Of a DNA stretch of 64,000 nt, positions 1 to 64,000 are shown one piece after another. Made by a program: the position numbers and the translations under genes. The notes beneath the pieces were generated by a model that worked only from the letters and a program-made list of their open reading frames with translations, was not told the origin of the DNA and did no database searches. The stretch is from Bacteroidales bacterium (lineage in GTDB: Bacteria > Bacteroidota > Bacteroidia > Bacteroidales > UBA932): NCBI GenBank assembly GCA_015060225.1, contig SUYX01000005.1, forward strand, positions 1-64,000. The letters run 5' to 3'. Position 1 is the first letter of the stretch. The number at the start of each line of letters is the position of its first letter.

Positions 1-575
1 ACATCACAACTCCGTATAATCCGAATGCAGCAGTACTGCACTCTGCCAACAATAAAACACTCCAGGAACTCCCTTGTTTATTTGAGCAGAACAAAAATTT
101 AAAGTATCTGTACATACCCATTCTTCCTTGCGATCTTGAAGAAACCCTCTCACACCTGTGCAGTACCCTCACCCCTATAAATGCAGGGGGCGGACTGGTA
201 CAGAATACCGAAGGGGAATACCTACTCATCTTCAGAAACGGCTTGTGGGACCTCCCAAAAGGGAAACAGGAAGAGGGTGAAGAGATTTCACTCACCGCGC
301 TGCGCGAAGTGGAAGAAGAGTGCGGTATCACCGGCCTGGAGCAGGGAGAACTCCTCTGCATCACCCACCACACCTACCGCATGAACGGAGAGCACATGCT
401 CAAACACACCTACTGGTACAAAATGACCTACAAAGGAGACTGCACCACTGCAATTCCTCAGCAGGAAGAGGGAATCAGCCGTTGCGAATGGGTACCGGCC
501 TCCCGTCTGCCAGAATACCTGCAGAACACCTACCCCTCAATAAGGAAAGTATTTGAAGAGGCGGGGCTACTGTAG
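1..575 (+). CDS. NUDIX hydrolase (5' truncated by window edge)
   Basis: Frame 3 is open from the window start (ITTPYNPNAAVLHSANN...) into the listed 243..575 ORF, so the real CDS begins upstream of the window. Perfect Nudix box GKQEEGEEISLTALREVEEECGI. Confidence 0.88.
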   Translation, partial: ITTPYNPNAAVLHSANNKTLQELPCLFEQNKNLKYLYIPILPCDLEETLSHLCSTLTPINAGGGLVQNTEGEYLLIFRNGLWDLPKGKQEEGEEISLTALREVEEECGITGLEQGELLCITHHTYRMNGEHMLKHTYWYKMTYKGDCTTAIPQQEEGISRCEWVPASRLPEYLQNTYPSIRKVFEEAGLL

Positions 576-3071
576 GGAAGTATCCACCACAGTATCCCAG
601 CCTCCAACCATACTGGCATCCCTGGTATTTATACCGGTATATTCAAGACTGTCATCTTCATACCTCTTGAACTTATAAACCGCATCGTTCATAAGTTCAC
701 TGTTGAACACATTCAGACTTACCAGCAGACTGAAATCCTTGAGAGAAAGACCTGTAACCTTTCTGAACAGTTCAGGCTCCAGTTGCGTAATTACATCCTT
801 AAGACAATACTCCCTGTAATCAGTCAGATACATGAACACAGGAATTCTGGTAGCAAACTTTATAAGTTTCTCCTGAATCTCTTTCCGCTTGCTTTTAAAC
901 TCCTTCTCTTCTGCAGTCAACTGCTTCTTCTCTTTAGGTGTAATATCATTACCTCTGCTTTTCTTAACATCCCTTACATGTTCAGACTTGTTTATAATTG
1001 TCTCAATATCTGAATTCAAGGAACGGAAACCCTCAATATTCATAAGGGCACGCATTGCTTCAGGATTGGAGAGCAATCTTTGTAGTGTTGCGTTATCAAC
1101 ATTCACCAGCAATGCACTCTCCCATCTGCGTGCCAGCAATGTTGCCGTAGTGCCGCTCATTGCCATATCCAGGATTCCGGCGGCGCTGATTTCAGTCATG
1201 GAAGTACCGTCATAGGCCAATATAGGGAGAAATTTTATGAAGTCTGCCACCTTCTTCTCGGGATTCTGTTCCTCAACATTTAGATTGCAGCTGTACTCCT
1301 GTACCTGCTTCAGGGCCCTGTTTGGAGCAAAATCAAAAACATAGCAAGTAGGCTTGAGCACAACCTCCCTTCCCCACTCATCTTTAGTTGTCCATGGAGA
1401 CTGCACCCTGAATGCTGCCTGAAAGTAGGTCTCAGGACTGGATGAATTCCTCAACATAAGGATACCTGTCCAAGGACGTACTGTAACACCCGTTGAAAGT
1501 TTCCCGCATGAAAGGGTAATTGTACAGGTCTTCTGGGGATCTCCCATAGCATTATATACCGGAAGCACAGCATCTGCTCCCATTCCGGCTTCATTACCGG
1601 CAGCAACAATAACCTTATAAGCAGAATAAAAACTGTTCTGTCTTTTTGCAAGCAGTTTGGCCATTGCCCTGCAGGAAGCAACAGATGGGAGGAACCAGTA
1701 TGTATGCTGCAGATAACTCAAGAACCTTGCATCTGTATATGGCATAGGGGGCTTCTCCCTGCCCTGCTTCAACTCTGAAACATAATTCTCCGTATATGCT
1801 CCCCTTATAAGATTAAGCCACTTCTGCACATACTCTTCATGAACAAAGGTATCATCCTCTGCAGAAAAAAACTCGTTCAGGTCAAACTCATCAAACTCTC
1901 CCTGCTCGGCAATCTCCCTTATGCTGTCGGGAAGTTGGTAAGTAAGCATAACCATCTTGGGAAGTTGGGCATAAGGATTATACTCCCCTCCATTCCACTC
2001 CTGTTTTGCCTGCTGCTCATCTGAATATGTCCAGTTGAAAATCTGTTCCTCAATAAACTCTCCGGAACTTATTGCCCTGAACGGTGTTCCCGACAAATAC
2101 AGATATGCCTTTGTCTGCAAAGGCATCAGACCTTCATCAAACAACTCCCTGAGTTCCATCTCCTTGGCAGAAGCGGCATCCTCTGCCAGAATCTTTTCTG
2201 TCTCCTCAGCACTTTTATACGCCGGATCCTTCTTGTCATAATAATTCTTTGCATTCTTACCCCAAGCACCAAAGTGATACTCATCCAAAATAATGCAATC
2301 CCATTTCACCTGCTGAATCCATTCATTTGTAGATTTGATGCCACCACTGGCATTCTTGCCAAGAACATCCTGGAACGATGCAAAGCAGACATAAGGGCTG
2401 CTCTCCTTCACCCTGTTGAATTCCCGGTTATCCTGTTTCTCACAGAATTGCCACCCCTCAAAATCCTTGTGGGTAAGCAGATCCTCTTTCCATGCACTCT
2501 TAACAGCAGGCTTGAATGTAAGGACAAGAACTCTTCTCCAACCCATTTTCAATGCCAACTGATAAGAAGTGAAAGTTTTTCCGAAACGCATCTTTGCATT
2601 CCAGAGGAAATGGGGTACAAGCCCTTTATTTGAAGGATCCTTATAAAACGATGTAAAATACCTGCTTGTTTTCTCTACTGCACGCATCTGCTCGGGACGC
2701 ATTCCAAAATCCAATATCCTCTCCATAATGGTATCGGAACCTTCCGCCACAGCGTTTATGGCATCCTCCACCTTCCGCACATCACACCTGAACCACTCCC
2801 GTTCAGGATTTTGGACACCTGCGCGGCGAAGCACTCTATGTACAGCATGATCATCAAAAGTGGTACCATCCTTGCGCATAGCCGGCCGTTGGAGCAAAAT
2901 TCTGTATCTTACTCCCGACGTCCTCACTTGCTCCTCAATCCTCACCCGTGCATCCCTTACGGTATAACCAACCTTAATGAGCCCCAAATGATCCGGGACA
3001 CCTATAAGTTCATAAGCATAAATAACCGGAACCTGTTCAACCTTGCTTTGTAAAAGATTTGTATTTGCCAT
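567..3071 (-). CDS. GIY-YIG/T5orf172-like domain + SF2 DEAD/DEAH helicase, restriction-type protein
   Basis: N-terminus YAYELIGVPDHLGLIKVGYT...EWFRC resembles T5orf172/GIY-YIG nuclease motifs. Helicase motifs NAKMRFGKTF (Walker A variant), DEYH and LSGTPFRA. Adjacent to DNA methylase genes. Confidence 0.8.
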   Translation of the reverse strand: MANTNLLQSKVEQVPVIYAYELIGVPDHLGLIKVGYTVRDARVRIEEQVRTSGVRYRILLQRPAMRKDGTTFDDHAVHRVLRRAGVQNPEREWFRCDVRKVEDAINAVAEGSDTIMERILDFGMRPEQMRAVEKTSRYFTSFYKDPSNKGLVPHFLWNAKMRFGKTFTSYQLALKMGWRRVLVLTFKPAVKSAWKEDLLTHKDFEGWQFCEKQDNREFNRVKESSPYVCFASFQDVLGKNASGGIKSTNEWIQQVKWDCIILDEYHFGAWGKNAKNYYDKKDPAYKSAEETEKILAEDAASAKEMELRELFDEGLMPLQTKAYLYLSGTPFRAISSGEFIEEQIFNWTYSDEQQAKQEWNGGEYNPYAQLPKMVMLTYQLPDSIREIAEQGEFDEFDLNEFFSAEDDTFVHEEYVQKWLNLIRGAYTENYVSELKQGREKPPMPYTDARFLSYLQHTYWFLPSVASCRAMAKLLAKRQNSFYSAYKVIVAAGNEAGMGADAVLPVYNAMGDPQKTCTITLSCGKLSTGVTVRPWTGILMLRNSSSPETYFQAAFRVQSPWTTKDEWGREVVLKPTCYVFDFAPNRALKQVQEYSCNLNVEEQNPEKKVADFIKFLPILAYDGTSMTEISAAGILDMAMSGTTATLLARRWESALLVNVDNATLQRLLSNPEAMRALMNIEGFRSLNSDIETIINKSEHVRDVKKSRGNDITPKEKKQLTAEEKEFKSKRKEIQEKLIKFATRIPVFMYLTDYREYCLKDVITQLEPELFRKVTGLSLKDFSLLVSLNVFNSELMNDAVYKFKRYEDDSLEYTGINTRDASMVGGWDTVVDTSLQ

Positions 3072-3114
3072 AATATGTCTGTGTTTTCATTAAACTTCAG
3101 ACATGCCGGCAAGA

Positions 3115-3492
3115 TCATTTATTATATCCGGGCTCTTCAGGCTCATTCAGCCAATTGCCCTTTTGTCCATATAAATCATAATTGTACGGCTTCCGGGATT
3201 TCCGGGATTTCCGGTATTTCTTAACAGAAATAATATCCTCGCCAAGTGCCGTTTCAATTTTTGCTATAGTTTGAATAGTAAAATTATGCTTTCCGCTCAA
3301 CCACTTTGATATTTCCGGTTCCTTCTTGCCCATAACCCTTGCCAAATCCGCCTGACTCCAACCACGGCGTTCCAAGATCTCGTTTATACGCACCACAATA
3401 TCAAAATAAAGATCAATTTCATGTCTTATTCCTTCTGGAATTTTGGCAAATTCCTGCTCTAATATTGGATGTATGTAGCAATTTTTACTCAT
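3115..3492 (-). CDS. XRE-family HTH transcriptional regulator / antitoxin-like
   Basis: RRGWSQADLARVMGKKEPEISKWLSGKHNFTIQTIAKIETALGEDI is a classic XRE helix-turn-helix. Starts immediately after the upstream toxin-like gene. Confidence 0.85.
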   Translation of the reverse strand: MSKNCYIHPILEQEFAKIPEGIRHEIDLYFDIVVRINEILERRGWSQADLARVMGKKEPEISKWLSGKHNFTIQTIAKIETALGEDIISVKKYRKSRKSRKPYNYDLYGQKGNWLNEPEEPGYNK

Positions 3493-3493
3493 A

Positions 3494-3988
3494 TCAGTTA
3501 ATCCGTACAGTTAAATTATAAATTTCACTATGAATATCAATTCCACTCTTTTCAAGCGTAACCAACTTCTTGTCAATACTCTTCAATGTTTCTACAATTT
3601 CCAGAAGAACAGGATCCTGTTCATATGTAGTTGTACATTTCTTTCCACCTGCTCCCACAATCAATAATTTTTCAGATAACCTTATACAATATAATCTAAG
3701 CGTCCCCCTTTTCTTTACGTCTCTTCTTATAGTCAAAAGCGGAAGTGCACAAACTCTGTCCCCCATATTCCCCTCAGGACGGAACATTGATTCTACAACA
3801 CCTGTATGCAATATTTTGGAGAGATTCTGAAAAATTCTGTATTAGTCATCACGTAGATAAAAATCATTGCAATTCTTATAAGCATGCACAAATTTTTCCA
3901 TTTCTGAATATGAGTCTCCATCAATACGAATAGAAAAAATATCCACCTCTCCACCTAAAGCAAAAGGAACAAACTCAACCTTTCTCAT
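3494..3988 (-). pseudogene. Toxin-like partner of the XRE gene, interrupted by an in-frame TAA (3842-3844)
   Basis: Reverse complement from 3988 reads MRKVEFVPFALGGEVDIFSIRIDGDSYSEMEKFVHAYKNCNDFYLRDD*YRIFQNLSKILHTGVVESMFRPEGN...; the same frame continues into the listed 105-aa ORF (3494..3811, TTG start). -7 box TATATTTG lies just upstream. Confidence 0.7.
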
Positions 3989-4120
3989 ATTCCTCAATAT
4001 TACTACTACAAATATAAAAAGATTATCCTGATTAACAACAATTTTTGCAATATATTTTTTAACTTATAAGTTAAGTCCTGCCAGCACGTCAATGAACTTC
4101 TAATATATCTATATAACTTG

Positions 4121-5632
4121 TTACTCCATAGGACGTATCATTGATTCAATAAACTCTATCTCCTCCTGTGTAAGTTTGTATTTCTCATACAGCATCTCAT
4201 CTGTCCAAGGGTGGGAGAAATCTACCCATGGTACAAATTGGAAATTACTTATAGAAATATTCATCCCGACGAGAGTCTGTAAAATAAGAAACCTGACAAA
4301 CTTGGTCCTTAAATACGTATAGGTATTTTCAACTTCCCCACTATTTTTAGAAGGACAAATTACAAGATATGACTGTGTACATATTTGATTTGGTGACAAT
4401 ATTTCCATTCTGCTAAGTACTCTATATTGTCCATCCTTGTTTGGATTGCCTGCATGTTCACAAGACAACTTTGATATCATCACTTTGTATGAATCTACAC
4501 TATCCAGCCCTTTACAAATATCTTTCTTTGCCACATACATCCAACCCTTACTGCTAACTATTTCACAATCTCCTTCCTCTTTTTCTGACTTGCCAACAAA
4601 CGTTGATAAAAAGCCATACGGAGTCTGAGAACTGCAACCTCCAGGATGTGATAAAGTTTTTCCCTTATGGGATAAAACTTTATGAATTATTGATACTGAT
4701 TCATTACGTCTGATGAAGATATCAAACTCATTCAATTTTCTAATGGAATTGCTCAACTTGGAATTTGTAATATTACAAAAATCACATGGGCCATCATATT
4801 CATATTGCCATAGGAAATAGCAAACCCCACCATTAATATCAACACCTGGAAAACAATCATTTGAATCTGTAAAATCTACTATATTGGATATTTTTCCACA
4901 AGACAACATCATTTTCCTGAAATCATCCAATCCTACACCTCCTGCAAACCACCTTGACGGTATAATCATTGAGAGATATCTTGGCGATAATCTAATGGCT
5001 TGTTCTACGAACTTGTTATACAGAGGTATTGCACCAAGTCCCTTTCCACTCTCATTAACTTGCAACTGATACGGCGGGTTTCCTATTATTACGTCAAATT
5101 TCATGTTTCCAAATATTTTAGCGGGTTTGTCTGTATGGATGAACTGGTATGCATATTGCTCGGCCTGGGAACCACGGTCATAAACCGCCTGGCTTGCTCC
5201 GCAATAGATGCATTTGCCCCCTTCCCAGGTGTGGGAGAGCGGCTTGTAGAGGATGTTCCCCTCAGGAGTTTCAAATTTTGTTACAGAGTGTTTTCCGCTT
5301 GCTGTTTTGGAACAATAGACAGATCGCCTTGCCAGAAGTGATGTAAGTTCTGTACAGGCTATGCCATAGACCTGATTGTGCATTATGTGGTCTATCCGCT
5401 TCTGCCTGTCGGGAATAACAGATTCAAGACCTTTGTCAAGTCTTTTTACTATTTCCCTCAAGAATACGCCACTTTTGGTAAAAGGGTCAAGGAATTTTGT
5501 TTCCGGACTTTCAAAGAGCCCGGAAGGGAGCAAATCCAAGAGTTGGTTTGCCAGTGAAGGAGGTGTAAACACCTCGTCATTGCTCAGATTTGCAATGCAA
5601 TTAAGGACGTCGGGATTATATCTGTTCTCCAT
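4121..5632 (-). CDS. Eco57I-type N6-adenine DNA methyltransferase (NPPY-containing)
   Basis: VIIGNPPYQLQ catalytic motif, N-terminal VFTPPSLANQLLDLLP...FLDPFTKSGVFLREI, long C-terminal region that may hold target recognition. Confidence 0.85.
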   Translation of the reverse strand: MENRYNPDVLNCIANLSNDEVFTPPSLANQLLDLLPSGLFESPETKFLDPFTKSGVFLREIVKRLDKGLESVIPDRQKRIDHIMHNQVYGIACTELTSLLARRSVYCSKTASGKHSVTKFETPEGNILYKPLSHTWEGGKCIYCGASQAVYDRGSQAEQYAYQFIHTDKPAKIFGNMKFDVIIGNPPYQLQVNESGKGLGAIPLYNKFVEQAIRLSPRYLSMIIPSRWFAGGVGLDDFRKMMLSCGKISNIVDFTDSNDCFPGVDINGGVCYFLWQYEYDGPCDFCNITNSKLSNSIRKLNEFDIFIRRNESVSIIHKVLSHKGKTLSHPGGCSSQTPYGFLSTFVGKSEKEEGDCEIVSSKGWMYVAKKDICKGLDSVDSYKVMISKLSCEHAGNPNKDGQYRVLSRMEILSPNQICTQSYLVICPSKNSGEVENTYTYLRTKFVRFLILQTLVGMNISISNFQFVPWVDFSHPWTDEMLYEKYKLTQEEIEFIESMIRPME

Positions 5633-6260
5633 AAGCCTGCGGAGTTAGTTTAAGAAAATGTACCGGCTTGTAGGTCTTGCAGGGGAGATCTGAGAAAAGG
5701 TCTTCACCTTCATTCTCTCCCACCAGATAAGAGAACTCATAGTCCCTCCTATTCACCATACCTTTTCCTATGAAACCCCATTCGCAGATATGAATCCACT
5801 GATTTGAGTCGTTGGCAAGTTTATAGGTAAGTGCATCCCCGTGGATAATGTTTTTTGAAAGGAGATATCGGGCACTTTCAATACACTCCATCTTGCACCT
5901 GCTCCTGTAAAGGGCAGCATACTCCTCCTTGAAGAAGTCCAACAGGCGTTTCCTGCACGCAATTGCATTGTCTTCCAGCAGTTCTATTCCATAGATACTG
6001 GAGACTGACTGCACTGCAGACTGTTCCCATTGGAGTTGGGTGTATTGTTTTGCTTTTACTCTACCACTGCAGACAGCCAGTTTACGGCGGAGAATTTCAA
6101 TGAGAAAATTCCCATCACCGCAAGCGGGCTCCAGGAAACGGGAATCTATCCTTTCCGTCTCCTGTTTTACAAGATCGAGCATGGCATTGACCTCACGCTG
6201 GGATGTAAACACCTCACCATGAGCAGCCACCCTCTCCTTTGATTTGATCTGGTGGTCCAT
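5616..6260 (-). CDS. N6 DNA methylase-like subunit with SAM-binding motif I
   Basis: GEVFTSQREVNAMLDLV...RFLEPACGDGNFLIEILRRKL; overlaps the downstream methylase gene by 17 nt. No NPPY motif in this ORF. Confidence 0.82.
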   Translation of the reverse strand: MDHQIKSKERVAAHGEVFTSQREVNAMLDLVKQETERIDSRFLEPACGDGNFLIEILRRKLAVCSGRVKAKQYTQLQWEQSAVQSVSSIYGIELLEDNAIACRKRLLDFFKEEYAALYRSRCKMECIESARYLLSKNIIHGDALTYKLANDSNQWIHICEWGFIGKGMVNRRDYEFSYLVGENEGEDLFSDLPCKTYKPVHFLKLTPQAYGEQI

Positions 6261-6343
6261 TCTGCGCTATGTATGCGCATTTGATTTATCCGTTACAGAC
6301 TCCACCAGGGCACAAAAAAAGCGCGGAACTTAACTCATCCACA

Positions 6344-6456
6344 CTTCAGAGGCCCTAGGAAAGCCTGTACCTGCGAATAAGTCAAGCCCACGCAAAGCGC
6401 AGGCATTTACTGACATATCCGGATGGTACTTTCTGAAATTTCCTAGGTTTCTGAAG
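6344..6456. other. Long palindromic/structured noncoding element upstream of the methylase operon
   Basis: Arms 6344-6362 (cttcagaggccctaggaaa) and 6439-6456 (tttcctaggtttctgaag) pair over 16 bp around an AA/GCC internal loop; nested stems inside (6386-6393/6397-6404 and 6370-6375/6398-6403). Confidence 0.6.
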
Positions 6457-6627
6457 ACCCGAATAAATAGCAAATGCTAATTTTAATATGTTATTGTATC
6501 AAGTTTTTGCTTGTATTATGCAAATTTAATAATCCATTTAAATATGTTCCAAATTTCTTAAATGTTAAAAAAAGAAAAATCTATTGTTGTCAAGCAGATT
6601 TTTACCCTGTTTACGCATATCATTTAC

Positions 6628-6635
6628 TATATTTG
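6628..6635 (+). promoter_or_regulatory. Bacteroidota-type -7 box (TATATTTG)
   Basis: Matches TAnnTTTG, 31 nt upstream of the DUF2442 start codon. Confidence 0.45.
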
Positions 6636-6666
6636 TGGAGAAGGAGAGGCTCTTAAATAATAAGAT

Positions 6667-6903
6667 ATGTTGGAAATCGTCAAGGCTGAATATCTGTCTG
6701 ATTACAAACTTAAGGTATGGTTCAACAATCAGCAAGTTAGGATTGTGGATTTGGAAAGCAGTTTGTGTGGAGAAGTTTTTGTTCCTTTGAGAGACAAATC
6801 CTATTTCAAAGAATTCACAATTCCTTTTAATACTGTACAATGGGATAATGGAGCAGATTTTGCCCCAGAGTATCTTTACAGGATAGGCACCCCTGCCGTA
6901 TAA
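6667..6903 (+). CDS. DUF2442 domain-containing protein
   Basis: KLKVWFNNQQVRIVDLESSL...FKEFTIPFNTVQWDNGADFAPEYLY resembles DUF2442. Confidence 0.75.
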   Translation: MLEIVKAEYLSDYKLKVWFNNQQVRIVDLESSLCGEVFVPLRDKSYFKEFTIPFNTVQWDNGADFAPEYLYRIGTPAV

Positions 6904-6906
6904 TCC

Positions 6907-7473
6907 CTACCTCAAATCTGTCACCACTGCAGTTGGGTAATCGTCCATATCCAGCACAAATGAGGAGGCATCCAGTGAGTTCTCTTTTTTTGCACTGAGT
7001 ATCCCGATAGTATATACCGCACCAGCCTTGGAGCGGAGTTCAATTTTGTCGGGAAGGGCACCAGGGGCGCCTGAAATGGATTTTTTGCCCCCTTTCCAGG
7101 TGGTTACAGTATAGAAATCCCCCGCCTGACGCAGAATTGCAAAAGGGTTGTCCATTATCCCCTGAATGGAGTTTGCAGCAGGGCTGCCACTTGCACCAGA
7201 GCCACTTGCGCCAACACCGGAAGCCGCACCGCCAGCCGCCACCCCCTGCAGCACTATCTCGTCTATCTCCTTTTGGTAGATGCCTTTGGTACTTCCGTCT
7301 GAGACAATAAGCATCTGGGGTGTTTCCATCCTGTAGGAATCACCCAATGTAACAATGGTTCCCTCGCCGTCATACAGGAGAGTTCCTGATGCGTCAACTG
7401 CCTTGAAGTTGAAACACAAGGTGGCGCCACCTATGAGGAACGCCACCAATGTATTTATGAATCCGTTTGTCAT
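6907..7473 (-). CDS. LolA-like outer-membrane lipoprotein carrier domain protein
   Basis: Downstream of ftsK. FKAVDASGTLLYDGEGTIVTLGDSYRMETPQMLIVSDGSTKGIYQKEIDEIVLQ is LolA-like; Gly/Ala/Ser-rich linker in the middle. Confidence 0.6.
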   Translation of the reverse strand: MTNGFINTLVAFLIGGATLCFNFKAVDASGTLLYDGEGTIVTLGDSYRMETPQMLIVSDGSTKGIYQKEIDEIVLQGVAAGGAASGVGASGSGASGSPAANSIQGIMDNPFAILRQAGDFYTVTTWKGGKKSISGAPGALPDKIELRSKAGAVYTIGILSAKKENSLDASSFVLDMDDYPTAVVTDLR

Positions 7474-7483
7474 AATTCAAAAA

Positions 7484-10009
7484 TTAACCATAAATATCCT
7501 TTATGTTGGCAAGCCTTGCATCCAGTTCGCTCAGGTCACCTACCAGTACCTGGCGGGCCTTGCTCCCCTCGTAAGGGCCAACTATTCCTGCAGCCTCCAA
7601 CTGGTCCATTATTCGGCCAGCCCTGTTGTAGCCCAGGTTCATCTTCCTCTGGATGAGTGATGTTGAGCCCTGCTGGTGCATTACCACAAGTTTTGCCGCA
7701 TCTTCAAATAGCGAATCCCTGCGGTTGAGGTCAACTTCACCTACTCCTCCGTCATCCTCCTTGTCCTCACCTACATATTCAGGCAAATAGTGTGCCGTAG
7801 TGTAACCTCTCTGCTCTGCAATGAAGTCCACTACCCTCTCTACCTCCTTGGTATCTATTAAGGCACATTGTACACGGGTGAGTTCACCTCCAATTGAGAT
7901 AAGCATATCTCCGCGTCCTATCAGCTGATTTGCTCCGGTCTGGTCCAGAATGGTCCTTGAGTCCACACTTGAACGCACCATAAATGCAATCCTGGCAGGG
8001 AAGTTTGCCTTAATGTTACCGGTAATTACACTTGTGGTAGGTCTCTGGGTTGCAATTACAAGGTGGATACCAATTGCACGGGCCAACTGAGCAAGACGTG
8101 CTATAGGCTCCTCTATCTCCTTGCCGGCTGTCATAAGCAAATCTGCAAACTCATCAATTACAACCACTATATAAGGCAAGAAACGGTGCCCTTTCAGAGG
8201 ATTTAGCTTCCTGCTCAAGAACTTCTCATTGTACTCCTTTATGTTCCTCACATATGCCAGTTTCAGCAGGTCATACCTTGCATCCATCTCTATACAGAGC
8301 GATTTGAGTGTATATACCACCTTCTGGGTATCTGTAATCACAGGTTCATCTGCATCGGGCAACTGTGCCAGAAAGTGCTTCTCAAGTTTTGAGTATAGCG
8401 ACAACTCCACCTTTTTAGGATCCACAAGCACAAGTTTCATCTCCGACGGGTGCTTGTAGTAGAGCAGTGATGTAAGGATTGCATTCAGACCTACAGATTT
8501 ACCCTGCCCTGTAGCTCCTGCTACAAGAAGGTGTGGCATCTTGGCAAGGTCGAAATGCATTACATCGTTGGTGATTGTCATACCCAATGCCACTGGCAGG
8601 TCATAGCTCTGCTGCTTGAACTTCTCGTCATCCAGCACAGAGAGCATGGATACTACACTTGGCTTCTCGTTTGCCACCTCAATTCCAATTGCATTTGTAC
8701 CAGGGAGGGTAACAACACGGACACCCTTGGCTGCCAAAGACAACTGTATATCCTCCTCCAGCCTCTTTATCTGTGCAACACGCACTCCCGGTGCCGGAAC
8801 TATCTCATAGAGGGTTACAGTAGGTCCCACTCTGGCCGATATCTTGGTAATGCCTATCTTGTAGTTGGCAAGGGTCTTTACAATCTGCCTGTTGTTCTTC
8901 TCAAGCTCCTCTCTTGTTACAACATACCACTTGTCCTTGTAATCCTCCAGCAATGTGAGCGGCGGTGCCTGGTACGAAGAGAGGTCCAGTCTCGGATCAA
9001 ACGGTTCCATCTCTTCCAACTCCTCATCTTCTGCAGCCTCATCCTGAGTTACAGGGGTATCGTCGGGAGTAGAAAGGACCTCTACAGTGAGATGCTCTTC
9101 CCCGTCATTTTCCTCCACTTCATCCTCAACAGCTCCGTTCCCCTCTACCACTTCAATCTGCAGTTCAATTTCATCACCCTTCACCTCCTCTTTCACCTCT
9201 TCCTCCACATCAAAATCATCATCCCCCACAACCTCAAATTTAGGGTTTACAGCCTCTTCCGGTGCCTCTTCGCATGTTACCGGAACCTCAACATCCAAAT
9301 CCGGGAACAGACTCTCCTCAGACGCTGCCTTCTCTGTTTCCTGCGCAACCTCCTCCTCAACAACAGATTTTGGTTTTGGAGCTGTAACACGCTCCACCCA
9401 ATTGTAGAACCCTGTTATTATCTTTCCGTTTACAAGGATGAGCCATATCACCAGCAGAGCAAATACTATGCTTCCTGTCCCTACAGAGCCTATCATATTG
9501 TTGAGCCAGGTTATGACAAAATAGCCATATGAGCCGCCTGCTCCACCTCCAAACCAGTCATCAACTTTTGTGAAAGAAAAGATGTATGAAAATGCCAGTG
9601 ATACCAATATACACCCCAACAATGAGAGGATAAAGAATCTCAGCAATTTGAGTTTCTTAAGTTTAAGGCAATAGAGCGAGACCCCAAGAAAGAAGAAAGG
9701 CACAATGAATGCTCCAAGGCCAAACAATCTTGCCACAAGGAAATTGGCCCATACGAGCCCCAGCTTGCCACCCTGGTTCTCCACCTCAACAGCTGCATTG
9801 AACATCTCCCTGTTATGGAAGAGGCTCTGGTCATCAGCCCATGTAAAGATATAAGAAACCAGTGAAATGAATGTATATACTGCAACTATAAGGGACAGCA
9901 GACCGCATACCAAATTAAAGGCATCACGCCTTTTAGGGACCTGGGTTTCTGCCTTTGCCTTAAGTTTCTCCTCTTTTGTAAGTTTGGTCTTAGTCTTGGT
10001 CTTTGCCAT
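7484..10009 (-). CDS. ftsK: DNA translocase FtsK/SpoIIIE
   Basis: Four N-terminal TM segments, acidic linker, PHLLVAGATGQGKSVGLNAILTSLLY Walker A, VVVIDEFADLLM Walker B, C-terminal gamma winged-helix (SLIQRKMNLGYNRAGRIMDQLEAAGIVGP). Confidence 0.96.
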   Translation of the reverse strand: MAKTKTKTKLTKEEKLKAKAETQVPKRRDAFNLVCGLLSLIVAVYTFISLVSYIFTWADDQSLFHNREMFNAAVEVENQGGKLGLVWANFLVARLFGLGAFIVPFFFLGVSLYCLKLKKLKLLRFFILSLLGCILVSLAFSYIFSFTKVDDWFGGGAGGSYGYFVITWLNNMIGSVGTGSIVFALLVIWLILVNGKIITGFYNWVERVTAPKPKSVVEEEVAQETEKAASEESLFPDLDVEVPVTCEEAPEEAVNPKFEVVGDDDFDVEEEVKEEVKGDEIELQIEVVEGNGAVEDEVEENDGEEHLTVEVLSTPDDTPVTQDEAAEDEELEEMEPFDPRLDLSSYQAPPLTLLEDYKDKWYVVTREELEKNNRQIVKTLANYKIGITKISARVGPTVTLYEIVPAPGVRVAQIKRLEEDIQLSLAAKGVRVVTLPGTNAIGIEVANEKPSVVSMLSVLDDEKFKQQSYDLPVALGMTITNDVMHFDLAKMPHLLVAGATGQGKSVGLNAILTSLLYYKHPSEMKLVLVDPKKVELSLYSKLEKHFLAQLPDADEPVITDTQKVVYTLKSLCIEMDARYDLLKLAYVRNIKEYNEKFLSRKLNPLKGHRFLPYIVVVIDEFADLLMTAGKEIEEPIARLAQLARAIGIHLVIATQRPTTSVITGNIKANFPARIAFMVRSSVDSRTILDQTGANQLIGRGDMLISIGGELTRVQCALIDTKEVERVVDFIAEQRGYTTAHYLPEYVGEDKEDDGGVGEVDLNRRDSLFEDAAKLVVMHQQGSTSLIQRKMNLGYNRAGRIMDQLEAAGIVGPYEGSKARQVLVGDLSELDARLANIKDIYG

Positions 10010-10011
10010 CT

Positions 10012-10653
10012 CTATTTATTGTTTTTCCACCTTTTACCGTTATTGTTCTGTTTTCCTTTGCCGCCGTTGTTCCTGTGGGGCTTCTGCTGGGGATTCATCC
10101 CCATACCAATGTGAACTCCTTCAGGGACTGTTATTCTTCCGTCAGAAAGTTTGTAGATATCGTTGAAGATTGTCTCCTCGGATACAGAGTCCTTGTTCCA
10201 TATAAGGTACTGCTGCTTCATATATGATGCCAGAGTCTTAATCATACTGGTCTTTACCTCATCATCTTCCCTCTGGGCAATAACCTCTATCATATTCTGT
10301 ATATTCCTGCCATAATGGGCCGCCTTTACCGGTGTCTTCTGCAATGGAATGGGTGCCGGAGGGGTTGAAAGGCTCTCCCTTGTAGGGGTAGCATAGGGAG
10401 AATCAATATCTATATTGAAATCTGAAATCACCTGTACATGGTCCCACAATTTGTGCTTGAAATCATTTATATCCCTCAACTGAGGATTAAGGGTTCCCAT
10501 CACCTGAATCACAGACTGTATCTGTTCATTGCGTTTCTCCTTGGTGGGAAGGGAAGCAACATATTCCACCATCTCCTGCACATGTCTGCCATACTCCGGC
10601 ATGCGCAATTTCTCTCTCTGCGTATTATAATCCAATTCCTTCATACTCATATC
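10012..10653 (-). CDS. DUF4290 domain-containing protein
   Basis: MKELDYNTQREKLRMPEYGRHVQEMVEYV... is typical of the Bacteroidota DUF4290 family; start at an internal Met is likely. Confidence 0.8.
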   Translation of the reverse strand, partial: DMSMKELDYNTQREKLRMPEYGRHVQEMVEYVASLPTKEKRNEQIQSVIQVMGTLNPQLRDINDFKHKLWDHVQVISDFNIDIDSPYATPTRESLSTPPAPIPLQKTPVKAAHYGRNIQNMIEVIAQREDDEVKTSMIKTLASYMKQQYLIWNKDSVSEETIFNDIYKLSDGRITVPEGVHIGMGMNPQQKPHRNNGGKGKQNNNGKRWKNNK

Positions 10654-10676
10654 TTGTCTAATTACAATCAACAAAT

Positions 10677-11657
10677 TTACTCAATATTTGCCATCTTCTC
10701 AATAAAATATCTCGGTCTTCTCTTTACCTCCCTGTATATCTTTCCAATATACTCGCCAATTACCCCTACGGCAGTAAGGATAGCCCCTCCAATGAACCAT
10801 AGCGAAACAAGGAGAGATGTCCATCCCGGCACCACATGCCCCACAGCATACTCATACAACGCATATGCAATAATTGCCAACGCCACAAATATAAACAGTA
10901 CTCCCGATGTTGTAATCAGTCTCAAAGGCTTGATGGAGAATGAGGTAATGCCATCTATAGCAAAACTCAGCATCTTTGAAAGGGGATACTTTGATTCCCC
11001 TGCAAACCTCTCGTTCCTGCTGTAATAGACATACTCCTGACTGTACCCCAAACTCCTTACCATTCCCCTGAGGAACAGATTCCTTTCCGGATGGGAAACC
11101 AGCGACTGCAATGCCCTCCTGCTCATGAGACGGAAATCTGCATGGTTATATACCACATCTCCCCCCATTGAGCTCATGAACTTGTAGAACATCTGTGCGG
11201 TATGCTTCTTGAAGAATGTATCTGTCTTGCGCTCATTTCTCACACCGTACACTATCTCATATCCTGCATTGAACTTGCGGGCCATCTCCACTATTGCATT
11301 CACATCATCCTGCAAATCTGCATCAATGGAAACAATTGCATCAAACTCACTCTGTGCGGCCCATTCCAACCCTGCCCACAAAGCATTCTGGTGCCCCACA
11401 TTATGGGCAAGCTTCAACCCCATAACCCTTTTGTCGCTTCCCGACAATTCTTCTATCAAACTCCATGTTGTATCCTTGCTTCCGTCATCCACATAGAGCA
11501 TCATACCCTTTGAGATTATTCCTTCTTTCTCCATTCCCTCAACAACAGCAGAGAGCTGGCGGGTTGTCTCATGCAACACCTCTTCCTCATTGTAACAAGG
11601 TACAACAATCACAAGTTTAGTGTCATTCATCATTCTTCCGTTTATTTTTGAATACAA
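10677..11657 (-). CDS. Glycosyltransferase family 2 (DPM1/GtrB-like)
   Basis: KLVIVVPCYNEEEVL...SIDADLQDD...two C-terminal TM segments (TSGVLFIFVALAII). Confidence 0.92.
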   Translation of the reverse strand: MYSKINGRMMNDTKLVIVVPCYNEEEVLHETTRQLSAVVEGMEKEGIISKGMMLYVDDGSKDTTWSLIEELSGSDKRVMGLKLAHNVGHQNALWAGLEWAAQSEFDAIVSIDADLQDDVNAIVEMARKFNAGYEIVYGVRNERKTDTFFKKHTAQMFYKFMSSMGGDVVYNHADFRLMSRRALQSLVSHPERNLFLRGMVRSLGYSQEYVYYSRNERFAGESKYPLSKMLSFAIDGITSFSIKPLRLITTSGVLFIFVALAIIAYALYEYAVGHVVPGWTSLLVSLWFIGGAILTAVGVIGEYIGKIYREVKRRPRYFIEKMANIE

Positions 11658-12012
11658 ATTTTACAAGTATAAAGTTTACAGGTATTGCAATTGCAAATAC
11701 CGGCAGCGGAGCCCATTTTGGCCCTATGCCAATCCATAGGAACAGATTGAGCAGAACCATATGGAGCAGATAATTAACCCCGTGCGCCCCAGCCATGCCA
11801 AAAAGCTTCTTCCAGGAAGGCGCACTTCCAAAAGTGAAATAGGAGGTGAGATAAAAATTCACCACAAAACTCAAAATGTAACCCACAGTATAGGCTATAT
11901 TAACATTTATGGCCATCTGCAGAAGAAAATATATCCCGTAGTGAAGGGCTGTACACACTCCCCCCACTATTCCAAAGCGGACAAATTCCCATATTACAGG
12001 ATTAATTTTCAT
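11623..12012 (-). CDS. GtrA family membrane protein
   Basis: FVRFGIVGGVCTALHYGIYFLLQ...four TM segments; adjacent to the GT2 gene. Confidence 0.9.
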   Translation of the reverse strand: MKINPVIWEFVRFGIVGGVCTALHYGIYFLLQMAINVNIAYTVGYILSFVVNFYLTSYFTFGSAPSWKKLFGMAGAHGVNYLLHMVLLNLFLWIGIGPKWAPLPVFAIAIPVNFILVKFVFKNKRKNDE

Positions 12013-13990
12013 TCTCCTTTTTTCGCGGTTTGTCTGTTATCATCCCACTCCTCACAAGATACTCGGTACTCTGCAGCATTGAGAAGCAGTACTCCTTCAA
12101 CATCCTGAAAGTATCATTATCCTCCACCATATTTATTTTGTCACCTTCATACCTGTACCTGAACTCCTGGCCGGTCTCAGGTGAGTAAACATACAAATTG
12201 CTTGAGTCTCTTGCAGCCACAAGGTTGTCTGCAGTGTAGAACATGCAAGGTCTCTTTTCAACAATGAGATTCACTCCAAAATTGTTCTGCAGATATCCCA
12301 TCCCCAACATTCCAAGGAGCGTTGGTGCCACATCTATCTGACCTCCAAAACTGTCATAAACGCCAGGGGCTATCCCTTTCCCATAAATCATGAGCGGCAC
12401 ATGGTTATATGACTGGGGCATCTCGCACTCGGGTGTCCCAACCAGTTTGCCGTGGTCACCCATCAAAACAAATATTGTGTTGTCAAACCAAGGCTCCTTC
12501 TTTGCTGCATCAAAAAACTTCCTTATAGACCAGTCTGCATACTCAACAATAGCATCATCCATCTTTTCAGAGCGGGGTACAAAATACTCCGGAATTACAT
12601 AGGGAGGATGGTTGCTTATGGAGAGCAGCGCTGCAAAGAAAGGCTCTCCGCTTGCAGCCCTTTCACTCAACACAGGTAGGGCATACCCGTAAAGATAATC
12701 ATCCTGCACTCCAAAATGGTTTGCAATTTTCTCCTTGGGATAATCCTCCTGGGCATATATCTCATCAAATCCATTGGTACGGAAGAAGGCATTCATGTTG
12801 TCGTACTGGCTCTCGTGGGTCATGAAGAACATGTTATGGTAACCATTATCCTTCAAGACTGTCGGGAAGCCGCTGTAAACAGGAATCACACTCCCCTTCA
12901 TGGCATTACGCTTCATTATGGTTGGGAATGAGTAGAGGGTTGAATACATTCCGTGATTTGTATGTATTCCTGCTGAATAGATGTTTGTAAACAGCATGGA
13001 TTCCTCTGCAAGTGAATCCAGGAACGGGGTGAGCCCGCTTTTGTTCCCGAAGGTTCCCATCAGGTTGGCACTCATGGATTCCATAAAGATGAATACAATG
13101 TTCTTCTTCTGCGGATTTGCGGTTCCTTCAACCTCTCTGGCAATTGGGGAGATCCCCTCAATCCCCTCCCTGGAGAGCAATCTTTGCGCTGTAGGGAGAG
13201 CCTCCTCCACAGGCATTACATCCAGAAGCCTGTTCTCCTTGCGCTGGTCATCCAAATAACTTGTAAGGAGGTTGAAAACAGGATTCACCCCTATCTGGTT
13301 GAGGAAAGGATCTGTACAATAATATGCCTGGCTCACCTTAATTGGATTATATCCTGTACGTCCCCTTATGCCAAATACACATAATCCCGACAACACTGCA
13401 CCCATTACCAGAATTGTAACGAAATTCTTGAGAGTATACGGCAACACCGGTTTCCTGCTCTTCCTGTAAAATACCGTTGCAAACTTGAAGACCATGAAAC
13501 CGAACCCTATTACTGCCGCAAAACCCAGACAGATTGGGAAATAGTATGAACTCTCGCCAAATATCATTCCTGCCGTAGTTCCGGCATACCCGAACCAGTT
13601 GAAGATGGATGAGTTTATAATCTTAAAGAAATACTCAAAATATGGGATATTGGCCGCCGTGAATGAAAATGCAATGGCATAAAGTACTGTAAACCACACT
13701 GCAACAAATCTGTACAGCCACTTTGCGGTAAAGTTGAACATGGATGCTATCCACATTACAACCAGTGGAAGTATGAGAATATAGCACGCAATTACGTTGT
13801 CAAACCATACTCCCTTTACAAAAGCCATGGAATGCAGAAACCATTCCCCCTTAATCTCCTGCGGGAACTCATATGAAGTGCCAAGAAAAAGCACAAGCCT
13901 GAAGATGCCAAAAATGAGCAGCGCCAGCAGATGTACGGACAGCAAATACTCCAATGCGTATAAAAAACGTCTTATAGGACTCCTTTTCAT
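12002..13990 (-). CDS. LTA synthase/sulfatase-family membrane protein
   Basis: N-terminal TM region then NIVFIFMESMSANLMG...SAGIHTNHGMYSTLYSFPT...LMGDHGKL alkaline-phosphatase-superfamily motifs. Confidence 0.9.
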   Translation of the reverse strand: MKRSPIRRFLYALEYLLSVHLLALLIFGIFRLVLFLGTSYEFPQEIKGEWFLHSMAFVKGVWFDNVIACYILILPLVVMWIASMFNFTAKWLYRFVAVWFTVLYAIAFSFTAANIPYFEYFFKIINSSIFNWFGYAGTTAGMIFGESSYYFPICLGFAAVIGFGFMVFKFATVFYRKSRKPVLPYTLKNFVTILVMGAVLSGLCVFGIRGRTGYNPIKVSQAYYCTDPFLNQIGVNPVFNLLTSYLDDQRKENRLLDVMPVEEALPTAQRLLSREGIEGISPIAREVEGTANPQKKNIVFIFMESMSANLMGTFGNKSGLTPFLDSLAEESMLFTNIYSAGIHTNHGMYSTLYSFPTIMKRNAMKGSVIPVYSGFPTVLKDNGYHNMFFMTHESQYDNMNAFFRTNGFDEIYAQEDYPKEKIANHFGVQDDYLYGYALPVLSERAASGEPFFAALLSISNHPPYVIPEYFVPRSEKMDDAIVEYADWSIRKFFDAAKKEPWFDNTIFVLMGDHGKLVGTPECEMPQSYNHVPLMIYGKGIAPGVYDSFGGQIDVAPTLLGMLGMGYLQNNFGVNLIVEKRPCMFYTADNLVAARDSSNLYVYSPETGQEFRYRYEGDKINMVEDNDTFRMLKEYCFSMLQSTEYLVRSGMITDKPRKKENEN

Positions 13991-15735
13991 AACTGTTTCC
14001 GGTTGAACCTGTAAATATGTGTGATATCCCTGAAATCATTGCTCTTGAACTCAATTCCTGGAACCATCTCAATATCATACTCCGCAGAATAGGTATCCAT
14101 GAATTTCCCTGCCTCCTTATCTCCAATAATTACATATCCGTTGTCGGGAGCAAAATCCACAAACGGCACAATCCTGTTGTTCAAATAGAAATTGAGGGTA
14201 AAAGGATGCATCCTGTTTGCCATTACAGTATTGGTGATGTATGAATATACATACCCCACAGGGGCCAATTTGGCTATCATTTCTGCAGAAGGCTTGTTGG
14301 ACTTCACATTGAGCACTACCGGCTGGAAAACTCCGTCCAATGAGACAAACAATATAAACGCCATGAAGATTCCTTGCAATCCGGTCCTTATTTTCTCCCA
14401 TTCAATACCGGCACAACAGCGGCATTCCCTGTTCCTTAATGCAAAATATGCAACGGCCACCGCCAATGGCAACAAAGCCATAAGAAACTCCCAGCCAAAA
14501 GGAAGTGTCTGGAGGGAGTTGAGATATGCAATGTTTTCTGCAGCATGTTTTCCCCCAAAAATTGAATGGGGAACCAGGCCGCACCTTACAACAATAAATA
14601 CAAAAGAAAGGAACGCGAGCAGCCCGCCCATGAGGTTGTTGAACCATCTGAGAGCCTTTGGTCTGTTGTTGAGGAGCCAAATTATATACTCTGCAATAAA
14701 ATATGCAATGAACGGATATATCGGGAGCAAATAAACACTTCTCTTGCTCTTTGGAATGCAATAGAATACAAACATTATTGTTATGCTTAGCAAAGAGAAC
14801 AGCCTTGCATCATCCATACCCTTTATCCACTGTACAAACTTGCCCCACCACTCCTTTGGTTTTGCTGCCACTCTGGTGTACTTGAGAGTGAACAGAGACA
14901 TAAGCAACAATATTGTATACGGAACAAAACCTGTAACAACTGTCATTACATTGTAAGGCCAAGGATTCTCGTGTGATGCATAGCTCATCTTGCCCAGGAA
15001 CCTGTATACGTTCTCTTCCAGCACCAGCTGAAGAAAAGGTTCTCCACCCTGTTTCCATGCAGCAACATACCAGAATGCAGGCAAAATGCACGCAGCCAAA
15101 GCCACCCCTATGAACGAAAGGCATATCCGGAAAAAATTCATCCCCCTTATCCAGCAGAATGCTGCAACCACAGCACAAGGAAGCACAAGCCCTACAGGTC
15201 CTTTAGTAAGGAATGCCCCGCTAAGGAAAAGGATTCCCATCCACGGAATGCCTCTGAGCCCATTCTCTGCCCACTTGTACAACTGATATAGAGCCAGTAC
15301 CATAAAAGCAGCAAGCACCATATCTACACGGCAGTTCACCCCAGCCCTATGTACCTCAAAATTTGTAAGGGTAATGAGGGCTGTAAGGAGGGCAACCTCC
15401 CGTCCCCGCCTTTTTGCAAAAAAGGCATACCCTACAAGAACCATTGCCGCCAATGCCACAGCAGAGGGGAACCTTGAGGTATATTCGTTCACCTCTCCGG
15501 TAACGGTAGATGCAGCCGCAATCATCCAATGGAAGAATGGAGGCTTATAAGCCATATCTACTCCGTTGGTGGTAGGAAGGGTCCAGTTTGAATCATTTAT
15601 CATTGCCTGGGCAACCAGAGCCTCACGCGGCTCACCCCTTGTATGAAAACTGCTTTTGCCCAAAAAAAGGAAAAGTGAAAGGAAACTCACAAGGGCAACC
15701 AGCCAGAAAAATCTATCTTTAGAGATATTAACCAT
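13987..15735 (-). CDS. ArnT-like glycosyltransferase (GT39/GT83-type, dolichyl-mannosyltransferase superfamily)
   Basis: TRGEPREALVAQAMINDSNWTLPTTNGVDMAYKPPFFHWMIA, multiple TM segments. Confidence 0.88.
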   Translation of the reverse strand: MVNISKDRFFWLVALVSFLSLFLFLGKSSFHTRGEPREALVAQAMINDSNWTLPTTNGVDMAYKPPFFHWMIAAASTVTGEVNEYTSRFPSAVALAAMVLVGYAFFAKRRGREVALLTALITLTNFEVHRAGVNCRVDMVLAAFMVLALYQLYKWAENGLRGIPWMGILFLSGAFLTKGPVGLVLPCAVVAAFCWIRGMNFFRICLSFIGVALAACILPAFWYVAAWKQGGEPFLQLVLEENVYRFLGKMSYASHENPWPYNVMTVVTGFVPYTILLLMSLFTLKYTRVAAKPKEWWGKFVQWIKGMDDARLFSLLSITIMFVFYCIPKSKRSVYLLPIYPFIAYFIAEYIIWLLNNRPKALRWFNNLMGGLLAFLSFVFIVVRCGLVPHSIFGGKHAAENIAYLNSLQTLPFGWEFLMALLPLAVAVAYFALRNRECRCCAGIEWEKIRTGLQGIFMAFILFVSLDGVFQPVVLNVKSNKPSAEMIAKLAPVGYVYSYITNTVMANRMHPFTLNFYLNNRIVPFVDFAPDNGYVIIGDKEAGKFMDTYSAEYDIEMVPGIEFKSNDFRDITHIYRFNRKQL

Positions 15736-15800
15736 TGTTGTATAATTATAAACAACAAAGTTAATTATTTATAAACAATTATTTGATGATATAAAATAAA

Positions 15801-15830
15801 AAAAGAACAACTCATAAGAATTGTTCTTTT
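15801..15830 (-). terminator. Rho-independent terminator downstream of tRNA-fMet
   Basis: aaaagaacaa / ttgttctttt perfect 10-bp inverted repeat followed by a T-rich tract on the minus strand. Confidence 0.75.
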
Positions 15831-15836
15831 TATTAG

Positions 15837-15909
<73 letters not shown>

Positions 15910-15923
15910 GTGTTATTGGACTG

Positions 15924-15931
15924 CAAAAGTA
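15924..15931 (-). promoter_or_regulatory. Bacteroidota -7 box (TACTTTTG) for tRNA-fMet
   Basis: caaaagta on plus strand = TACTTTTG on minus, matching TAnnTTTG, about 15 nt upstream of the tRNA. Confidence 0.5.
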
Positions 15932-15946
15932 GAGGTTATTTTTCAA

Positions 15947-17296
15947 TTATGCAAATTTTATTTCATCTTTTTTGCATACAATCTGCTCTCCAGTGGTCTG
16001 GTTCTTTATATTTACCACACCGTCAGCCACTTCCTGCTCGCCCACAATTACAAAGTATGGAATGTTTTTCTTTGCAGCGTAGTCGAACTGTTTCTTCAGT
16101 TTGGTTTTATCGGGATAAATTTCACAATTTATTCCCTGTGCCCTCAAACCTGCTATGATTGGAAGTGAGTATGCCACCTCTGCATCACCCATATTTGAGA
16201 AGAGGACTTTGGTACCTCCTATTGCCTCTTTGGGGAATTTGTCCAATCCCTGAAGCACATCGTAGATACGGTCTGCGCCAAACGAGATGCCTACGCCGCT
16301 CATACCAGGAAGGCCGAAGATTCCTGTAAGGTCATCGTATCTTCCACCGCCACAGATGCTTCCTATTGCAAAGTCCTTTGCCTTCACCTCAAAGATTGCA
16401 CCGGTATAGTAGTTTAGGCCACGGGCTAGTGAAAGATCTATCTCCACCTCCTGCTTTATTCCGGCAACTGCAATGTATCCGAAGAGTTCCTCCAGTTCTG
16501 CAAGTCCTTTAAGACCGGCCTCACTGCTTGCCAATATACCTTTCATTGTTGCAAGTTTCTGTTCAGTGGTTCCGCTCAACACCAGCACAGGCTCAATGGT
16601 TGCAATTCCTTTTTCATCAATTCCCCTCTCTGCCAATTCTGCTTTAACGGCATCAAGTCCAATCTTGTCTATCTTGTCTATTGCAACTGTAATGTCAACA
16701 AGTTTGTCGGGATGACCTATCACCTCTGCCAAACCCTGAAGCACCTTTCTGTTGTTGATCTTGATGCATACATTTATACCGAACTTTGCAAACACCTCAT
16801 CAACTATCTGCACAAGTTCAAGTTCATTTATAAGGGATTTGCTCCCGATAACATCTACATCACACTGGTAGAACTCCCTGTAGCGTCCTTTCTGCGGACG
16901 GTCTGCCCTCCATACGGGCTGTATCTGGTAACGTTTGAAAGGGAATGCCAGTTCGTTCTGGTGCTGCACAACATATCTTGCAAACGGTACTGTAAGGTCA
17001 TATCTGAGACCTTTCTCGCAAACCTTCAATGAGAGGGCATTGCTGTTCTCCAACTGCTCGGGCTGTACACCCGAGAATGCATCTCCCGAATTGAGTATCT
17101 TAAAGAGGAGTTTGTCCCCTTCGTCTCCATATTTGCCCAAAAGGGTTGAAAGGTTCTCCATTGAAGGGGTCTCCAACGGAGCAAACCCGTATTTCTTGAA
17201 TACTGAACGTATTGTGTCAAAAATATAATTTCTTCCTGCCATCTCTGCAGGCCCAAAGTCTCTCGTACCCTTTGGAATGCTTGGTTTCTGAGCCAT
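15947..17296 (-). CDS. hisS: Histidyl-tRNA synthetase
   Basis: [19 protein letters not shown]..., [23 protein letters not shown] class II aaRS motifs. Confidence 0.96.
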
Positions 17297-17297
17297 A

Positions 17298-18686
17298 TTA
17301 TTTCCTGTTCTTTAAATATTCATCAATTGCAGCAGCACCTTTGCGTCCTGCTTCCATTGCAAGGATTACAGTTGCAGCACCTGTAACTGCATCACCTCCT
17401 GCAAATACACCTTCTCTTGTCGTTGCCCCATCCTCTGTTGCAACCAATCCCCCCTTGCGGTTCCTCTCAAGCCCCGGGGTAGTCTGGGCTATAAGCGGAT
17501 TAGGGGAAGTTCCCAAAGCCATAATCACCACATCTGCATCCACCATAAAATGGGAATCGGGCACCGGAACCGGAGATCTCCTGCCACTTGCATCCGGCTC
17601 TCCCAACTCCATCTTCTCACATTTTAGGGCAGTAACCCAACCCTTCTCATTCCCGACAACCTCTACCGGGTTGGTAAGCATCATGAACTCAATCCCCTCC
17701 TCTTTTGCATGGTGCACCTCCTCTGCCCTTGCAGGGAGTTCCTTCTCTGTCCTGCGGTAAACCACAGTCACATGCGCACCCAAACGGAGAGCAGTTCTGG
17801 CTGCATCCATTGCAACATTTCCACCACCTACCACACACACCTTGTTTCCCACATATATTGGGGTTCTTGCATCCTCCTTATAGGCCTTCATAAGGTTGCT
17901 CCTGGTAAGGAACTCATTTGCAGAAACCACGCCGTTGAGGTTCTCGCCAGGAATGTCCATAAATCTTGGCAATCCTGCTCCGCTTCCTACAAATACCGCC
18001 TCAAAGCCCTCATTGTCAAACATGTCATCTATGGTTATGGTACGGCCTACCACCACATTGGTCTCTATCCTTACCCCCAAATCCTTAAGGTTCTCTATCT
18101 CAGCTGCCACAACTGTATCTTTAGGGAGCCTGAACTCAGGGATACCGTATGTAAGCACACCTCCGGCCTTGTGCAGCGCCTCAAATACGGTTACATCGTA
18201 TCCCATCTTTGCAAGATCGCTTGCACATGCCAACCCACTGGGTCCGCTACCGATAACGGCCACTTTATGCCCGTTAGGTGGTACTTTCCCTATAAATTTC
18301 ACTTTATTTTCCCTTGCCCAGTCTGCCACAAAGCGCTCAAGCTTTCCAATTGCTACAGGTTCACCTTTAACACCCATAACACATGAGCCTTCACATTGGC
18401 ACTCCTGAGGACAAACCCTTCCGCATATAGCAGGCAAAGAACTGTCTATGGATATTATCCTGAACGCCTCAGCAAAATCGCCCTTGGCAACTGCCTGTAC
18501 AAAGAAAGGTATCTTTACTGATACCGGGCAGGCTGTCATACAAGCCGGTCTCTTGCAGTTAAGGCATCTGCGGGCCTCCAGCATTGCCTCCTCATCGGTA
18601 TACCCAAGGCAAACCTCCTTAAAATTGCGTGCCCTCACCTTCGGGTCCTGCTCCCTTACCGGAACTCTCGGGATTCTTCTGCTCAT
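17298..18686 (-). CDS. NADPH-dependent glutamate synthase small subunit-like / NfnB-type oxidoreductase
   Basis: [69 protein letters not shown]; 4-nt overlap with an NfnA-like partner. Confidence 0.9.
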
Positions 18687-19540
18687 TGTCTGCCCCTCCC
18701 TATTCTACATTTATGATCCTCTTCTATCTCTTTCCCCCTATACATTGCCTGGCGCCTCATGGCCTCTTCAAAATCCACATCGTACGCATTGAACTCAGGC
18801 CCCTCCACACATGCAAAACGCACTTTTCCGGCTACTGTAACCCTGCACGCACCACACATTCCTGTACCGTCAACCATAAGGGTATTGAGACTCACAACCA
18901 ATGGCAAATTGAACTTTTTGGCTGTAAGTGTCACAAATTTCATCATTATCATAGGGCCAATAGCCACTGCCTGGGTATATCCCTTGCCGCCGGCCATCAG
19001 TTCCTCCAATTTTGCCGTAACAAGCCCCTTGAACCCTTTCGAACCGTCATCGGTACAGATATAGAGATTGTCGCATACTGCAGACATCTCCTTCTCCAAT
19101 ATTACCATATCGGCACTCTTGGCCCCAAGTATCACATCTACTCTGGCACCCCTCTCATGAAAATATTTTGCTTGAGGGTAGACCGGTGCTGTGCCCAATC
19201 CTCCTGCAACAAATACAAATGACATATTGCGGATTTGCTCATCGGGAAGATTTATGAATTCTGATGGCTGGCCCAACGGCCCTACAACATCCTCAAAGGA
19301 ATCTCCCTCATTTAGGGCACATATCTCCTTGCTGCTGGCACCAATAGCCTGGGTAACTATTGTTACCGTACCTTTTTGGGTATCATAATCACATATTGTA
19401 AGAGGCACCCTTTCCCCTTCTTCATCAACCCTTACTATAAGGAACTGTCCCGGTCTGGCAGCGCGGGCAAGACGCCCGGCTTCAACCTCCATCAGTGTGA
19501 TGGCCGGTGCAAGTACCTCCTTCCTAATTATCTTGTACAT
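18683..19540 (-). CDS. Sulfide/dihydroorotate dehydrogenase-like FAD/NAD-binding subunit (NfnA-like)
   Basis: FVAGGLGTAPVYPQAKYFHERGARVDVILGAKS; C-terminal MCGACRVTVAGKVRFACVEGPEF 2Fe-2S ligands. Confidence 0.9.
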   Translation of the reverse strand: MYKIIRKEVLAPAITLMEVEAGRLARAARPGQFLIVRVDEEGERVPLTICDYDTQKGTVTIVTQAIGASSKEICALNEGDSFEDVVGPLGQPSEFINLPDEQIRNMSFVFVAGGLGTAPVYPQAKYFHERGARVDVILGAKSADMVILEKEMSAVCDNLYICTDDGSKGFKGLVTAKLEELMAGGKGYTQAVAIGPMIMMKFVTLTAKKFNLPLVVSLNTLMVDGTGMCGACRVTVAGKVRFACVEGPEFNAYDVDFEEAMRRQAMYRGKEIEEDHKCRIGRGRQ

Positions 19541-19544
19541 AATC

Positions 19545-22034
19545 CTATATTTCGTTCAAAGCTTTAAAGCTATACCCAAGTTTTGTCAAATGCAATATAA
19601 TCTCCGGCAGTCTGTCATACAACCTGTCAATTCTCTCTTCCGCCACTCCTGGATGAATAAGGATGATGGCACCGTTCAACCCCTCAACAACCTCAAAATT
19701 ATATAGCTGTTCAACAAGCTGCTGGGAACTTCTGTAATTGGCCATTGTAGGGGTTGTGTAATCTGCAGGGGTTGCAGTACCCGGAGTATAATTGAGCACC
19801 TTATATCCCAAATTCTCCGTAATGCGCACACTCTCATCATTGTAATACTCATATGGAGGAAGGAACCATAAAGATTTCTCTTTTGTAACACCAAATTTCT
19901 CCAGTTCTCTGGCATTGGCAATTATGTCATCTTCTATCTGCTTGTATGTTACAATCAACGAATCCCTGTTGTCCCATCCCGCATACAGCATATGGGAATC
20001 CGAGTGGCCACCCACATAATGGCCATCCTTTATTATCTTCTCAATAATCTCCTTATGCTCCTCAAGCCTCAACGCATTTCCAGTAAAGAAGAACGATCCT
20101 TTGATCTTACTCTTCTTCAAGGTCTTAAGAATCTTCTCGCCCCCCTGGAACATTGAATCGGCAGTAAATACAAGGAAAATGTTCTTCTCCTGAGGCTTTA
20201 TCCTTACCACACAATCATATTTGTCTTTTACAACATCAAGATCTTTCTGCTTTTTGCCAAGCTCCTCCATTGCTGCAAAATAATAGGTAAGCCCTGCTGT
20301 ACCGTCCATTGTAGGCTCATTGCTTGAGTAGTCGCCCAAATCATCATGATATACAGCCTCCCCATTATTGAATACGGCAAGGTCATCAGGTCTTGTAAGC
20401 GATCCCCCTGCCCTCTCCTGGAACAGATCCCTTTGGATAGGACCGTCAATAAGGCCGCCATATGTGATATCATTCCATTCTGTCAGATATGATGAGTGGG
20501 GATACATAGGATAATCCGCAATTGAAGGGTATCCTACAATCATAGTTGTACCCCAAGGGTTACAGCCAAGGAGCCAATCCCTCAGTGCCATCTCCATCTC
20601 AACATATGATGAGTCTCCTGATGCAATGTTATAAAGTCTTGCATAGCTTACTGCAGCAGATGTAAGATTGTTCGAACACCACAAATAAGGGACACCGTGC
20701 ATGAACGGATCGTTCTCCGCATTCTTTTTGAGTATATCCAGCCCCAGTTTCATAAAGCCCTGATACTTTGCCGCAATCTTCTCATCCTGGCTCTTTGCTT
20801 GAAGGAAGTGCCCCAAATTTATGAAAGGGTACCATTGATAATGATGGTACTCTCCCCTTCTTCCAACCTCCATCCACGGAGTTACAGGCTCCAGATCTCC
20901 CCAATAGTTAGCCTTCTTCCTCCATTCAGGCATACCTGTAAACTCTGCAAAAGTTGCGGCTGCAAGCTCAAGGTCATCCACGTATGAATCCTCTTCATAG
21001 AAGTAAGGCGAAACAAGACATGCAGTCTGCGTATTTCCCGGGAACTCCTCGCCAAAGCTGAATGCCTGTACAGCCTTAACCTGCATAATATTGGATAATT
21101 TTGGATCTATATCCTTGAATATATGCGCCCCCAAAGCAAATGTGGAGGCAAATTTCCCCGCTGTAGACGCGACACCCGTAGTTCTGTTGATGTGTTTGCC
21201 CAATCCTTGTGGCTTGCCTGTAACAAAATATACCGGCCTTCCCTCTCCAGGCCCCCATCCGTAATCAACAGAATCCCTGTGGGGAACCCTGAATCCCGCA
21301 TGGTCCCTGTCATCCGCTATCTGGTTGAACATCACTTTGTCCTCAGGATTCATTTTATTGAGCCACTCAAGTCCCCATTTTGCCTCATCAAGGATATCGG
21401 GAATACCGTTTGAACCTTTTCTTCCGTTTGCAAGGTATTTGTCCTTGAACACAGATTTGTCCTGCGCCATGTAGTATGCAAACATCATATGGTATGTTGC
21501 TGTGGCAGAAGTTGTCTGATACTGGAGATAATCTGTGGCGTCATGCCATCCTCCCCTTACATCAATCTTCTCTCCGCTGCGGGTGGGATGGTCTACAATA
21601 TAGCCGTCATGCTGGTGGCAAAGGGTATCTGTATAAGGGTTGTCACCACACCTCTGCTGCCTCATGTATATGAGCATATAGTCTGCAAGGCCGTCATATA
21701 CATCTGCTCCAATCCTGAAATTAGGTGATTTTGCCCCGGCGCACTCTATATAATATCCTCCCTCTTCCTTCACATCAGAAAAGTTTAGTCTGTATGCAGA
21801 TTCCATTTTCCATTTTTCTCCGCTCACAGCCTTTACAGCCCCTTCATATACAACCTCACCCGTAACCGCATCACAAACCTTGAACGATGATGCTTCTGAA
21901 GGTTCTGTTGCTATGAACACCGCAACTTTAACATCATTGGGCAAATAACCTACACTATTTACCCTCACCCATTTCTGGGCTGTAGCCTGTACAGAGAATG
22001 CAACAAGCACAAAAAGGAACAGCAATCTTTTCAT
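19545..22034 (-). CDS. Secreted GH9 glycoside hydrolase fused to a C-terminal polysaccharide deacetylase-like (NodB/CE4) domain
   Basis: Signal peptide, Ig-like CelD_N (VRVNSVGYLPNDVKVAVF), GH9 motifs GGWHDATDYLQY and DYSSNEPTMD; C-terminal FFFTGNALRLEEH...GHYVGGHSDSHMLYAG. Confidence 0.88.
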   Translation of the reverse strand: MKRLLFLFVLVAFSVQATAQKWVRVNSVGYLPNDVKVAVFIATEPSEASSFKVCDAVTGEVVYEGAVKAVSGEKWKMESAYRLNFSDVKEEGGYYIECAGAKSPNFRIGADVYDGLADYMLIYMRQQRCGDNPYTDTLCHQHDGYIVDHPTRSGEKIDVRGGWHDATDYLQYQTTSATATYHMMFAYYMAQDKSVFKDKYLANGRKGSNGIPDILDEAKWGLEWLNKMNPEDKVMFNQIADDRDHAGFRVPHRDSVDYGWGPGEGRPVYFVTGKPQGLGKHINRTTGVASTAGKFASTFALGAHIFKDIDPKLSNIMQVKAVQAFSFGEEFPGNTQTACLVSPYFYEEDSYVDDLELAAATFAEFTGMPEWRKKANYWGDLEPVTPWMEVGRRGEYHHYQWYPFINLGHFLQAKSQDEKIAAKYQGFMKLGLDILKKNAENDPFMHGVPYLWCSNNLTSAAVSYARLYNIASGDSSYVEMEMALRDWLLGCNPWGTTMIVGYPSIADYPMYPHSSYLTEWNDITYGGLIDGPIQRDLFQERAGGSLTRPDDLAVFNNGEAVYHDDLGDYSSNEPTMDGTAGLTYYFAAMEELGKKQKDLDVVKDKYDCVVRIKPQEKNIFLVFTADSMFQGGEKILKTLKKSKIKGSFFFTGNALRLEEHKEIIEKIIKDGHYVGGHSDSHMLYAGWDNRDSLIVTYKQIEDDIIANARELEKFGVTKEKSLWFLPPYEYYNDESVRITENLGYKVLNYTPGTATPADYTTPTMANYRSSQQLVEQLYNFEVVEGLNGAIILIHPGVAEERIDRLYDRLPEIILHLTKLGYSFKALNEI

Positions 22035-22099
22035 GATAAAAATATATTGTCCGTTTTACAAATCTTACAATCTACAAATGTACTAAGATTTTCCTTAAA

Positions 22100-22127
22100 T
22101 AAAAAGGGCAACCCTGCGGCTGCCCAT
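22100..22127 (-). terminator. Terminator downstream of the HMA/His-rich gene
   Basis: Minus strand GGGCAGCCGCAGGGTTGCCCTTTTTATTT hairpin plus T tract. Confidence 0.6.
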
Positions 22128-22150
22128 ATACAATCCATAACAGGAATCTC

Positions 22151-22549
22151 TTAATGCTTGTGGTTGTGGTCATGTCCATGCTCGTGATTATGCTCATGGC
22201 CATGCTCATGATTGTGCTCATGTGCTGCTGCAGCAGGTTTCTCACCCGGCTTGAAATCCTTAACAGGAAAACCTTTCTTCTCCAAAGCCTTCATCAGATC
22301 CTCCTTACTTATTTTTGCAGGATCATATTTTATCCACAAAGACTGCTCCTCAACACTTGCCTTCATATCCTTTATACCTTTGATTGTAGGTACAACAGCC
22401 TCTGCCTTCTTCTTCTCGTCATCGCAATGGAGATACACGCTGAATTTTGCCTCCTCCATTGTTTTCTTCTTCTTGTTCTGAGCCTGTGCGTTAAAGGTAA
22501 AAGCAGAAACCATTACTGCAAGAACCATCAAAAATTTAATGCTTTTCAT
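22151..22549 (-). CDS. HMA-like heavy-metal-associated protein with His-rich C-terminal tail
   Basis: Signal peptide, ferredoxin-like HMA fold (VPTIKGIKDMKASVEEQSLWIKYDPAKISKEDLMKALEKKGF), tail HEHNHEHGHEHNHEHGHDHNHKH. Confidence 0.8.
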   Translation of the reverse strand: MKSIKFLMVLAVMVSAFTFNAQAQNKKKKTMEEAKFSVYLHCDDEKKKAEAVVPTIKGIKDMKASVEEQSLWIKYDPAKISKEDLMKALEKKGFPVKDFKPGEKPAAAAHEHNHEHGHEHNHEHGHDHNHKH

Positions 22550-22571
22550 ATCTGTAATATTTAAAATGTTA

Positions 22572-24881
22572 TTATTTCCATAAAGTATATCTCATTCCTA
22601 TGTAAACCATCCTACCCATAAGAGGTCCCCATACCATTGAGGCATTGAAGTTCTTCCCGAAAGCATTATCTGCATTCATGATAGGATTATCCTGTGTATA
22701 TCCTGTAATGTTCTCAACACCTACATACACATCCACAAGATTGAATTTCTTTGTAATTTGGGCAAACAGCATAGGATACACCTCAGACTCGCCGCCACCC
22801 ATGAACTCCGGCAAAGTGCAAGGGCCGTTCAGCTGGGCTGTAAAGTCAAACATCCATTTGTTCATAGGCATTGCATACTGCAAATTGAGCACCGCCTTGT
22901 ATTTGCTGGTCATAGGGGCATCAACAAGTCCCTTATCCTTCATCGAAATCTTGGCATTGCTGTAACGGAAAGTTGCAATTGCCGTAAACCTCTCTATAGG
23001 CTCTACAGACAAATCAAACTGATATGTATCTGTATATGCACTATTGTTTCCCAATGTTGCATCATTGAAATCATAAATCACAACATTGTCCATATCCGCA
23101 TCCCAATCATACACAACCTTATGGTTGAATGATGTCCTGAAATAGTCAAAGCTGAAATAGTTGCTCTCCCTGTCCCCTATCCTGAAATACTGTGTAAAGT
23201 TACCTCCGAATGTCCATGCATCCTCAGCCTCCAGATTATCTGCAATCTTAAGGTTTCTTCCCGACGAAAGGACACCCAGATTGTCTGTAATCACATGAGG
23301 AGTACGGAAGCCCCTTCCACCGGTAAGCCTCAATACAGTCTGATCAGAGAAAGAATACTTGAAACTTGCCCTTGGAGCAACCTGCCATCCGAACTCAGAA
23401 CTGTAATCGGCCCTCAGACCTGCCACAAGGGAGATCTTTTCATCAAGAGTATATGTGTACTCGGTATATGCGCCCAAAACCTTGTCATTTGTATTGAAAG
23501 CCATCCTGTCCACACCGGCAACTGCAGAAGATGATGCATTTTGAGGGTTGTAACTTGCATACGAACTGTGGATATCATCAATCCTTCCGCTCAGTCCCAA
23601 GGTATATTTATGGTTCTCATTTATATCCTGGTGGTACATTGCATTGAAGAATCCCATGTTCTGGTATCCTCCAAAATCCTTCAGGCCATAACTGCTCTCC
23701 ATATCATAATATGAATAATCAGCTACAATTGCAATATTCCGGCTCTGGTCCTCGTTCAAAGGAATACCAAGTTTGAAAAATCCACTCACACCTGTATTAT
23801 GTATCTCATTTCCCCAGATACCTTTGTCATAAGCCTCACCGAGTCCCATTTCCCTGTCATTCATCCCCTCTTCATAATCCTTGTGGCCTCCTATACGGGT
23901 ATCATTCACAAACTTGGCTCCAAACCTCACCTGTGTTCCGTTAGGGTTGAAGTACAGCCATCTGTTGTCAAAATTGAACTGCTGGGTAAGAGGATCATCC
24001 CTGAACATGTCATCATTCTCATCATGAATCTTGTTGTCCTTTGAGAAATGTCCCATCATTACAGTGCTCCACTTGTCATTAAACTGAAGCGAAGAAGCCA
24101 CATTTGCCTCTGTCCTCAAATTGGTATTTGTAAACAAGTTCACAAACAAAGGGTTCTCAGCTGTAGGCTTCCTGTGCTCAACATTTATCTGTCCTGTAAT
24201 TGCCTCAAGCCCGTTCACAACTGAAGAAGGGCCTTTTGCAATCTGGATACTCTCCAGCCATTGTCCGGGAACATATGTAAGTCCGAAAGGAGATGCCAGT
24301 CCCCTCATTACCGGACGTGTTTCATCCAACATCTGTGTATAGCTTCCCGACAAACCCAGCAATTTTATCTGTTTTGCACCTGTAACAGCATCCGAGTAAC
24401 CTACACTTACACTGGCAGAGCTCTCAAAACTCTCGGCCAAAGAACAACATGCCATTTTGCACAAACCGGCAGCTGAAATCACCTCAGTCTTTATGTTTGC
24501 TGTCTTTGAGAGAAAATTTGCCTGCTGTCTGCCGGTAACAGTTACTCCGTCAAGTTCATTGGCAGGTTTGAGATTAAAAACTATCTCTTTGTCCAAAATG
24601 ACATTTGTGCCGTTCTCAAATAACTTTACGGTATCCTGAACATACCCTACATACGATGCAATCAAGGTAATATTGTCCCCTTTGAGAGATTTAATTGTAA
24701 ATACGCCATTCTCATCCGCCTCAACAGCAGATTTTCCCTCAAGCCACCACACACTGGCAAAAGCACCTGTCTCCTTCTCTCCCTGTGAATTTAGGAAAAA
24801 GACCTTACCTGAAACCTTCTGCGCAACGGCAAAAGTGCTGCATACTAACAGCAACAATAAAAGTGAAATTATTTTTCTCAT
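22572..24881 (-). CDS. TonB-dependent outer-membrane receptor (probable metal uptake)
   Basis: MRKIISLLLLLLVCSTFAVAQ signal, carboxypeptidase-regulatory-like domain, plug (GVTVTGRQQANFLSKTANIKTEVISAAGL), C-terminal GMRYTLWK. Confidence 0.9.
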   Translation of the reverse strand: MRKIISLLLLLLVCSTFAVAQKVSGKVFFLNSQGEKETGAFASVWWLEGKSAVEADENGVFTIKSLKGDNITLIASYVGYVQDTVKLFENGTNVILDKEIVFNLKPANELDGVTVTGRQQANFLSKTANIKTEVISAAGLCKMACCSLAESFESSASVSVGYSDAVTGAKQIKLLGLSGSYTQMLDETRPVMRGLASPFGLTYVPGQWLESIQIAKGPSSVVNGLEAITGQINVEHRKPTAENPLFVNLFTNTNLRTEANVASSLQFNDKWSTVMMGHFSKDNKIHDENDDMFRDDPLTQQFNFDNRWLYFNPNGTQVRFGAKFVNDTRIGGHKDYEEGMNDREMGLGEAYDKGIWGNEIHNTGVSGFFKLGIPLNEDQSRNIAIVADYSYYDMESSYGLKDFGGYQNMGFFNAMYHQDINENHKYTLGLSGRIDDIHSSYASYNPQNASSSAVAGVDRMAFNTNDKVLGAYTEYTYTLDEKISLVAGLRADYSSEFGWQVAPRASFKYSFSDQTVLRLTGGRGFRTPHVITDNLGVLSSGRNLKIADNLEAEDAWTFGGNFTQYFRIGDRESNYFSFDYFRTSFNHKVVYDWDADMDNVVIYDFNDATLGNNSAYTDTYQFDLSVEPIERFTAIATFRYSNAKISMKDKGLVDAPMTSKYKAVLNLQYAMPMNKWMFDFTAQLNGPCTLPEFMGGGESEVYPMLFAQITKKFNLVDVYVGVENITGYTQDNPIMNADNAFGKNFNASMVWGPLMGRMVYIGMRYTLWK

Positions 24882-24956
24882 TATTTTTTCATTTGTTGAT
24901 TCTACAATATAATACACACCAAAGAAATTGGCTATCAGGCAATTATATTGCAAAAG

Positions 24957-25424
24957 CTAGACTCTGAAAGTGCATAGTACCTGCTGGGATATTCCCATAG
25001 ACGGGTTACAGTCGCCAGAAATGCCAGACTCTGGGACAAACGGATTGCCACAGACAAAAGACAACTGCAAATCTGTGAAATGCAAAAATCCGAAATCAAA
25101 TTGAGATGGAGCCTCTACCACTATTTCATCAGAGGTATCCTGAGGCGATGTAAGGACATATACACTTGTTGAGCAGCAACTGCTGTCATGCACACAGTAT
25201 CCGCTGCACTCCTGATGATGATGTCCAGGGGCATGGGCATGAGTATAGGTATTTCCATCCTCATCAATGTGGGAATGGACCCACTCACATGGAGATTCTC
25301 CCAAAAAGACTACAAGTGAGGCACTACCGTCAGCAGAACACTTGTGTACACCATATCCCATTGTGGAAACCGTGTACAGGAGTACTACAGCAACAAACAA
25401 TATGTTCTTTGCAAAACTTTTCAT
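24957..25424 (-). CDS. HYC_CC_PP-family-like secreted Cys/His-rich protein
   Basis: GYGVHKCSADG, HAHAPGHHHQECSGYCVHDSSCCST; upstream of the TonB receptor. Confidence 0.65.
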   Translation of the reverse strand: MKSFAKNILFVAVVLLYTVSTMGYGVHKCSADGSASLVVFLGESPCEWVHSHIDEDGNTYTHAHAPGHHHQECSGYCVHDSSCCSTSVYVLTSPQDTSDEIVVEAPSQFDFGFLHFTDLQLSFVCGNPFVPESGISGDCNPSMGISQQVLCTFRV

Positions 25425-25431
25425 TCCGGGG

Positions 25432-25459
25432 CAAAAGTAATAATTTTTTTTTACTTTTG
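25432..25459. promoter_or_regulatory. Divergent Bacteroidota -7 boxes
   Basis: caaaagta (25432-25439; TACTTTTG on minus) and tacttttg (25452-25459, plus) between the metal operon and sppA. Confidence 0.5.
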
Positions 25460-25498
25460 TAGAGATGATAAGATAACAATTTTAAATTATATACAGTC

Positions 25499-27262
25499 AT
25501 GAAAAATTTTCTGAAAACAACACTGGCAGTAATTATAGGTACTCTTATTGCTTTGTTCATCAGCTCTTTTGTGTTTTTTGGAATTATTGGGGCAATAGCT
25601 GCTGCAAGTGAAGACAACGGGCCTGCTGTACCGGCCAAAGCCATCCTGAGGGTGGATTTTTCACAACCGGTAACGGAATTGGGGCAGGAAGATGCCAAAG
25701 CTGCTTTCCAGAGCCTTAATTTCAGTTCTGCCAAACCGCTTGGCATTCTGAAGGCTGTAAAAGCCATCGAACATGCAGCAACAGACCCTTCAATCAAGTT
25801 CATATATTTAAATATCAATAGTATGAATATTGGAATGGCAAATCTTGAAGAGGTAAGGAACTCACTTGAAAATGCAAAGAAAGCAGGCAAAGCCATAATA
25901 ACATATGTAGACAATTTCTCACAAGGTTCATACTATCTTGCATCCATTTCAGACAAAATATACATGAATTCGGAAGGTTCTTCTGCAATGGTTGGTATTG
26001 GAAGCACAATGATGTTCTTCAAAGATCTGCTTGACAATCTGGGCATACAGGTGCAGCTTATAAGACACGGAAAATTCAAGGCTGCAGCAGAGCAGTTCAT
26101 AGCCTCCAACATAAGCAAGGAGAACTACGAACAGAACAAGGAGATGCTGGAATCTATCTGGGGAAGCTGGATTGAAGAGATTGGGGAAAGCCGCAATATT
26201 GAACCGGCAAAGTTGAATGCACTTGTAGATGACCTCAAGCTGTTCTCTGCAGAATCAATGGTTGAAAACGGTCTGGTAGACTCTCTGGTAAGCAGGGATG
26301 AGATGTCCACAATACTATGCAACCTGTTTGATGTGGAGGAAGACAAGGATCTCAAATTCATAAGCCTCAGCAAATATGCCGATGCAAGGGTAAAGCCTGA
26401 CCTCAGCGCCAAAGACAAGATTGCAGTCATTTATGCAGACGGAGAAATAACAATGGATGCAAGCGAAGGTCTCTCTGTAAAGAGATTCTACCCAATAATC
26501 AGGGAGGTAAGCCAAGACTCTACAATAAAGGGAGTTGTACTGAGAGTTAATTCTCCAGGTGGTGATGCCCAGGCCGCTGAAATCCTCAACAAGGAGATTC
26601 AGCTGATGAGGCTCAGCAAGCCTGTGGTGGTAAGCATGGGTGAGTATGCCGCATCGGGAGGATACTGGATTTCAGCAAACTCGGAGAAAATTTATGCCGA
26701 CAATACAACAATTACCGGCTCAATAGGTGTATTCAGCATGGCAATGAACTACGGCAAGGGATTGAAGAAACATCTGCATATAAATACCGCAAACATAGGT
26801 TCAAATGCCCACAGCAATATGATGAACGGCATAGATCCACTTGATGCCAAAGAGGTTGCCTTCATGCAGGGTATGGTGGAAGACATATACACAAAATTCA
26901 CAGACCTCGTTTCAAAAGGGAGGGATCTTCCTGTAGAGTATGTTGACCAGGTAGGACAAGGCAGGGTATGGACTGGAGCCGATGCACTTGAGAACAAACT
27001 TGTAGATGAAATAGGAGGTATCTCTGATGCTATAGGTTATGCTGCAATCTGCGCCAACCTTGATTCATACAGGCTTGTTGAATATCCTAAGGTCAAAACC
27101 TCCATAGAGCAGTTTATGGAACTGCTTGGCGGAGCAGAGGCAACTGTCAAGGCTGTTGCCAATCCTGAAGAGACAATAATGGACATCTACTCAAAAGCGC
27201 TTGAAGACGGAGAGTTCAAAGTTTATGCAAGACATCCGTTCTGCTACGAGTTCAGATATTAG
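25499..27262 (+). CDS. sppA: Signal peptide peptidase SppA, 67K type
   Basis: Two S49 repeats; VLRVNSPGGDAQAAEIL, GEYAASGGYWISANSEKIYADNTTITGSIGVF. Confidence 0.95.
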   Translation: MKNFLKTTLAVIIGTLIALFISSFVFFGIIGAIAAASEDNGPAVPAKAILRVDFSQPVTELGQEDAKAAFQSLNFSSAKPLGILKAVKAIEHAATDPSIKFIYLNINSMNIGMANLEEVRNSLENAKKAGKAIITYVDNFSQGSYYLASISDKIYMNSEGSSAMVGIGSTMMFFKDLLDNLGIQVQLIRHGKFKAAAEQFIASNISKENYEQNKEMLESIWGSWIEEIGESRNIEPAKLNALVDDLKLFSAESMVENGLVDSLVSRDEMSTILCNLFDVEEDKDLKFISLSKYADARVKPDLSAKDKIAVIYADGEITMDASEGLSVKRFYPIIREVSQDSTIKGVVLRVNSPGGDAQAAEILNKEIQLMRLSKPVVVSMGEYAASGGYWISANSEKIYADNTTITGSIGVFSMAMNYGKGLKKHLHINTANIGSNAHSNMMNGIDPLDAKEVAFMQGMVEDIYTKFTDLVSKGRDLPVEYVDQVGQGRVWTGADALENKLVDEIGGISDAIGYAAICANLDSYRLVEYPKVKTSIEQFMELLGGAEATVKAVANPEETIMDIYSKALEDGEFKVYARHPFCYEFRY

Positions 27263-27286
27263 AACAAAAGGATACATATCATAAAG

Positions 27287-27328
27287 ATCAGGGCTGCATC
27301 GCATATGCAATGCAGCCCTGATTTTTTG
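27287..27328 (+). terminator. Rho-independent terminator, possibly bidirectional (sppA / infB convergence)
   Basis: atcagggctgcat...atgcagccctgatttttt. Confidence 0.75.
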
Positions 27329-27345
27329 CGCCATATCATGGACAA

Positions 27346-30153
27346 TTACAAGGTCCTCTTAATTTCCACAATCTGGTAAGCCTCAACAACGTCACCAACT
27401 TTGATATCGTTGTAGCCGTCTATGTTCAAACCGCAATCGTAGCCGCTTGCAACCTCCTTAACATCATCCTTAAACCTCTTAAGCGAACCGAGTACTCCGG
27501 TATAAACCACAATACCGTCGCGGATTACGCGCACTTTGGCATTTCTGGTAAGTTTGCCCTCCTTGACCATACAGCCGGCAATTGTACCGACCTTGGAAAT
27601 CTTGAAGGTCTCGCGAACCTCTGCAGTTGCAGTAACCTCCTCTTTCTCCTCAGGTGCAAGCATACCCTCAATACCGCTCTTGACCTCATTGATAGCATCA
27701 TAGATGACAGAATAAAGACGAATCTCAATCTCCTCATTATCCGCAAGTTTCCTGGCATTTGCAGATGGCCTTACCTGGAATCCTATAATGATGGCATTCG
27801 ATGCAGCAGCCAACAATACATCCGACTCTGAAATTGCACCTACAGCCTTGTGGATTACATTTACATGAATCTCCTCTGTTGAAAGTTTGATCAATGAATC
27901 TGACAATGCCTCAATTGAACCGTCCACATCTCCTTTGATGATAATATTGAGTTCCTGGAAGTTTCCAATTGCAATACGGCGTCCTATCTCTTCCAGGGTA
28001 ATATGTTTCTGTGTTCTCAAGCCCTGGATACGCAACAGCTGCTCCCTCTTGTTCGCAATATCTTTTGCCTCCTTCTCATCATCAAACACATTGAAGTTCT
28101 CACCCGCTGTAGGGGCACCGTTCAAACCTAGAATTGATACCGGTGTTGAAGGGCCGGCCTCTGTAACCTTCTGCCCGCGCTCGTTGAACATCGCCTTTAC
28201 CTTACCGGTATAGCAGCCGCTCAACATTACATCTCCCACGTGAAGCGTACCTGCCTGCACAAGTATTGTTGCAAGGTATCCCCTACCCTTATCCAATGAA
28301 GACTCAATAACAGAACCTACCGCCTTCTTGTTAGGGTTGGCCTTAAGTTCAAGCATATCTGCCTCAAGCAATACCTTCTCCAAAAGGTCATCAATGCCAA
28401 TACCCTGTTTTGCAGAGATTTCCTGGCACTGGTATTTTCCGCCCCAGTCCTCTACCAGAATATTCATCTGGGAAAGCTGCTCACGAATCTTGTCAGGGTT
28501 TGCCGCCGGCTTGTCTATCTTGTTGATTGCAAAAATCATAGGACATCCCGCAGCCTGTGCATGGCTGATTGCCTCCACGGTCTGTGGCATTATGGCATCA
28601 TCGGCTGCAACAATGATAATTGCAAGGTCTGTAACCTTTGCTCCACGGGCACGCATAGCTGTAAACGCCTCGTGGCCTGGTGTATCAAGGAATGTAATTC
28701 TCCTTCCGCTTGGAAGCTTCACATTGTATGCTCCAATATGTTGGGTAATTCCACCGGCCTCACCTGCAATTACATTTGCCTTACGGATATAGTCCAGGAG
28801 AGATGTCTTACCATGGTCCACATGTCCCATTACGGTAACAATCGGAGGTCTCTCCTCCATCATCTCAGGTGTATCAACATCATTCTCCTCCTCTATAGTT
28901 TCCTGAATCTCTGCTGTCACAAAGTCAATCTTGTATCCGAACTCCTCTGCAACAAGTACAAGCGCCTCCGCATCAAGTCTCTGGTTGATTGAAACCATAA
29001 GGCCCAAGTTCATACAAGCCTCTATAACTTTGATTACAGGAGTATTCATCATAGTTGAAAGCTCGTTTACAGTAACAAACTCAGTAACTTTGAGTACATT
29101 GCTGTTCATCTGCTCCAACTCTTCCTCCTCCATCATCCTCTGTACGTTCAACTCCCTCTTCTCTTTCCTGTATTTTGAGCCTTTGGTCTTGCCCTTGCCC
29201 TCTACCATCCTCTGGTAAGTCTCCTTAATCTGCTTCTGTACTGCATCCTCATCAATCTCAACCTTTATAGGCTTGAACTTGTCTTTCTTGTTCCCTTTTC
29301 CACCATTCTGGTTCTTGTTGTTCTGCTGATGCTTGTTGGCATTAGGTCCACCCTGGTGCTTGTTCTGGTTGTTGTGCCCACCACCCTGGTTCTGCTTGCC
29401 ATTGTTCTGTTTTGATTCCTTGGCAACATCAACCTTCTCGTTCTTCTTGTGTATCCTCTCCCTCTTTCCACCGTTCTTGTTGTCAGAAGGTTTCTTGTCA
29501 AATACACTCAAATCTATCTTGCCCTGGATTTTTGGACCTTCCAGAGTCTTCACTACGGTTGCTATGTGGACAGGTTCAGCCGGTTTCTCCGGTGCTGCCG
29601 CTTTAGGTGCCTTCTCCTGCTGCTGTGGTTTTACTGCTGGGGGAACAGATTTTTGCTCCGCTTTAGGGTTGTCGGGAGTCTTCTCCACAGGTTTGTTCTC
29701 TTTTTGCACTGCAGGCCCCTGCTTCGGCTGAGGTGCCGGTTGAGGTGTCTCCACCTTCTTTACCTCCTCCTTCTTCTCATCTTCCTTCTTTTCAGATTGC
29801 TGTTCATTCTTAGGCTTGTCAAGATCTATCTTGTACAGCACTTTAGGACCTTTCACCTCCTCAACAGAGGTTTTAATGAACAATTCCTTCTCAGGCAGGA
29901 TATCCTTCTCCACCTTTACATCTTTCTCGGTTATATCCTTTACCTTGATTGCAACCTTCTTCGATTCCTCCTTTACAATCTGCTCTTTCTTGAACTCCTT
30001 GGCCACAAGAGCATACTGCTCACCGGTAAGTTTTGCTCCCGGATTGGAATCAATGTTAATACCTTTCTTATGCAGGAACTCAACCAGGGTACCCATCCCT
30101 ATATTGAACTCTTTAAGCACTTTCCCAATTCTTATACTTTCGTTTGCTGTCAT
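27346..30153 (-). CDS. infB: Translation initiation factor IF-2
   Basis: [53 protein letters not shown]; Lys/Gln-rich N-terminal linker. Confidence 0.97.
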
Positions 30154-30195
30154 ATTATATCCCCCATTTTAATTCAACTCTAATTTAACTCAATC

Positions 30196-31422
30196 TTAGT
30201 CCTCAAACTCAGATTTAAGGATGTTCTGTACCTCAATAACTGTCTCCTCCTCCAAATCTGCACGTTTTACAATATCCTGTACAGACAGAGCAAGTACACT
30301 CTTGGCAGTATCACATCCTATACCCTTGAGGGCATCAATTATCCACTGGTCAATCTCGTCATTGAACTCGCTCAACAATACATCCTCTTCCTCCTCATCA
30401 AGTTCTCTGAATACCTCTATCTCCTGTCCTACAAGCATACTTGCAAGCTTGATGTTGCTACCGTTCTTTCCAATTGCCAGAGATACCTCACTTGGTTTCA
30501 GCCATACGCTTATGTGCCCCTCCTCAACTTTGATTGAAGAGATCTTTGCAGGACTCAATGCCCTCTGCACAAGAAGCTGTGTGTTTGAAGTCCAGTTGAT
30601 GATATCAATGTTCTCATTCTTGAGTTCCCTTACAATACCGTGGATACGCGAACCTTTTACACCTACACAAGCACCTACAGGATCTATTCTGTCATCATAT
30701 GACTCAACAGCCACCTTAGCCCTCTCACCAGGAATGCGCACAATCTTCTTTATTGTAATGAGACCGTCAAAAATCTCAGGAACCTCCTGCTCAAACAGCC
30801 TCTCCAGGAACATTGGAGCAGTTCTTGAAAGGATAATCACAGGGTTGTTGTTCTTCATCTCAACCTTTGAAATCACAGCCCTTACAGACTCACCCTTGCG
30901 GAAAAAGTCAGAAGGAATCTGCTCAGATTTTGGCAAAAGCAGCTCGTTACCATCCTCATCAAGGACAAGCACCTCCTTCTTCCATGCCTGGTAAACCTCA
31001 CCAACCATAACCTCACCTATTCTGTCCCTGTAGGCATTGTAAAGGTTTGCCTTCTCAATATCCATGATTCTTCCCGACAAATTCTGTCTCAGGTTAAGAA
31101 TACCCCTTCTGCCGAAACTTGCAAGTTTCACCTCTTCAGTAAACTCCTCACCAATTTCATATGAGCTGTCAATCTTGTCAACCTCCTCTTTTGAAATTTC
31201 GGTATTGGGATCCTCAACTGTCTCAACTACAGTTCTGTTCCTCCAAATCTCAAAATCTCCTTTATCAATATTGATGATAATGTCAAAATTGTCGGCAGTG
31301 CCGTACATTTTTGCAAGCTGGGTGCGGAAAATATCCTCCAACACGCTCATCATTGTTGGGCGATCGATGTTTTTAAGCTCTTTAAATTCAGCAAATGTGC
31401 TAATCAAATTAAGACCTTCCAT
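30196..31422 (-). CDS. nusA: Transcription termination/antitermination factor NusA
   Basis: S1/KH domains, DPVGACVGVKGSRIHGIVRELKNENIDII; likely start MEGLNLISTF. Confidence 0.95.
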   Translation of the reverse strand: MEGLNLISTFAEFKELKNIDRPTMMSVLEDIFRTQLAKMYGTADNFDIIINIDKGDFEIWRNRTVVETVEDPNTEISKEEVDKIDSSYEIGEEFTEEVKLASFGRRGILNLRQNLSGRIMDIEKANLYNAYRDRIGEVMVGEVYQAWKKEVLVLDEDGNELLLPKSEQIPSDFFRKGESVRAVISKVEMKNNNPVIILSRTAPMFLERLFEQEVPEIFDGLITIKKIVRIPGERAKVAVESYDDRIDPVGACVGVKGSRIHGIVRELKNENIDIINWTSNTQLLVQRALSPAKISSIKVEEGHISVWLKPSEVSLAIGKNGSNIKLASMLVGQEIEVFRELDEEEEDVLLSEFNDEIDQWIIDALKGIGCDTAKSVLALSVQDIVKRADLEEETVIEVQNILKSEFED

Positions 31423-31448
31423 TTTATATGTTTTTATTTTATACGTTT

Positions 31449-31925
31449 TTACTTGAATTTTATAACCGGCTTGCACGATTTTATGCCGTCATATGAAAAC
31501 ATGGTTACGGTATCCTGCTGCACCTTCTTCTTGCTTCCCTCAACTTTCACCATTTTGCTCACCGTAACTTCAAATCCCTCCTCATTTGCACTTGAAAGAA
31601 TACCCTTCATTTTTCCTCCACCCTTCACAACCACTTCCACTTCATTCCCGATAAATTTCCGGTACTGCTGGAGCACCTTGAAAGGCTGGTCAAGCCCCGC
31701 CGAAGTAACTGTGAGCGAATAGTCCTCCACATCCCTGTCAAAAACACCTGACACAATATGGTCTATATCCACACAATTCTCAATTTTTACATCACCCTCA
31801 CTGCTCTCCACAGCAATTGTGATGTCATTGTCCTTTGATATCTCAATATCAACCAGAAAGAGACCTTTCTCCGTCAAATATCCGGCTATAACGCCGCTCA
31901 ATGCTTCTGCTGTAATCATAATCAT
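31449..31925 (-). CDS. rimP: Ribosome maturation factor RimP
   Basis: Synteny rimP-nusA-infB; [29 protein letters not shown]. Confidence 0.93.
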
Positions 31926-31939
31926 TCAAATATGACAAA

Positions 31940-31961
31940 GGGCAACCGCGCGCGGTCACCC
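31940..31961 (-). promoter_or_regulatory. GC-rich hairpin + short U tract in the rimP-nusA-infB leader
   Basis: Minus strand GGGTGACCGCGCGCGGTTGCCCTTT forms a 9-bp stem (two G-U pairs) with a CGCG loop; contains the 12-bp palindrome ACCGCGCGCGGT. Confidence 0.5.
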
Positions 31962-32057
31962 TCAAGCCTTTCTTTACAACTGCAAAGGAACAAAAAATCT
32001 TGTATAAAAACAAATTATCTCATAAATTATTATTATTTTTGCTCTGTTATACAGAGA

Positions 32058-33056
32058 ATGACACTTATGGAAGTTACAGCTGAAGTAATCGCACAACATT
32101 TCAATGGAGAAATTATTGGAGACCCTACAGTAAAGGTCTCTTCTGTGGCAAAAATTGAGCAGGGAAAACCGGGGAACGTCTGTTTCCTTGCCAATCCCAA
32201 ATATGAACAGCACCTTTACACATGCAAGGCAAGTGTAATAATCATAAACAGAACATTCAAGCCAAAGGAGCCTGTTGCCCCTACCCTTATCCTTGTAGAC
32301 AACGCCTACGAGGCTGTGGCATCGTTGCTTGATCTTCTGAACACCCTCAAGAAAGCGAAGAAGAGCGGCCGTGCTTGGAGTTCAAAATGCGCATGGAGCG
32401 CCAAGTTGGGAAAAGGTGTATGGTTGGGAGACTTCTCTTTTGTCGGGAAGAAGAGCAGGATTGGAAAGGATACCCAGATTTACCCTCAGGTATATATAGG
32501 CAACGATGTTACCATTGGCGAGAACTGTACCCTCTACCCGGGAGTAAAGATTTATGACGGGTGCAAAATTGGAGACAACTGTATCCTTCATGCAAACGTG
32601 GTGGTTGGATCTGACGGATTCGGATTTGCCCCAAAGGAGGACGGTTCATATAAGAAAATTCCACAGACAGGTATAGTTACAATTGAAGATGATGTTGAGA
32701 TTGGTGCAAATACCGTTGTGGACAGGGCCACTATGGGAACTACCCTCATAAAGAAGGGTGTAAAATTGGACAACCTCATACAGGTGGCTCACAATGTGGA
32801 GATTGGCGAACACACGGTAATGGCGGCACAGACCGGAGTTGCAGGCTCGACAAAAATTGGTGCAAAATGTATTATAGGTGGCCAGGTAGGCTTTGCAGGA
32901 CACCTCACTATCCATGACAGGACAAGCATAGGTGCACAGGCAGGTATTCTGGGCAACACCAAGAAAGAGGGGGAAACATTGATGGGAAGCCCGGCTTTTG
33001 ACTACAAACAGTATCTCAAGTGTTACGCCCTGTTTAGGAAACTACCGAACAAATAA
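32058..33056 (+). CDS. lpxD: UDP-3-O-(3-hydroxymyristoyl)glucosamine N-acyltransferase
   Basis: Hexapeptide repeats, [45 protein letters not shown]; upstream extension of the ORF overlaps the promoter region, so start placed at [10 protein letters not shown]. Confidence 0.95.
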
Positions 33057-33095
33057 CTATATTTGTATTTTGAACCTAATACCTCAAACACATAT

Positions 33096-34007
33096 ATGAA
33101 CAACAAACAACACACGCTGAAGTGCAAATATACATTCCAAGGGAAAGGACTCCATACCGGCAGGAACGTTACAATGGTTCTGGAGCCTGCACCGGCTGAC
33201 CATGGAATAAAGTTCAAAAGGGTTGACCTTGGTGAAGATGCTGTTATAGATGCCCTTGTGGATTATGTTACAACCACAGCCAGAGGAACTACACTGGAAA
33301 AGGGAGATGTGAAAATCTCCACCCTTGAGCACCTTATGGCAACTTTCAACGGACTTGGTATAGACAACGCCCTCGTATCTATGGATGCCCAGGAGGTGCC
33401 TATTCTCGACGGCAGTGCAAAACCGTATGTGGAAGCCATATGCAAGGACGGCCTTGTAGAGCAGGATGCTCCAAGGAAATATCTTGAACTGAAGGACAAG
33501 ATTGTTTACAGGAACGAGAAAACAGGTTCTGAGATTATCATAATGCCTGATGACCATTTTTCAGTTGACCTCATGATTGACTATAACTCAAAGGTCCTTG
33601 GCAACCAATATGCAAGATTGGATGAAACCACAGATTTTGCAAAGGACATTGCCCCATGCAGAACTTTCGTATTCTTCCACGAGCTTGAACCCCTTTTCAA
33701 GAACAACCTCATTAAAGGAGGCGACCTTGACAACGCCATTGTGATTGTTGAGCATCCGGTACCACAGGAGGAGCTTGACCGTCTTGCAGGAGTATTCAAC
33801 ACCACATCCCTGGAGAGGGCTCCGGAAGGATATCTCAACCATCTGGAACTCAGATTTTCAAATGAGTGCGCAAGGCACAAGCTGCTTGATATAATGGGAG
33901 ACTTTGCCCTTATAGGCGCCCCTCTTAAGGCAAAAGTAATAGGATATAAAACCGGACACGGTATAAATACACAATTGGCTAAAATCATTAAAGAATATGG
34001 AAAATAA
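33096..34007 (+). CDS. lpxC: UDP-3-O-acyl-N-acetylglucosamine deacetylase
   Basis: KCKYTFQGKGLHTGRNVTMVLEPAPADHGIKFKR, STLEHLMAT, HKLLDIMGDFAL. Confidence 0.95.
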   Translation: MNNKQHTLKCKYTFQGKGLHTGRNVTMVLEPAPADHGIKFKRVDLGEDAVIDALVDYVTTTARGTTLEKGDVKISTLEHLMATFNGLGIDNALVSMDAQEVPILDGSAKPYVEAICKDGLVEQDAPRKYLELKDKIVYRNEKTGSEIIIMPDDHFSVDLMIDYNSKVLGNQYARLDETTDFAKDIAPCRTFVFFHELEPLFKNNLIKGGDLDNAIVIVEHPVPQEELDRLAGVFNTTSLERAPEGYLNHLELRFSNECARHKLLDIMGDFALIGAPLKAKVIGYKTGHGINTQLAKIIKEYGK

Positions 34008-34476
34008 TGTACCAAAATACGATCCCAATGCGGCACCGGTACTTGATGTAAACGGGATAAAGAAACTTCTTCCCCACCGTCCTCCATTTTTGATGGTTGA
34101 CAGAATTACAGAAATAGGAGAAGATTATGTAATAGGTATAAAGACAATAGGTGTAAACGAAGGGTTCTTCCAGGGACATTTCCCTCAGGAACCTGTGATG
34201 CCTGGTGTACTCATTGTTGAGGCTATGGCTCAGGTTGGAGGAATTCTGGTACTTACCAGTGTTGACGAGCCTGAAAAATACTCAACCTATTTTGCAAAAA
34301 TAGACAATACAAAATTCAGGAGGAAAGTGATTCCTGGAGATGTTCTGGTATTCAGGCTAAAGATTACCCAACCGCTCAGAAGGTCCATTGTGTGCATGCA
34401 CGGAGAGGCATATGTAGGGGACACTCTGGTATGTGAGAGCGATATGGTAGCACAAGTAATTAAAAATAAGGAATAA
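33997..34476 (+). CDS. fabZ: 3-hydroxyacyl-ACP dehydratase FabZ
   Basis: IKKLLPHRPPFLMVDRI...GHFPQEPVMPGVLIVEAMAQ; overlaps lpxC by 11 nt in another frame. Confidence 0.94.
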   Translation: MENNVPKYDPNAAPVLDVNGIKKLLPHRPPFLMVDRITEIGEDYVIGIKTIGVNEGFFQGHFPQEPVMPGVLIVEAMAQVGGILVLTSVDEPEKYSTYFAKIDNTKFRRKVIPGDVLVFRLKITQPLRRSIVCMHGEAYVGDTLVCESDMVAQVIKNKE

Positions 34477-34497
34477 CAACACATTTAAAAAGTATAT

Positions 34498-35292
34498 ATG
34501 GAAAGTTCTTTTGTTCATCCTAATGCCAAGATTGGTGCTAACGTAAAGATTCATCCATTCTGCTACATTGCAGAGAATGTAGAAATCGGAGACAACTGTG
34601 AGATTGGGCCCAACGCCACAATTTATGACTATGTAAAGATGGGCAACAACTGTAGGGTGTTTCCTGGTGCAGTTGTAGGAGCCATTCCACAAGACCTTAA
34701 ATTTGAGGACGAGATATCATACGTTGAAATAGGCAACAATGTAACCATCAGGGAGTGCGCCACCATCAACCGCGGTACTGCTGCCAGCGGCAAGGGAAAG
34801 ACAATTGTAGGGAACAATACCCTCATCATGTCATACGCACATGTAGCCCATGACTGTGAGGTTGGAAACAATTGTATCCTTGTAAGCTATGTAGGAATAG
34901 CAGGTGAGACCAAAGTTGACGACTGGGCAATCATAGGAGGTGCATCTGCAGCCCACCAGTTCTCAAATATTGGAGCACATGCAATGGTTGCAGGCGGTTC
35001 CCGCATAGGTAAAGATGTTCCACCATATGCAATGGCTGGCAAACTACCTCTTTCATACTGTGGAATAAATATAGTAGGATTGCGCAGAAGGGGCTTTACA
35101 GTTGAACAGATTGAGAGAATCAAGGAGATCTACAAGACAATCTACATGAGCGGTCTGAATGTTTCAGCTGCCTGCAAGAAAGTTGAAGAGGAGTTTGAGG
35201 AGAGTGTTGAGAAGAGGACAATCCTTGATTTCATTGCACGCTCAAAGAGGGGCATCATCAGATACAACCCTAAAGCTGTAGCAGACGAATAA
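34498..35292 (+). CDS. lpxA: UDP-N-acetylglucosamine acyltransferase
   Basis: Hexapeptide repeats, FVHPNAKIGANVKIHPFCYI, C-terminal helix; follows fabZ. Confidence 0.95.
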   Translation: MESSFVHPNAKIGANVKIHPFCYIAENVEIGDNCEIGPNATIYDYVKMGNNCRVFPGAVVGAIPQDLKFEDEISYVEIGNNVTIRECATINRGTAASGKGKTIVGNNTLIMSYAHVAHDCEVGNNCILVSYVGIAGETKVDDWAIIGGASAAHQFSNIGAHAMVAGGSRIGKDVPPYAMAGKLPLSYCGINIVGLRRRGFTVEQIERIKEIYKTIYMSGLNVSAACKKVEEEFEESVEKRTILDFIARSKRGIIRYNPKAVADE

Positions 35293-35308
35293 CAAGATCT
35301 TTTTTAAA

Positions 35309-35992
35309 ATGGTTTTTGAGACATCCCTTTTAAGCACTGCCTACTTCCCTCCCATTGAGTATTTTGCGGCAATTGCAAACTCTGTCAGGGCTGAGATAGA
35401 GAGCGGGGAGATGTATCAGAAACAGTCATACAGAACCCGTTGTCACATTAATGGTGCCAACGGGTTACTTGTACTCACACTGCCTGTATTGAGAAGTGCA
35501 GCCAAGGAAAATGGAACTGGAAGCCACAAACTCCCCACATCCCAACTTAAGATAGATTACTCGAAGCCATGGCTGCTCCAGCACAAAAGGGCCCTTGAAG
35601 CTGCTTATATGTCATCCCCGTTCTTTGAATACTATATGGATGATATATACGGAATACTTGATTCTGGTGAAGAATCGCTGCTTACCCTAAACACCCGGCT
35701 TACACACAAAATTGCTGAACTTATAGGGATAGAAACCCCTATCGTACTCAACGACGGTGAGTTCATCCAACCCGGATCTGACGAACTTGCATCAAGAAAA
35801 ATATCAGATTTCAGGGAATCTGTCCATCCAAAGAGGGATTCAGGTCTGCTTGAAAGGCTGAAACTTAATAAGCCCTACTGGCAGGTATTCTCCGGCAAGC
35901 AGGGCTTTGTACAAAATCTCTCAATATTGGACCTTCTCTTTAATGAAGGTCCCAATTCCATCTCTTTCCTAGAATTTGAATCCCACAGATAG
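35309..35992 (+). CDS. WbqC family protein
   Basis: LLSTAYFPPIEYFAAIANSV...KQSYRTRCHINGANGLLVLTLPV. Confidence 0.82.
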   Translation: MVFETSLLSTAYFPPIEYFAAIANSVRAEIESGEMYQKQSYRTRCHINGANGLLVLTLPVLRSAAKENGTGSHKLPTSQLKIDYSKPWLLQHKRALEAAYMSSPFFEYYMDDIYGILDSGEESLLTLNTRLTHKIAELIGIETPIVLNDGEFIQPGSDELASRKISDFRESVHPKRDSGLLERLKLNKPYWQVFSGKQGFVQNLSILDLLFNEGPNSISFLEFESHR

Positions 35993-37519
35993 CAACAGTT
36001 TCCAGTTGCCGTATCTGCTTGTACCTACAGGTGCAGGGACTGTTGTATCTCCATATAAAGCAAAACTCTCCTCAGGTTTGCCCAACAACTGCTGGTATGT
36101 AAGATCAACAAAGAAATCACTTGCCCACAAAGGCCACACATATCCAACACCCAAAGAACCCACTTTACGCTCTCCGTCAGATGTACCTCCGGAATAAGGG
36201 GATGAATAATACTGATAACCGGCCCTTACAGCAAATGCAGAGTTTACATTTATCTCTGCCCCCAATCTCAATATATCCTGTTTTGTAAAGAGCTTGCGGA
36301 TATCACTGTTCTCAACATCGTAACCGAACTCATAATCCGCATCCTTCAACTTTGCCTTAGTATAGTCCACACTCTCATAATCGGCACTGATTACACCTCT
36401 GTTCCCCAACATTACCGCAACACCGGCATTCCACCTGAAAGGGGTATTGAGCCTGTAGTTATAGGTACCAAGAGGAGAAATCAGATTCTGTCTGTACCCG
36501 TCATTGAACTCCGAAGCAATGCCGTTCTCCCACTCCTCACTCAGATACATCCATGTAGGTGTAGAAATGCTTGCCCCCAGCCTCAGCCAATTTACAGGAA
36601 GATAAATCAGACCCGCCTTCAAGTTGATGCCTGTACCGGTAGCCTTATATCTGTATCCGTACGAAAAATAATCAAATCCCGACTGGAAATCTGCACTGTT
36701 GGCCGCCTCTTCCGAGAGCCTCTCCTCATATTTGTATACAATACTCTGTATTCCCATATTTACTCCAACAAACAATTTGTCAGAGAAGTTTCCACCCCAG
36801 TTGATGACAGCCTCGGTCACATTGCCCACAGACTCCGCAGTAAATCTCTGCGCCAGTTCTCCCCCTACAAAGATATCATTGCCGTCCAGATTCTCGGTTG
36901 CAGCATAGTAGAGGTCAGCCGTTCCTGGAAGAGTATCCAGCAAAGATGCATTCCAGGCAAGAATTGAATTCCAGGAGGCATTGCTCAGATAGAAAGGGTC
37001 ATTATAGTCGGCCAGATCCATATTTGGGGCATAAATGCCGTCAGTATCATAAGCCAGGCTGGCAAGCCAGCTTGAAGCATCTGTCCTGCCATACACCTTA
37101 CTGGAGCTGGTAAAATTATTCTGTTTATTGAGCAGAAGTCCCACACTCCATCTTACCAGGCCACTGCTCTTGCCTGTAGAATAGGAACCCACATAACCTA
37201 AGTTTGCAATTCCTGCCCTTGTCTTGTTTGCAGAAGATGAGAATCCAAGATAATCAGACTCCGTATTGGCAACAGTAACCGTAGGGGTGAACATGAACTC
37301 CGAATACCGGTACACAGCACTGGATGCGGGATTTACAGTCAGACCTCCCATATCACCGCCAAGCGCCACAAAGGCATTTCCCATAGCCACACTTCTTGCT
37401 GTACCCTCTGCAAACTGCTCCGAATAGCGCAATGCGTCATATGCATTCTGCGCATGGATACCGGCAGCCATCAATATTGCTACCGGAACCAATATGAATT
37501 TCCTGAACATAATCTCCAA
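35969..37519 (-). CDS. Outer-membrane beta-barrel protein (PorV/OmpP1-FadL-like)
   Basis: Signal peptide, YSEQFAEGTARSVAMGNAFVALGGDMGGLTVNPASSAVYRYSEF, C-terminal aromatic strand LLSVGFKF. Confidence 0.85.
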   Translation of the reverse strand: MEIMFRKFILVPVAILMAAGIHAQNAYDALRYSEQFAEGTARSVAMGNAFVALGGDMGGLTVNPASSAVYRYSEFMFTPTVTVANTESDYLGFSSSANKTRAGIANLGYVGSYSTGKSSGLVRWSVGLLLNKQNNFTSSSKVYGRTDASSWLASLAYDTDGIYAPNMDLADYNDPFYLSNASWNSILAWNASLLDTLPGTADLYYAATENLDGNDIFVGGELAQRFTAESVGNVTEAVINWGGNFSDKLFVGVNMGIQSIVYKYEERLSEEAANSADFQSGFDYFSYGYRYKATGTGINLKAGLIYLPVNWLRLGASISTPTWMYLSEEWENGIASEFNDGYRQNLISPLGTYNYRLNTPFRWNAGVAVMLGNRGVISADYESVDYTKAKLKDADYEFGYDVENSDIRKLFTKQDILRLGAEINVNSAFAVRAGYQYYSSPYSGGTSDGERKVGSLGVGYVWPLWASDFFVDLTYQQLLGKPEESFALYGDTTVPAPVGTSRYGNWKLLLSVGFKF

Positions 37520-37531
37520 TATTAAAAATTT

Positions 37532-38506
37532 CTACCTTCTTCTGTAAGAGGACCCTCCTCCCGATGATCTTGTTGTACCCGAGCTGCTGTTACCGCTCCT
37601 GCCTGAACTGTAAGATGAAGATCCGCTCCTGTTATATGAATTTCCGCTGCTCCTTGTATATGAACTGTTATTCCTTTCAACACTCTGGCTCTGCTGCGAT
37701 TTCACTTCGCAGCTAGAGTGGTTCCTGGCCGGTCTGCGTGTAACACTCCCCTGAGAAGACTTCCCTGTATTTGCATTCTGTCTGCCTGAAGTGACACTTC
37801 CCCTGTTTACATTATTGTATGTTGACCCTGCATTTCTCTTGCCATAATATACATCCCTTCCAGGTCTTCCATGTCCGGGCGCATAACCCGGCCCTCCTAT
37901 ATGGCCATGTCCGGGCCATGGGGCATATACAGGATGATGGTGATGGCCCCACCACGGATGATGCCAAGGATTGTGCCATGCCCAATAGGGCCTTCCCCAG
38001 ATATGGTCATACCACGGGTTGTGCCAATAGCTGTCCCAATGCCAGCTTGGTATATGCCAATACCATCCCGGACCATACCAGGCATAATGGTTGCTCCACC
38101 AAGGGGTACGCCATCCGAAACTCACATCATACCAGTAAAACGGTTCTACAAACTCAATGTTTATGGTATACGATGGAGAATCAAACTTTCTCAAACGTGC
38201 GGCATAGCTCCCGTCATCATCAATTATGGCATATGTCGCTCCCGGCTCATATTTGATGTTAACCTCATCAGCTTCTCCAACATATACATTCCTGACATCC
38301 CCCTGTTCACCTGACTGCAACTGTTGAGGTGTCTCTCCTGCATTTTTCTCCACCTGGGAATGGGTTGTATAGGTCCTGCTTCCCGGGGTATAATAGATGC
38401 TGTTTCTGAATTGTTCCCCTCCCTGAAGGGCCGAATAGCTCATTGTACCACAAGAGAGCAACGGCAGAACTGCTGCCAATAAAATAAATAAGCTCCTGTT
38501 TTTCAT
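37532..38506 (-). CDS. Trp/His-rich lipoprotein of unknown function
   Basis: Lipobox-like MKNRSLFILLAAVLPLLSC; central run PWWSNHYAWYGPGWYWHIPSWHWDSYWHNPWYDHIW...; Ser/Gly/Arg-rich C-terminus. Confidence 0.7.
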   Translation of the reverse strand: MKNRSLFILLAAVLPLLSCGTMSYSALQGGEQFRNSIYYTPGSRTYTTHSQVEKNAGETPQQLQSGEQGDVRNVYVGEADEVNIKYEPGATYAIIDDDGSYAARLRKFDSPSYTINIEFVEPFYWYDVSFGWRTPWWSNHYAWYGPGWYWHIPSWHWDSYWHNPWYDHIWGRPYWAWHNPWHHPWWGHHHHPVYAPWPGHGHIGGPGYAPGHGRPGRDVYYGKRNAGSTYNNVNRGSVTSGRQNANTGKSSQGSVTRRPARNHSSCEVKSQQSQSVERNNSSYTRSSGNSYNRSGSSSYSSGRSGNSSSGTTRSSGGGSSYRRR

Positions 38507-38609
38507 TTTTACCTCCTGTGTTTTATATATTTTTTGTACTTTTGTCACCTGCATCTATATGCGAAGATATCAAAAATTGTTCCAATCAGAAAAATAAAAC
38601 AACAATATA

Positions 38610-40088
38610 ATGGCTAAAGAAGTTACAAAAAGAGAAGATAATTACTCACAGTGGTACAACAACCTTGTTGTAAAGGCAGATTTGGCAGAGAACTCTGCAG
38701 TAAGAGGATGTATGGTAATTAAGCCATATGGTTATGCAATCTGGGAGAAGATGCAGCATCAGCTGGACAAGATGTTCAAGGAAACAGGTCACCAGAATGC
38801 GTATTTTCCTCTTTTTATCCCCAAATCATTCCTCAGCAGGGAAGCTGAGCATGTGGAAGGATTTGCAAAGGAGTGTGCAGTTGTCACACATCACCGCCTT
38901 ATGGTTGACCCTGAGGGTAACGGCGTTGTTGTGGATCCAAGTGCAAAACTTGAGGAGGAGCTTATTGTAAGGCCCACATCTGAAACCATCATCTGGAATA
39001 CATATAAGAACTGGATCAACTCTTACAGGGATCTCCCTATTCTGTGCAACCAATGGGCAAATGTAGTGAGATGGGAGATGAGGACCAGACTTTTCCTCAG
39101 GACAGCTGAATTCTTGTGGCAGGAGGGACATACCGCACATGCAACTAAAGAGGAGGCCATTGAGGAGACCGAGAAGATGGTTAATGTTTATGCAAAATTT
39201 GCAAGGGAATATATGGCTGTTCCTGTTGTTGTGGGGAAAAAATCGGCAAACGAGAGGTTTGCAGGTGCCCTTGACACATACTGCATTGAGGCAATGATGC
39301 AGGATGGGAAGGCGTTGCAGGCAGGAACATCTCACTTCCTGGGACAAAACTTTGCAAAAGCATTTGATGTGAAGTACGCCAGCAAAGAGGGCACACTGGA
39401 GTATGTATGGGCAACTTCATGGGGAGTTTCAACCCGTCTGATGGGTGCACTGATAATGGCACACTCAGATGACAACGGCCTTGTACTTCCACCAAAACTT
39501 GCCCCTATCCATGTTGTAATGGTCCCTATCTTCAAAACTGAAGAGGAGCATGCAGCAATCATTGGGAAAATGGAGGAATTGAGAAAAGCTCTTGAGCAGT
39601 TTGGTTTGTCGGTGAAGATTGATGACAGGGATAACCTCAGGAGCGGTTTCAAATTTGCAGAGTGGGAGCTTAAAGGTGTTCCTGTGAGAATTGCAATGGG
39701 CCCTAGGGATCTTGCCAACGGTACTGTTGAGGTTGCAAGAAGGGATACCCTTACCAAAGAATCAATGTCACTTGATGGTGTAGAGGTAAAGATCAATGCC
39801 CTCATGGATGAGATACAGGCAAACATCTACAGGAAAGCTCTTGATTTCAGAGCAGCAAATACAATTCAGGTAGATACGTGGGAGGAGTTCAAGGAGAAGA
39901 TTGAGCAGGGAGGTTTCCTTCTTTGCCACTGGGACGGCACACCTGAGACAGAGGAGAAGATAAAAGAGGAGACAAAAGCTACTATACGCTGCATTCCATT
40001 GGATACCAATGTAGTCATGGAGGAAGGCAAGTGCATTTACAGCGGAAAGCCTTCTAGTCAGAGAGTAATTTTTGCCAGATCATATTAA
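38610..40088 (+). CDS. proS: Prolyl-tRNA synthetase
   Basis: [41 protein letters not shown], class II motifs RPTSETIIW. Confidence 0.96.
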
Positions 40089-40106
40089 AAACAAAATAAA
40101 ACATTT

Positions 40107-40817
40107 ATGGCAGCAGATCCTTTACCGAACCAGCAAGAGCAGATACTTAAGGGGCTTCAGGAAAAAGCCTATGTAAAATCTTGCGTTTATGACCAGTCAT
40201 TGGAGGTTTTCAATGAACTGAAAGAGGTGTTGAGTGAAATAAGCAATGACCTTACCGACATCCTTTCCGAATCTGAAAAGAACCGTAAGATAAGGCTTGA
40301 GTATAGGGACAGGGGCAAGTTTGAGGCAGAGCTGAAATTTGCAGATGATGTCCTGGTGTTCAGCATGCATACAGATATCTTCCAGTTTGACAGGGACCAC
40401 GCAATATGGAAGAACAGCTATTCCAAAGAGTCTCCATACAACACCTACTGTGGTGTCATAAGTGTATACAACTTCCTGTCTGATTCCCTGAAGTTCAGCA
40501 GGAATGAGGATTTGGGATATCTTGTTGCCAGGATGTTTGTAAATAAGGACAAGAAGTTCTTTATTGAGGGAAAACGCCAGAGCAGACAAAAGATCTCTTC
40601 TTTTGGCAAAGTGGACCTTACTAAAGAGGAGCTTGTGAATTTTGTTGAGTCCGCAATGCTGTATTCTTTGTCTTTTGACCTTCTTGTTCCCCCTTTCGAC
40701 CTTGTAAAGGTTGCCAGTGTTGAACAGATAAATGCAAAAATTGAAAGTGCAAAAATGAGGACAGGCAAACGTATGGGTTACAAATACAACTCAGACGATG
40801 TCCTTGAAAATGAATAA
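40107..40817 (+). CDS. Conserved hypothetical protein
   Basis: Complete 236-aa ORF between proS and a DUF3078-like gene, joined to the next ORF by TAATG. Confidence 0.6.
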   Translation: MAADPLPNQQEQILKGLQEKAYVKSCVYDQSLEVFNELKEVLSEISNDLTDILSESEKNRKIRLEYRDRGKFEAELKFADDVLVFSMHTDIFQFDRDHAIWKNSYSKESPYNTYCGVISVYNFLSDSLKFSRNEDLGYLVARMFVNKDKKFFIEGKRQSRQKISSFGKVDLTKEELVNFVESAMLYSLSFDLLVPPFDLVKVASVEQINAKIESAKMRTGKRMGYKYNSDDVLENE

Positions 40818-41917
40818 TGATGAGAAAGAGAGCCTTCAGATTCCTTTTAGTTTCACTGGTGCTGTTCCTTACTGCAGCACTCCCCCTATATTCACAGGTG
40901 AAGAACACCAGTGAGAACAGTTCTGCACAGGAGGAACTGGAACAGGCCAAGCTCTCAAACCTAAACAGCGCCCAGGAGCTTTGCAGAATAATAGGCTCAC
41001 AGTTTGCGGTTCCTACCATCAACTATGAGCCTGTAGTTCCTCCAAAATTCTGGACCACAGGTATGCTTACAGAGTTGGGATTTTCACAGATTTCCCTTAC
41101 CAACTGGGCTGCCGGAGGATCCGGCTCCGTATCCTTGAACAGTTTTGTCAATGCCCACGCCAACTACGCAAAAGGAAGTATGTTCTGGGACAACAGAGTA
41201 CAGATGGCATACGGTTTCATACAATCTTTTGAGGATGGATACAGGAAGAGCAATGACAAGATTATCCTTGACAGCAAATGGGGTTACAAGGCAATAAACA
41301 AATTCTATTTCTCTGCAAACTTCAATTTCAGGTCACAGTTCTCACCAGGTTTTGAATACAGCAAATCCCAAATTATTGAAGACGGGCACAAGGAGACCAT
41401 AATCACTTCCAAAAAAGTATCCAAATTCCTTGCCCCTGCATATATGTCACTCGGTCTCGGTATTGACTACAAGCCGGGCAACGGGAAGGAATTCTCTGTA
41501 AACATTGCCCCTTTGACAGGTAATCTGGTAATTGTTGCAGACAGGGACTCAGTTTTGAGGGCAAAATACGGAAACGCAAAACACGAGGCTGTAAGATGGG
41601 AGCTGGGAGCCCAGATAAAGGCATCCTTAAACAAGAACATTCTCAAGACACTTAAGGCAACTTCCTCCCTTACCCTATTCTCGGATTATCTGAATAACCC
41701 GGCCAATATACAGATAAACTGGGATATGCAGCTTACATACAAGCTGAACAAATTCCTCACAACAGGCATCAGAACCCATCTGATCTATGATGACAACGTA
41801 CTCATAGCAACCGACAGGGTCAATAAAGAGGGTGAAACCATAATGACCAAGAAAGTACAGTTCCAGGAGGTTTTCAGCGTGAGTTTCACTTATACGTTCG
41901 GAATGTTCAAGAAGTAA
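40817..41917 (+). CDS. DUF3078 domain-containing protein
   Basis: Signal peptide; FWTTGMLTELGFSQISLTNWAAGGSGSVSLNSFVNAHANYAKGSMFWDNRVQMAYG is characteristic. Confidence 0.85.
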   Translation: MMRKRAFRFLLVSLVLFLTAALPLYSQVKNTSENSSAQEELEQAKLSNLNSAQELCRIIGSQFAVPTINYEPVVPPKFWTTGMLTELGFSQISLTNWAAGGSGSVSLNSFVNAHANYAKGSMFWDNRVQMAYGFIQSFEDGYRKSNDKIILDSKWGYKAINKFYFSANFNFRSQFSPGFEYSKSQIIEDGHKETIITSKKVSKFLAPAYMSLGLGIDYKPGNGKEFSVNIAPLTGNLVIVADRDSVLRAKYGNAKHEAVRWELGAQIKASLNKNILKTLKATSSLTLFSDYLNNPANIQINWDMQLTYKLNKFLTTGIRTHLIYDDNVLIATDRVNKEGETIMTKKVQFQEVFSVSFTYTFGMFKK

Positions 41918-41932
41918 CTCCTGCATCCAGGT

Positions 41933-42784
41933 CTAACGGTTCAGACACTGCCACAGCTTTACACATTGCACCCCCTCCTTTACATCGTGTACCCTTATTA
42001 TATCCGCTCCAAGAATAAGGGCCTGAAGATTAAGTGCGGCTGTTCCGCATAAAGCCTCCTCCGGGGTTATGCCAAGCGGTTTCCATATCATCCCCTTCCG
42101 TGAGATTCCAACAAGGAGCCTTCTCCTTTGCCCATGTGTCTTTTCAAGCGTTTCCACTATACGGGGCATCCCTTTGAAAAGTGTATAGTTCTGTTTCAGG
42201 TCCTTTGCAAATCCGAACCCTGGATCAATTATGAACTCCTTTATTCCATGAAGGGAAGCCCTCTCCTCAAACTCCTGGAAGTACTCAGTAACGGACTCTA
42301 CAACTCCCTTAGGATAATGGCACATCTGCTGCATGGTATCCGGAGTCCCCCTTTTGTGCATGGCAATGTAAGGTAGTCCCAGCTGCCCCACTGCAGGGAG
42401 CATCTGCGGGTCGTCCTCTCCTGCGGAAATGTCATTTACAATAAATTCTCCAATCATATCATATCCTCTGCGGACTATCCCGCTACGGAAAGTATCAATT
42501 GAAAACTTGATTTCCCCACCATCAATTGTCTTGACTCCCAAAAATTTCTTCCCGACAATCTCAAGTGCCACACGCAAATGCTCCCACTCCTGTCCAATTG
42601 TTACCGGAGTGCTCCCAGGACGTGTGGAACATGCCCCCAAATCAATGATTGAAGCACCTTGGGCAATCATCAGTTCCATCTGTCTCTCTAATTCAGAAGC
42701 GGCAGTGAACCTGCTTCCTCTGAAAAAGGATTCCTCATTTACATTTATGATTCCCATCACCTGGGGGGTATATTCCTTTGCCAT
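41933..42784 (-). CDS. folP: Dihydropteroate synthase
   Basis: VMGIINVNEESFF, IIDLGACSTRPGSTPV, FIIDPGFGFAKDLKQNYTLF. Confidence 0.95.
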   Translation of the reverse strand: MAKEYTPQVMGIINVNEESFFRGSRFTAASELERQMELMIAQGASIIDLGACSTRPGSTPVTIGQEWEHLRVALEIVGKKFLGVKTIDGGEIKFSIDTFRSGIVRRGYDMIGEFIVNDISAGEDDPQMLPAVGQLGLPYIAMHKRGTPDTMQQMCHYPKGVVESVTEYFQEFEERASLHGIKEFIIDPGFGFAKDLKQNYTLFKGMPRIVETLEKTHGQRRRLLVGISRKGMIWKPLGITPEEALCGTAALNLQALILGADIIRVHDVKEGVQCVKLWQCLNR

Positions 42785-42852
42785 ATGCTCTATAAATTAT
42801 CGGGATACTGATTATTTGACAAATTTAAAAAGTATTTTCCCATTTTATTATT

Positions 42853-42860
42853 TATCTTTG
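42853..42860 (+). promoter_or_regulatory. Bacteroidota -7 box (TATCTTTG) for tmk
   Basis: TAnnTTTG match 25 nt upstream of the tmk start. Confidence 0.45.
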
Positions 42861-42884
42861 TTTATTGGACAAAATAGGAAATAT

Positions 42885-43589
42885 ATGCTTATAGTTTTGG
42901 AAGGTCTTGACGGTGCAGGTAAAAGCACTCAGGTAAAATTGTTGAAGGAACATCTGCTTGGGAAAGGGGTGAATCTTAGGTATCTCCATTTCCCCCGTTA
43001 TGATTCCCAGCCTTATGGAGAACTGATAGGGAAATATCTGAGGGGGGATTTTGGTTCAATAGAGCAGGCACACCCCCAGATTGTGGCACTTCTGTTTGCA
43101 CTTGACAGGATGGATGCTTCTGCACAGATAAAGGAGTGGCTTTCAGCGGGAGACTGCGTCCTGCTGGACCGCTATGTCTACTCCAATATAGCATACCAGT
43201 GCTCCAAAATTATGATGCAGCCGCATTTTGAAGAGAACCGTGGCCAACTGGCCAAGGAACTCCGTGACTGGATCTTTGACACAGAATACAACCGCTACGG
43301 AATACCAAGACCAGATCTGAACCTTTTCCTCAATGTCCCAATTGACTTTGTAGATTCCAAGCTGAAAGAGAGCCGCAGCGGTGATGATGACCGTGATTAC
43401 CTGAATGGTAAATCGGATATCCATGAAGCTGATATCAAATTTCAGATATCCGTAAGGGAGATATACCTCCAACAGACGGAACTTGATCCCCACTTTGTAA
43501 AGATATGCTGTGAAGATGCACAGGGGAAAATGCTCCCTCCCACTCAAATTTTTGAGAACATCAGGGAACAGGTTGACAAACTTTTTTAA
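42885..43589 (+). CDS. tmk: Thymidylate kinase
   Basis: MLIVLEGLDGAGKSTQVKLLKEHL, VLLDRYVYSNIAYQ; the listed ORF's N-terminal extension is antisense to folP and not real. Confidence 0.92.
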   Translation: MLIVLEGLDGAGKSTQVKLLKEHLLGKGVNLRYLHFPRYDSQPYGELIGKYLRGDFGSIEQAHPQIVALLFALDRMDASAQIKEWLSAGDCVLLDRYVYSNIAYQCSKIMMQPHFEENRGQLAKELRDWIFDTEYNRYGIPRPDLNLFLNVPIDFVDSKLKESRSGDDDRDYLNGKSDIHEADIKFQISVREIYLQQTELDPHFVKICCEDAQGKMLPPTQIFENIREQVDKLF

Positions 43590-43604
43590 CGGAGCCGCAG
43601 GCAG

Positions 43605-44897
43605 ATGAAACTCATTAGGGCAATATGCAGGTTCGGTTTTGGAATCCTATTTGTACTTTCAGGGTTCCTCAAGGCCATTGATCCCATTGGGACAGCTCTC
43701 AAAATAAAGGAGTACATGGGTGCATTCCATATGGACTTTATGGATTTCACCTCCATTCCACTGGCCCTGATACTTACTTCTGCAGAGTTTCTTGTAGGAG
43801 TTGCAATCCTCAAGGGACTCAGAATACAGCTCTTCTCAAAGGTTGCTTTGGGGTTCATATCTTTCTTTACCCTTCTCACGTTGTGGATTGCACTTTCCAA
43901 CCCGATCAGTGACTGCGGATGTTTTGGGGAGGCCCTGCACCTGAGCAACAAAGCCACATTCATAAAGAACCTCTTCCTGCTTGCAGCTGCCCTCATCATT
44001 TTTTTCCAGAGAAGAAAATTCCACCCCATTGCCGTGCCAAAAGTTGAATGGGGCTACATTGGGCTATATACGGTGCTTATAGTTGTACTGCAGGGATATT
44101 CATTGCGCAATATTCCACAAATAGATTTTGGAATATACAAACCTGGAACAGACCTTATTGCCACACAACAGGCCTTTCAGGAGAGAGAATATGAGGTGAC
44201 CCTCATATATTCCAAGGATGGCAAGGAAGAATCCTTTACAATAGAGAATCTTCCCGACAGCACCTGGACTTTTGTAGATACCAGGACAGTTCTTGTGAAC
44301 GGAACAGAAGAAGATTCAAGTGTGGATTTCTCATTTATGGATGCCCAGGGGAATCCGGTAGGGAAAGAGATTCTTGAAAAGGACGGCCCTTTATTCTTCA
44401 TATCTATATATAATGTAAGGATGTTGAACGGCAAAACTGTTAAAAAAATCATGGACCTTGCAGACACCCTGCTTGCCCATAATCTGAAACTCTATATTAT
44501 AAGTTCCAACTCTGCGGAAGATACAGAAAATGCATTTGAACATGCCGATTCATCCTCACAGCACAATTATCAAATCCTCTACTCCGACTATAAGGCAGTA
44601 ATCTCCTTCAACCGCTCCAGCGGAGGACTTACCTATGTGAATAACGGCATAATTGTCAAGAAATGGGCCAGAGGAAACTATCCGATATCACATCTTGACA
44701 ACATCCTGAAACAGGACCCTGAAGTGATAACAGCAATCACACAAATAGATGAAAGGCTCTTTGCAGAGATTTCGCTCTTTGTCATATTTTTCCTTATTGT
44801 GATAATAAGATTCTTTTCAAAAATAATCTACAACAAGCGCTTTGCAAAGCTCACCCATATCCATCTGGAGAAACCTACTTCATCAGATTCCCAATGA
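43605..44897 (+). CDS. BT_3928-like / DoxX-MauE family membrane protein
   Basis: Multiple TM segments, IRAICRFGFGILFVLSGFLKAIDPIGTALKIKEYM, ISDCGCFGEAL. Confidence 0.82.
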   Translation: MKLIRAICRFGFGILFVLSGFLKAIDPIGTALKIKEYMGAFHMDFMDFTSIPLALILTSAEFLVGVAILKGLRIQLFSKVALGFISFFTLLTLWIALSNPISDCGCFGEALHLSNKATFIKNLFLLAAALIIFFQRRKFHPIAVPKVEWGYIGLYTVLIVVLQGYSLRNIPQIDFGIYKPGTDLIATQQAFQEREYEVTLIYSKDGKEESFTIENLPDSTWTFVDTRTVLVNGTEEDSSVDFSFMDAQGNPVGKEILEKDGPLFFISIYNVRMLNGKTVKKIMDLADTLLAHNLKLYIISSNSAEDTENAFEHADSSSQHNYQILYSDYKAVISFNRSSGGLTYVNNGIIVKKWARGNYPISHLDNILKQDPEVITAITQIDERLFAEISLFVIFFLIVIIRFFSKIIYNKRFAKLTHIHLEKPTSSDSQ

Positions 44898-46053
44898 TTC
44901 CAGGCAGTTCCCTGTTCTGGAATATCCCTGCAAACTGCTGCGCCCCCGCTCCGTATGCAAAGATTGGAACGACTGTTCCAGTGTGTCCCTTGGTGCTGAA
45001 ATTCAGCTTCAACCCCTGAGGCTCATTTACAGGATGGCTTTTATAGCCCACACCTGTTCCACCTGTCTCATGGTCTGCTGTAACTACCAGAAGGGTATTC
45101 GGATGCTCATTGACATATGCCACCAACGCCTTAAGGGTGCGGTTGAACTCCTGCATCTCCTCAATCATCCCATCAGAATCGTTGTTGTGCCCGTAACCAT
45201 CTATAATGGCACTCTCAATCATAAGAAAAAACCCGTCGGGAGCATTCTTTGAAAGTTGCTCTATAGCCTTTAATGACGCTTTCTCCAAATACTCTGATGG
45301 CTCTGAAAATCTTGTTGTATCTCCATCAGAAGCTTCTGCTGCAAGTTTGGCTGCAAGACACACCTCCGCACCGTCTGCAGCGCCAGCTGTCCTGTTTGAT
45401 GATTTGTTGCGGCGATGGACATCTCCCATTTCCAGTATTCCCACAAATTTTTCTGATTGGGTATTGAGTACAGACCTCCAATCCAGATACACATCGTACC
45501 CCTTATCTATGAGAACTGCAGTGAGATCAACAGAATCAGGCCGGTTTATGAATGCTGAAAGGCCTGCACCTATAGCCACATCCACACAGCTTTGGGTAAA
45601 CTGTTCTGCAATCTTGTAGCTCATTGAGCGTGAGGTTACCCCAGCATAAAACGCCCCTGGAGTTGCCTCAGTAAGGGTTGTATTCACCACAATTCCTGTC
45701 TTTTTCCCCATCTGTTGAGCCTTCTTGAGGATACTCTCCAGTTGAATGCTGTCGGGACCGACACCAAGAAAACCGTTGCAAGTTCGGGTTCCTGTTGCCA
45801 GTGCCGTACCACCTGCAGGAGAATCGGTAACATAATTGTTTGCAGACTGGGTTTCATTGAGCCCTATTACAGGGGCCATCTCAAATCCTGTCTCCTGCTC
45901 CTCCGAGAGGAGCAGTGAAGAAACAGCACCAAACCCCATTCCGTCACCTATGAGGTAGATTACGTTCTGCGGCTTATGAGGGTTGTTTTCTGTGCAACTG
46001 CACATAACGGCAAGTGACGCAACTGCAGCAAGCAGATATCTGTATGTTTTCAT
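44875..46053 (-). CDS. Alkaline phosphatase
   Basis: NVIYLIGDGMGFGAVSSLL, YVTDSPAGGTALATGTRT, VTADHETGGTGV. Confidence 0.93.
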   Translation of the reverse strand: MKTYRYLLAAVASLAVMCSCTENNPHKPQNVIYLIGDGMGFGAVSSLLLSEEQETGFEMAPVIGLNETQSANNYVTDSPAGGTALATGTRTCNGFLGVGPDSIQLESILKKAQQMGKKTGIVVNTTLTEATPGAFYAGVTSRSMSYKIAEQFTQSCVDVAIGAGLSAFINRPDSVDLTAVLIDKGYDVYLDWRSVLNTQSEKFVGILEMGDVHRRNKSSNRTAGAADGAEVCLAAKLAAEASDGDTTRFSEPSEYLEKASLKAIEQLSKNAPDGFFLMIESAIIDGYGHNNDSDGMIEEMQEFNRTLKALVAYVNEHPNTLLVVTADHETGGTGVGYKSHPVNEPQGLKLNFSTKGHTGTVVPIFAYGAGAQQFAGIFQNRELPGIIGNLMK

Positions 46054-46063
46054 ATGTCTGTAT

Positions 46064-46402
46064 TTATTTCAAATGATATTTTGCTCCGCAATCCAGGATA
46101 AAATCCAGCACATCAGCAAAAATGCACTCAGCATCGGATGGTACACCTACTCCCGACAACTCCCCAAATTCATCATATAACTCATCAGGAATCTCTTTCA
46201 CCTGCACTGCAAGGCATTCAGCCATTTTGACGGTCTCCTCCTTGTCCAATAATGCGGTACGCTTGAAATTGTTGCCTTCATCCTCATAATCCTCAAACTC
46301 GTGCTCTACAACCAGCTCTCCCCTCTCATTGATACCTGCCCATACTATAGCTACAATCTCCATGTCGCTGTCAGTCTCTATTAAAATTCTTTCGTTTTCC
46401 AT
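46064..46402 (-). CDS. Hypothetical protein
   Basis: 112-aa ORF in an otherwise empty interval, same strand as the phosphatase. Confidence 0.55.
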   Translation of the reverse strand: MENERILIETDSDMEIVAIVWAGINERGELVVEHEFEDYEDEGNNFKRTALLDKEETVKMAECLAVQVKEIPDELYDEFGELSGVGVPSDAECIFADVLDFILDCGAKYHLK

Positions 46403-46490
46403 AAATCAAATATTGCGTTTGAGCAAATTTACAAAATAAATTCCATTCGGGTATCAGTACTGATGTTGTTGCAATGTGTGATTTTATTGC

Positions 46491-46498
46491 TATTTTTG
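46491..46498 (+). promoter_or_regulatory. Bacteroidota -7 box (TATTTTTG) for purB
   Basis: TAnnTTTG match 27 nt upstream of ATG 46525. Confidence 0.4.
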
Positions 46499-46524
46499 CA
46501 TTTTACATCCAAATACACTTCATT

Positions 46525-47868
46525 ATGTCAAACAACGCATTGATGGCGGTGTCACCTATAGATGGCAGATACCGCAGACAAGTAGAAGATTTGAGCATGT
46601 ACTTTTCTGAGTATGCGCTTATAAAATATAGGGTAAGGGTTGAGATTGAGTATTTCATTGCCCTCTGTGAACTGCCTCTGGAGCAGTTGAAGAGTTTCAA
46701 CAGCACTGATTTCCCAAAACTAAGGGCAATTTATGAGAATTTCTCCTGTGAGGATGCCCAGAAGGTCAAGGAGATTGAGAAGGTCACCAACCACGATGTC
46801 AAAGCGGTTGAGTATTTCATAAAGGAAGAGTTCAAGAAACTTGGAATTGACAAATACGGTGAGTTTGTTCACTTCGGCCTTACCTCTCAAGACATCAACA
46901 ACACTTCGGTTCCGTTGAGCCTGCTTGAGGGTATCAGGGATACATATATGCCTGCCCTGAATGAAGTTGTCGGGATACTGGAAGGTTTTGCAAAGGAGTG
47001 GGAGAATGTTCCTATGCTTGCACATACCCACGGGCAGCCTGCCTCCCCTACCCGTCTTGGAAAGGAGATTTATGTTTATGTTGCCAGACTTAAGGAGCAG
47101 TTGAGGCTTCTGGAGCAGGTGCCGTATTCTGCAAAATTCGGAGGTGCTACAGGTAACTTCAATGCACACAATTTTGCATATCCGGGCATTGACTGGAACA
47201 AGTTTGCTGTTTCATTTGTTGAGGGCAAACTTGGGTTGAAACGTTCATACCCTACCACCCAGATTGAGCATTATGACAACCTGGCCGCCCTTTTCCACAA
47301 TCTTGAACGCATAAATACAATCCTTATAGACCTGGCCCGCGACATGTGGACATATATCTCAATGGAGTATTTCCGCCAGAAAGTCAAGGCCGGAGAGGTT
47401 GGCTCGTCTGCTATGCCTCATAAGGTAAATCCTATTGATTTTGAGAATGCAGAGGGGAACTTTGGCATTGCAAACGCATTGTACGCACACCTTGCCGGGA
47501 AACTTCCTGTTTCACGCCTGCAGAGGGACCTTACAGACTCTACAGTGCTCAGAAATGTAGGTGTTCCATTGGCACACTCCATCATATCACTCCGCTCACT
47601 CAAGAAAGGGCTTGGCAAACTTATCCTCAATGAGGCAGCTTTGGACCGCGATCTTGAGGCTAACTGGGCAGTTGTAGCGGAGGGAATACAGACCGTTCTC
47701 CGCAGGGAGGGCTATCCTAACCCATACGAAGCCCTCAAAGCCCTTACACGCGGCAATGCCGGAATCACAAAAGAGGGTATCCAGGAGTTTGTAAAGGAGT
47801 TGAATGTAAGCGATGCAGTAAAACAGGAGATACTTGTAATTACCCCACAGACATATGTGGGAAAATAG
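46525..47868 (+). CDS. purB: Adenylosuccinate lyase
   Basis: LMAVSPIDGRYRRQVEDLSMYFSEYALIKYRV, GSSAMPHKVNPIDFENAEGN. Confidence 0.96.
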   Translation: MSNNALMAVSPIDGRYRRQVEDLSMYFSEYALIKYRVRVEIEYFIALCELPLEQLKSFNSTDFPKLRAIYENFSCEDAQKVKEIEKVTNHDVKAVEYFIKEEFKKLGIDKYGEFVHFGLTSQDINNTSVPLSLLEGIRDTYMPALNEVVGILEGFAKEWENVPMLAHTHGQPASPTRLGKEIYVYVARLKEQLRLLEQVPYSAKFGGATGNFNAHNFAYPGIDWNKFAVSFVEGKLGLKRSYPTTQIEHYDNLAALFHNLERINTILIDLARDMWTYISMEYFRQKVKAGEVGSSAMPHKVNPIDFENAEGNFGIANALYAHLAGKLPVSRLQRDLTDSTVLRNVGVPLAHSIISLRSLKKGLGKLILNEAALDRDLEANWAVVAEGIQTVLRREGYPNPYEALKALTRGNAGITKEGIQEFVKELNVSDAVKQEILVITPQTYVGK

Positions 47869-47874
47869 AATTCT

Positions 47875-49161
47875 ATGAAAAAATTCATATCATTTGCCGC
47901 AGCCATCATAGCATGTGTTGCGGCATTTGCGCAAAATCCGCAATACGACACATATTTTACACCCGACAGATTAAGGATAGACCTCACCTTTGCAGGCGAT
48001 GCCTCTTACCAAAAAATATTTCTGGACGGGCTGGTTAAGGAGGGGCCCTGGAGCGGTTCAAAAACCAACCTGATTGACCCTTTCAGATACGGAGAGTATT
48101 TTCTTGAAGTACAGACTCCACATGGGGAGGCCATATACTCAAAAGGGTTCAACACCCTCTTTCAGGAGTGGAGGACCACAGCTGAAGCGCTCACTACACC
48201 TCAGGCTTTCAACAGTTCCTATACAATCCCTTTTCCTAAGGAGAAAGTAGTGCTGAAGGTTTATGAGAGGGTAAAGGCTACAGGGCTGCACAATGAGATT
48301 TTCTCAGTGGCAATAGATCCCGCAGACAAACTCATAAGCCGCGAGGTTGCAAATGACTTTAAGGTTACAGCCATAATGGAGAACGGAGATCCTGCCAACA
48401 AGGTTGACCTCCTCTTTGTGGCTGAGGGATATACATCAGAACAGATGGAGAAGTTCCTTGCAGATGCCCGCCGTTTTGCAGATTACCTCTTTACTATGCC
48501 CCCTTACAACAGGCACAAGGGAGATTTCAATATCTGGGCAGTGGAATCCATTTCCCAGGAGAGCGGTACAGATATCCCGCATGAAGATATCTGGCGCAAG
48601 ACAGTTGCCAACTCCAACTTCTACACTTTCCGCAGCGACCGCTACCTTACAGCCCAGAACCAGAAGACAATATGCCAGATTGCAACCGCAGCCCCATACG
48701 ACGCACTGTATGTAATTGTAAACAATGAGAAATATGGCGGTGGCGGCATATACAACTTCTATGGCCTGAGCGCCAGCGACTGCCCATGGGCACTGGAGGT
48801 ATTTGTACACGAGTTCGGCCACAGTTTTGCAGGTCTTGCAGATGAATATTACGATTCCAGCACATCATACGAAGAGTTCTACAACATAAAGATTGAGCCT
48901 TGGGAGCCCAATATTACAACATTGGTAAACTTTGATGCCAAATGGAAAGATATGCTCCCAACCGGCACCGCCATCCCTACCGCCCCACTGGCTGAACAAA
49001 AAGACAACGTTACTTTAGGTGTTTATGAAGGTGGCGGATATATGGCAAAAGGTATCTACCGCCCTGTAATGGATTGCAGGATGAAGACCAATCAGGCCGA
49101 AGGGTTCTGCCCGGTATGCCAAAGGGCCATTGAGAGGATGATTGAATACTACTGCAAATAA
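47875..49161 (+). CDS. M64 (IgA peptidase-like) family metallopeptidase
   Basis: VHEFGHSFAGLADEYYDSSTSYEEFYN zinc motif; M64 N-terminal domain; signal peptide. Confidence 0.9.
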   Translation: MKKFISFAAAIIACVAAFAQNPQYDTYFTPDRLRIDLTFAGDASYQKIFLDGLVKEGPWSGSKTNLIDPFRYGEYFLEVQTPHGEAIYSKGFNTLFQEWRTTAEALTTPQAFNSSYTIPFPKEKVVLKVYERVKATGLHNEIFSVAIDPADKLISREVANDFKVTAIMENGDPANKVDLLFVAEGYTSEQMEKFLADARRFADYLFTMPPYNRHKGDFNIWAVESISQESGTDIPHEDIWRKTVANSNFYTFRSDRYLTAQNQKTICQIATAAPYDALYVIVNNEKYGGGGIYNFYGLSASDCPWALEVFVHEFGHSFAGLADEYYDSSTSYEEFYNIKIEPWEPNITTLVNFDAKWKDMLPTGTAIPTAPLAEQKDNVTLGVYEGGGYMAKGIYRPVMDCRMKTNQAEGFCPVCQRAIERMIEYYCK

Positions 49162-49178
49162 TTGTCGGGAAGGATAAT

Positions 49179-49961
49179 ATGGATAAAAAGAACTACAGGT
49201 TTTTCCTCTTTGACCTCGACCGCACTCTATGGGATTTTGATAAGAATGCCAAAAATGCCCTGTTCAAACTGGTGGATTCCCAGCAGTTGCCCCACCTGTT
49301 TGGCGTAACGGACAAGGAGGAGTTTTTCCAAAGGTATGAGGTTATAAACCAGGGGCTGTGGAAACAGTATGAAAGGGGTGAGATACTCAAGGAGGAACTC
49401 AGGTGCAACAGGTTCCTCTTTACCCTGCAGGAGATTCTCAGGAGTGCACCGGAGGGTTCACTTCCTGCACATAGCTTTTCCCCCGGTGAACTGCACTCCT
49501 TTGCACTTGCATTTGGAGAGAAATATCTGGAGTTCATGGCAATGGAAACAGGGCTGATACCTGGTGCAGAAGAGGTTCTTGAAGCAGTTAAGGCCAAAGG
49601 AGGAAAGATTGCCATAATATCCAATGGCTTTAAAGGGGTCCAGTACCGCAAGATGAACACAACCTGTGTACATAAGTATGTAGATGCCGTAATTGTCTCA
49701 GAAGAGATTGGGGTCATGAAACCATCCCCTATAATATTCAGGAAGGCTCTTGAAGCAATATGCGGTGAAGAGTATTATAAAGAGTCCCCATCCAGGGCAA
49801 GGAATGAGGCCATTATGGTTGGTGATGATTTTGCAAATGATATTGAAGGTGCCCAGATTTTTGGGATAGACCAATTCTACTACAACCCATACAACAGGGA
49901 GTGCGATGGAGGGCCTACATACGAAAGCGGCAATCTTTCCACCCTGCTTGAATATATCTGA
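49179..49961 (+). CDS. YjjG-family noncanonical pyrimidine nucleotidase (HAD)
   Basis: FFLFDLDRTLWDFDKNAKNAL, IISNGFKGVQYRKM, MVGDDFANDIEGAQ. Confidence 0.9.
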   Translation: MDKKNYRFFLFDLDRTLWDFDKNAKNALFKLVDSQQLPHLFGVTDKEEFFQRYEVINQGLWKQYERGEILKEELRCNRFLFTLQEILRSAPEGSLPAHSFSPGELHSFALAFGEKYLEFMAMETGLIPGAEEVLEAVKAKGGKIAIISNGFKGVQYRKMNTTCVHKYVDAVIVSEEIGVMKPSPIIFRKALEAICGEEYYKESPSRARNEAIMVGDDFANDIEGAQIFGIDQFYYNPYNRECDGGPTYESGNLSTLLEYI

Positions 49962-49965
49962 CCCG

Positions 49966-50292
49966 CTACTCCACCACTATGAACACCTCCTCATCCTTCT
50001 GATGGAAGAGATATTGTTCCCTGGCAAACTTCTCCAGGCTGTCTTTGTTTGATGTAAGTTCATTGAGTTTCTCATCAGTCTGCTTTATGGCCTGCCGGTA
50101 ATACTCCTTCTGCCTCTGCTGGGAAGATACGGTACTGAGGTCGTCCAGCCACACAAAAAGATTGTTGGTATCTATAAAAAGAACCCACACAAGAAAGAAC
50201 ATGGTTACTACCACATACTTGTTACGTATGAATTTCAATACTTTAGACTCCGCAATCCCCCTTTTTATGTTTTGTATAACCTTTTTTGCCAT
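49966..50292 (-). CDS. Septum formation initiator family protein (FtsB/DivIC-like)
   Basis: One TM helix followed by coiled coil and KFAREQYLFHQKDEEVFIV. Confidence 0.82.
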   Translation of the reverse strand: MAKKVIQNIKRGIAESKVLKFIRNKYVVVTMFFLVWVLFIDTNNLFVWLDDLSTVSSQQRQKEYYRQAIKQTDEKLNELTSNKDSLEKFAREQYLFHQKDEEVFIVVE

Positions 50293-50339
50293 ATTTTTAC
50301 TAATTTAGCGCAAAATTAACTTAAAAATCTGAATATAAT

Positions 50340-51242
50340 ATGAAACCCGCACTAATTATTTTGGCCGCAGGAATGGGAAGCAGATATGGAGGTCTGAAAC
50401 AGATGGATGGAGTTGGGCCAAACGGTGAAACCATACTTGACTATTCTGTATATGACGCCATAAAAGGAGGCTTTGGAAAAGTTGTGTTTGTTGTAAGGAA
50501 AAACTTCAGAAGGGAGTTTGAGGAGAAGATTGCAGCAAAATACAACAGTTTCGTTGAGGTTGAGTTTGTAGAGCAGGAACTTGACAAGCTCCCTTATGGG
50601 TTCACACTTGCTCCAGGCAGGGAGAAACCATGGGGAACTGCACACGCAATGCTTATGGCGGCGGAGGTTGTCAACACCCCTGCTGCTGTAATCAATGCTG
50701 ACGACTTCTACGGCAAGGAGTCTTTCAGGGTACTTGGAGAATTCCTTACAAAAAATGAAGGCAACAAAGGGAAATACTGCATGGTGGGTTTCTATCTGAA
50801 CAAGACACTTTCAGAGAATGGAGAGGTTTCAAGAGGAATATGCACCGTTAATTCCAACAATTACCTTACAACTGTAGAAGAGCACCACAAGATATCTGAA
50901 CAGGGTGGAAAAATATCGGGAATAGGAATGGATGGTGTGAGGAAAGAACTCCCGGAAGATGCATATGCATCAATGAACATGTGGGGCTTTACCCCCGATA
51001 TCTTCCCTCATACAGAAAAACTGTTCAAAGATTTCCTAAAGAAGAACGGGAACGAGCCAAAGAAGGAGTTCTATATACCGTTTGTGGTGAATGATGCCAT
51101 AGAAAAAGGGAAATGCACAGTGGAAGTCCTGTCCACTCCCGACAAATGGTTTGGCGTAACATTCCAGGAAGACCGTCCTACCGTTGTTGAGAAACTCAAG
51201 AAAATGACAGAAGAGGGTTTGTACCCGTCACCTCTTTTCTAA
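50340..51242 (+). CDS. Sugar-phosphate nucleotidyltransferase
   Basis: ALIILAAGMGSRYGGLKQMDGVGPNGETILDYSVYDA; AVINADDFYGKESF. Confidence 0.88.
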   Translation: MKPALIILAAGMGSRYGGLKQMDGVGPNGETILDYSVYDAIKGGFGKVVFVVRKNFRREFEEKIAAKYNSFVEVEFVEQELDKLPYGFTLAPGREKPWGTAHAMLMAAEVVNTPAAVINADDFYGKESFRVLGEFLTKNEGNKGKYCMVGFYLNKTLSENGEVSRGICTVNSNNYLTTVEEHHKISEQGGKISGIGMDGVRKELPEDAYASMNMWGFTPDIFPHTEKLFKDFLKKNGNEPKKEFYIPFVVNDAIEKGKCTVEVLSTPDKWFGVTFQEDRPTVVEKLKKMTEEGLYPSPLF

Positions 51243-51248
51243 AAGGAT

Positions 51249-52088
51249 ATGTCAAGAAAAATTGAACATTACTTACCCAGCCTGTCCCAATGCTGGGTAA
51301 TTGTTTTTTTCCTCATTGCTGTGGGGGGATTTGGGGTGGGATTGCTACTTCAGATGGTAGGGATGCTTCTTGAATTTGATGTGGCATCACTTAACCCGTT
51401 GGTCTCGTATATCCTCCCAATTATTCCAGCGCTGCTATACATATTTTTCAGCCCTCCAACCACCAGGTACGCCGTTCCTCTGCAGGATGGGCAATGGGGG
51501 AAAGTTCCACCCGTTGCGGCATATCCCCTACTGGCAATTGCAACTGTTGCAATGGGGTTTGTTAGTGAGCCGCTCAGCAGCTGGCTCCCTATGCCCGACC
51601 ATATAAAAGCAATCTTTGAAAAAATACTTTCAGATTCATTCTGGGCATTCCTTGCAACTATAATTGCAGCTCCTGTACTGGAGGAATTCATTTTGAGGGG
51701 AATAATTGAAAGGGGGCTTCTCCATTGGCTTTCACCATGGAAAGCAATCCTATGGAGTGCATTCTTCTTTGCCCTGATACATCTCAATCCCTGGCAGGCA
51801 ACCGGTGCATTCATAGCCGGAATCCTGTTTGGCTGGATATACTGGAAAACCCGCTCGCTTGCAGCATGCATCTTTGCCCACATGACAAACAATGCAACAG
51901 CATACCTTATACAGTACCTGTTTCCAAATCTTCCTCCCGACAGTACATACAAAGATCTTTTTACCCTCCATGCACCTGGCTATTACTGCATAGTTTTTGT
52001 TATATTTGCATTTTTATTGGCTGCCATACTGTTTTACTTTGACAAAAACCTTGGAGCAGAGGCGGCACAAGGAGAAAACAACCGTTAA
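51249..52088 (+). CDS. CPBP-family intramembrane glutamic endopeptidase
   Basis: APVLEEFILRGIIERGL...FFALIHLNPWQATGAFIAGILFGW...FAHMTNNATAYL motifs. Confidence 0.9.
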   Translation: MSRKIEHYLPSLSQCWVIVFFLIAVGGFGVGLLLQMVGMLLEFDVASLNPLVSYILPIIPALLYIFFSPPTTRYAVPLQDGQWGKVPPVAAYPLLAIATVAMGFVSEPLSSWLPMPDHIKAIFEKILSDSFWAFLATIIAAPVLEEFILRGIIERGLLHWLSPWKAILWSAFFFALIHLNPWQATGAFIAGILFGWIYWKTRSLAACIFAHMTNNATAYLIQYLFPNLPPDSTYKDLFTLHAPGYYCIVFVIFAFLLAAILFYFDKNLGAEAAQGENNR

Positions 52089-52100
52089 CAGGCTAGATTT

Positions 52101-53282
52101 ATGAACAAATTATATCCTATTAAATTCATTCCCGACGCAAGAGAGAGGATTTGGGGAGGAGATTACCTTGCAAAAGTCCTGAATAAGAACTTTGAAGAGG
52201 AGACAGCAAACCGGAATATTGGCGAGAGTTGGGAATTATGGAGTCTGTATGGCGGCAGCTCTACCGTAGAGAACGGTTTTCTTGCAGGAAATACCCTTGA
52301 TGAGCTTATGGAGATTTACCTTGGAGACCTTGTTGGAGAAGAGGTGTTCAACTACTATAAAGGTGATTTTCCACTGCTTGTAAAAATACTGGATATAAAA
52401 GAGAGGATATCTGTACAAGTACATCCAAGCAATGAATTTGCATTTGAGAGGGAGAACTCATACGGCAAAGCTGAGCTCTGGTACATAATGGATGCCCAAC
52501 CTGGGGCAAAACTGTATGTGGGATTCAACAGGGAGGTTACACCTGTTGAACTTTACAACAAATGCAAGGATGGTACCGTAACTGAACTGCTCAACTGCTA
52601 TACCCCTAAAAAAGGGGATTGCATCTACATACAGCCAGGGTGTATACACTCGGCTGAGGGAGAGGTTGTAATAGCAGAAATCCAGCAAAGTTCAGACATC
52701 TCTTACCGCCTGTACGACTGGGGAAGGGAGAACAACCCCAAAACAGCCAGAAGGATGGACCTTGAAGACGCCATAGATGTCATAGACTATTCAAAATTTG
52801 AGGAAGAGAAATATTACTTCAGCAATGTAACCGGCAGCTGTACCATAGCCGATACTGCAAATTTTGTTGTAAAGATACTTGACCTTAACGGACCACAAAG
52901 GATTGTACCTTCACTGAAAGGAAGCTTTACAGTTTACACATGTGTGGATGGAGAGGCTGCAATAAAGACAAATGACGGCACACTGTACCCGCTGAAAAAG
53001 GGGGAAACCATCTTCATTCCTGCTTCCATGGAAGATTTCCAGCTTATACCTGCCGGCGGCAATCCCCAAATCCTTGAATCGTATATGCCGCAACTTACAG
53101 AGACCCCTGACCTGTACCTCAACTACGATGAGCCTGAAGATGAAGCCCACGGCTCATATAAGGATACAGTTCCTGCAGAAGACGATGAAGATGACGGGTG
53201 CGGATGCGGACACCACCATGATCATGACCACTGCAATTGCCATGGCGGACACTCCCACCCTGGAGAAACCTTTTTCAAATGA
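52101..53282 (+). CDS. manA: Mannose-6-phosphate isomerase, class I, with a His/Cys-rich C-terminal tail
   Basis: YPIKFIPDARERIWGGDYLAKVL, ISVQVHPSNEFAFERENSYGKAELWYIMDAQPGAKLYVGF; tail DDGCGCGHHHDHDHCNCHGGHSHPGETFFK. Confidence 0.9.
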   Translation: MNKLYPIKFIPDARERIWGGDYLAKVLNKNFEEETANRNIGESWELWSLYGGSSTVENGFLAGNTLDELMEIYLGDLVGEEVFNYYKGDFPLLVKILDIKERISVQVHPSNEFAFERENSYGKAELWYIMDAQPGAKLYVGFNREVTPVELYNKCKDGTVTELLNCYTPKKGDCIYIQPGCIHSAEGEVVIAEIQQSSDISYRLYDWGRENNPKTARRMDLEDAIDVIDYSKFEEEKYYFSNVTGSCTIADTANFVVKILDLNGPQRIVPSLKGSFTVYTCVDGEAAIKTNDGTLYPLKKGETIFIPASMEDFQLIPAGGNPQILESYMPQLTETPDLYLNYDEPEDEAHGSYKDTVPAEDDEDDGCGCGHHHDHDHCNCHGGHSHPGETFFK

Positions 53283-53665
53283 GCTCCATGACTCCGGAAG
53301 TAAGGATAGACAAATACTTGTGGGCCATAAGGGTATTCAAGACCCGCTCCGAGGCTGCTGATGCATGCAAGACCAACAAGGTACATGTTAACGGCAGCGA
53401 GGCCAAATCTTCCCGAAATGTTAAGGAGGGGGATATCATAACAGTACGTAAAGGGGCAATCAGATACCAGTATCAGGTTCTTGTACCTATTGACAAACGC
53501 CAGGGGGCAGCTTTGGTACCACAATATGCCATTAACATCACCCCTCAGGAAGAACTTGACAAGCTCAATGCTCCAAATGAAACTATATTCCTGAAAAGGG
53601 ACCGCGGCACCGGCCGGCCAACAAAAAAGGAGCGTCGCGATATTGAGAAGCTCCTTGGCCTATAA
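53279..53665 (+). CDS. S4 RNA-binding domain protein (HslR-like)
   Basis: VRIDKYLWAIRVFKTRSEAADACKTNKVHVNGSEAKSSRNVKEGDII; ATGA overlap with manA. Confidence 0.88.
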   Translation: MSSMTPEVRIDKYLWAIRVFKTRSEAADACKTNKVHVNGSEAKSSRNVKEGDIITVRKGAIRYQYQVLVPIDKRQGAALVPQYAINITPQEELDKLNAPNETIFLKRDRGTGRPTKKERRDIEKLLGL

Positions 53666-53676
53666 ATCATAAAGTC

Positions 53677-54258
53677 TTACAAACAGTCCTTTTTGGGTTT
53701 TGTATTGGCAATGTTCATTGCCCTGTCGGGACCAAGAGTAACAAATGCCTTTATTGCTTCAATGGCCTTATCCTCTATGAAAGGAAGTTCCTTTTCCTCT
53801 TCAGATGTCCACTTGCCAAGGACATAATCAACCTGGTGACCTTTTGCAAAATTATCACTGATACCAACCCTCAATCTTGCATAGTTGTTGTTCCCAAGAC
53901 ACTCATCAATGCTCTTGAGACCATTGTGTCCTCCCGACGAACCCTGTTTGCGCATGCGCTGGCTCCCGAACGGGAGTGCCAGATCATCCAGAACCACAAG
54001 AAGGTTCTCCTGCTTTATCTTCTCTGCCTGCAGCCAGTAGTTGACCGCCTTGCCACTGAGATTCATATAGGTAGAAGGCTTGAGAAGGACAAGTTTGTGC
54101 CCCCTTACAGAAACTGTACATGTAGAACCGTATCTTCCCGACAAAAAAGAAGTGCCGGAAGCTTTTGCAAAAGCATCCAGCACTTTGAAACCTATATTGT
54201 GTCGGGTATCTGCATATTCAGCACCAATATTGCCCAATCCTGCAATAAGAAAATTCAT
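53677..54258 (-). CDS. pth: Peptidyl-tRNA hydrolase
   Basis: FLIAGLGNIGAEYADTRHNIGFKVLDAFA, LVLLKPSTYMNLSGKAV, GSSGGHNGLKSI. Confidence 0.95.
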   Translation of the reverse strand: MNFLIAGLGNIGAEYADTRHNIGFKVLDAFAKASGTSFLSGRYGSTCTVSVRGHKLVLLKPSTYMNLSGKAVNYWLQAEKIKQENLLVVLDDLALPFGSQRMRKQGSSGGHNGLKSIDECLGNNNYARLRVGISDNFAKGHQVDYVLGKWTSEEEKELPFIEDKAIEAIKAFVTLGPDRAMNIANTKPKKDCL

Positions 54259-54280
54259 ACCCGAAGACAATTGTCAGTTA

Positions 54281-54871
54281 TTACTTCTTACCTGCAGCTT
54301 TTGCAGCGGCAGCAGCACCTAGAGCAGCACGTGTCATCTTAACAGCACAAACGATTGTAGCTTTAGGAGATACGATGTTGATGTTCTCATAGCTCAAATC
54401 ACCTGCCACGATAGTCTTGCCAAGACCAAGAGTAGTGATATCTACCTCCAAAGTGTCAGGAAGCTTGTCCATGAATGCAGAAACTTTAAGTTTTCTTGCA
54501 GAAACCATAAGTTTACCACCCTGTTTTACACCCTCAGAGTTACCTGTGATAACAACAGGAACATCAATTACAACAGGTTTCTCAGGATTGATGGCCAAGA
54601 AATCCACATGAAGGGCCTCGTCAGTTACAGGATGATACTGTACTGCGTGGAATACGCACTGGTATGATTTACCCTCTACCTCAATGTCAATGATGTATGA
54701 GTTAGGTGTGTGGGTGATTTTTTTCAACTCTTTTGCATCCAAAGCAAAGTTTACGTTCTCAATGTTGTTGCCGTAGATAACGCAAGGAACCTGCTCGTTT
54801 CTACGAATCTGTTTAAGGCTCTGTTTGTTGCCGATAACTCTGGCAACACCTTTAAGTGAAATGTGTTTCAT
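54281..54871 (-). CDS. rplY: 50S ribosomal protein L25/general stress protein Ctc
   Basis: MKHISLKGVARVIGNKQSLKQIRRNEQVPCVIYG; upstream of pth. Confidence 0.92.
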   Translation of the reverse strand: MKHISLKGVARVIGNKQSLKQIRRNEQVPCVIYGNNIENVNFALDAKELKKITHTPNSYIIDIEVEGKSYQCVFHAVQYHPVTDEALHVDFLAINPEKPVVIDVPVVITGNSEGVKQGGKLMVSARKLKVSAFMDKLPDTLEVDITTLGLGKTIVAGDLSYENINIVSPKATIVCAVKMTRAALGAAAAAKAAGKK

Positions 54872-55070
54872 TGTAAAAAAATTATTATTTGTGTTACTCA
54901 GTCCGGATTCTCCGGACCCCATTGCACCAAAAAGCAGTACCGTATTGTGCCCACTTTTTGTGAGCCGCAAAAGTAGTGATTTTATTCATAAATGCAAAAA
55001 GTATTTTACCCTCAGGAAATTATTGTTTAAATTTGATGATACAAGACAACAAACTTAAAAGAATAATATT

Positions 55071-55625
55071 ATGGCTAAAAAATTCATTTGTACAGTATGC
55101 GGTTATGTTCACGAGGGTGATACCGCACCGGAGAAATGTCCTCTATGTAAAGTTCCTGCTGAGAAATTCAAGGAAGTTATTGAAAATGAGGGGGCCCTTG
55201 CTTGGGCTGATGAGCACAGGATTGGCGTTGCAAAAGGGTGTGACGCTGAGATATGGGAAGGTCTTCAGGCCCACTTTACCGGAGAGTGCACTGAGGTTGG
55301 AATGTACTTGGCAATGAGCCGACAGGCAGACAGGGAGGGATACCCTGAGGTTGCTGAAGCATACAGGAGAATTGCATGGGAAGAGGCTGAGCACGCAGCT
55401 AAATTTGCAGAGCTTATTGGTGAGGTTGTATGGGACACCAAGACCAACCTTAAAAAAAGGATGGAGGCTGAGTGTGGCGCATGCGCAGACAAAAAGAGAA
55501 TTGCAACCAAAGCAAAACAGCTCAACCTTGACGCCATCCACGATACAGTTCACGAGATGTGCAAGGACGAGGCCCGTCACGGACAGGTATTTGAAGGCTT
55601 GTACAAGAGATTCTTTGAGAAATAA
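55071..55625 (+). CDS. rbr: Reverse rubrerythrin (N-terminal rubredoxin domain, C-terminal ferritin-like domain)
   Basis: [29 protein letters not shown] at the N-terminus, then [13 protein letters not shown] and DEARHG diiron ligands. Confidence 0.93.
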
Positions 55626-55646
55626 CAGGGAATATATAATCATCAG

Positions 55647-55684
55647 GCAGGAGGAAAACAGACAGGTTTCCCTCCTGCTTTTTT
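55647..55684 (+). terminator. Rho-independent terminator after rubrerythrin
   Basis: gcaggaggaaa...tttccctcctgctttttt. Confidence 0.75.
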
Positions 55685-55807
55685 CATGCCTCTAATCATC
55701 CGACATCGGGATCAGCACCTCTGCGCATTCAATACACTTTTGTATTGAGTCCGGAGTTCTCTGCCTCAAGAATGTCACATTGAGCACACTTTTATTATTG
55801 GGTCAAA

Positions 55808-56935
55808 CTACTCCTGGGAAGTTTCCGTTGCCAGATAACCCGTATCCTTGCTCCATTTGAAGTTTGCGTAATATTTGAGGAGCACAGGATCAGCAGTTGG
55901 ACTCGGAATATATGTACTCAAACCTGAATATTTGCTTTTGGCTACAGGCACCTCAATGAAATATGGTGTTGCATCCTTGTATACCACAGCCTTATCCAAT
56001 GCCTGCCTGAAGGCACTGTCATCACCACCTGAGAGTGAATTTACCAGACCGCCCAGATCATAGAACCAATGTTTCCCACCCCTATAATAGCGCTGTATTG
56101 AGAGGGTATCCACATTTGAGATGTTGTCACCATAATTCCTGAATATCCTTGCAGCCTCCACAGCCAGCTCGTCCAGAGCTGAGCTCTTTACAAGGGAAAC
56201 GGTTGCTGAACGGTATGATCCGCTCTGTCCGTTGTAGAAATCAAAATATTCCCTGGCGACACTTTCCATCTCAATTGGGGTCTTGAATATATGTTTCATT
56301 ATCTTGTCATATGGGAACCCCTGGGAAAGTATTTCAGTTGGGGAAGAGAGGACATAATCCACAGAGTCCTTGAGCTCGTATGCCACCTCGATACCACCCA
56401 TAAGACATGCGTCAAAAATTACAAACTCCATCTTGCATGGAAGGGCTTTTGCCAATTCAATCACATCCATCTCCTTACCTGCATCAGAGCCGAACGATTT
56501 TGAGTAATACCCCTGCGGCAACCATCCGGTACCATGAGACCATAAAACAAGTCCATATTCCTGTGCAGGGAACATTGTCCGTGAAACCTTGAGTACATTG
56601 GCCAGGGACTTGGAATCTGCAGAATTCTGCGGAGGGAAACGGTATACTGTATCCTGAACAGCCTTTCCGCTCTCATCTTTATACAGATGCAGCAATACGG
56701 GATTGGAAGAAACAAGATGCATATACACCAGCAGGTTGTCTTCTGCCGGGACAAATCCCTTCTTCATGGACTCCAGATTGTTCTCAGCCTGGGATGAAAG
56801 GTTGTTGTTGGCAACCATATATACCAGTACAGTTTTCTGCTTCTCTGTAAATTGAGGAGGCTCCTCATTAACAGGATCACATGCCATTGCCACTACCGAC
56901 ATTAAAAACAATATAAGGTATCTCTTCATGATCAT
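55808..56935 (-). CDS. Clostripain-related (C11) cysteine peptidase, lipoprotein
   Basis: Lipobox-like VVAMAC; TVLVYMVANNNLSSQAENNLESM, LVLWSHGTGW, VIFDACLMGGIEVAYEL. Confidence 0.9.
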   Translation of the reverse strand: MIMKRYLILFLMSVVAMACDPVNEEPPQFTEKQKTVLVYMVANNNLSSQAENNLESMKKGFVPAEDNLLVYMHLVSSNPVLLHLYKDESGKAVQDTVYRFPPQNSADSKSLANVLKVSRTMFPAQEYGLVLWSHGTGWLPQGYYSKSFGSDAGKEMDVIELAKALPCKMEFVIFDACLMGGIEVAYELKDSVDYVLSSPTEILSQGFPYDKIMKHIFKTPIEMESVAREYFDFYNGQSGSYRSATVSLVKSSALDELAVEAARIFRNYGDNISNVDTLSIQRYYRGGKHWFYDLGGLVNSLSGGDDSAFRQALDKAVVYKDATPYFIEVPVAKSKYSGLSTYIPSPTADPVLLKYYANFKWSKDTGYLATETSQE

Positions 56936-57307
56936 CTAGTGTTTAAATACAAAATACACAGCAAGCACCAGAAAAACGAACGCTATAAGGTGGTTCATCC
57001 TGAAACTCTCTGTCTTGAAAAATATTGCCGAGAAAGCCACAAAAATAAGCAGCGTTATCACCTCCTGTATAACCTTGAGCTGTATAAGGTTAAAAGGGCC
57101 TCCATGCATGTTTGACCCTATCCTGTTTGCAGGCACCTGGAAACAGTACTCAAAGAAAGCTATTAGCCAGCTGATTATGATAATCCCGAACATCCCCCAT
57201 TTTGGAAGCATCTTGTCCGCTCCAAACTTAAGATGGCCATACCAGGCCAAGGTCATGAAACTGTTTGAAACTATCAGCAGTATTATTGTAAGCAGTCCTT
57301 TACCCAT
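56936..57307 (-). CDS. DMT family protein (DUF486)
   Basis: FMTLAWYGHLKF...ISWLIAFFEYCFQVPANRIGS. Confidence 0.88.
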   Translation of the reverse strand: MGKGLLTIILLIVSNSFMTLAWYGHLKFGADKMLPKWGMFGIIIISWLIAFFEYCFQVPANRIGSNMHGGPFNLIQLKVIQEVITLLIFVAFSAIFFKTESFRMNHLIAFVFLVLAVYFVFKH

Positions 57308-57378
57308 TTTCTACGACAATTAAACAAACACCTACCTAAATGTGTTTGATAAACGACAAAATTAGAAAAATTTTTACA

Positions 57379-57386
57379 TATATTTG
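57379..57386 (+). promoter_or_regulatory. Bacteroidota -7 box (TATATTTG)
   Basis: TAnnTTTG immediately upstream of the YtxH-like gene. Confidence 0.4.
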
Positions 57387-57392
57387 CTTGTT

Positions 57393-57590
57393 ATGAAATG
57401 TAAAGGATTAATTGCTTTTATTGGCGGTGCACTTGCAGGTGCAGCAGCTGCTATTCTTCTGGCTCCTGATTCTGGTGAAAATACCAGAAAAAAGCTGAAA
57501 GAAAAAGCCCGGCATGAGTATGAAAACATCAAAAACAGGGTTGCACAGGCCAAATGCGACTGCAGCGATCCGGATTGTGGATGTGAGTAG
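57393..57590 (+). CDS. YtxH domain-containing protein
   Basis: LIAFIGGALAGAAAAILLAPDSGENTRKKLKEKA; the ORF track's TTG start overlaps the -7 box, so ATG 57393 preferred. Confidence 0.82.
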   Translation: MKCKGLIAFIGGALAGAAAAILLAPDSGENTRKKLKEKARHEYENIKNRVAQAKCDCSDPDCGCE

Positions 57591-57632
57591 CCCGCAGCAA
57601 GACTTGACCTTACTTGTAAAAATCAATCAATC

Positions 57633-57989
57633 ATGGCAGAAGAAACAAAAGACAACAGGCTGGATGATATCAGGCAGACTGTAAAGGATTATGTGAATCT
57701 CAGGACAGATGAGTACAAGCTTAAAGGGGTTGAAAATTTCTCCATCATCTCCAACAAACTGCTTGTAATGCTTATAGCCACAATGCTCGGAGCTGTCATA
57801 CTGCAGCTGCTGGGCTTTACCATTGCATTCACTATAGGGGAACTCACAGGAAGTACGGCAATCGGATTCTGTGCAACTGCCCTTCTATTTGCCATTGTAC
57901 TTGCAATAATATACCTCAAACGTGAAACCCTTTTCCTGAACAGGATGGTGAGGATGTATGCCAAAATGTTTTTTGGGAACAACAAATGA
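57633..57989 (+). CDS. Putative holin-superfamily / phage-holin-family membrane protein
   Basis: Amphipathic N-terminus then two TM helices; follows the YtxH gene. Confidence 0.65.
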   Translation: MAEETKDNRLDDIRQTVKDYVNLRTDEYKLKGVENFSIISNKLLVMLIATMLGAVILQLLGFTIAFTIGELTGSTAIGFCATALLFAIVLAIIYLKRETLFLNRMVRMYAKMFFGNNK

Positions 57990-58294
57990 AAATTGCCATG
58001 AGAGAGATCAGAAATATGGAAGAGCTCAAGATGGCCCAGATGGATATTGAGCACAAGATTGCATTGAAGGAGATGGAGCTGCAGGCCCACATGAACTCCA
58101 TAAAGGAACTGCTGAACCCTATTACATATATTAATTATGCAATATCAAAAGTTGCAGTGCTGGAGCAGCTGTTTGCCTCCTTCTATAAAGGATACACTAC
58201 GGTAAAGGAGATGATTTCCCAGTACAGGAACAGGAAATCTCCAAATGTAGAGTCTGAAGATACAGACAATATTCCCGACAACAACCAACAATAA
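57986..58294 (+). CDS. Hypothetical protein of the YtxH/holin cluster
   Basis: 4-nt overlap with the upstream gene; helical, charged ORF. Confidence 0.6.
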   Translation: MKIAMREIRNMEELKMAQMDIEHKIALKEMELQAHMNSIKELLNPITYINYAISKVAVLEQLFASFYKGYTTVKEMISQYRNRKSPNVESEDTDNIPDNNQQ

Positions 58295-58301
58295 AAACTA
58301 T

Positions 58302-60341
58302 ATGAATTTCTTAAAAACTATGTTATGCGTATGCGGGTTCGGCCTTGTAGCTGCATCATGCTCACAGGGGGACCAAAAAGAAGAGCCGTTCAAATACACG
58401 GTAGATGAATTTGCAGATATCCAAGTACTCAGGTACAGGATTCCGGGATGGGATTCGCTTTCAGTGGTACAGAAAGCCTATATATACCATTTGAGTGAGG
58501 CAGGAAAATGCGGTAGGGACATCCTCTTCAGCCAGAACTTCAAACACAATATAGGCATAAGGAAAACCCTTGAGAGGATTATTGCCAACTATAAGGGCGA
58601 CCGCGAATGTGAACAGTGGGAGAAATTTCTGGTATATGCAAAAAGGGTATTCTTCAGCAACGGTATCCACCACCACTATGCGGAGGACAAAATTATCCCT
58701 GAATGCACACCAGAATATTTCAAATCTCTTCTCGACGAACTAAAGATGGAGAAGAAATGCTATACCTATATTCCAATCATGTTTGATCCGGAACTCTATC
58801 CGCAGAGAAAATATACCGGATCTGAGAAGGACATCATTGAGGCTTCTGCTGTAAACTTCTATGGAGAGGGTATTACCAAAGATGAGGTGAACAAGTTCTA
58901 TAATGCAATGGAAGACCCAAAGGATCCTACCCCTCTTGCTTATGGAATAAACAGCAGGCTTATAAAGAAGGACGGCAAGCTTGTAGAGGAGGTATATAAG
59001 GTTGGGGGAAGATACTCCAACTCCATCAACGCCATAATAATTCATCTTCAGGAAGCTGCCAAGTATGCAGAGAACCAGGCCCAGAAAGATTATATTGCAA
59101 AACTTGTTGAATACTATACAACCGGTTCTCTTGAAACTTGGGATGAGTACAATATTGCGTGGGTACAGGAGAATGAGGGTCAGGTTGACTTCATAAACGG
59201 TTTCATTGAAGATTACAACGACCCTCTTGGGCGCAAAGCTACCTGGGAGTCTTCTGTAAACTTCAAGGATATTGCCGCTTCAAGAAGGACACAGCTCATC
59301 AGTGACAATGCCCAATGGTTTGAAGACAACTCCCCTGTGAAGAAGGAGTTCAAAAAGAAGGAAGTTAAAGGTGTTACAGCAAAGGTTATCAATGTTGCAT
59401 GTATCGGTGGAGACTGTTTCCCTGCAACCCCTATCGGGATAAACCTTCCAAACTCAAACTGGATAAGGAAAGAATACGGTTCAAAATCAGTTACCATCGC
59501 AAATATTACAGATGCGTACAATATGGCTGCTGAGGAGTCCCCTAAGAGCATCACCAATGAATTCTCATGGAGCGATGAGGAGAAGAGGCTTATTAAGGAG
59601 TACGGAAACCTTACAGGAAATCTCCATACAGATTTGCACGAGTGTCTTGGACATGGCTCGGGACAACTTCTTCCAGGGGTATCTGCAACCGCCCTCGGAG
59701 AGTATAACTCAACTCTTGAGGAGGCAAGGGCAGACCTGTTCGGCCTTTATTATGTAGCTGACAAGAAACTGGTTGAGCTTGGCATTCTTCCAAATGAGGA
59801 GGCTTACAAGGCTGAATACATCAACTTTATTGTAAACGGCCTGTTCACACAGTTTGTAAGGATTGAACTTGGCAAGACCAATACCGAGGCCCATATGCAG
59901 GATAGGAAACTCATTGCAGAGTGGTGCTATGAGAACGGACTTAAAGAGAAGACCGGAGCAGAGAAAGATGTTATTGAGAAAGTTGTAAAAGAGGGCAAGA
60001 CCTACTTTGTAATAAATGATTATGAAGCTTTGAGAGGCCTGTTTGGGAAACTTCTGGCTGAGATACAGAGGATAAAATCTGAAGGTGACTACAAGGCAGG
60101 CAAGGAGCTTGTTGAAAAATATGCGGTACACATCAATCCAGATCTTCACAAAGAGGTTAAGGAGAGATATGCATCCCTTGAACTCAAGCCTTACAAGGGA
60201 TTCATCAATCCTACAATTGTTCCTGTAGAGAACAGAAGGGGAGAGGTAATAGATTATGAAGTGATATACAACGACAATTTCCTTGAGCAGATGATGGAGT
60301 ATGGAAAAACCTACTCTTTTGAGTCAAGTTCAGTAATGTAA
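58302..60341 (+). CDS. Dipeptidyl peptidase III (M49), lipoprotein
   Basis: Zinc motif HECLGHGSGQLLPG and downstream EEARADLFGLYYV; lipobox VAASC. Confidence 0.93.
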   Translation: MNFLKTMLCVCGFGLVAASCSQGDQKEEPFKYTVDEFADIQVLRYRIPGWDSLSVVQKAYIYHLSEAGKCGRDILFSQNFKHNIGIRKTLERIIANYKGDRECEQWEKFLVYAKRVFFSNGIHHHYAEDKIIPECTPEYFKSLLDELKMEKKCYTYIPIMFDPELYPQRKYTGSEKDIIEASAVNFYGEGITKDEVNKFYNAMEDPKDPTPLAYGINSRLIKKDGKLVEEVYKVGGRYSNSINAIIIHLQEAAKYAENQAQKDYIAKLVEYYTTGSLETWDEYNIAWVQENEGQVDFINGFIEDYNDPLGRKATWESSVNFKDIAASRRTQLISDNAQWFEDNSPVKKEFKKKEVKGVTAKVINVACIGGDCFPATPIGINLPNSNWIRKEYGSKSVTIANITDAYNMAAEESPKSITNEFSWSDEEKRLIKEYGNLTGNLHTDLHECLGHGSGQLLPGVSATALGEYNSTLEEARADLFGLYYVADKKLVELGILPNEEAYKAEYINFIVNGLFTQFVRIELGKTNTEAHMQDRKLIAEWCYENGLKEKTGAEKDVIEKVVKEGKTYFVINDYEALRGLFGKLLAEIQRIKSEGDYKAGKELVEKYAVHINPDLHKEVKERYASLELKPYKGFINPTIVPVENRRGEVIDYEVIYNDNFLEQMMEYGKTYSFESSSVM

Positions 60342-60356
60342 TATTACACCATATAT

Positions 60357-60390
60357 AAAAGGAGCGGTCACATTGGGGCCGCTCCTTTTT
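60357..60390 (+). terminator. Rho-independent terminator
   Basis: aaaaggagcggtcacattggggccgctccttttt. Confidence 0.75.
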
Positions 60391-60410
60391 CATGCAGTCT
60401 GAATTGCAGA

Positions 60411-62042
60411 CTATTTTACCAAATTCTCGTTTCCGTTTACATACTCCTTGTAAAGGCCCTGGCGTGAAGGGAGATGATCAAGATTTCCCAAGCCGTACAT
60501 TATGATTGCCTGTACAACTGAGGTGTGCTCCTGATACTCAGGAATGCTTTTGTTGTAGAGGTCACGCTCGGTATGCCATATCTCTCCGTAGTTGAAGTTG
60601 TAACCTTTTGGATCTCCCAATGAAAGGCTTATTGCCGGGCATCCGTTCATTACAAAGTATGCATGGTCTGAACCGCCGGCTGTTTTAGGGAGAGGTCCCG
60701 GATTCCCTTCACGTTTCTTCACTACAAACGGGAAGTCAGGGTTAACCTTGTTTACAGGTTCACATACTTTTACATAATCATCATACATTGCAGGTGGAAC
60801 TGTTATTCCTAGAGGTACAAGCGGACCTCCATCCCTGTTGAAGTAGTTTGCAATCTTGTTCAAATCTACACATTTGGACTCAACAAAGTGTTTGCTGCCC
60901 CATAGGCCGAACTCCTCTGCAGCCCATACACAGAACAGAAGGGTTCTTTTAGGTTTTGCTCCTGCTGCCGCAAGGATTCTTGCCGATTCCATTGCAGGGG
61001 TTACACCTACTCCGCAATCTACACCTCCGGTAGCCACATCAAAGGCATCCAGATGTCCTCCGCACAATACATATTCGTCGGGATACTCACTCCCCTCCAT
61101 AACACCAATTATGTTGTGGAATTTTACAGGTCCCATCTTGAAATGGTTCCTTATGTCAAATTCCAATTGGAAGTATTCTCTGCGGTCAACCATTTTTGCT
61201 ATTTCGGCATACTGGTCTTCATTGAGTTTGATATCGGGAACTGTAGGCAAGGTTTCCCAAGTCATTTTCATGCAGTTTTTCCTGTCATACAATGCCCTGA
61301 TTGGAACTTCCGATGCCTGGATTATTCCAAGGATACCTGCATCCACCATCTGGCGGTAGAAAAGTGCAGGGGTATATTTCATCTCTTTAAGTTTCTTTGG
61401 CTCGGGAGCCGGCTGCCCTTTCTTCGTTTTTGGAGGATTGTTCCTGAGATTCCTGTTATATTCCCTTATTTCACGGTTCTCCTTCTCTATTTGAGCATTC
61501 TCTGCAATCATTGCCGCACGGAGGCTGTCTCCCTCTGCAGAGTAGTCAATTGGCCATCCGCTGTTCTTGCCTCCTATAAGTACCCATGCCCCTTTGAGGG
61601 TTCCTACCATACGGTCAAACTCAGCCTGTGTCCTTGGCTCCTTTACAACATGTCCCCTCTGTACACCCTTTGTACCGGCAGTGTAGGATGGGGTTGCAAA
61701 ATGCAAAGTCGCACCACTTCCGCCGAGCATCCTTCCAAACCATGGGCCACGATTGAAACCTACAGGCATCTGGTCCACCTCCTGACGCCAAACTTTAAGG
61801 CCCCATTGCTTGAACATGTATTCTACCCAATCAGCTGCATTTTCATAGGCATCCGAGCCCACAAGACGCCCTCCAAACCTGTTTGAAAGCACATCAAGGT
61901 GCTCCATTGTACGGTTATCTGTTTTACCAATTTCTATTACCTTCTCAATTACAGGGTCATAGGTCTGAGCCTTCAATGGAGCAAGGCCGAGACAACAAAG
62001 AGCAAGAACTCCTGTCAAAAATTTCAAATAGCTTCTCATCAT
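60411..62042 (-). CDS. M28 family metallopeptidase (PA domain)
   Basis: VLCGGHLDAFDVATGGVDCGVGVTPAMESARIL...WAAEEFGLWGSKHF...GGSDHAYFVMNGCPA. Confidence 0.92.
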   Translation of the reverse strand: MMRSYLKFLTGVLALCCLGLAPLKAQTYDPVIEKVIEIGKTDNRTMEHLDVLSNRFGGRLVGSDAYENAADWVEYMFKQWGLKVWRQEVDQMPVGFNRGPWFGRMLGGSGATLHFATPSYTAGTKGVQRGHVVKEPRTQAEFDRMVGTLKGAWVLIGGKNSGWPIDYSAEGDSLRAAMIAENAQIEKENREIREYNRNLRNNPPKTKKGQPAPEPKKLKEMKYTPALFYRQMVDAGILGIIQASEVPIRALYDRKNCMKMTWETLPTVPDIKLNEDQYAEIAKMVDRREYFQLEFDIRNHFKMGPVKFHNIIGVMEGSEYPDEYVLCGGHLDAFDVATGGVDCGVGVTPAMESARILAAAGAKPKRTLLFCVWAAEEFGLWGSKHFVESKCVDLNKIANYFNRDGGPLVPLGITVPPAMYDDYVKVCEPVNKVNPDFPFVVKKREGNPGPLPKTAGGSDHAYFVMNGCPAISLSLGDPKGYNFNYGEIWHTERDLYNKSIPEYQEHTSVVQAIIMYGLGNLDHLPSRQGLYKEYVNGNENLVK

Positions 62043-62089
62043 AGATTATTTTTTATTATATTCGCAAATATAACCTAAATTTACATAAT

Positions 62090-63508
62090 ATGCTCTGCAC
62101 ATCTTTACTTCATTTCTCTTTTGCAGGCTTTATTGACACTTTGTCGGGAGCATTGTGGGGATGGCCCACCATCATTCTTCTTTTTGGAACACATCTTTTT
62201 CTAACCGTTGCACTCAAATTTCCACAGAGGAAATTATTCAAGGCAATAAAGTTGTCTTTTACAAAAGACAACGGGGCATCTGGAGATGTAAGCCAATTTG
62301 GGGCATTGGCGACCTCACTTGCCGCAACAATTGGAACCGGAAATATAATAGGTGTAGCCACTGCTGTAACTTTGGGCGGCCCAGGTGCGGTACTTTGGTG
62401 CTGGATGGCAGGTTTTTTTGGAATAGCAACCAAATACGGAGAGGGGCTCCTTGCCATCAAATACAGGGTAAAGACTCCCGACGGCACAATGATTGGAGGC
62501 CCAATGTATGCTCTTGAAAGAGGATTGAAAATGAAATGGCTTGCAGTACTGTTCTGTATATTTACAGGTATTGCAGCATTTGGAATAGGCAACTCCGTAC
62601 AGTCAAATGCCATTGCTTCCCTCCTTGCCCAGCCAGGGCTTTTAGGGGACGGTTATACAGGAATTTCCACTCAGATTACAGGTCTGGTGGTTTCTGTACT
62701 GGTTGCCCTTGTAATTATTTTTGGAGTAAAGGCAATAGCAAGGGTGTGTGAGGCACTTGTGCCGTTCATGGCAATTTTCTATGTTGTGGGATGTGTGACA
62801 ATTCTTATAATAAACTGGGAATTTCTGGGGCAGGCATTGAGCCTTATCATAGATTCTGCATTCTCTCCACAGGCTGCCGGAGGCGGTTTTATTGGAGGAA
62901 CCGTTATGATGGCTGCCAGGTTTGGTATAGCAAGGGGATTGTTTTCAAATGAATCCGGTTTGGGTTCCGCCCCTATAGTTGCAGCAGCAGCCCAGACAAG
63001 AAACCCTGTAAGACAGGCTTTAGTATCATCTACTGCCACCTTCTGGGATACAGTTGTTGTATGCGCACTTACCGGTCTTGTAATTGTGAGCAGCATTATC
63101 GCTTATCCCGATATCAGCCAGAATGACGGTGCCAAACTCACCCACCTCGCATTTGCAAAGATCCCTTATGTAGGAACCCCTGTATTGGTTGTAGGTCTCA
63201 TAACATTTACTTTCTCCACAATTTTGGGATGGAGCTACTATGGGGAAAAGGCTATCCAGTACATTGCCGGAAGAAAGACCATTTATGTATTCAGGGCACT
63301 GTGGATAGTTGCCGCATATCTTGGGGCCAATTTGGATCTTGCCCTTGTCTGGAGCCTTGCAGATTGTGCAAATGCCCTTATGGCATTCCCTAACCTTGTT
63401 TCATTGATACTTCTAAGTGGTGTGATAATAAAGGAGACAAACAAGTACCTCTGGGGCAACAGGCTGGATGAATATTCAAATGAGGAACCTCCAGTAATAG
63501 AAGACTGA
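62090..63508 (+). CDS. AGCS-family sodium:alanine/glycine symporter
   Basis: SQFGALATSLAATIGTGNIIGVATAVTLGGPGAVLWCWMAGFFGIATKYGEGLLAIKYR. Confidence 0.94.
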   Translation: MLCTSLLHFSFAGFIDTLSGALWGWPTIILLFGTHLFLTVALKFPQRKLFKAIKLSFTKDNGASGDVSQFGALATSLAATIGTGNIIGVATAVTLGGPGAVLWCWMAGFFGIATKYGEGLLAIKYRVKTPDGTMIGGPMYALERGLKMKWLAVLFCIFTGIAAFGIGNSVQSNAIASLLAQPGLLGDGYTGISTQITGLVVSVLVALVIIFGVKAIARVCEALVPFMAIFYVVGCVTILIINWEFLGQALSLIIDSAFSPQAAGGGFIGGTVMMAARFGIARGLFSNESGLGSAPIVAAAAQTRNPVRQALVSSTATFWDTVVVCALTGLVIVSSIIAYPDISQNDGAKLTHLAFAKIPYVGTPVLVVGLITFTFSTILGWSYYGEKAIQYIAGRKTIYVFRALWIVAAYLGANLDLALVWSLADCANALMAFPNLVSLILLSGVIIKETNKYLWGNRLDEYSNEEPPVIED

Positions 63509-63529
63509 GGATAACAAAAAAAACGACAA

Positions 63530-63559
63530 AAAAGGGTATCCCAATCCGGATACCCTTTT
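63530..63559. terminator. Bidirectional terminator between AGCS symporter and alr
   Basis: aaaagggtatcc caatc cggataccctttt inverted repeat. Confidence 0.75.
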
Positions 63560-63577
63560 CAATTATACATGCAGGTG

Positions 63578-64000
63578 CTATTCGTATACCACCCTCTTTA
63601 CCCTTCTGGCTACAGAAGTGAATATTTCGTAAGGGATAGTATCAAGAAGCTTTGCCATATCATTGGCTGTAGGCTTGTCTCCAAAGATGGTAACTTTGTC
63701 ACCAACCTTGGCATCTACACCTGTAATGTCAATCATACACATGTCCATACAGATGTTTCCTATTGTAGGAACCAGCACACCGTTAACGCAGAATTTTGCA
63801 TTACCCCTGCTGTAATGGCGGTTAAGACCGTCTGCATAACCCAATGGAAGGGTTGCTATTTTCTTAGGGGTATCAAGTTTTCCGTGTCTTCCGTATCCTA
63901 CTGTACCGTCGGCAGGAACAAGATCCTTTATCTGGAGTATTTTGCAGGTAAGTGAAGCCGCAGGTTTCACAAATGACTGGTCCACTGCACTTATACCATA
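63578..64000 (-). CDS. alr: Alanine racemase, C-terminal part (5' truncated by window edge)
   Basis: YGISAVDQSFVKPAASLTCKILQIKDLVPADGTVGYGRHGKLDTPKKIATLPLGYADGLNR...TIGNICMDMCMIDITG. Confidence 0.92.
   Translation of the reverse strand, partial: YGISAVDQSFVKPAASLTCKILQIKDLVPADGTVGYGRHGKLDTPKKIATLPLGYADGLNRHYSRGNAKFCVNGVLVPTIGNICMDMCMIDITGVDAKVGDKVTIFGDKPTANDMAKLLDTIPYEIFTSVARRVKRVVYE

Follow-up and report, generated by a model that had tools for sequence, protein, structure and literature searches.

A probable bistable 5' leader RNA upstream of a methylase operon, with relatives in Bacteroidales and other Bacteroidia

The minus strand of the analysed window (a stretch of 64,000 nt from a Bacteroidales contig) probably encodes a cis-acting bistable 5' leader RNA of a methylase operon, an attenuator or start-site switch that is one of a large family occurring in Bacteroidales and in further Bacteroidia. 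Neither transcript nor expression data were available. The existence of the RNA, its helices P1 and P2, the alternative hairpin a:a', the locus-specific complementarity of the leader and of the terminator strand T3, and the association with DNA methylases were established by comparing homologous sequences; transcription, termination, which fold turns the operon on and what decides between the folds were inferred.

The methylase operon begins at position 6260 and encodes, on the minus strand, a methyltransferase subunit A (start codon 6258–6260, gene 5616–6260; MmeI_Mtase-like, a weak Pfam match), a subunit B of the Eco57I family (4121–5632) and a protein with T5orf172 (GIY-YIG-like) and ResIII helicase domains (567–3071), which is the probable restriction partner. 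It also encodes an HTH protein (3115–3492) that matched the PADLOC candidate PDC-M64C (E 6e-33). All elements of the RNA described below lie on the same strand. Inspection of the sequence revealed a putative Bacteroidetes −7 box (TAnnTTTG; TAAATTTG, 6521–6528) and, 21 nt upstream of it, TTTG as a putative −33 box (6550–6553). TAnnTTTG occurred no more than 90 nt upstream in 38 of 73 copies of the RNA, compared with 3.6 expected from shuffles. The inferred transcript starts with a 5' hairpin, CAAG-CAAAAA-CUUG (6500–6513), and, as judged by eye, homologues carried hairpins of differing sequence at this position. A small DUF2442 gene on the opposite strand (6667–6903) adjoins the putative RNA promoter; the DNA round its start recurs in two genomes of the same genus (G024 and G006), where the RNA had no match.

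The sequence-only reading had singled out a palindrome at 6344–6456 as a structured leader or regulatory RNA, a small noncoding RNA or a MITE-like element. All pairings it named were found in the window sequence: the outer arms CTTCAGA/TCTGAAG (6450–6456 with 6344–6350) and CCTAGGAAA/TTTCCTAGG (6439–6447 with 6354–6362), the inner hairpin CCTGCGC/GCGTGGG (6397–6403 with 6386–6393), GTACC/GGTAC and ATCCGGAT. The palindrome was not random, as each strand folded better than 200 of 200 dinucleotide shuffles (z −5.1 for the minus and −4.2 for the plus strand), and the methylase operon is likewise read from the better-folding minus strand. Its span coincided nearly perfectly with the base of helix P1, yet it forms only the central part of a 5' leader of approximately 6261–6515, and the functional unit also takes in the promoter-like boxes. 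The pairing CCTGCG/CGCAGG (6370–6375 with 6398–6403), named as an alternative to the inner hairpin, is present in the window but was rejected as a conserved exclusive pairing; it is peculiar to the window sequence, and its second strand was missing in homologues such as L015. The conserved exclusive pairings were instead a:a' versus P2, and the leader and T3 versus the 3' half of the RNA. Mutually exclusive pairings therefore exist, although the decisive ones lie partly beyond 6344–6456, in strand a, the terminator strand and the leader up to the AUG.

In the first of two folds, fold X, the 5' strand of P1 (CUUCAGA and CCUAGGAAA; 6439–6456) pairs with a 3' strand (UUUCCUAGG and UCUGAAG; 6344–6362), which leader complementarity and predicted folds also mark as the alternative partner of the leader. 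P1 encloses the P2 hairpin (6374–6403), with its 5' strand at 6397–6403, its 3' strand at 6386–6393 and a lower 3' strand, GACUUAUUCG, at 6374–6383. With a covariance model, the same RNA was found in the same orientation and place upstream of 75 of 78 genes for homologues of methylase subunit A taken from the GTDB collection, in addition to the window. The element lay 150–200 nt upstream of these genes, its orientation kept. P1 (outer and inner arms), P2, a terminator-like hairpin and a U-run were visible in the alignment of these homologues (A2), in which 19 of 32 pairs had double changes (86 cells, 0/500 shuffles) and every slide of the pairing collapsed. In 100 distant copies fitted to the covariance model, 624 double-change cells were counted versus 163 in shuffles (0/500), and slides again collapsed. 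Covariation, which had been proposed as the check on a structured leader with mutually exclusive pairings, was strong and supported that proposal; a conserved secondary structure can be inferred from it. P1 arms also paired far better with their own than with swapped partners (z −37.8).

Fold Y has a different 5' hairpin, formed by strand a (GCAUUUGC..UUAUUCGG; 6459–6477) and strand a' (CCGGAUAUGUC..AAAUGCC; 6402–6422), in which GCAUUU and UUAUUCGG pair with CCGGAUAA and AAAUGC. This pairing was found in 95.7% of cells, with 18 compensatory double-change cells (0/500 shuffles) and an own-versus-swapped z of −14.8. By covariation, a' is common to both folds, and since it overlaps the base of P2, a:a' and P2 are mutually exclusive. 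A pseudoknot in which a and a' cross P1 was rejected in favour of the simpler 5' hairpin of an alternative fold, because a:a' and the duplex of leader and 3' half form together in the predicted full-length fold. The terminator-like hairpin (T5 GUGUGGA, T3 UUCCGCGC) and a U7 run follow at 6314–6344. T5:T3 covaried in both alignments, the U-run was conserved, and T3 complemented the P2 3' strand of the same RNA (z −15.2 against swapped partners) in both of the subclasses described below. A hairpin followed by a U-run and exclusive with another helix is thus present. Strand a might also pair with the terminator loop GGAUAAG as an anti-terminator, but this pairing, although conserved, lacked locus specificity (z −0.6) and was rejected.

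Between the U-run and the AUG lies a leader of about 57 nt (median), at 6261–6313 in the window, where it is complementary to the 3' half of the RNA up to the base before the AUG. At methylase-type loci almost the whole leader, to that base, complements the 3' half of its own RNA. For the leader:RNA duplex, energies summed over 85 non-redundant copies gave −2852, compared with −2272 ± 39 for permuted partners (z −14.8). The complementarity persisted in 44 non-exported genes with the methylase-A family left out (z −12.3, 0/20000 permutations), whereas 31 exported-like genes had hardly any (z −1.9). Analysed by column within the methylase family, the leader was 70% paired; double-change cells exceeded shuffles and double-change pairs did not, a modest covariation that is explained by the poor alignment of the leader. 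That the RNA complements its own leader and not others' would also fit a trans-acting small RNA, in which transcripts terminated at the U-run accumulate and pair with the read-through mRNA leaders of the same locus, giving gene-dosage feedback or a lag once a new cell has been entered. The promoter-like boxes and the terminator-like end are compatible with this explanation; the same pairing is, however, available in cis at far higher local concentration. Trans action was not tested and we regard it as unlikely, although the data do not rule out that the leader also yields a separate, terminated small RNA on the side; a small noncoding RNA was one of the options raised by the sequence-only reading.

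Folding predictions agreed with an exchange between the two folds in cis. For the window RNA up to the U-run, P1 and P2 dominated, which corresponds to fold X, with the 5' half paired to the 3' half and the AUG free. When the leader was included, the predicted optimum was fold Y, in which the a:a' hairpin is combined with a duplex of 3' half and leader that reaches the AUG and bears the terminator hairpin at its tip. Fold Y was favoured by 15.6 kcal/mol in the window; the median gain at non-exported loci was 11.7 with the own leader versus 4.1 with a swapped one, and 3.8 at exported-like loci. Predicted pairing of the 5' with the 3' half fell from 0.48 to 0.16 with the own leader and only to 0.43 with a swapped one. 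At many non-exported loci, the 10 nt directly ahead of the AUG did not pair with the RNA in the predicted optimum. These energies describe equilibrium secondary structure only.

Co-transcriptional strand exchange, with fold X first and fold Y later, was the best-supported reading of these models. We propose that the 5' half would pair with the 3' half during transcription, forming P1 and P2, and that the next approximately 50 bases would then take the place of the 5' half in a duplex with the 3' half that extends to the AUG, releasing the 5' half to fold into a:a'. T3, made just before the U-run, would compete for the P2 3' strand, and part of the transcripts would probably end at the U-run as a result. 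The gene would be on in fold X, with its start codon free, and off in fold Y and upon termination; the balance may be tipped by a kinetic window during transcription, by a ligand or by a protein. Fold X was assigned as the on state because Bacteroidetes start sites need little structure, which is general knowledge and not the outcome of a test. Metastable leaders are known from the MS2 maturation gene and from hok mRNA, where the start site is open in an early fold and is closed when another strand later causes refolding. The likeness to the RNA described here lies in the proposed open-then-closed start site; sequences and hosts are unrelated.

The family fell into two subclasses, one upstream of numerous non-exported genes, among them unrelated DNA methyltransferase and restriction genes, the other upstream of genes for exported proteins. 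A set of 38 copies, picked chiefly for strong leader complementarity, preceded genes with matches to N6_Mtase (eight), MmeI_Mtase (six), N6_N4_Mtase (five), HSDR_N_2 (three), C5 methylase (two) and EcoRI methylase, Eco57I, DarT and dynamin (one each), all counts being open to overlap. Where complementarity was weak (36 copies), most downstream products were LRR, lectin-like, Por-secretion and BACON proteins, with one N6_N4_Mtase and one GmrSD. PADLOC returned the same contrast between the two sets. As complementarity was the criterion for choosing both sets, this contrast is merely descriptive; a split by signal peptide, crude as the rule is, was blind to complementarity and left the picture unchanged. 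Since the exported-protein subclass has the same RNA with hardly any leader complementarity, masking of the start site cannot be the only function of the RNA. Attenuation may be an older function common to both subclasses, because the exported-protein subclass keeps the RNA and T3 without the leader repeat.

The same facts suit a transcription attenuator that senses a ligand or protein, like a riboswitch, with fold X as the aptamer, T3 and the U-run as the terminator, and leader complementarity as a secondary addition at some loci. Such an attenuator would account for the near-invariant residues not explained by pairing (UGCUAU, AAACC and GGGCC), for the T3 complementarity of both subclasses, for the conserved U-run, and for the exported-protein subclass, which keeps the RNA without leader complementarity. 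Its weak points are the long loop of the T3:P2 hairpin, poor for intrinsic termination, and the diversity of the downstream genes: methylases, HTH proteins and exported proteins of LRR and lectin-like type have no pathway in common, whereas the targets of a metabolite riboswitch usually do. With no ligand-binding or termination data, we consider it quite possible, at a little below an even chance. The RNA resembles attenuators and riboswitch expression platforms in being a 5' leader with exclusive helices and a terminator-like hairpin and U-run before the gene; it differs from them in that no ligand is known and in that the entire post-terminator leader is an inverted repeat of the 3' half, to the AUG.

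A broader version of the strand-exchange reading remains tentative, and we would sooner doubt it than rely on it: that the RNA is a portable, RNA-only expression limiter, a kinetic strand-exchange leader in which the segment after the terminator is, at each locus, an inverted copy of that RNA's 3' half and ends at the AUG. It would have been recruited before unrelated DNA methyltransferase, restriction and other genes of Bacteroidia, and would allow a short translation window (or translation on a signal) without a regulator protein. Restriction-modification genes that are out of balance kill the host, and their known controls are C proteins, autorepression and antisense RNA. The timing of restriction-modification by C proteins or antisense RNA (e.g., PMC3695507) likewise acts on methylase and restriction operons, but the RNA described here is a structured sense leader common to many unrelated methylase types, among them type I, II, IIG and III-like methylases. 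If the broader version is true, it would constitute a general, protein-independent layer of control for defence genes in a dominant gut phylum, exerted by a hitherto uncatalogued family of RNAs present several times per genome.

We found no described family that matches the RNA, which had not been catalogued before. The comparison with Rfam proposed by the sequence-only reading gave no match at gathering score in the window (Rfam 15) and nothing credible at a relaxed threshold. When 60 additional loci holding copies or relatives were scanned, only tRNA, tmRNA, DUF805 and DUF805b were found beside the RNA and none over it, and a literature search restricted to open-access sources found no such leader. 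DUF805b (RF02914) and DUF805 (RF03081), of clan CL00115, are also 5'-leader elements of similar bacteria and often precede exported proteins, but at 35–68 nt they are unlike the RNA in sequence and structure. DUF805b lay 20–73 nt downstream of nine copies on the same strand (including L092, L109 and L230), which suggests tandem leader elements before exported-protein genes; identity of the two was rejected, as they are separate elements in tandem at these nine sites. Reading of the DUF805b sites without a nearby hit to the R1 covariance model revealed no such RNA upstream; neither DUF805 nor DUF805b had a gathering-score match in the window, and DUF805b was absent from the window's own genome. 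Flavo-1 (RF01705) and other Bacteroidetes candidate RNAs (PMC2864571) are likewise multi-copy, structured and without known function. The orientation and position of Flavo-1 are not consistent, and structured 5' leaders without Rfam hits have been listed for a flavobacterium (PMC9723704). Unlike Flavo-1, the present RNA had no Rfam hit and kept a fixed orientation and distance to start codons.

With the R1 model, the RNA was detected in 125 of 393 sampled genomes of the order, in 19 of 39 genomes of the genus and in 25 of 297 genomes sampled from the phylum, nearly all of the latter from the same class. Several copies per genome were common, up to 15 in a deeper search of 22 genomes. The E-values obtained with R1 are only approximate, and the genomes are mostly metagenome assemblies. 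Among 113 fetched and oriented copies, which were the better-scoring ones, 95 had an ORF start 25–130 nt downstream, and most copies lay approximately 45–85 nt before a start codon (start codons read from ORFs); position and orientation upstream of genes were consistent. In the window's own genome, a blastn search yielded the window's match alone, and the covariance model yielded three matches at E < 1e-3 and two weaker ones, all much diverged except that of the window.

Palindromic sequence and several copies per genome would be expected of a MITE or another mobile palindrome, the third option of the sequence-only reading. That option was not borne out and hardly deserves credence: blastn revealed no near-identical further copies in the own genome, and the diverged copies covary strongly and are fixed in orientation and in distance to start codons. 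No plasmid match (blastn) was found and viral contigs had no exact match to the core; spread by phage or plasmid was rejected on these grounds, the viral search for exact AGCRTTTGCTATTTATTCGG being a narrow test. We also consider it very improbable that the palindrome is a DNA-level operator or recombination site for a palindrome-recognizing protein. In favour of such a site, palindromes in the RNA are palindromes in the DNA too, and XRE proteins follow some copies. However, G-U pairs are common and kept, the palindromes change freely in sequence without loss of pairing, and the complementarity of the leader is specific to each locus, which argues for an RNA rather than a DNA element.

Several groups of copies deviated from the window's layout. 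L069–L089 were a diverged version with the AUG directly after the U-run and no long leader; their terminator strand, GTTCCACG, repeats the P1 5' strand, which is a classic attenuator layout. L046–L064, located before methylase A, formed a sister group with quite different P1 sequences, and their leaders combined a long near-perfect complement of the P1 3' strand with a conserved CCGATTTAGACTGATGTGC motif ahead of the AUG. Copies L101, L103 and L104 were located directly before short XRE-type HTH proteins, and similar proteins occurred in several genomes. Two diverged copies in the window's own genome (G000), L120 (C38:2382–2540) and L121 (C24:35348–35505), preceded genes for an exported protein and a carboxypeptidase-regulatory-like protein, respectively, and a tmRNA gene was located approximately 0.8 kb upstream of L121.
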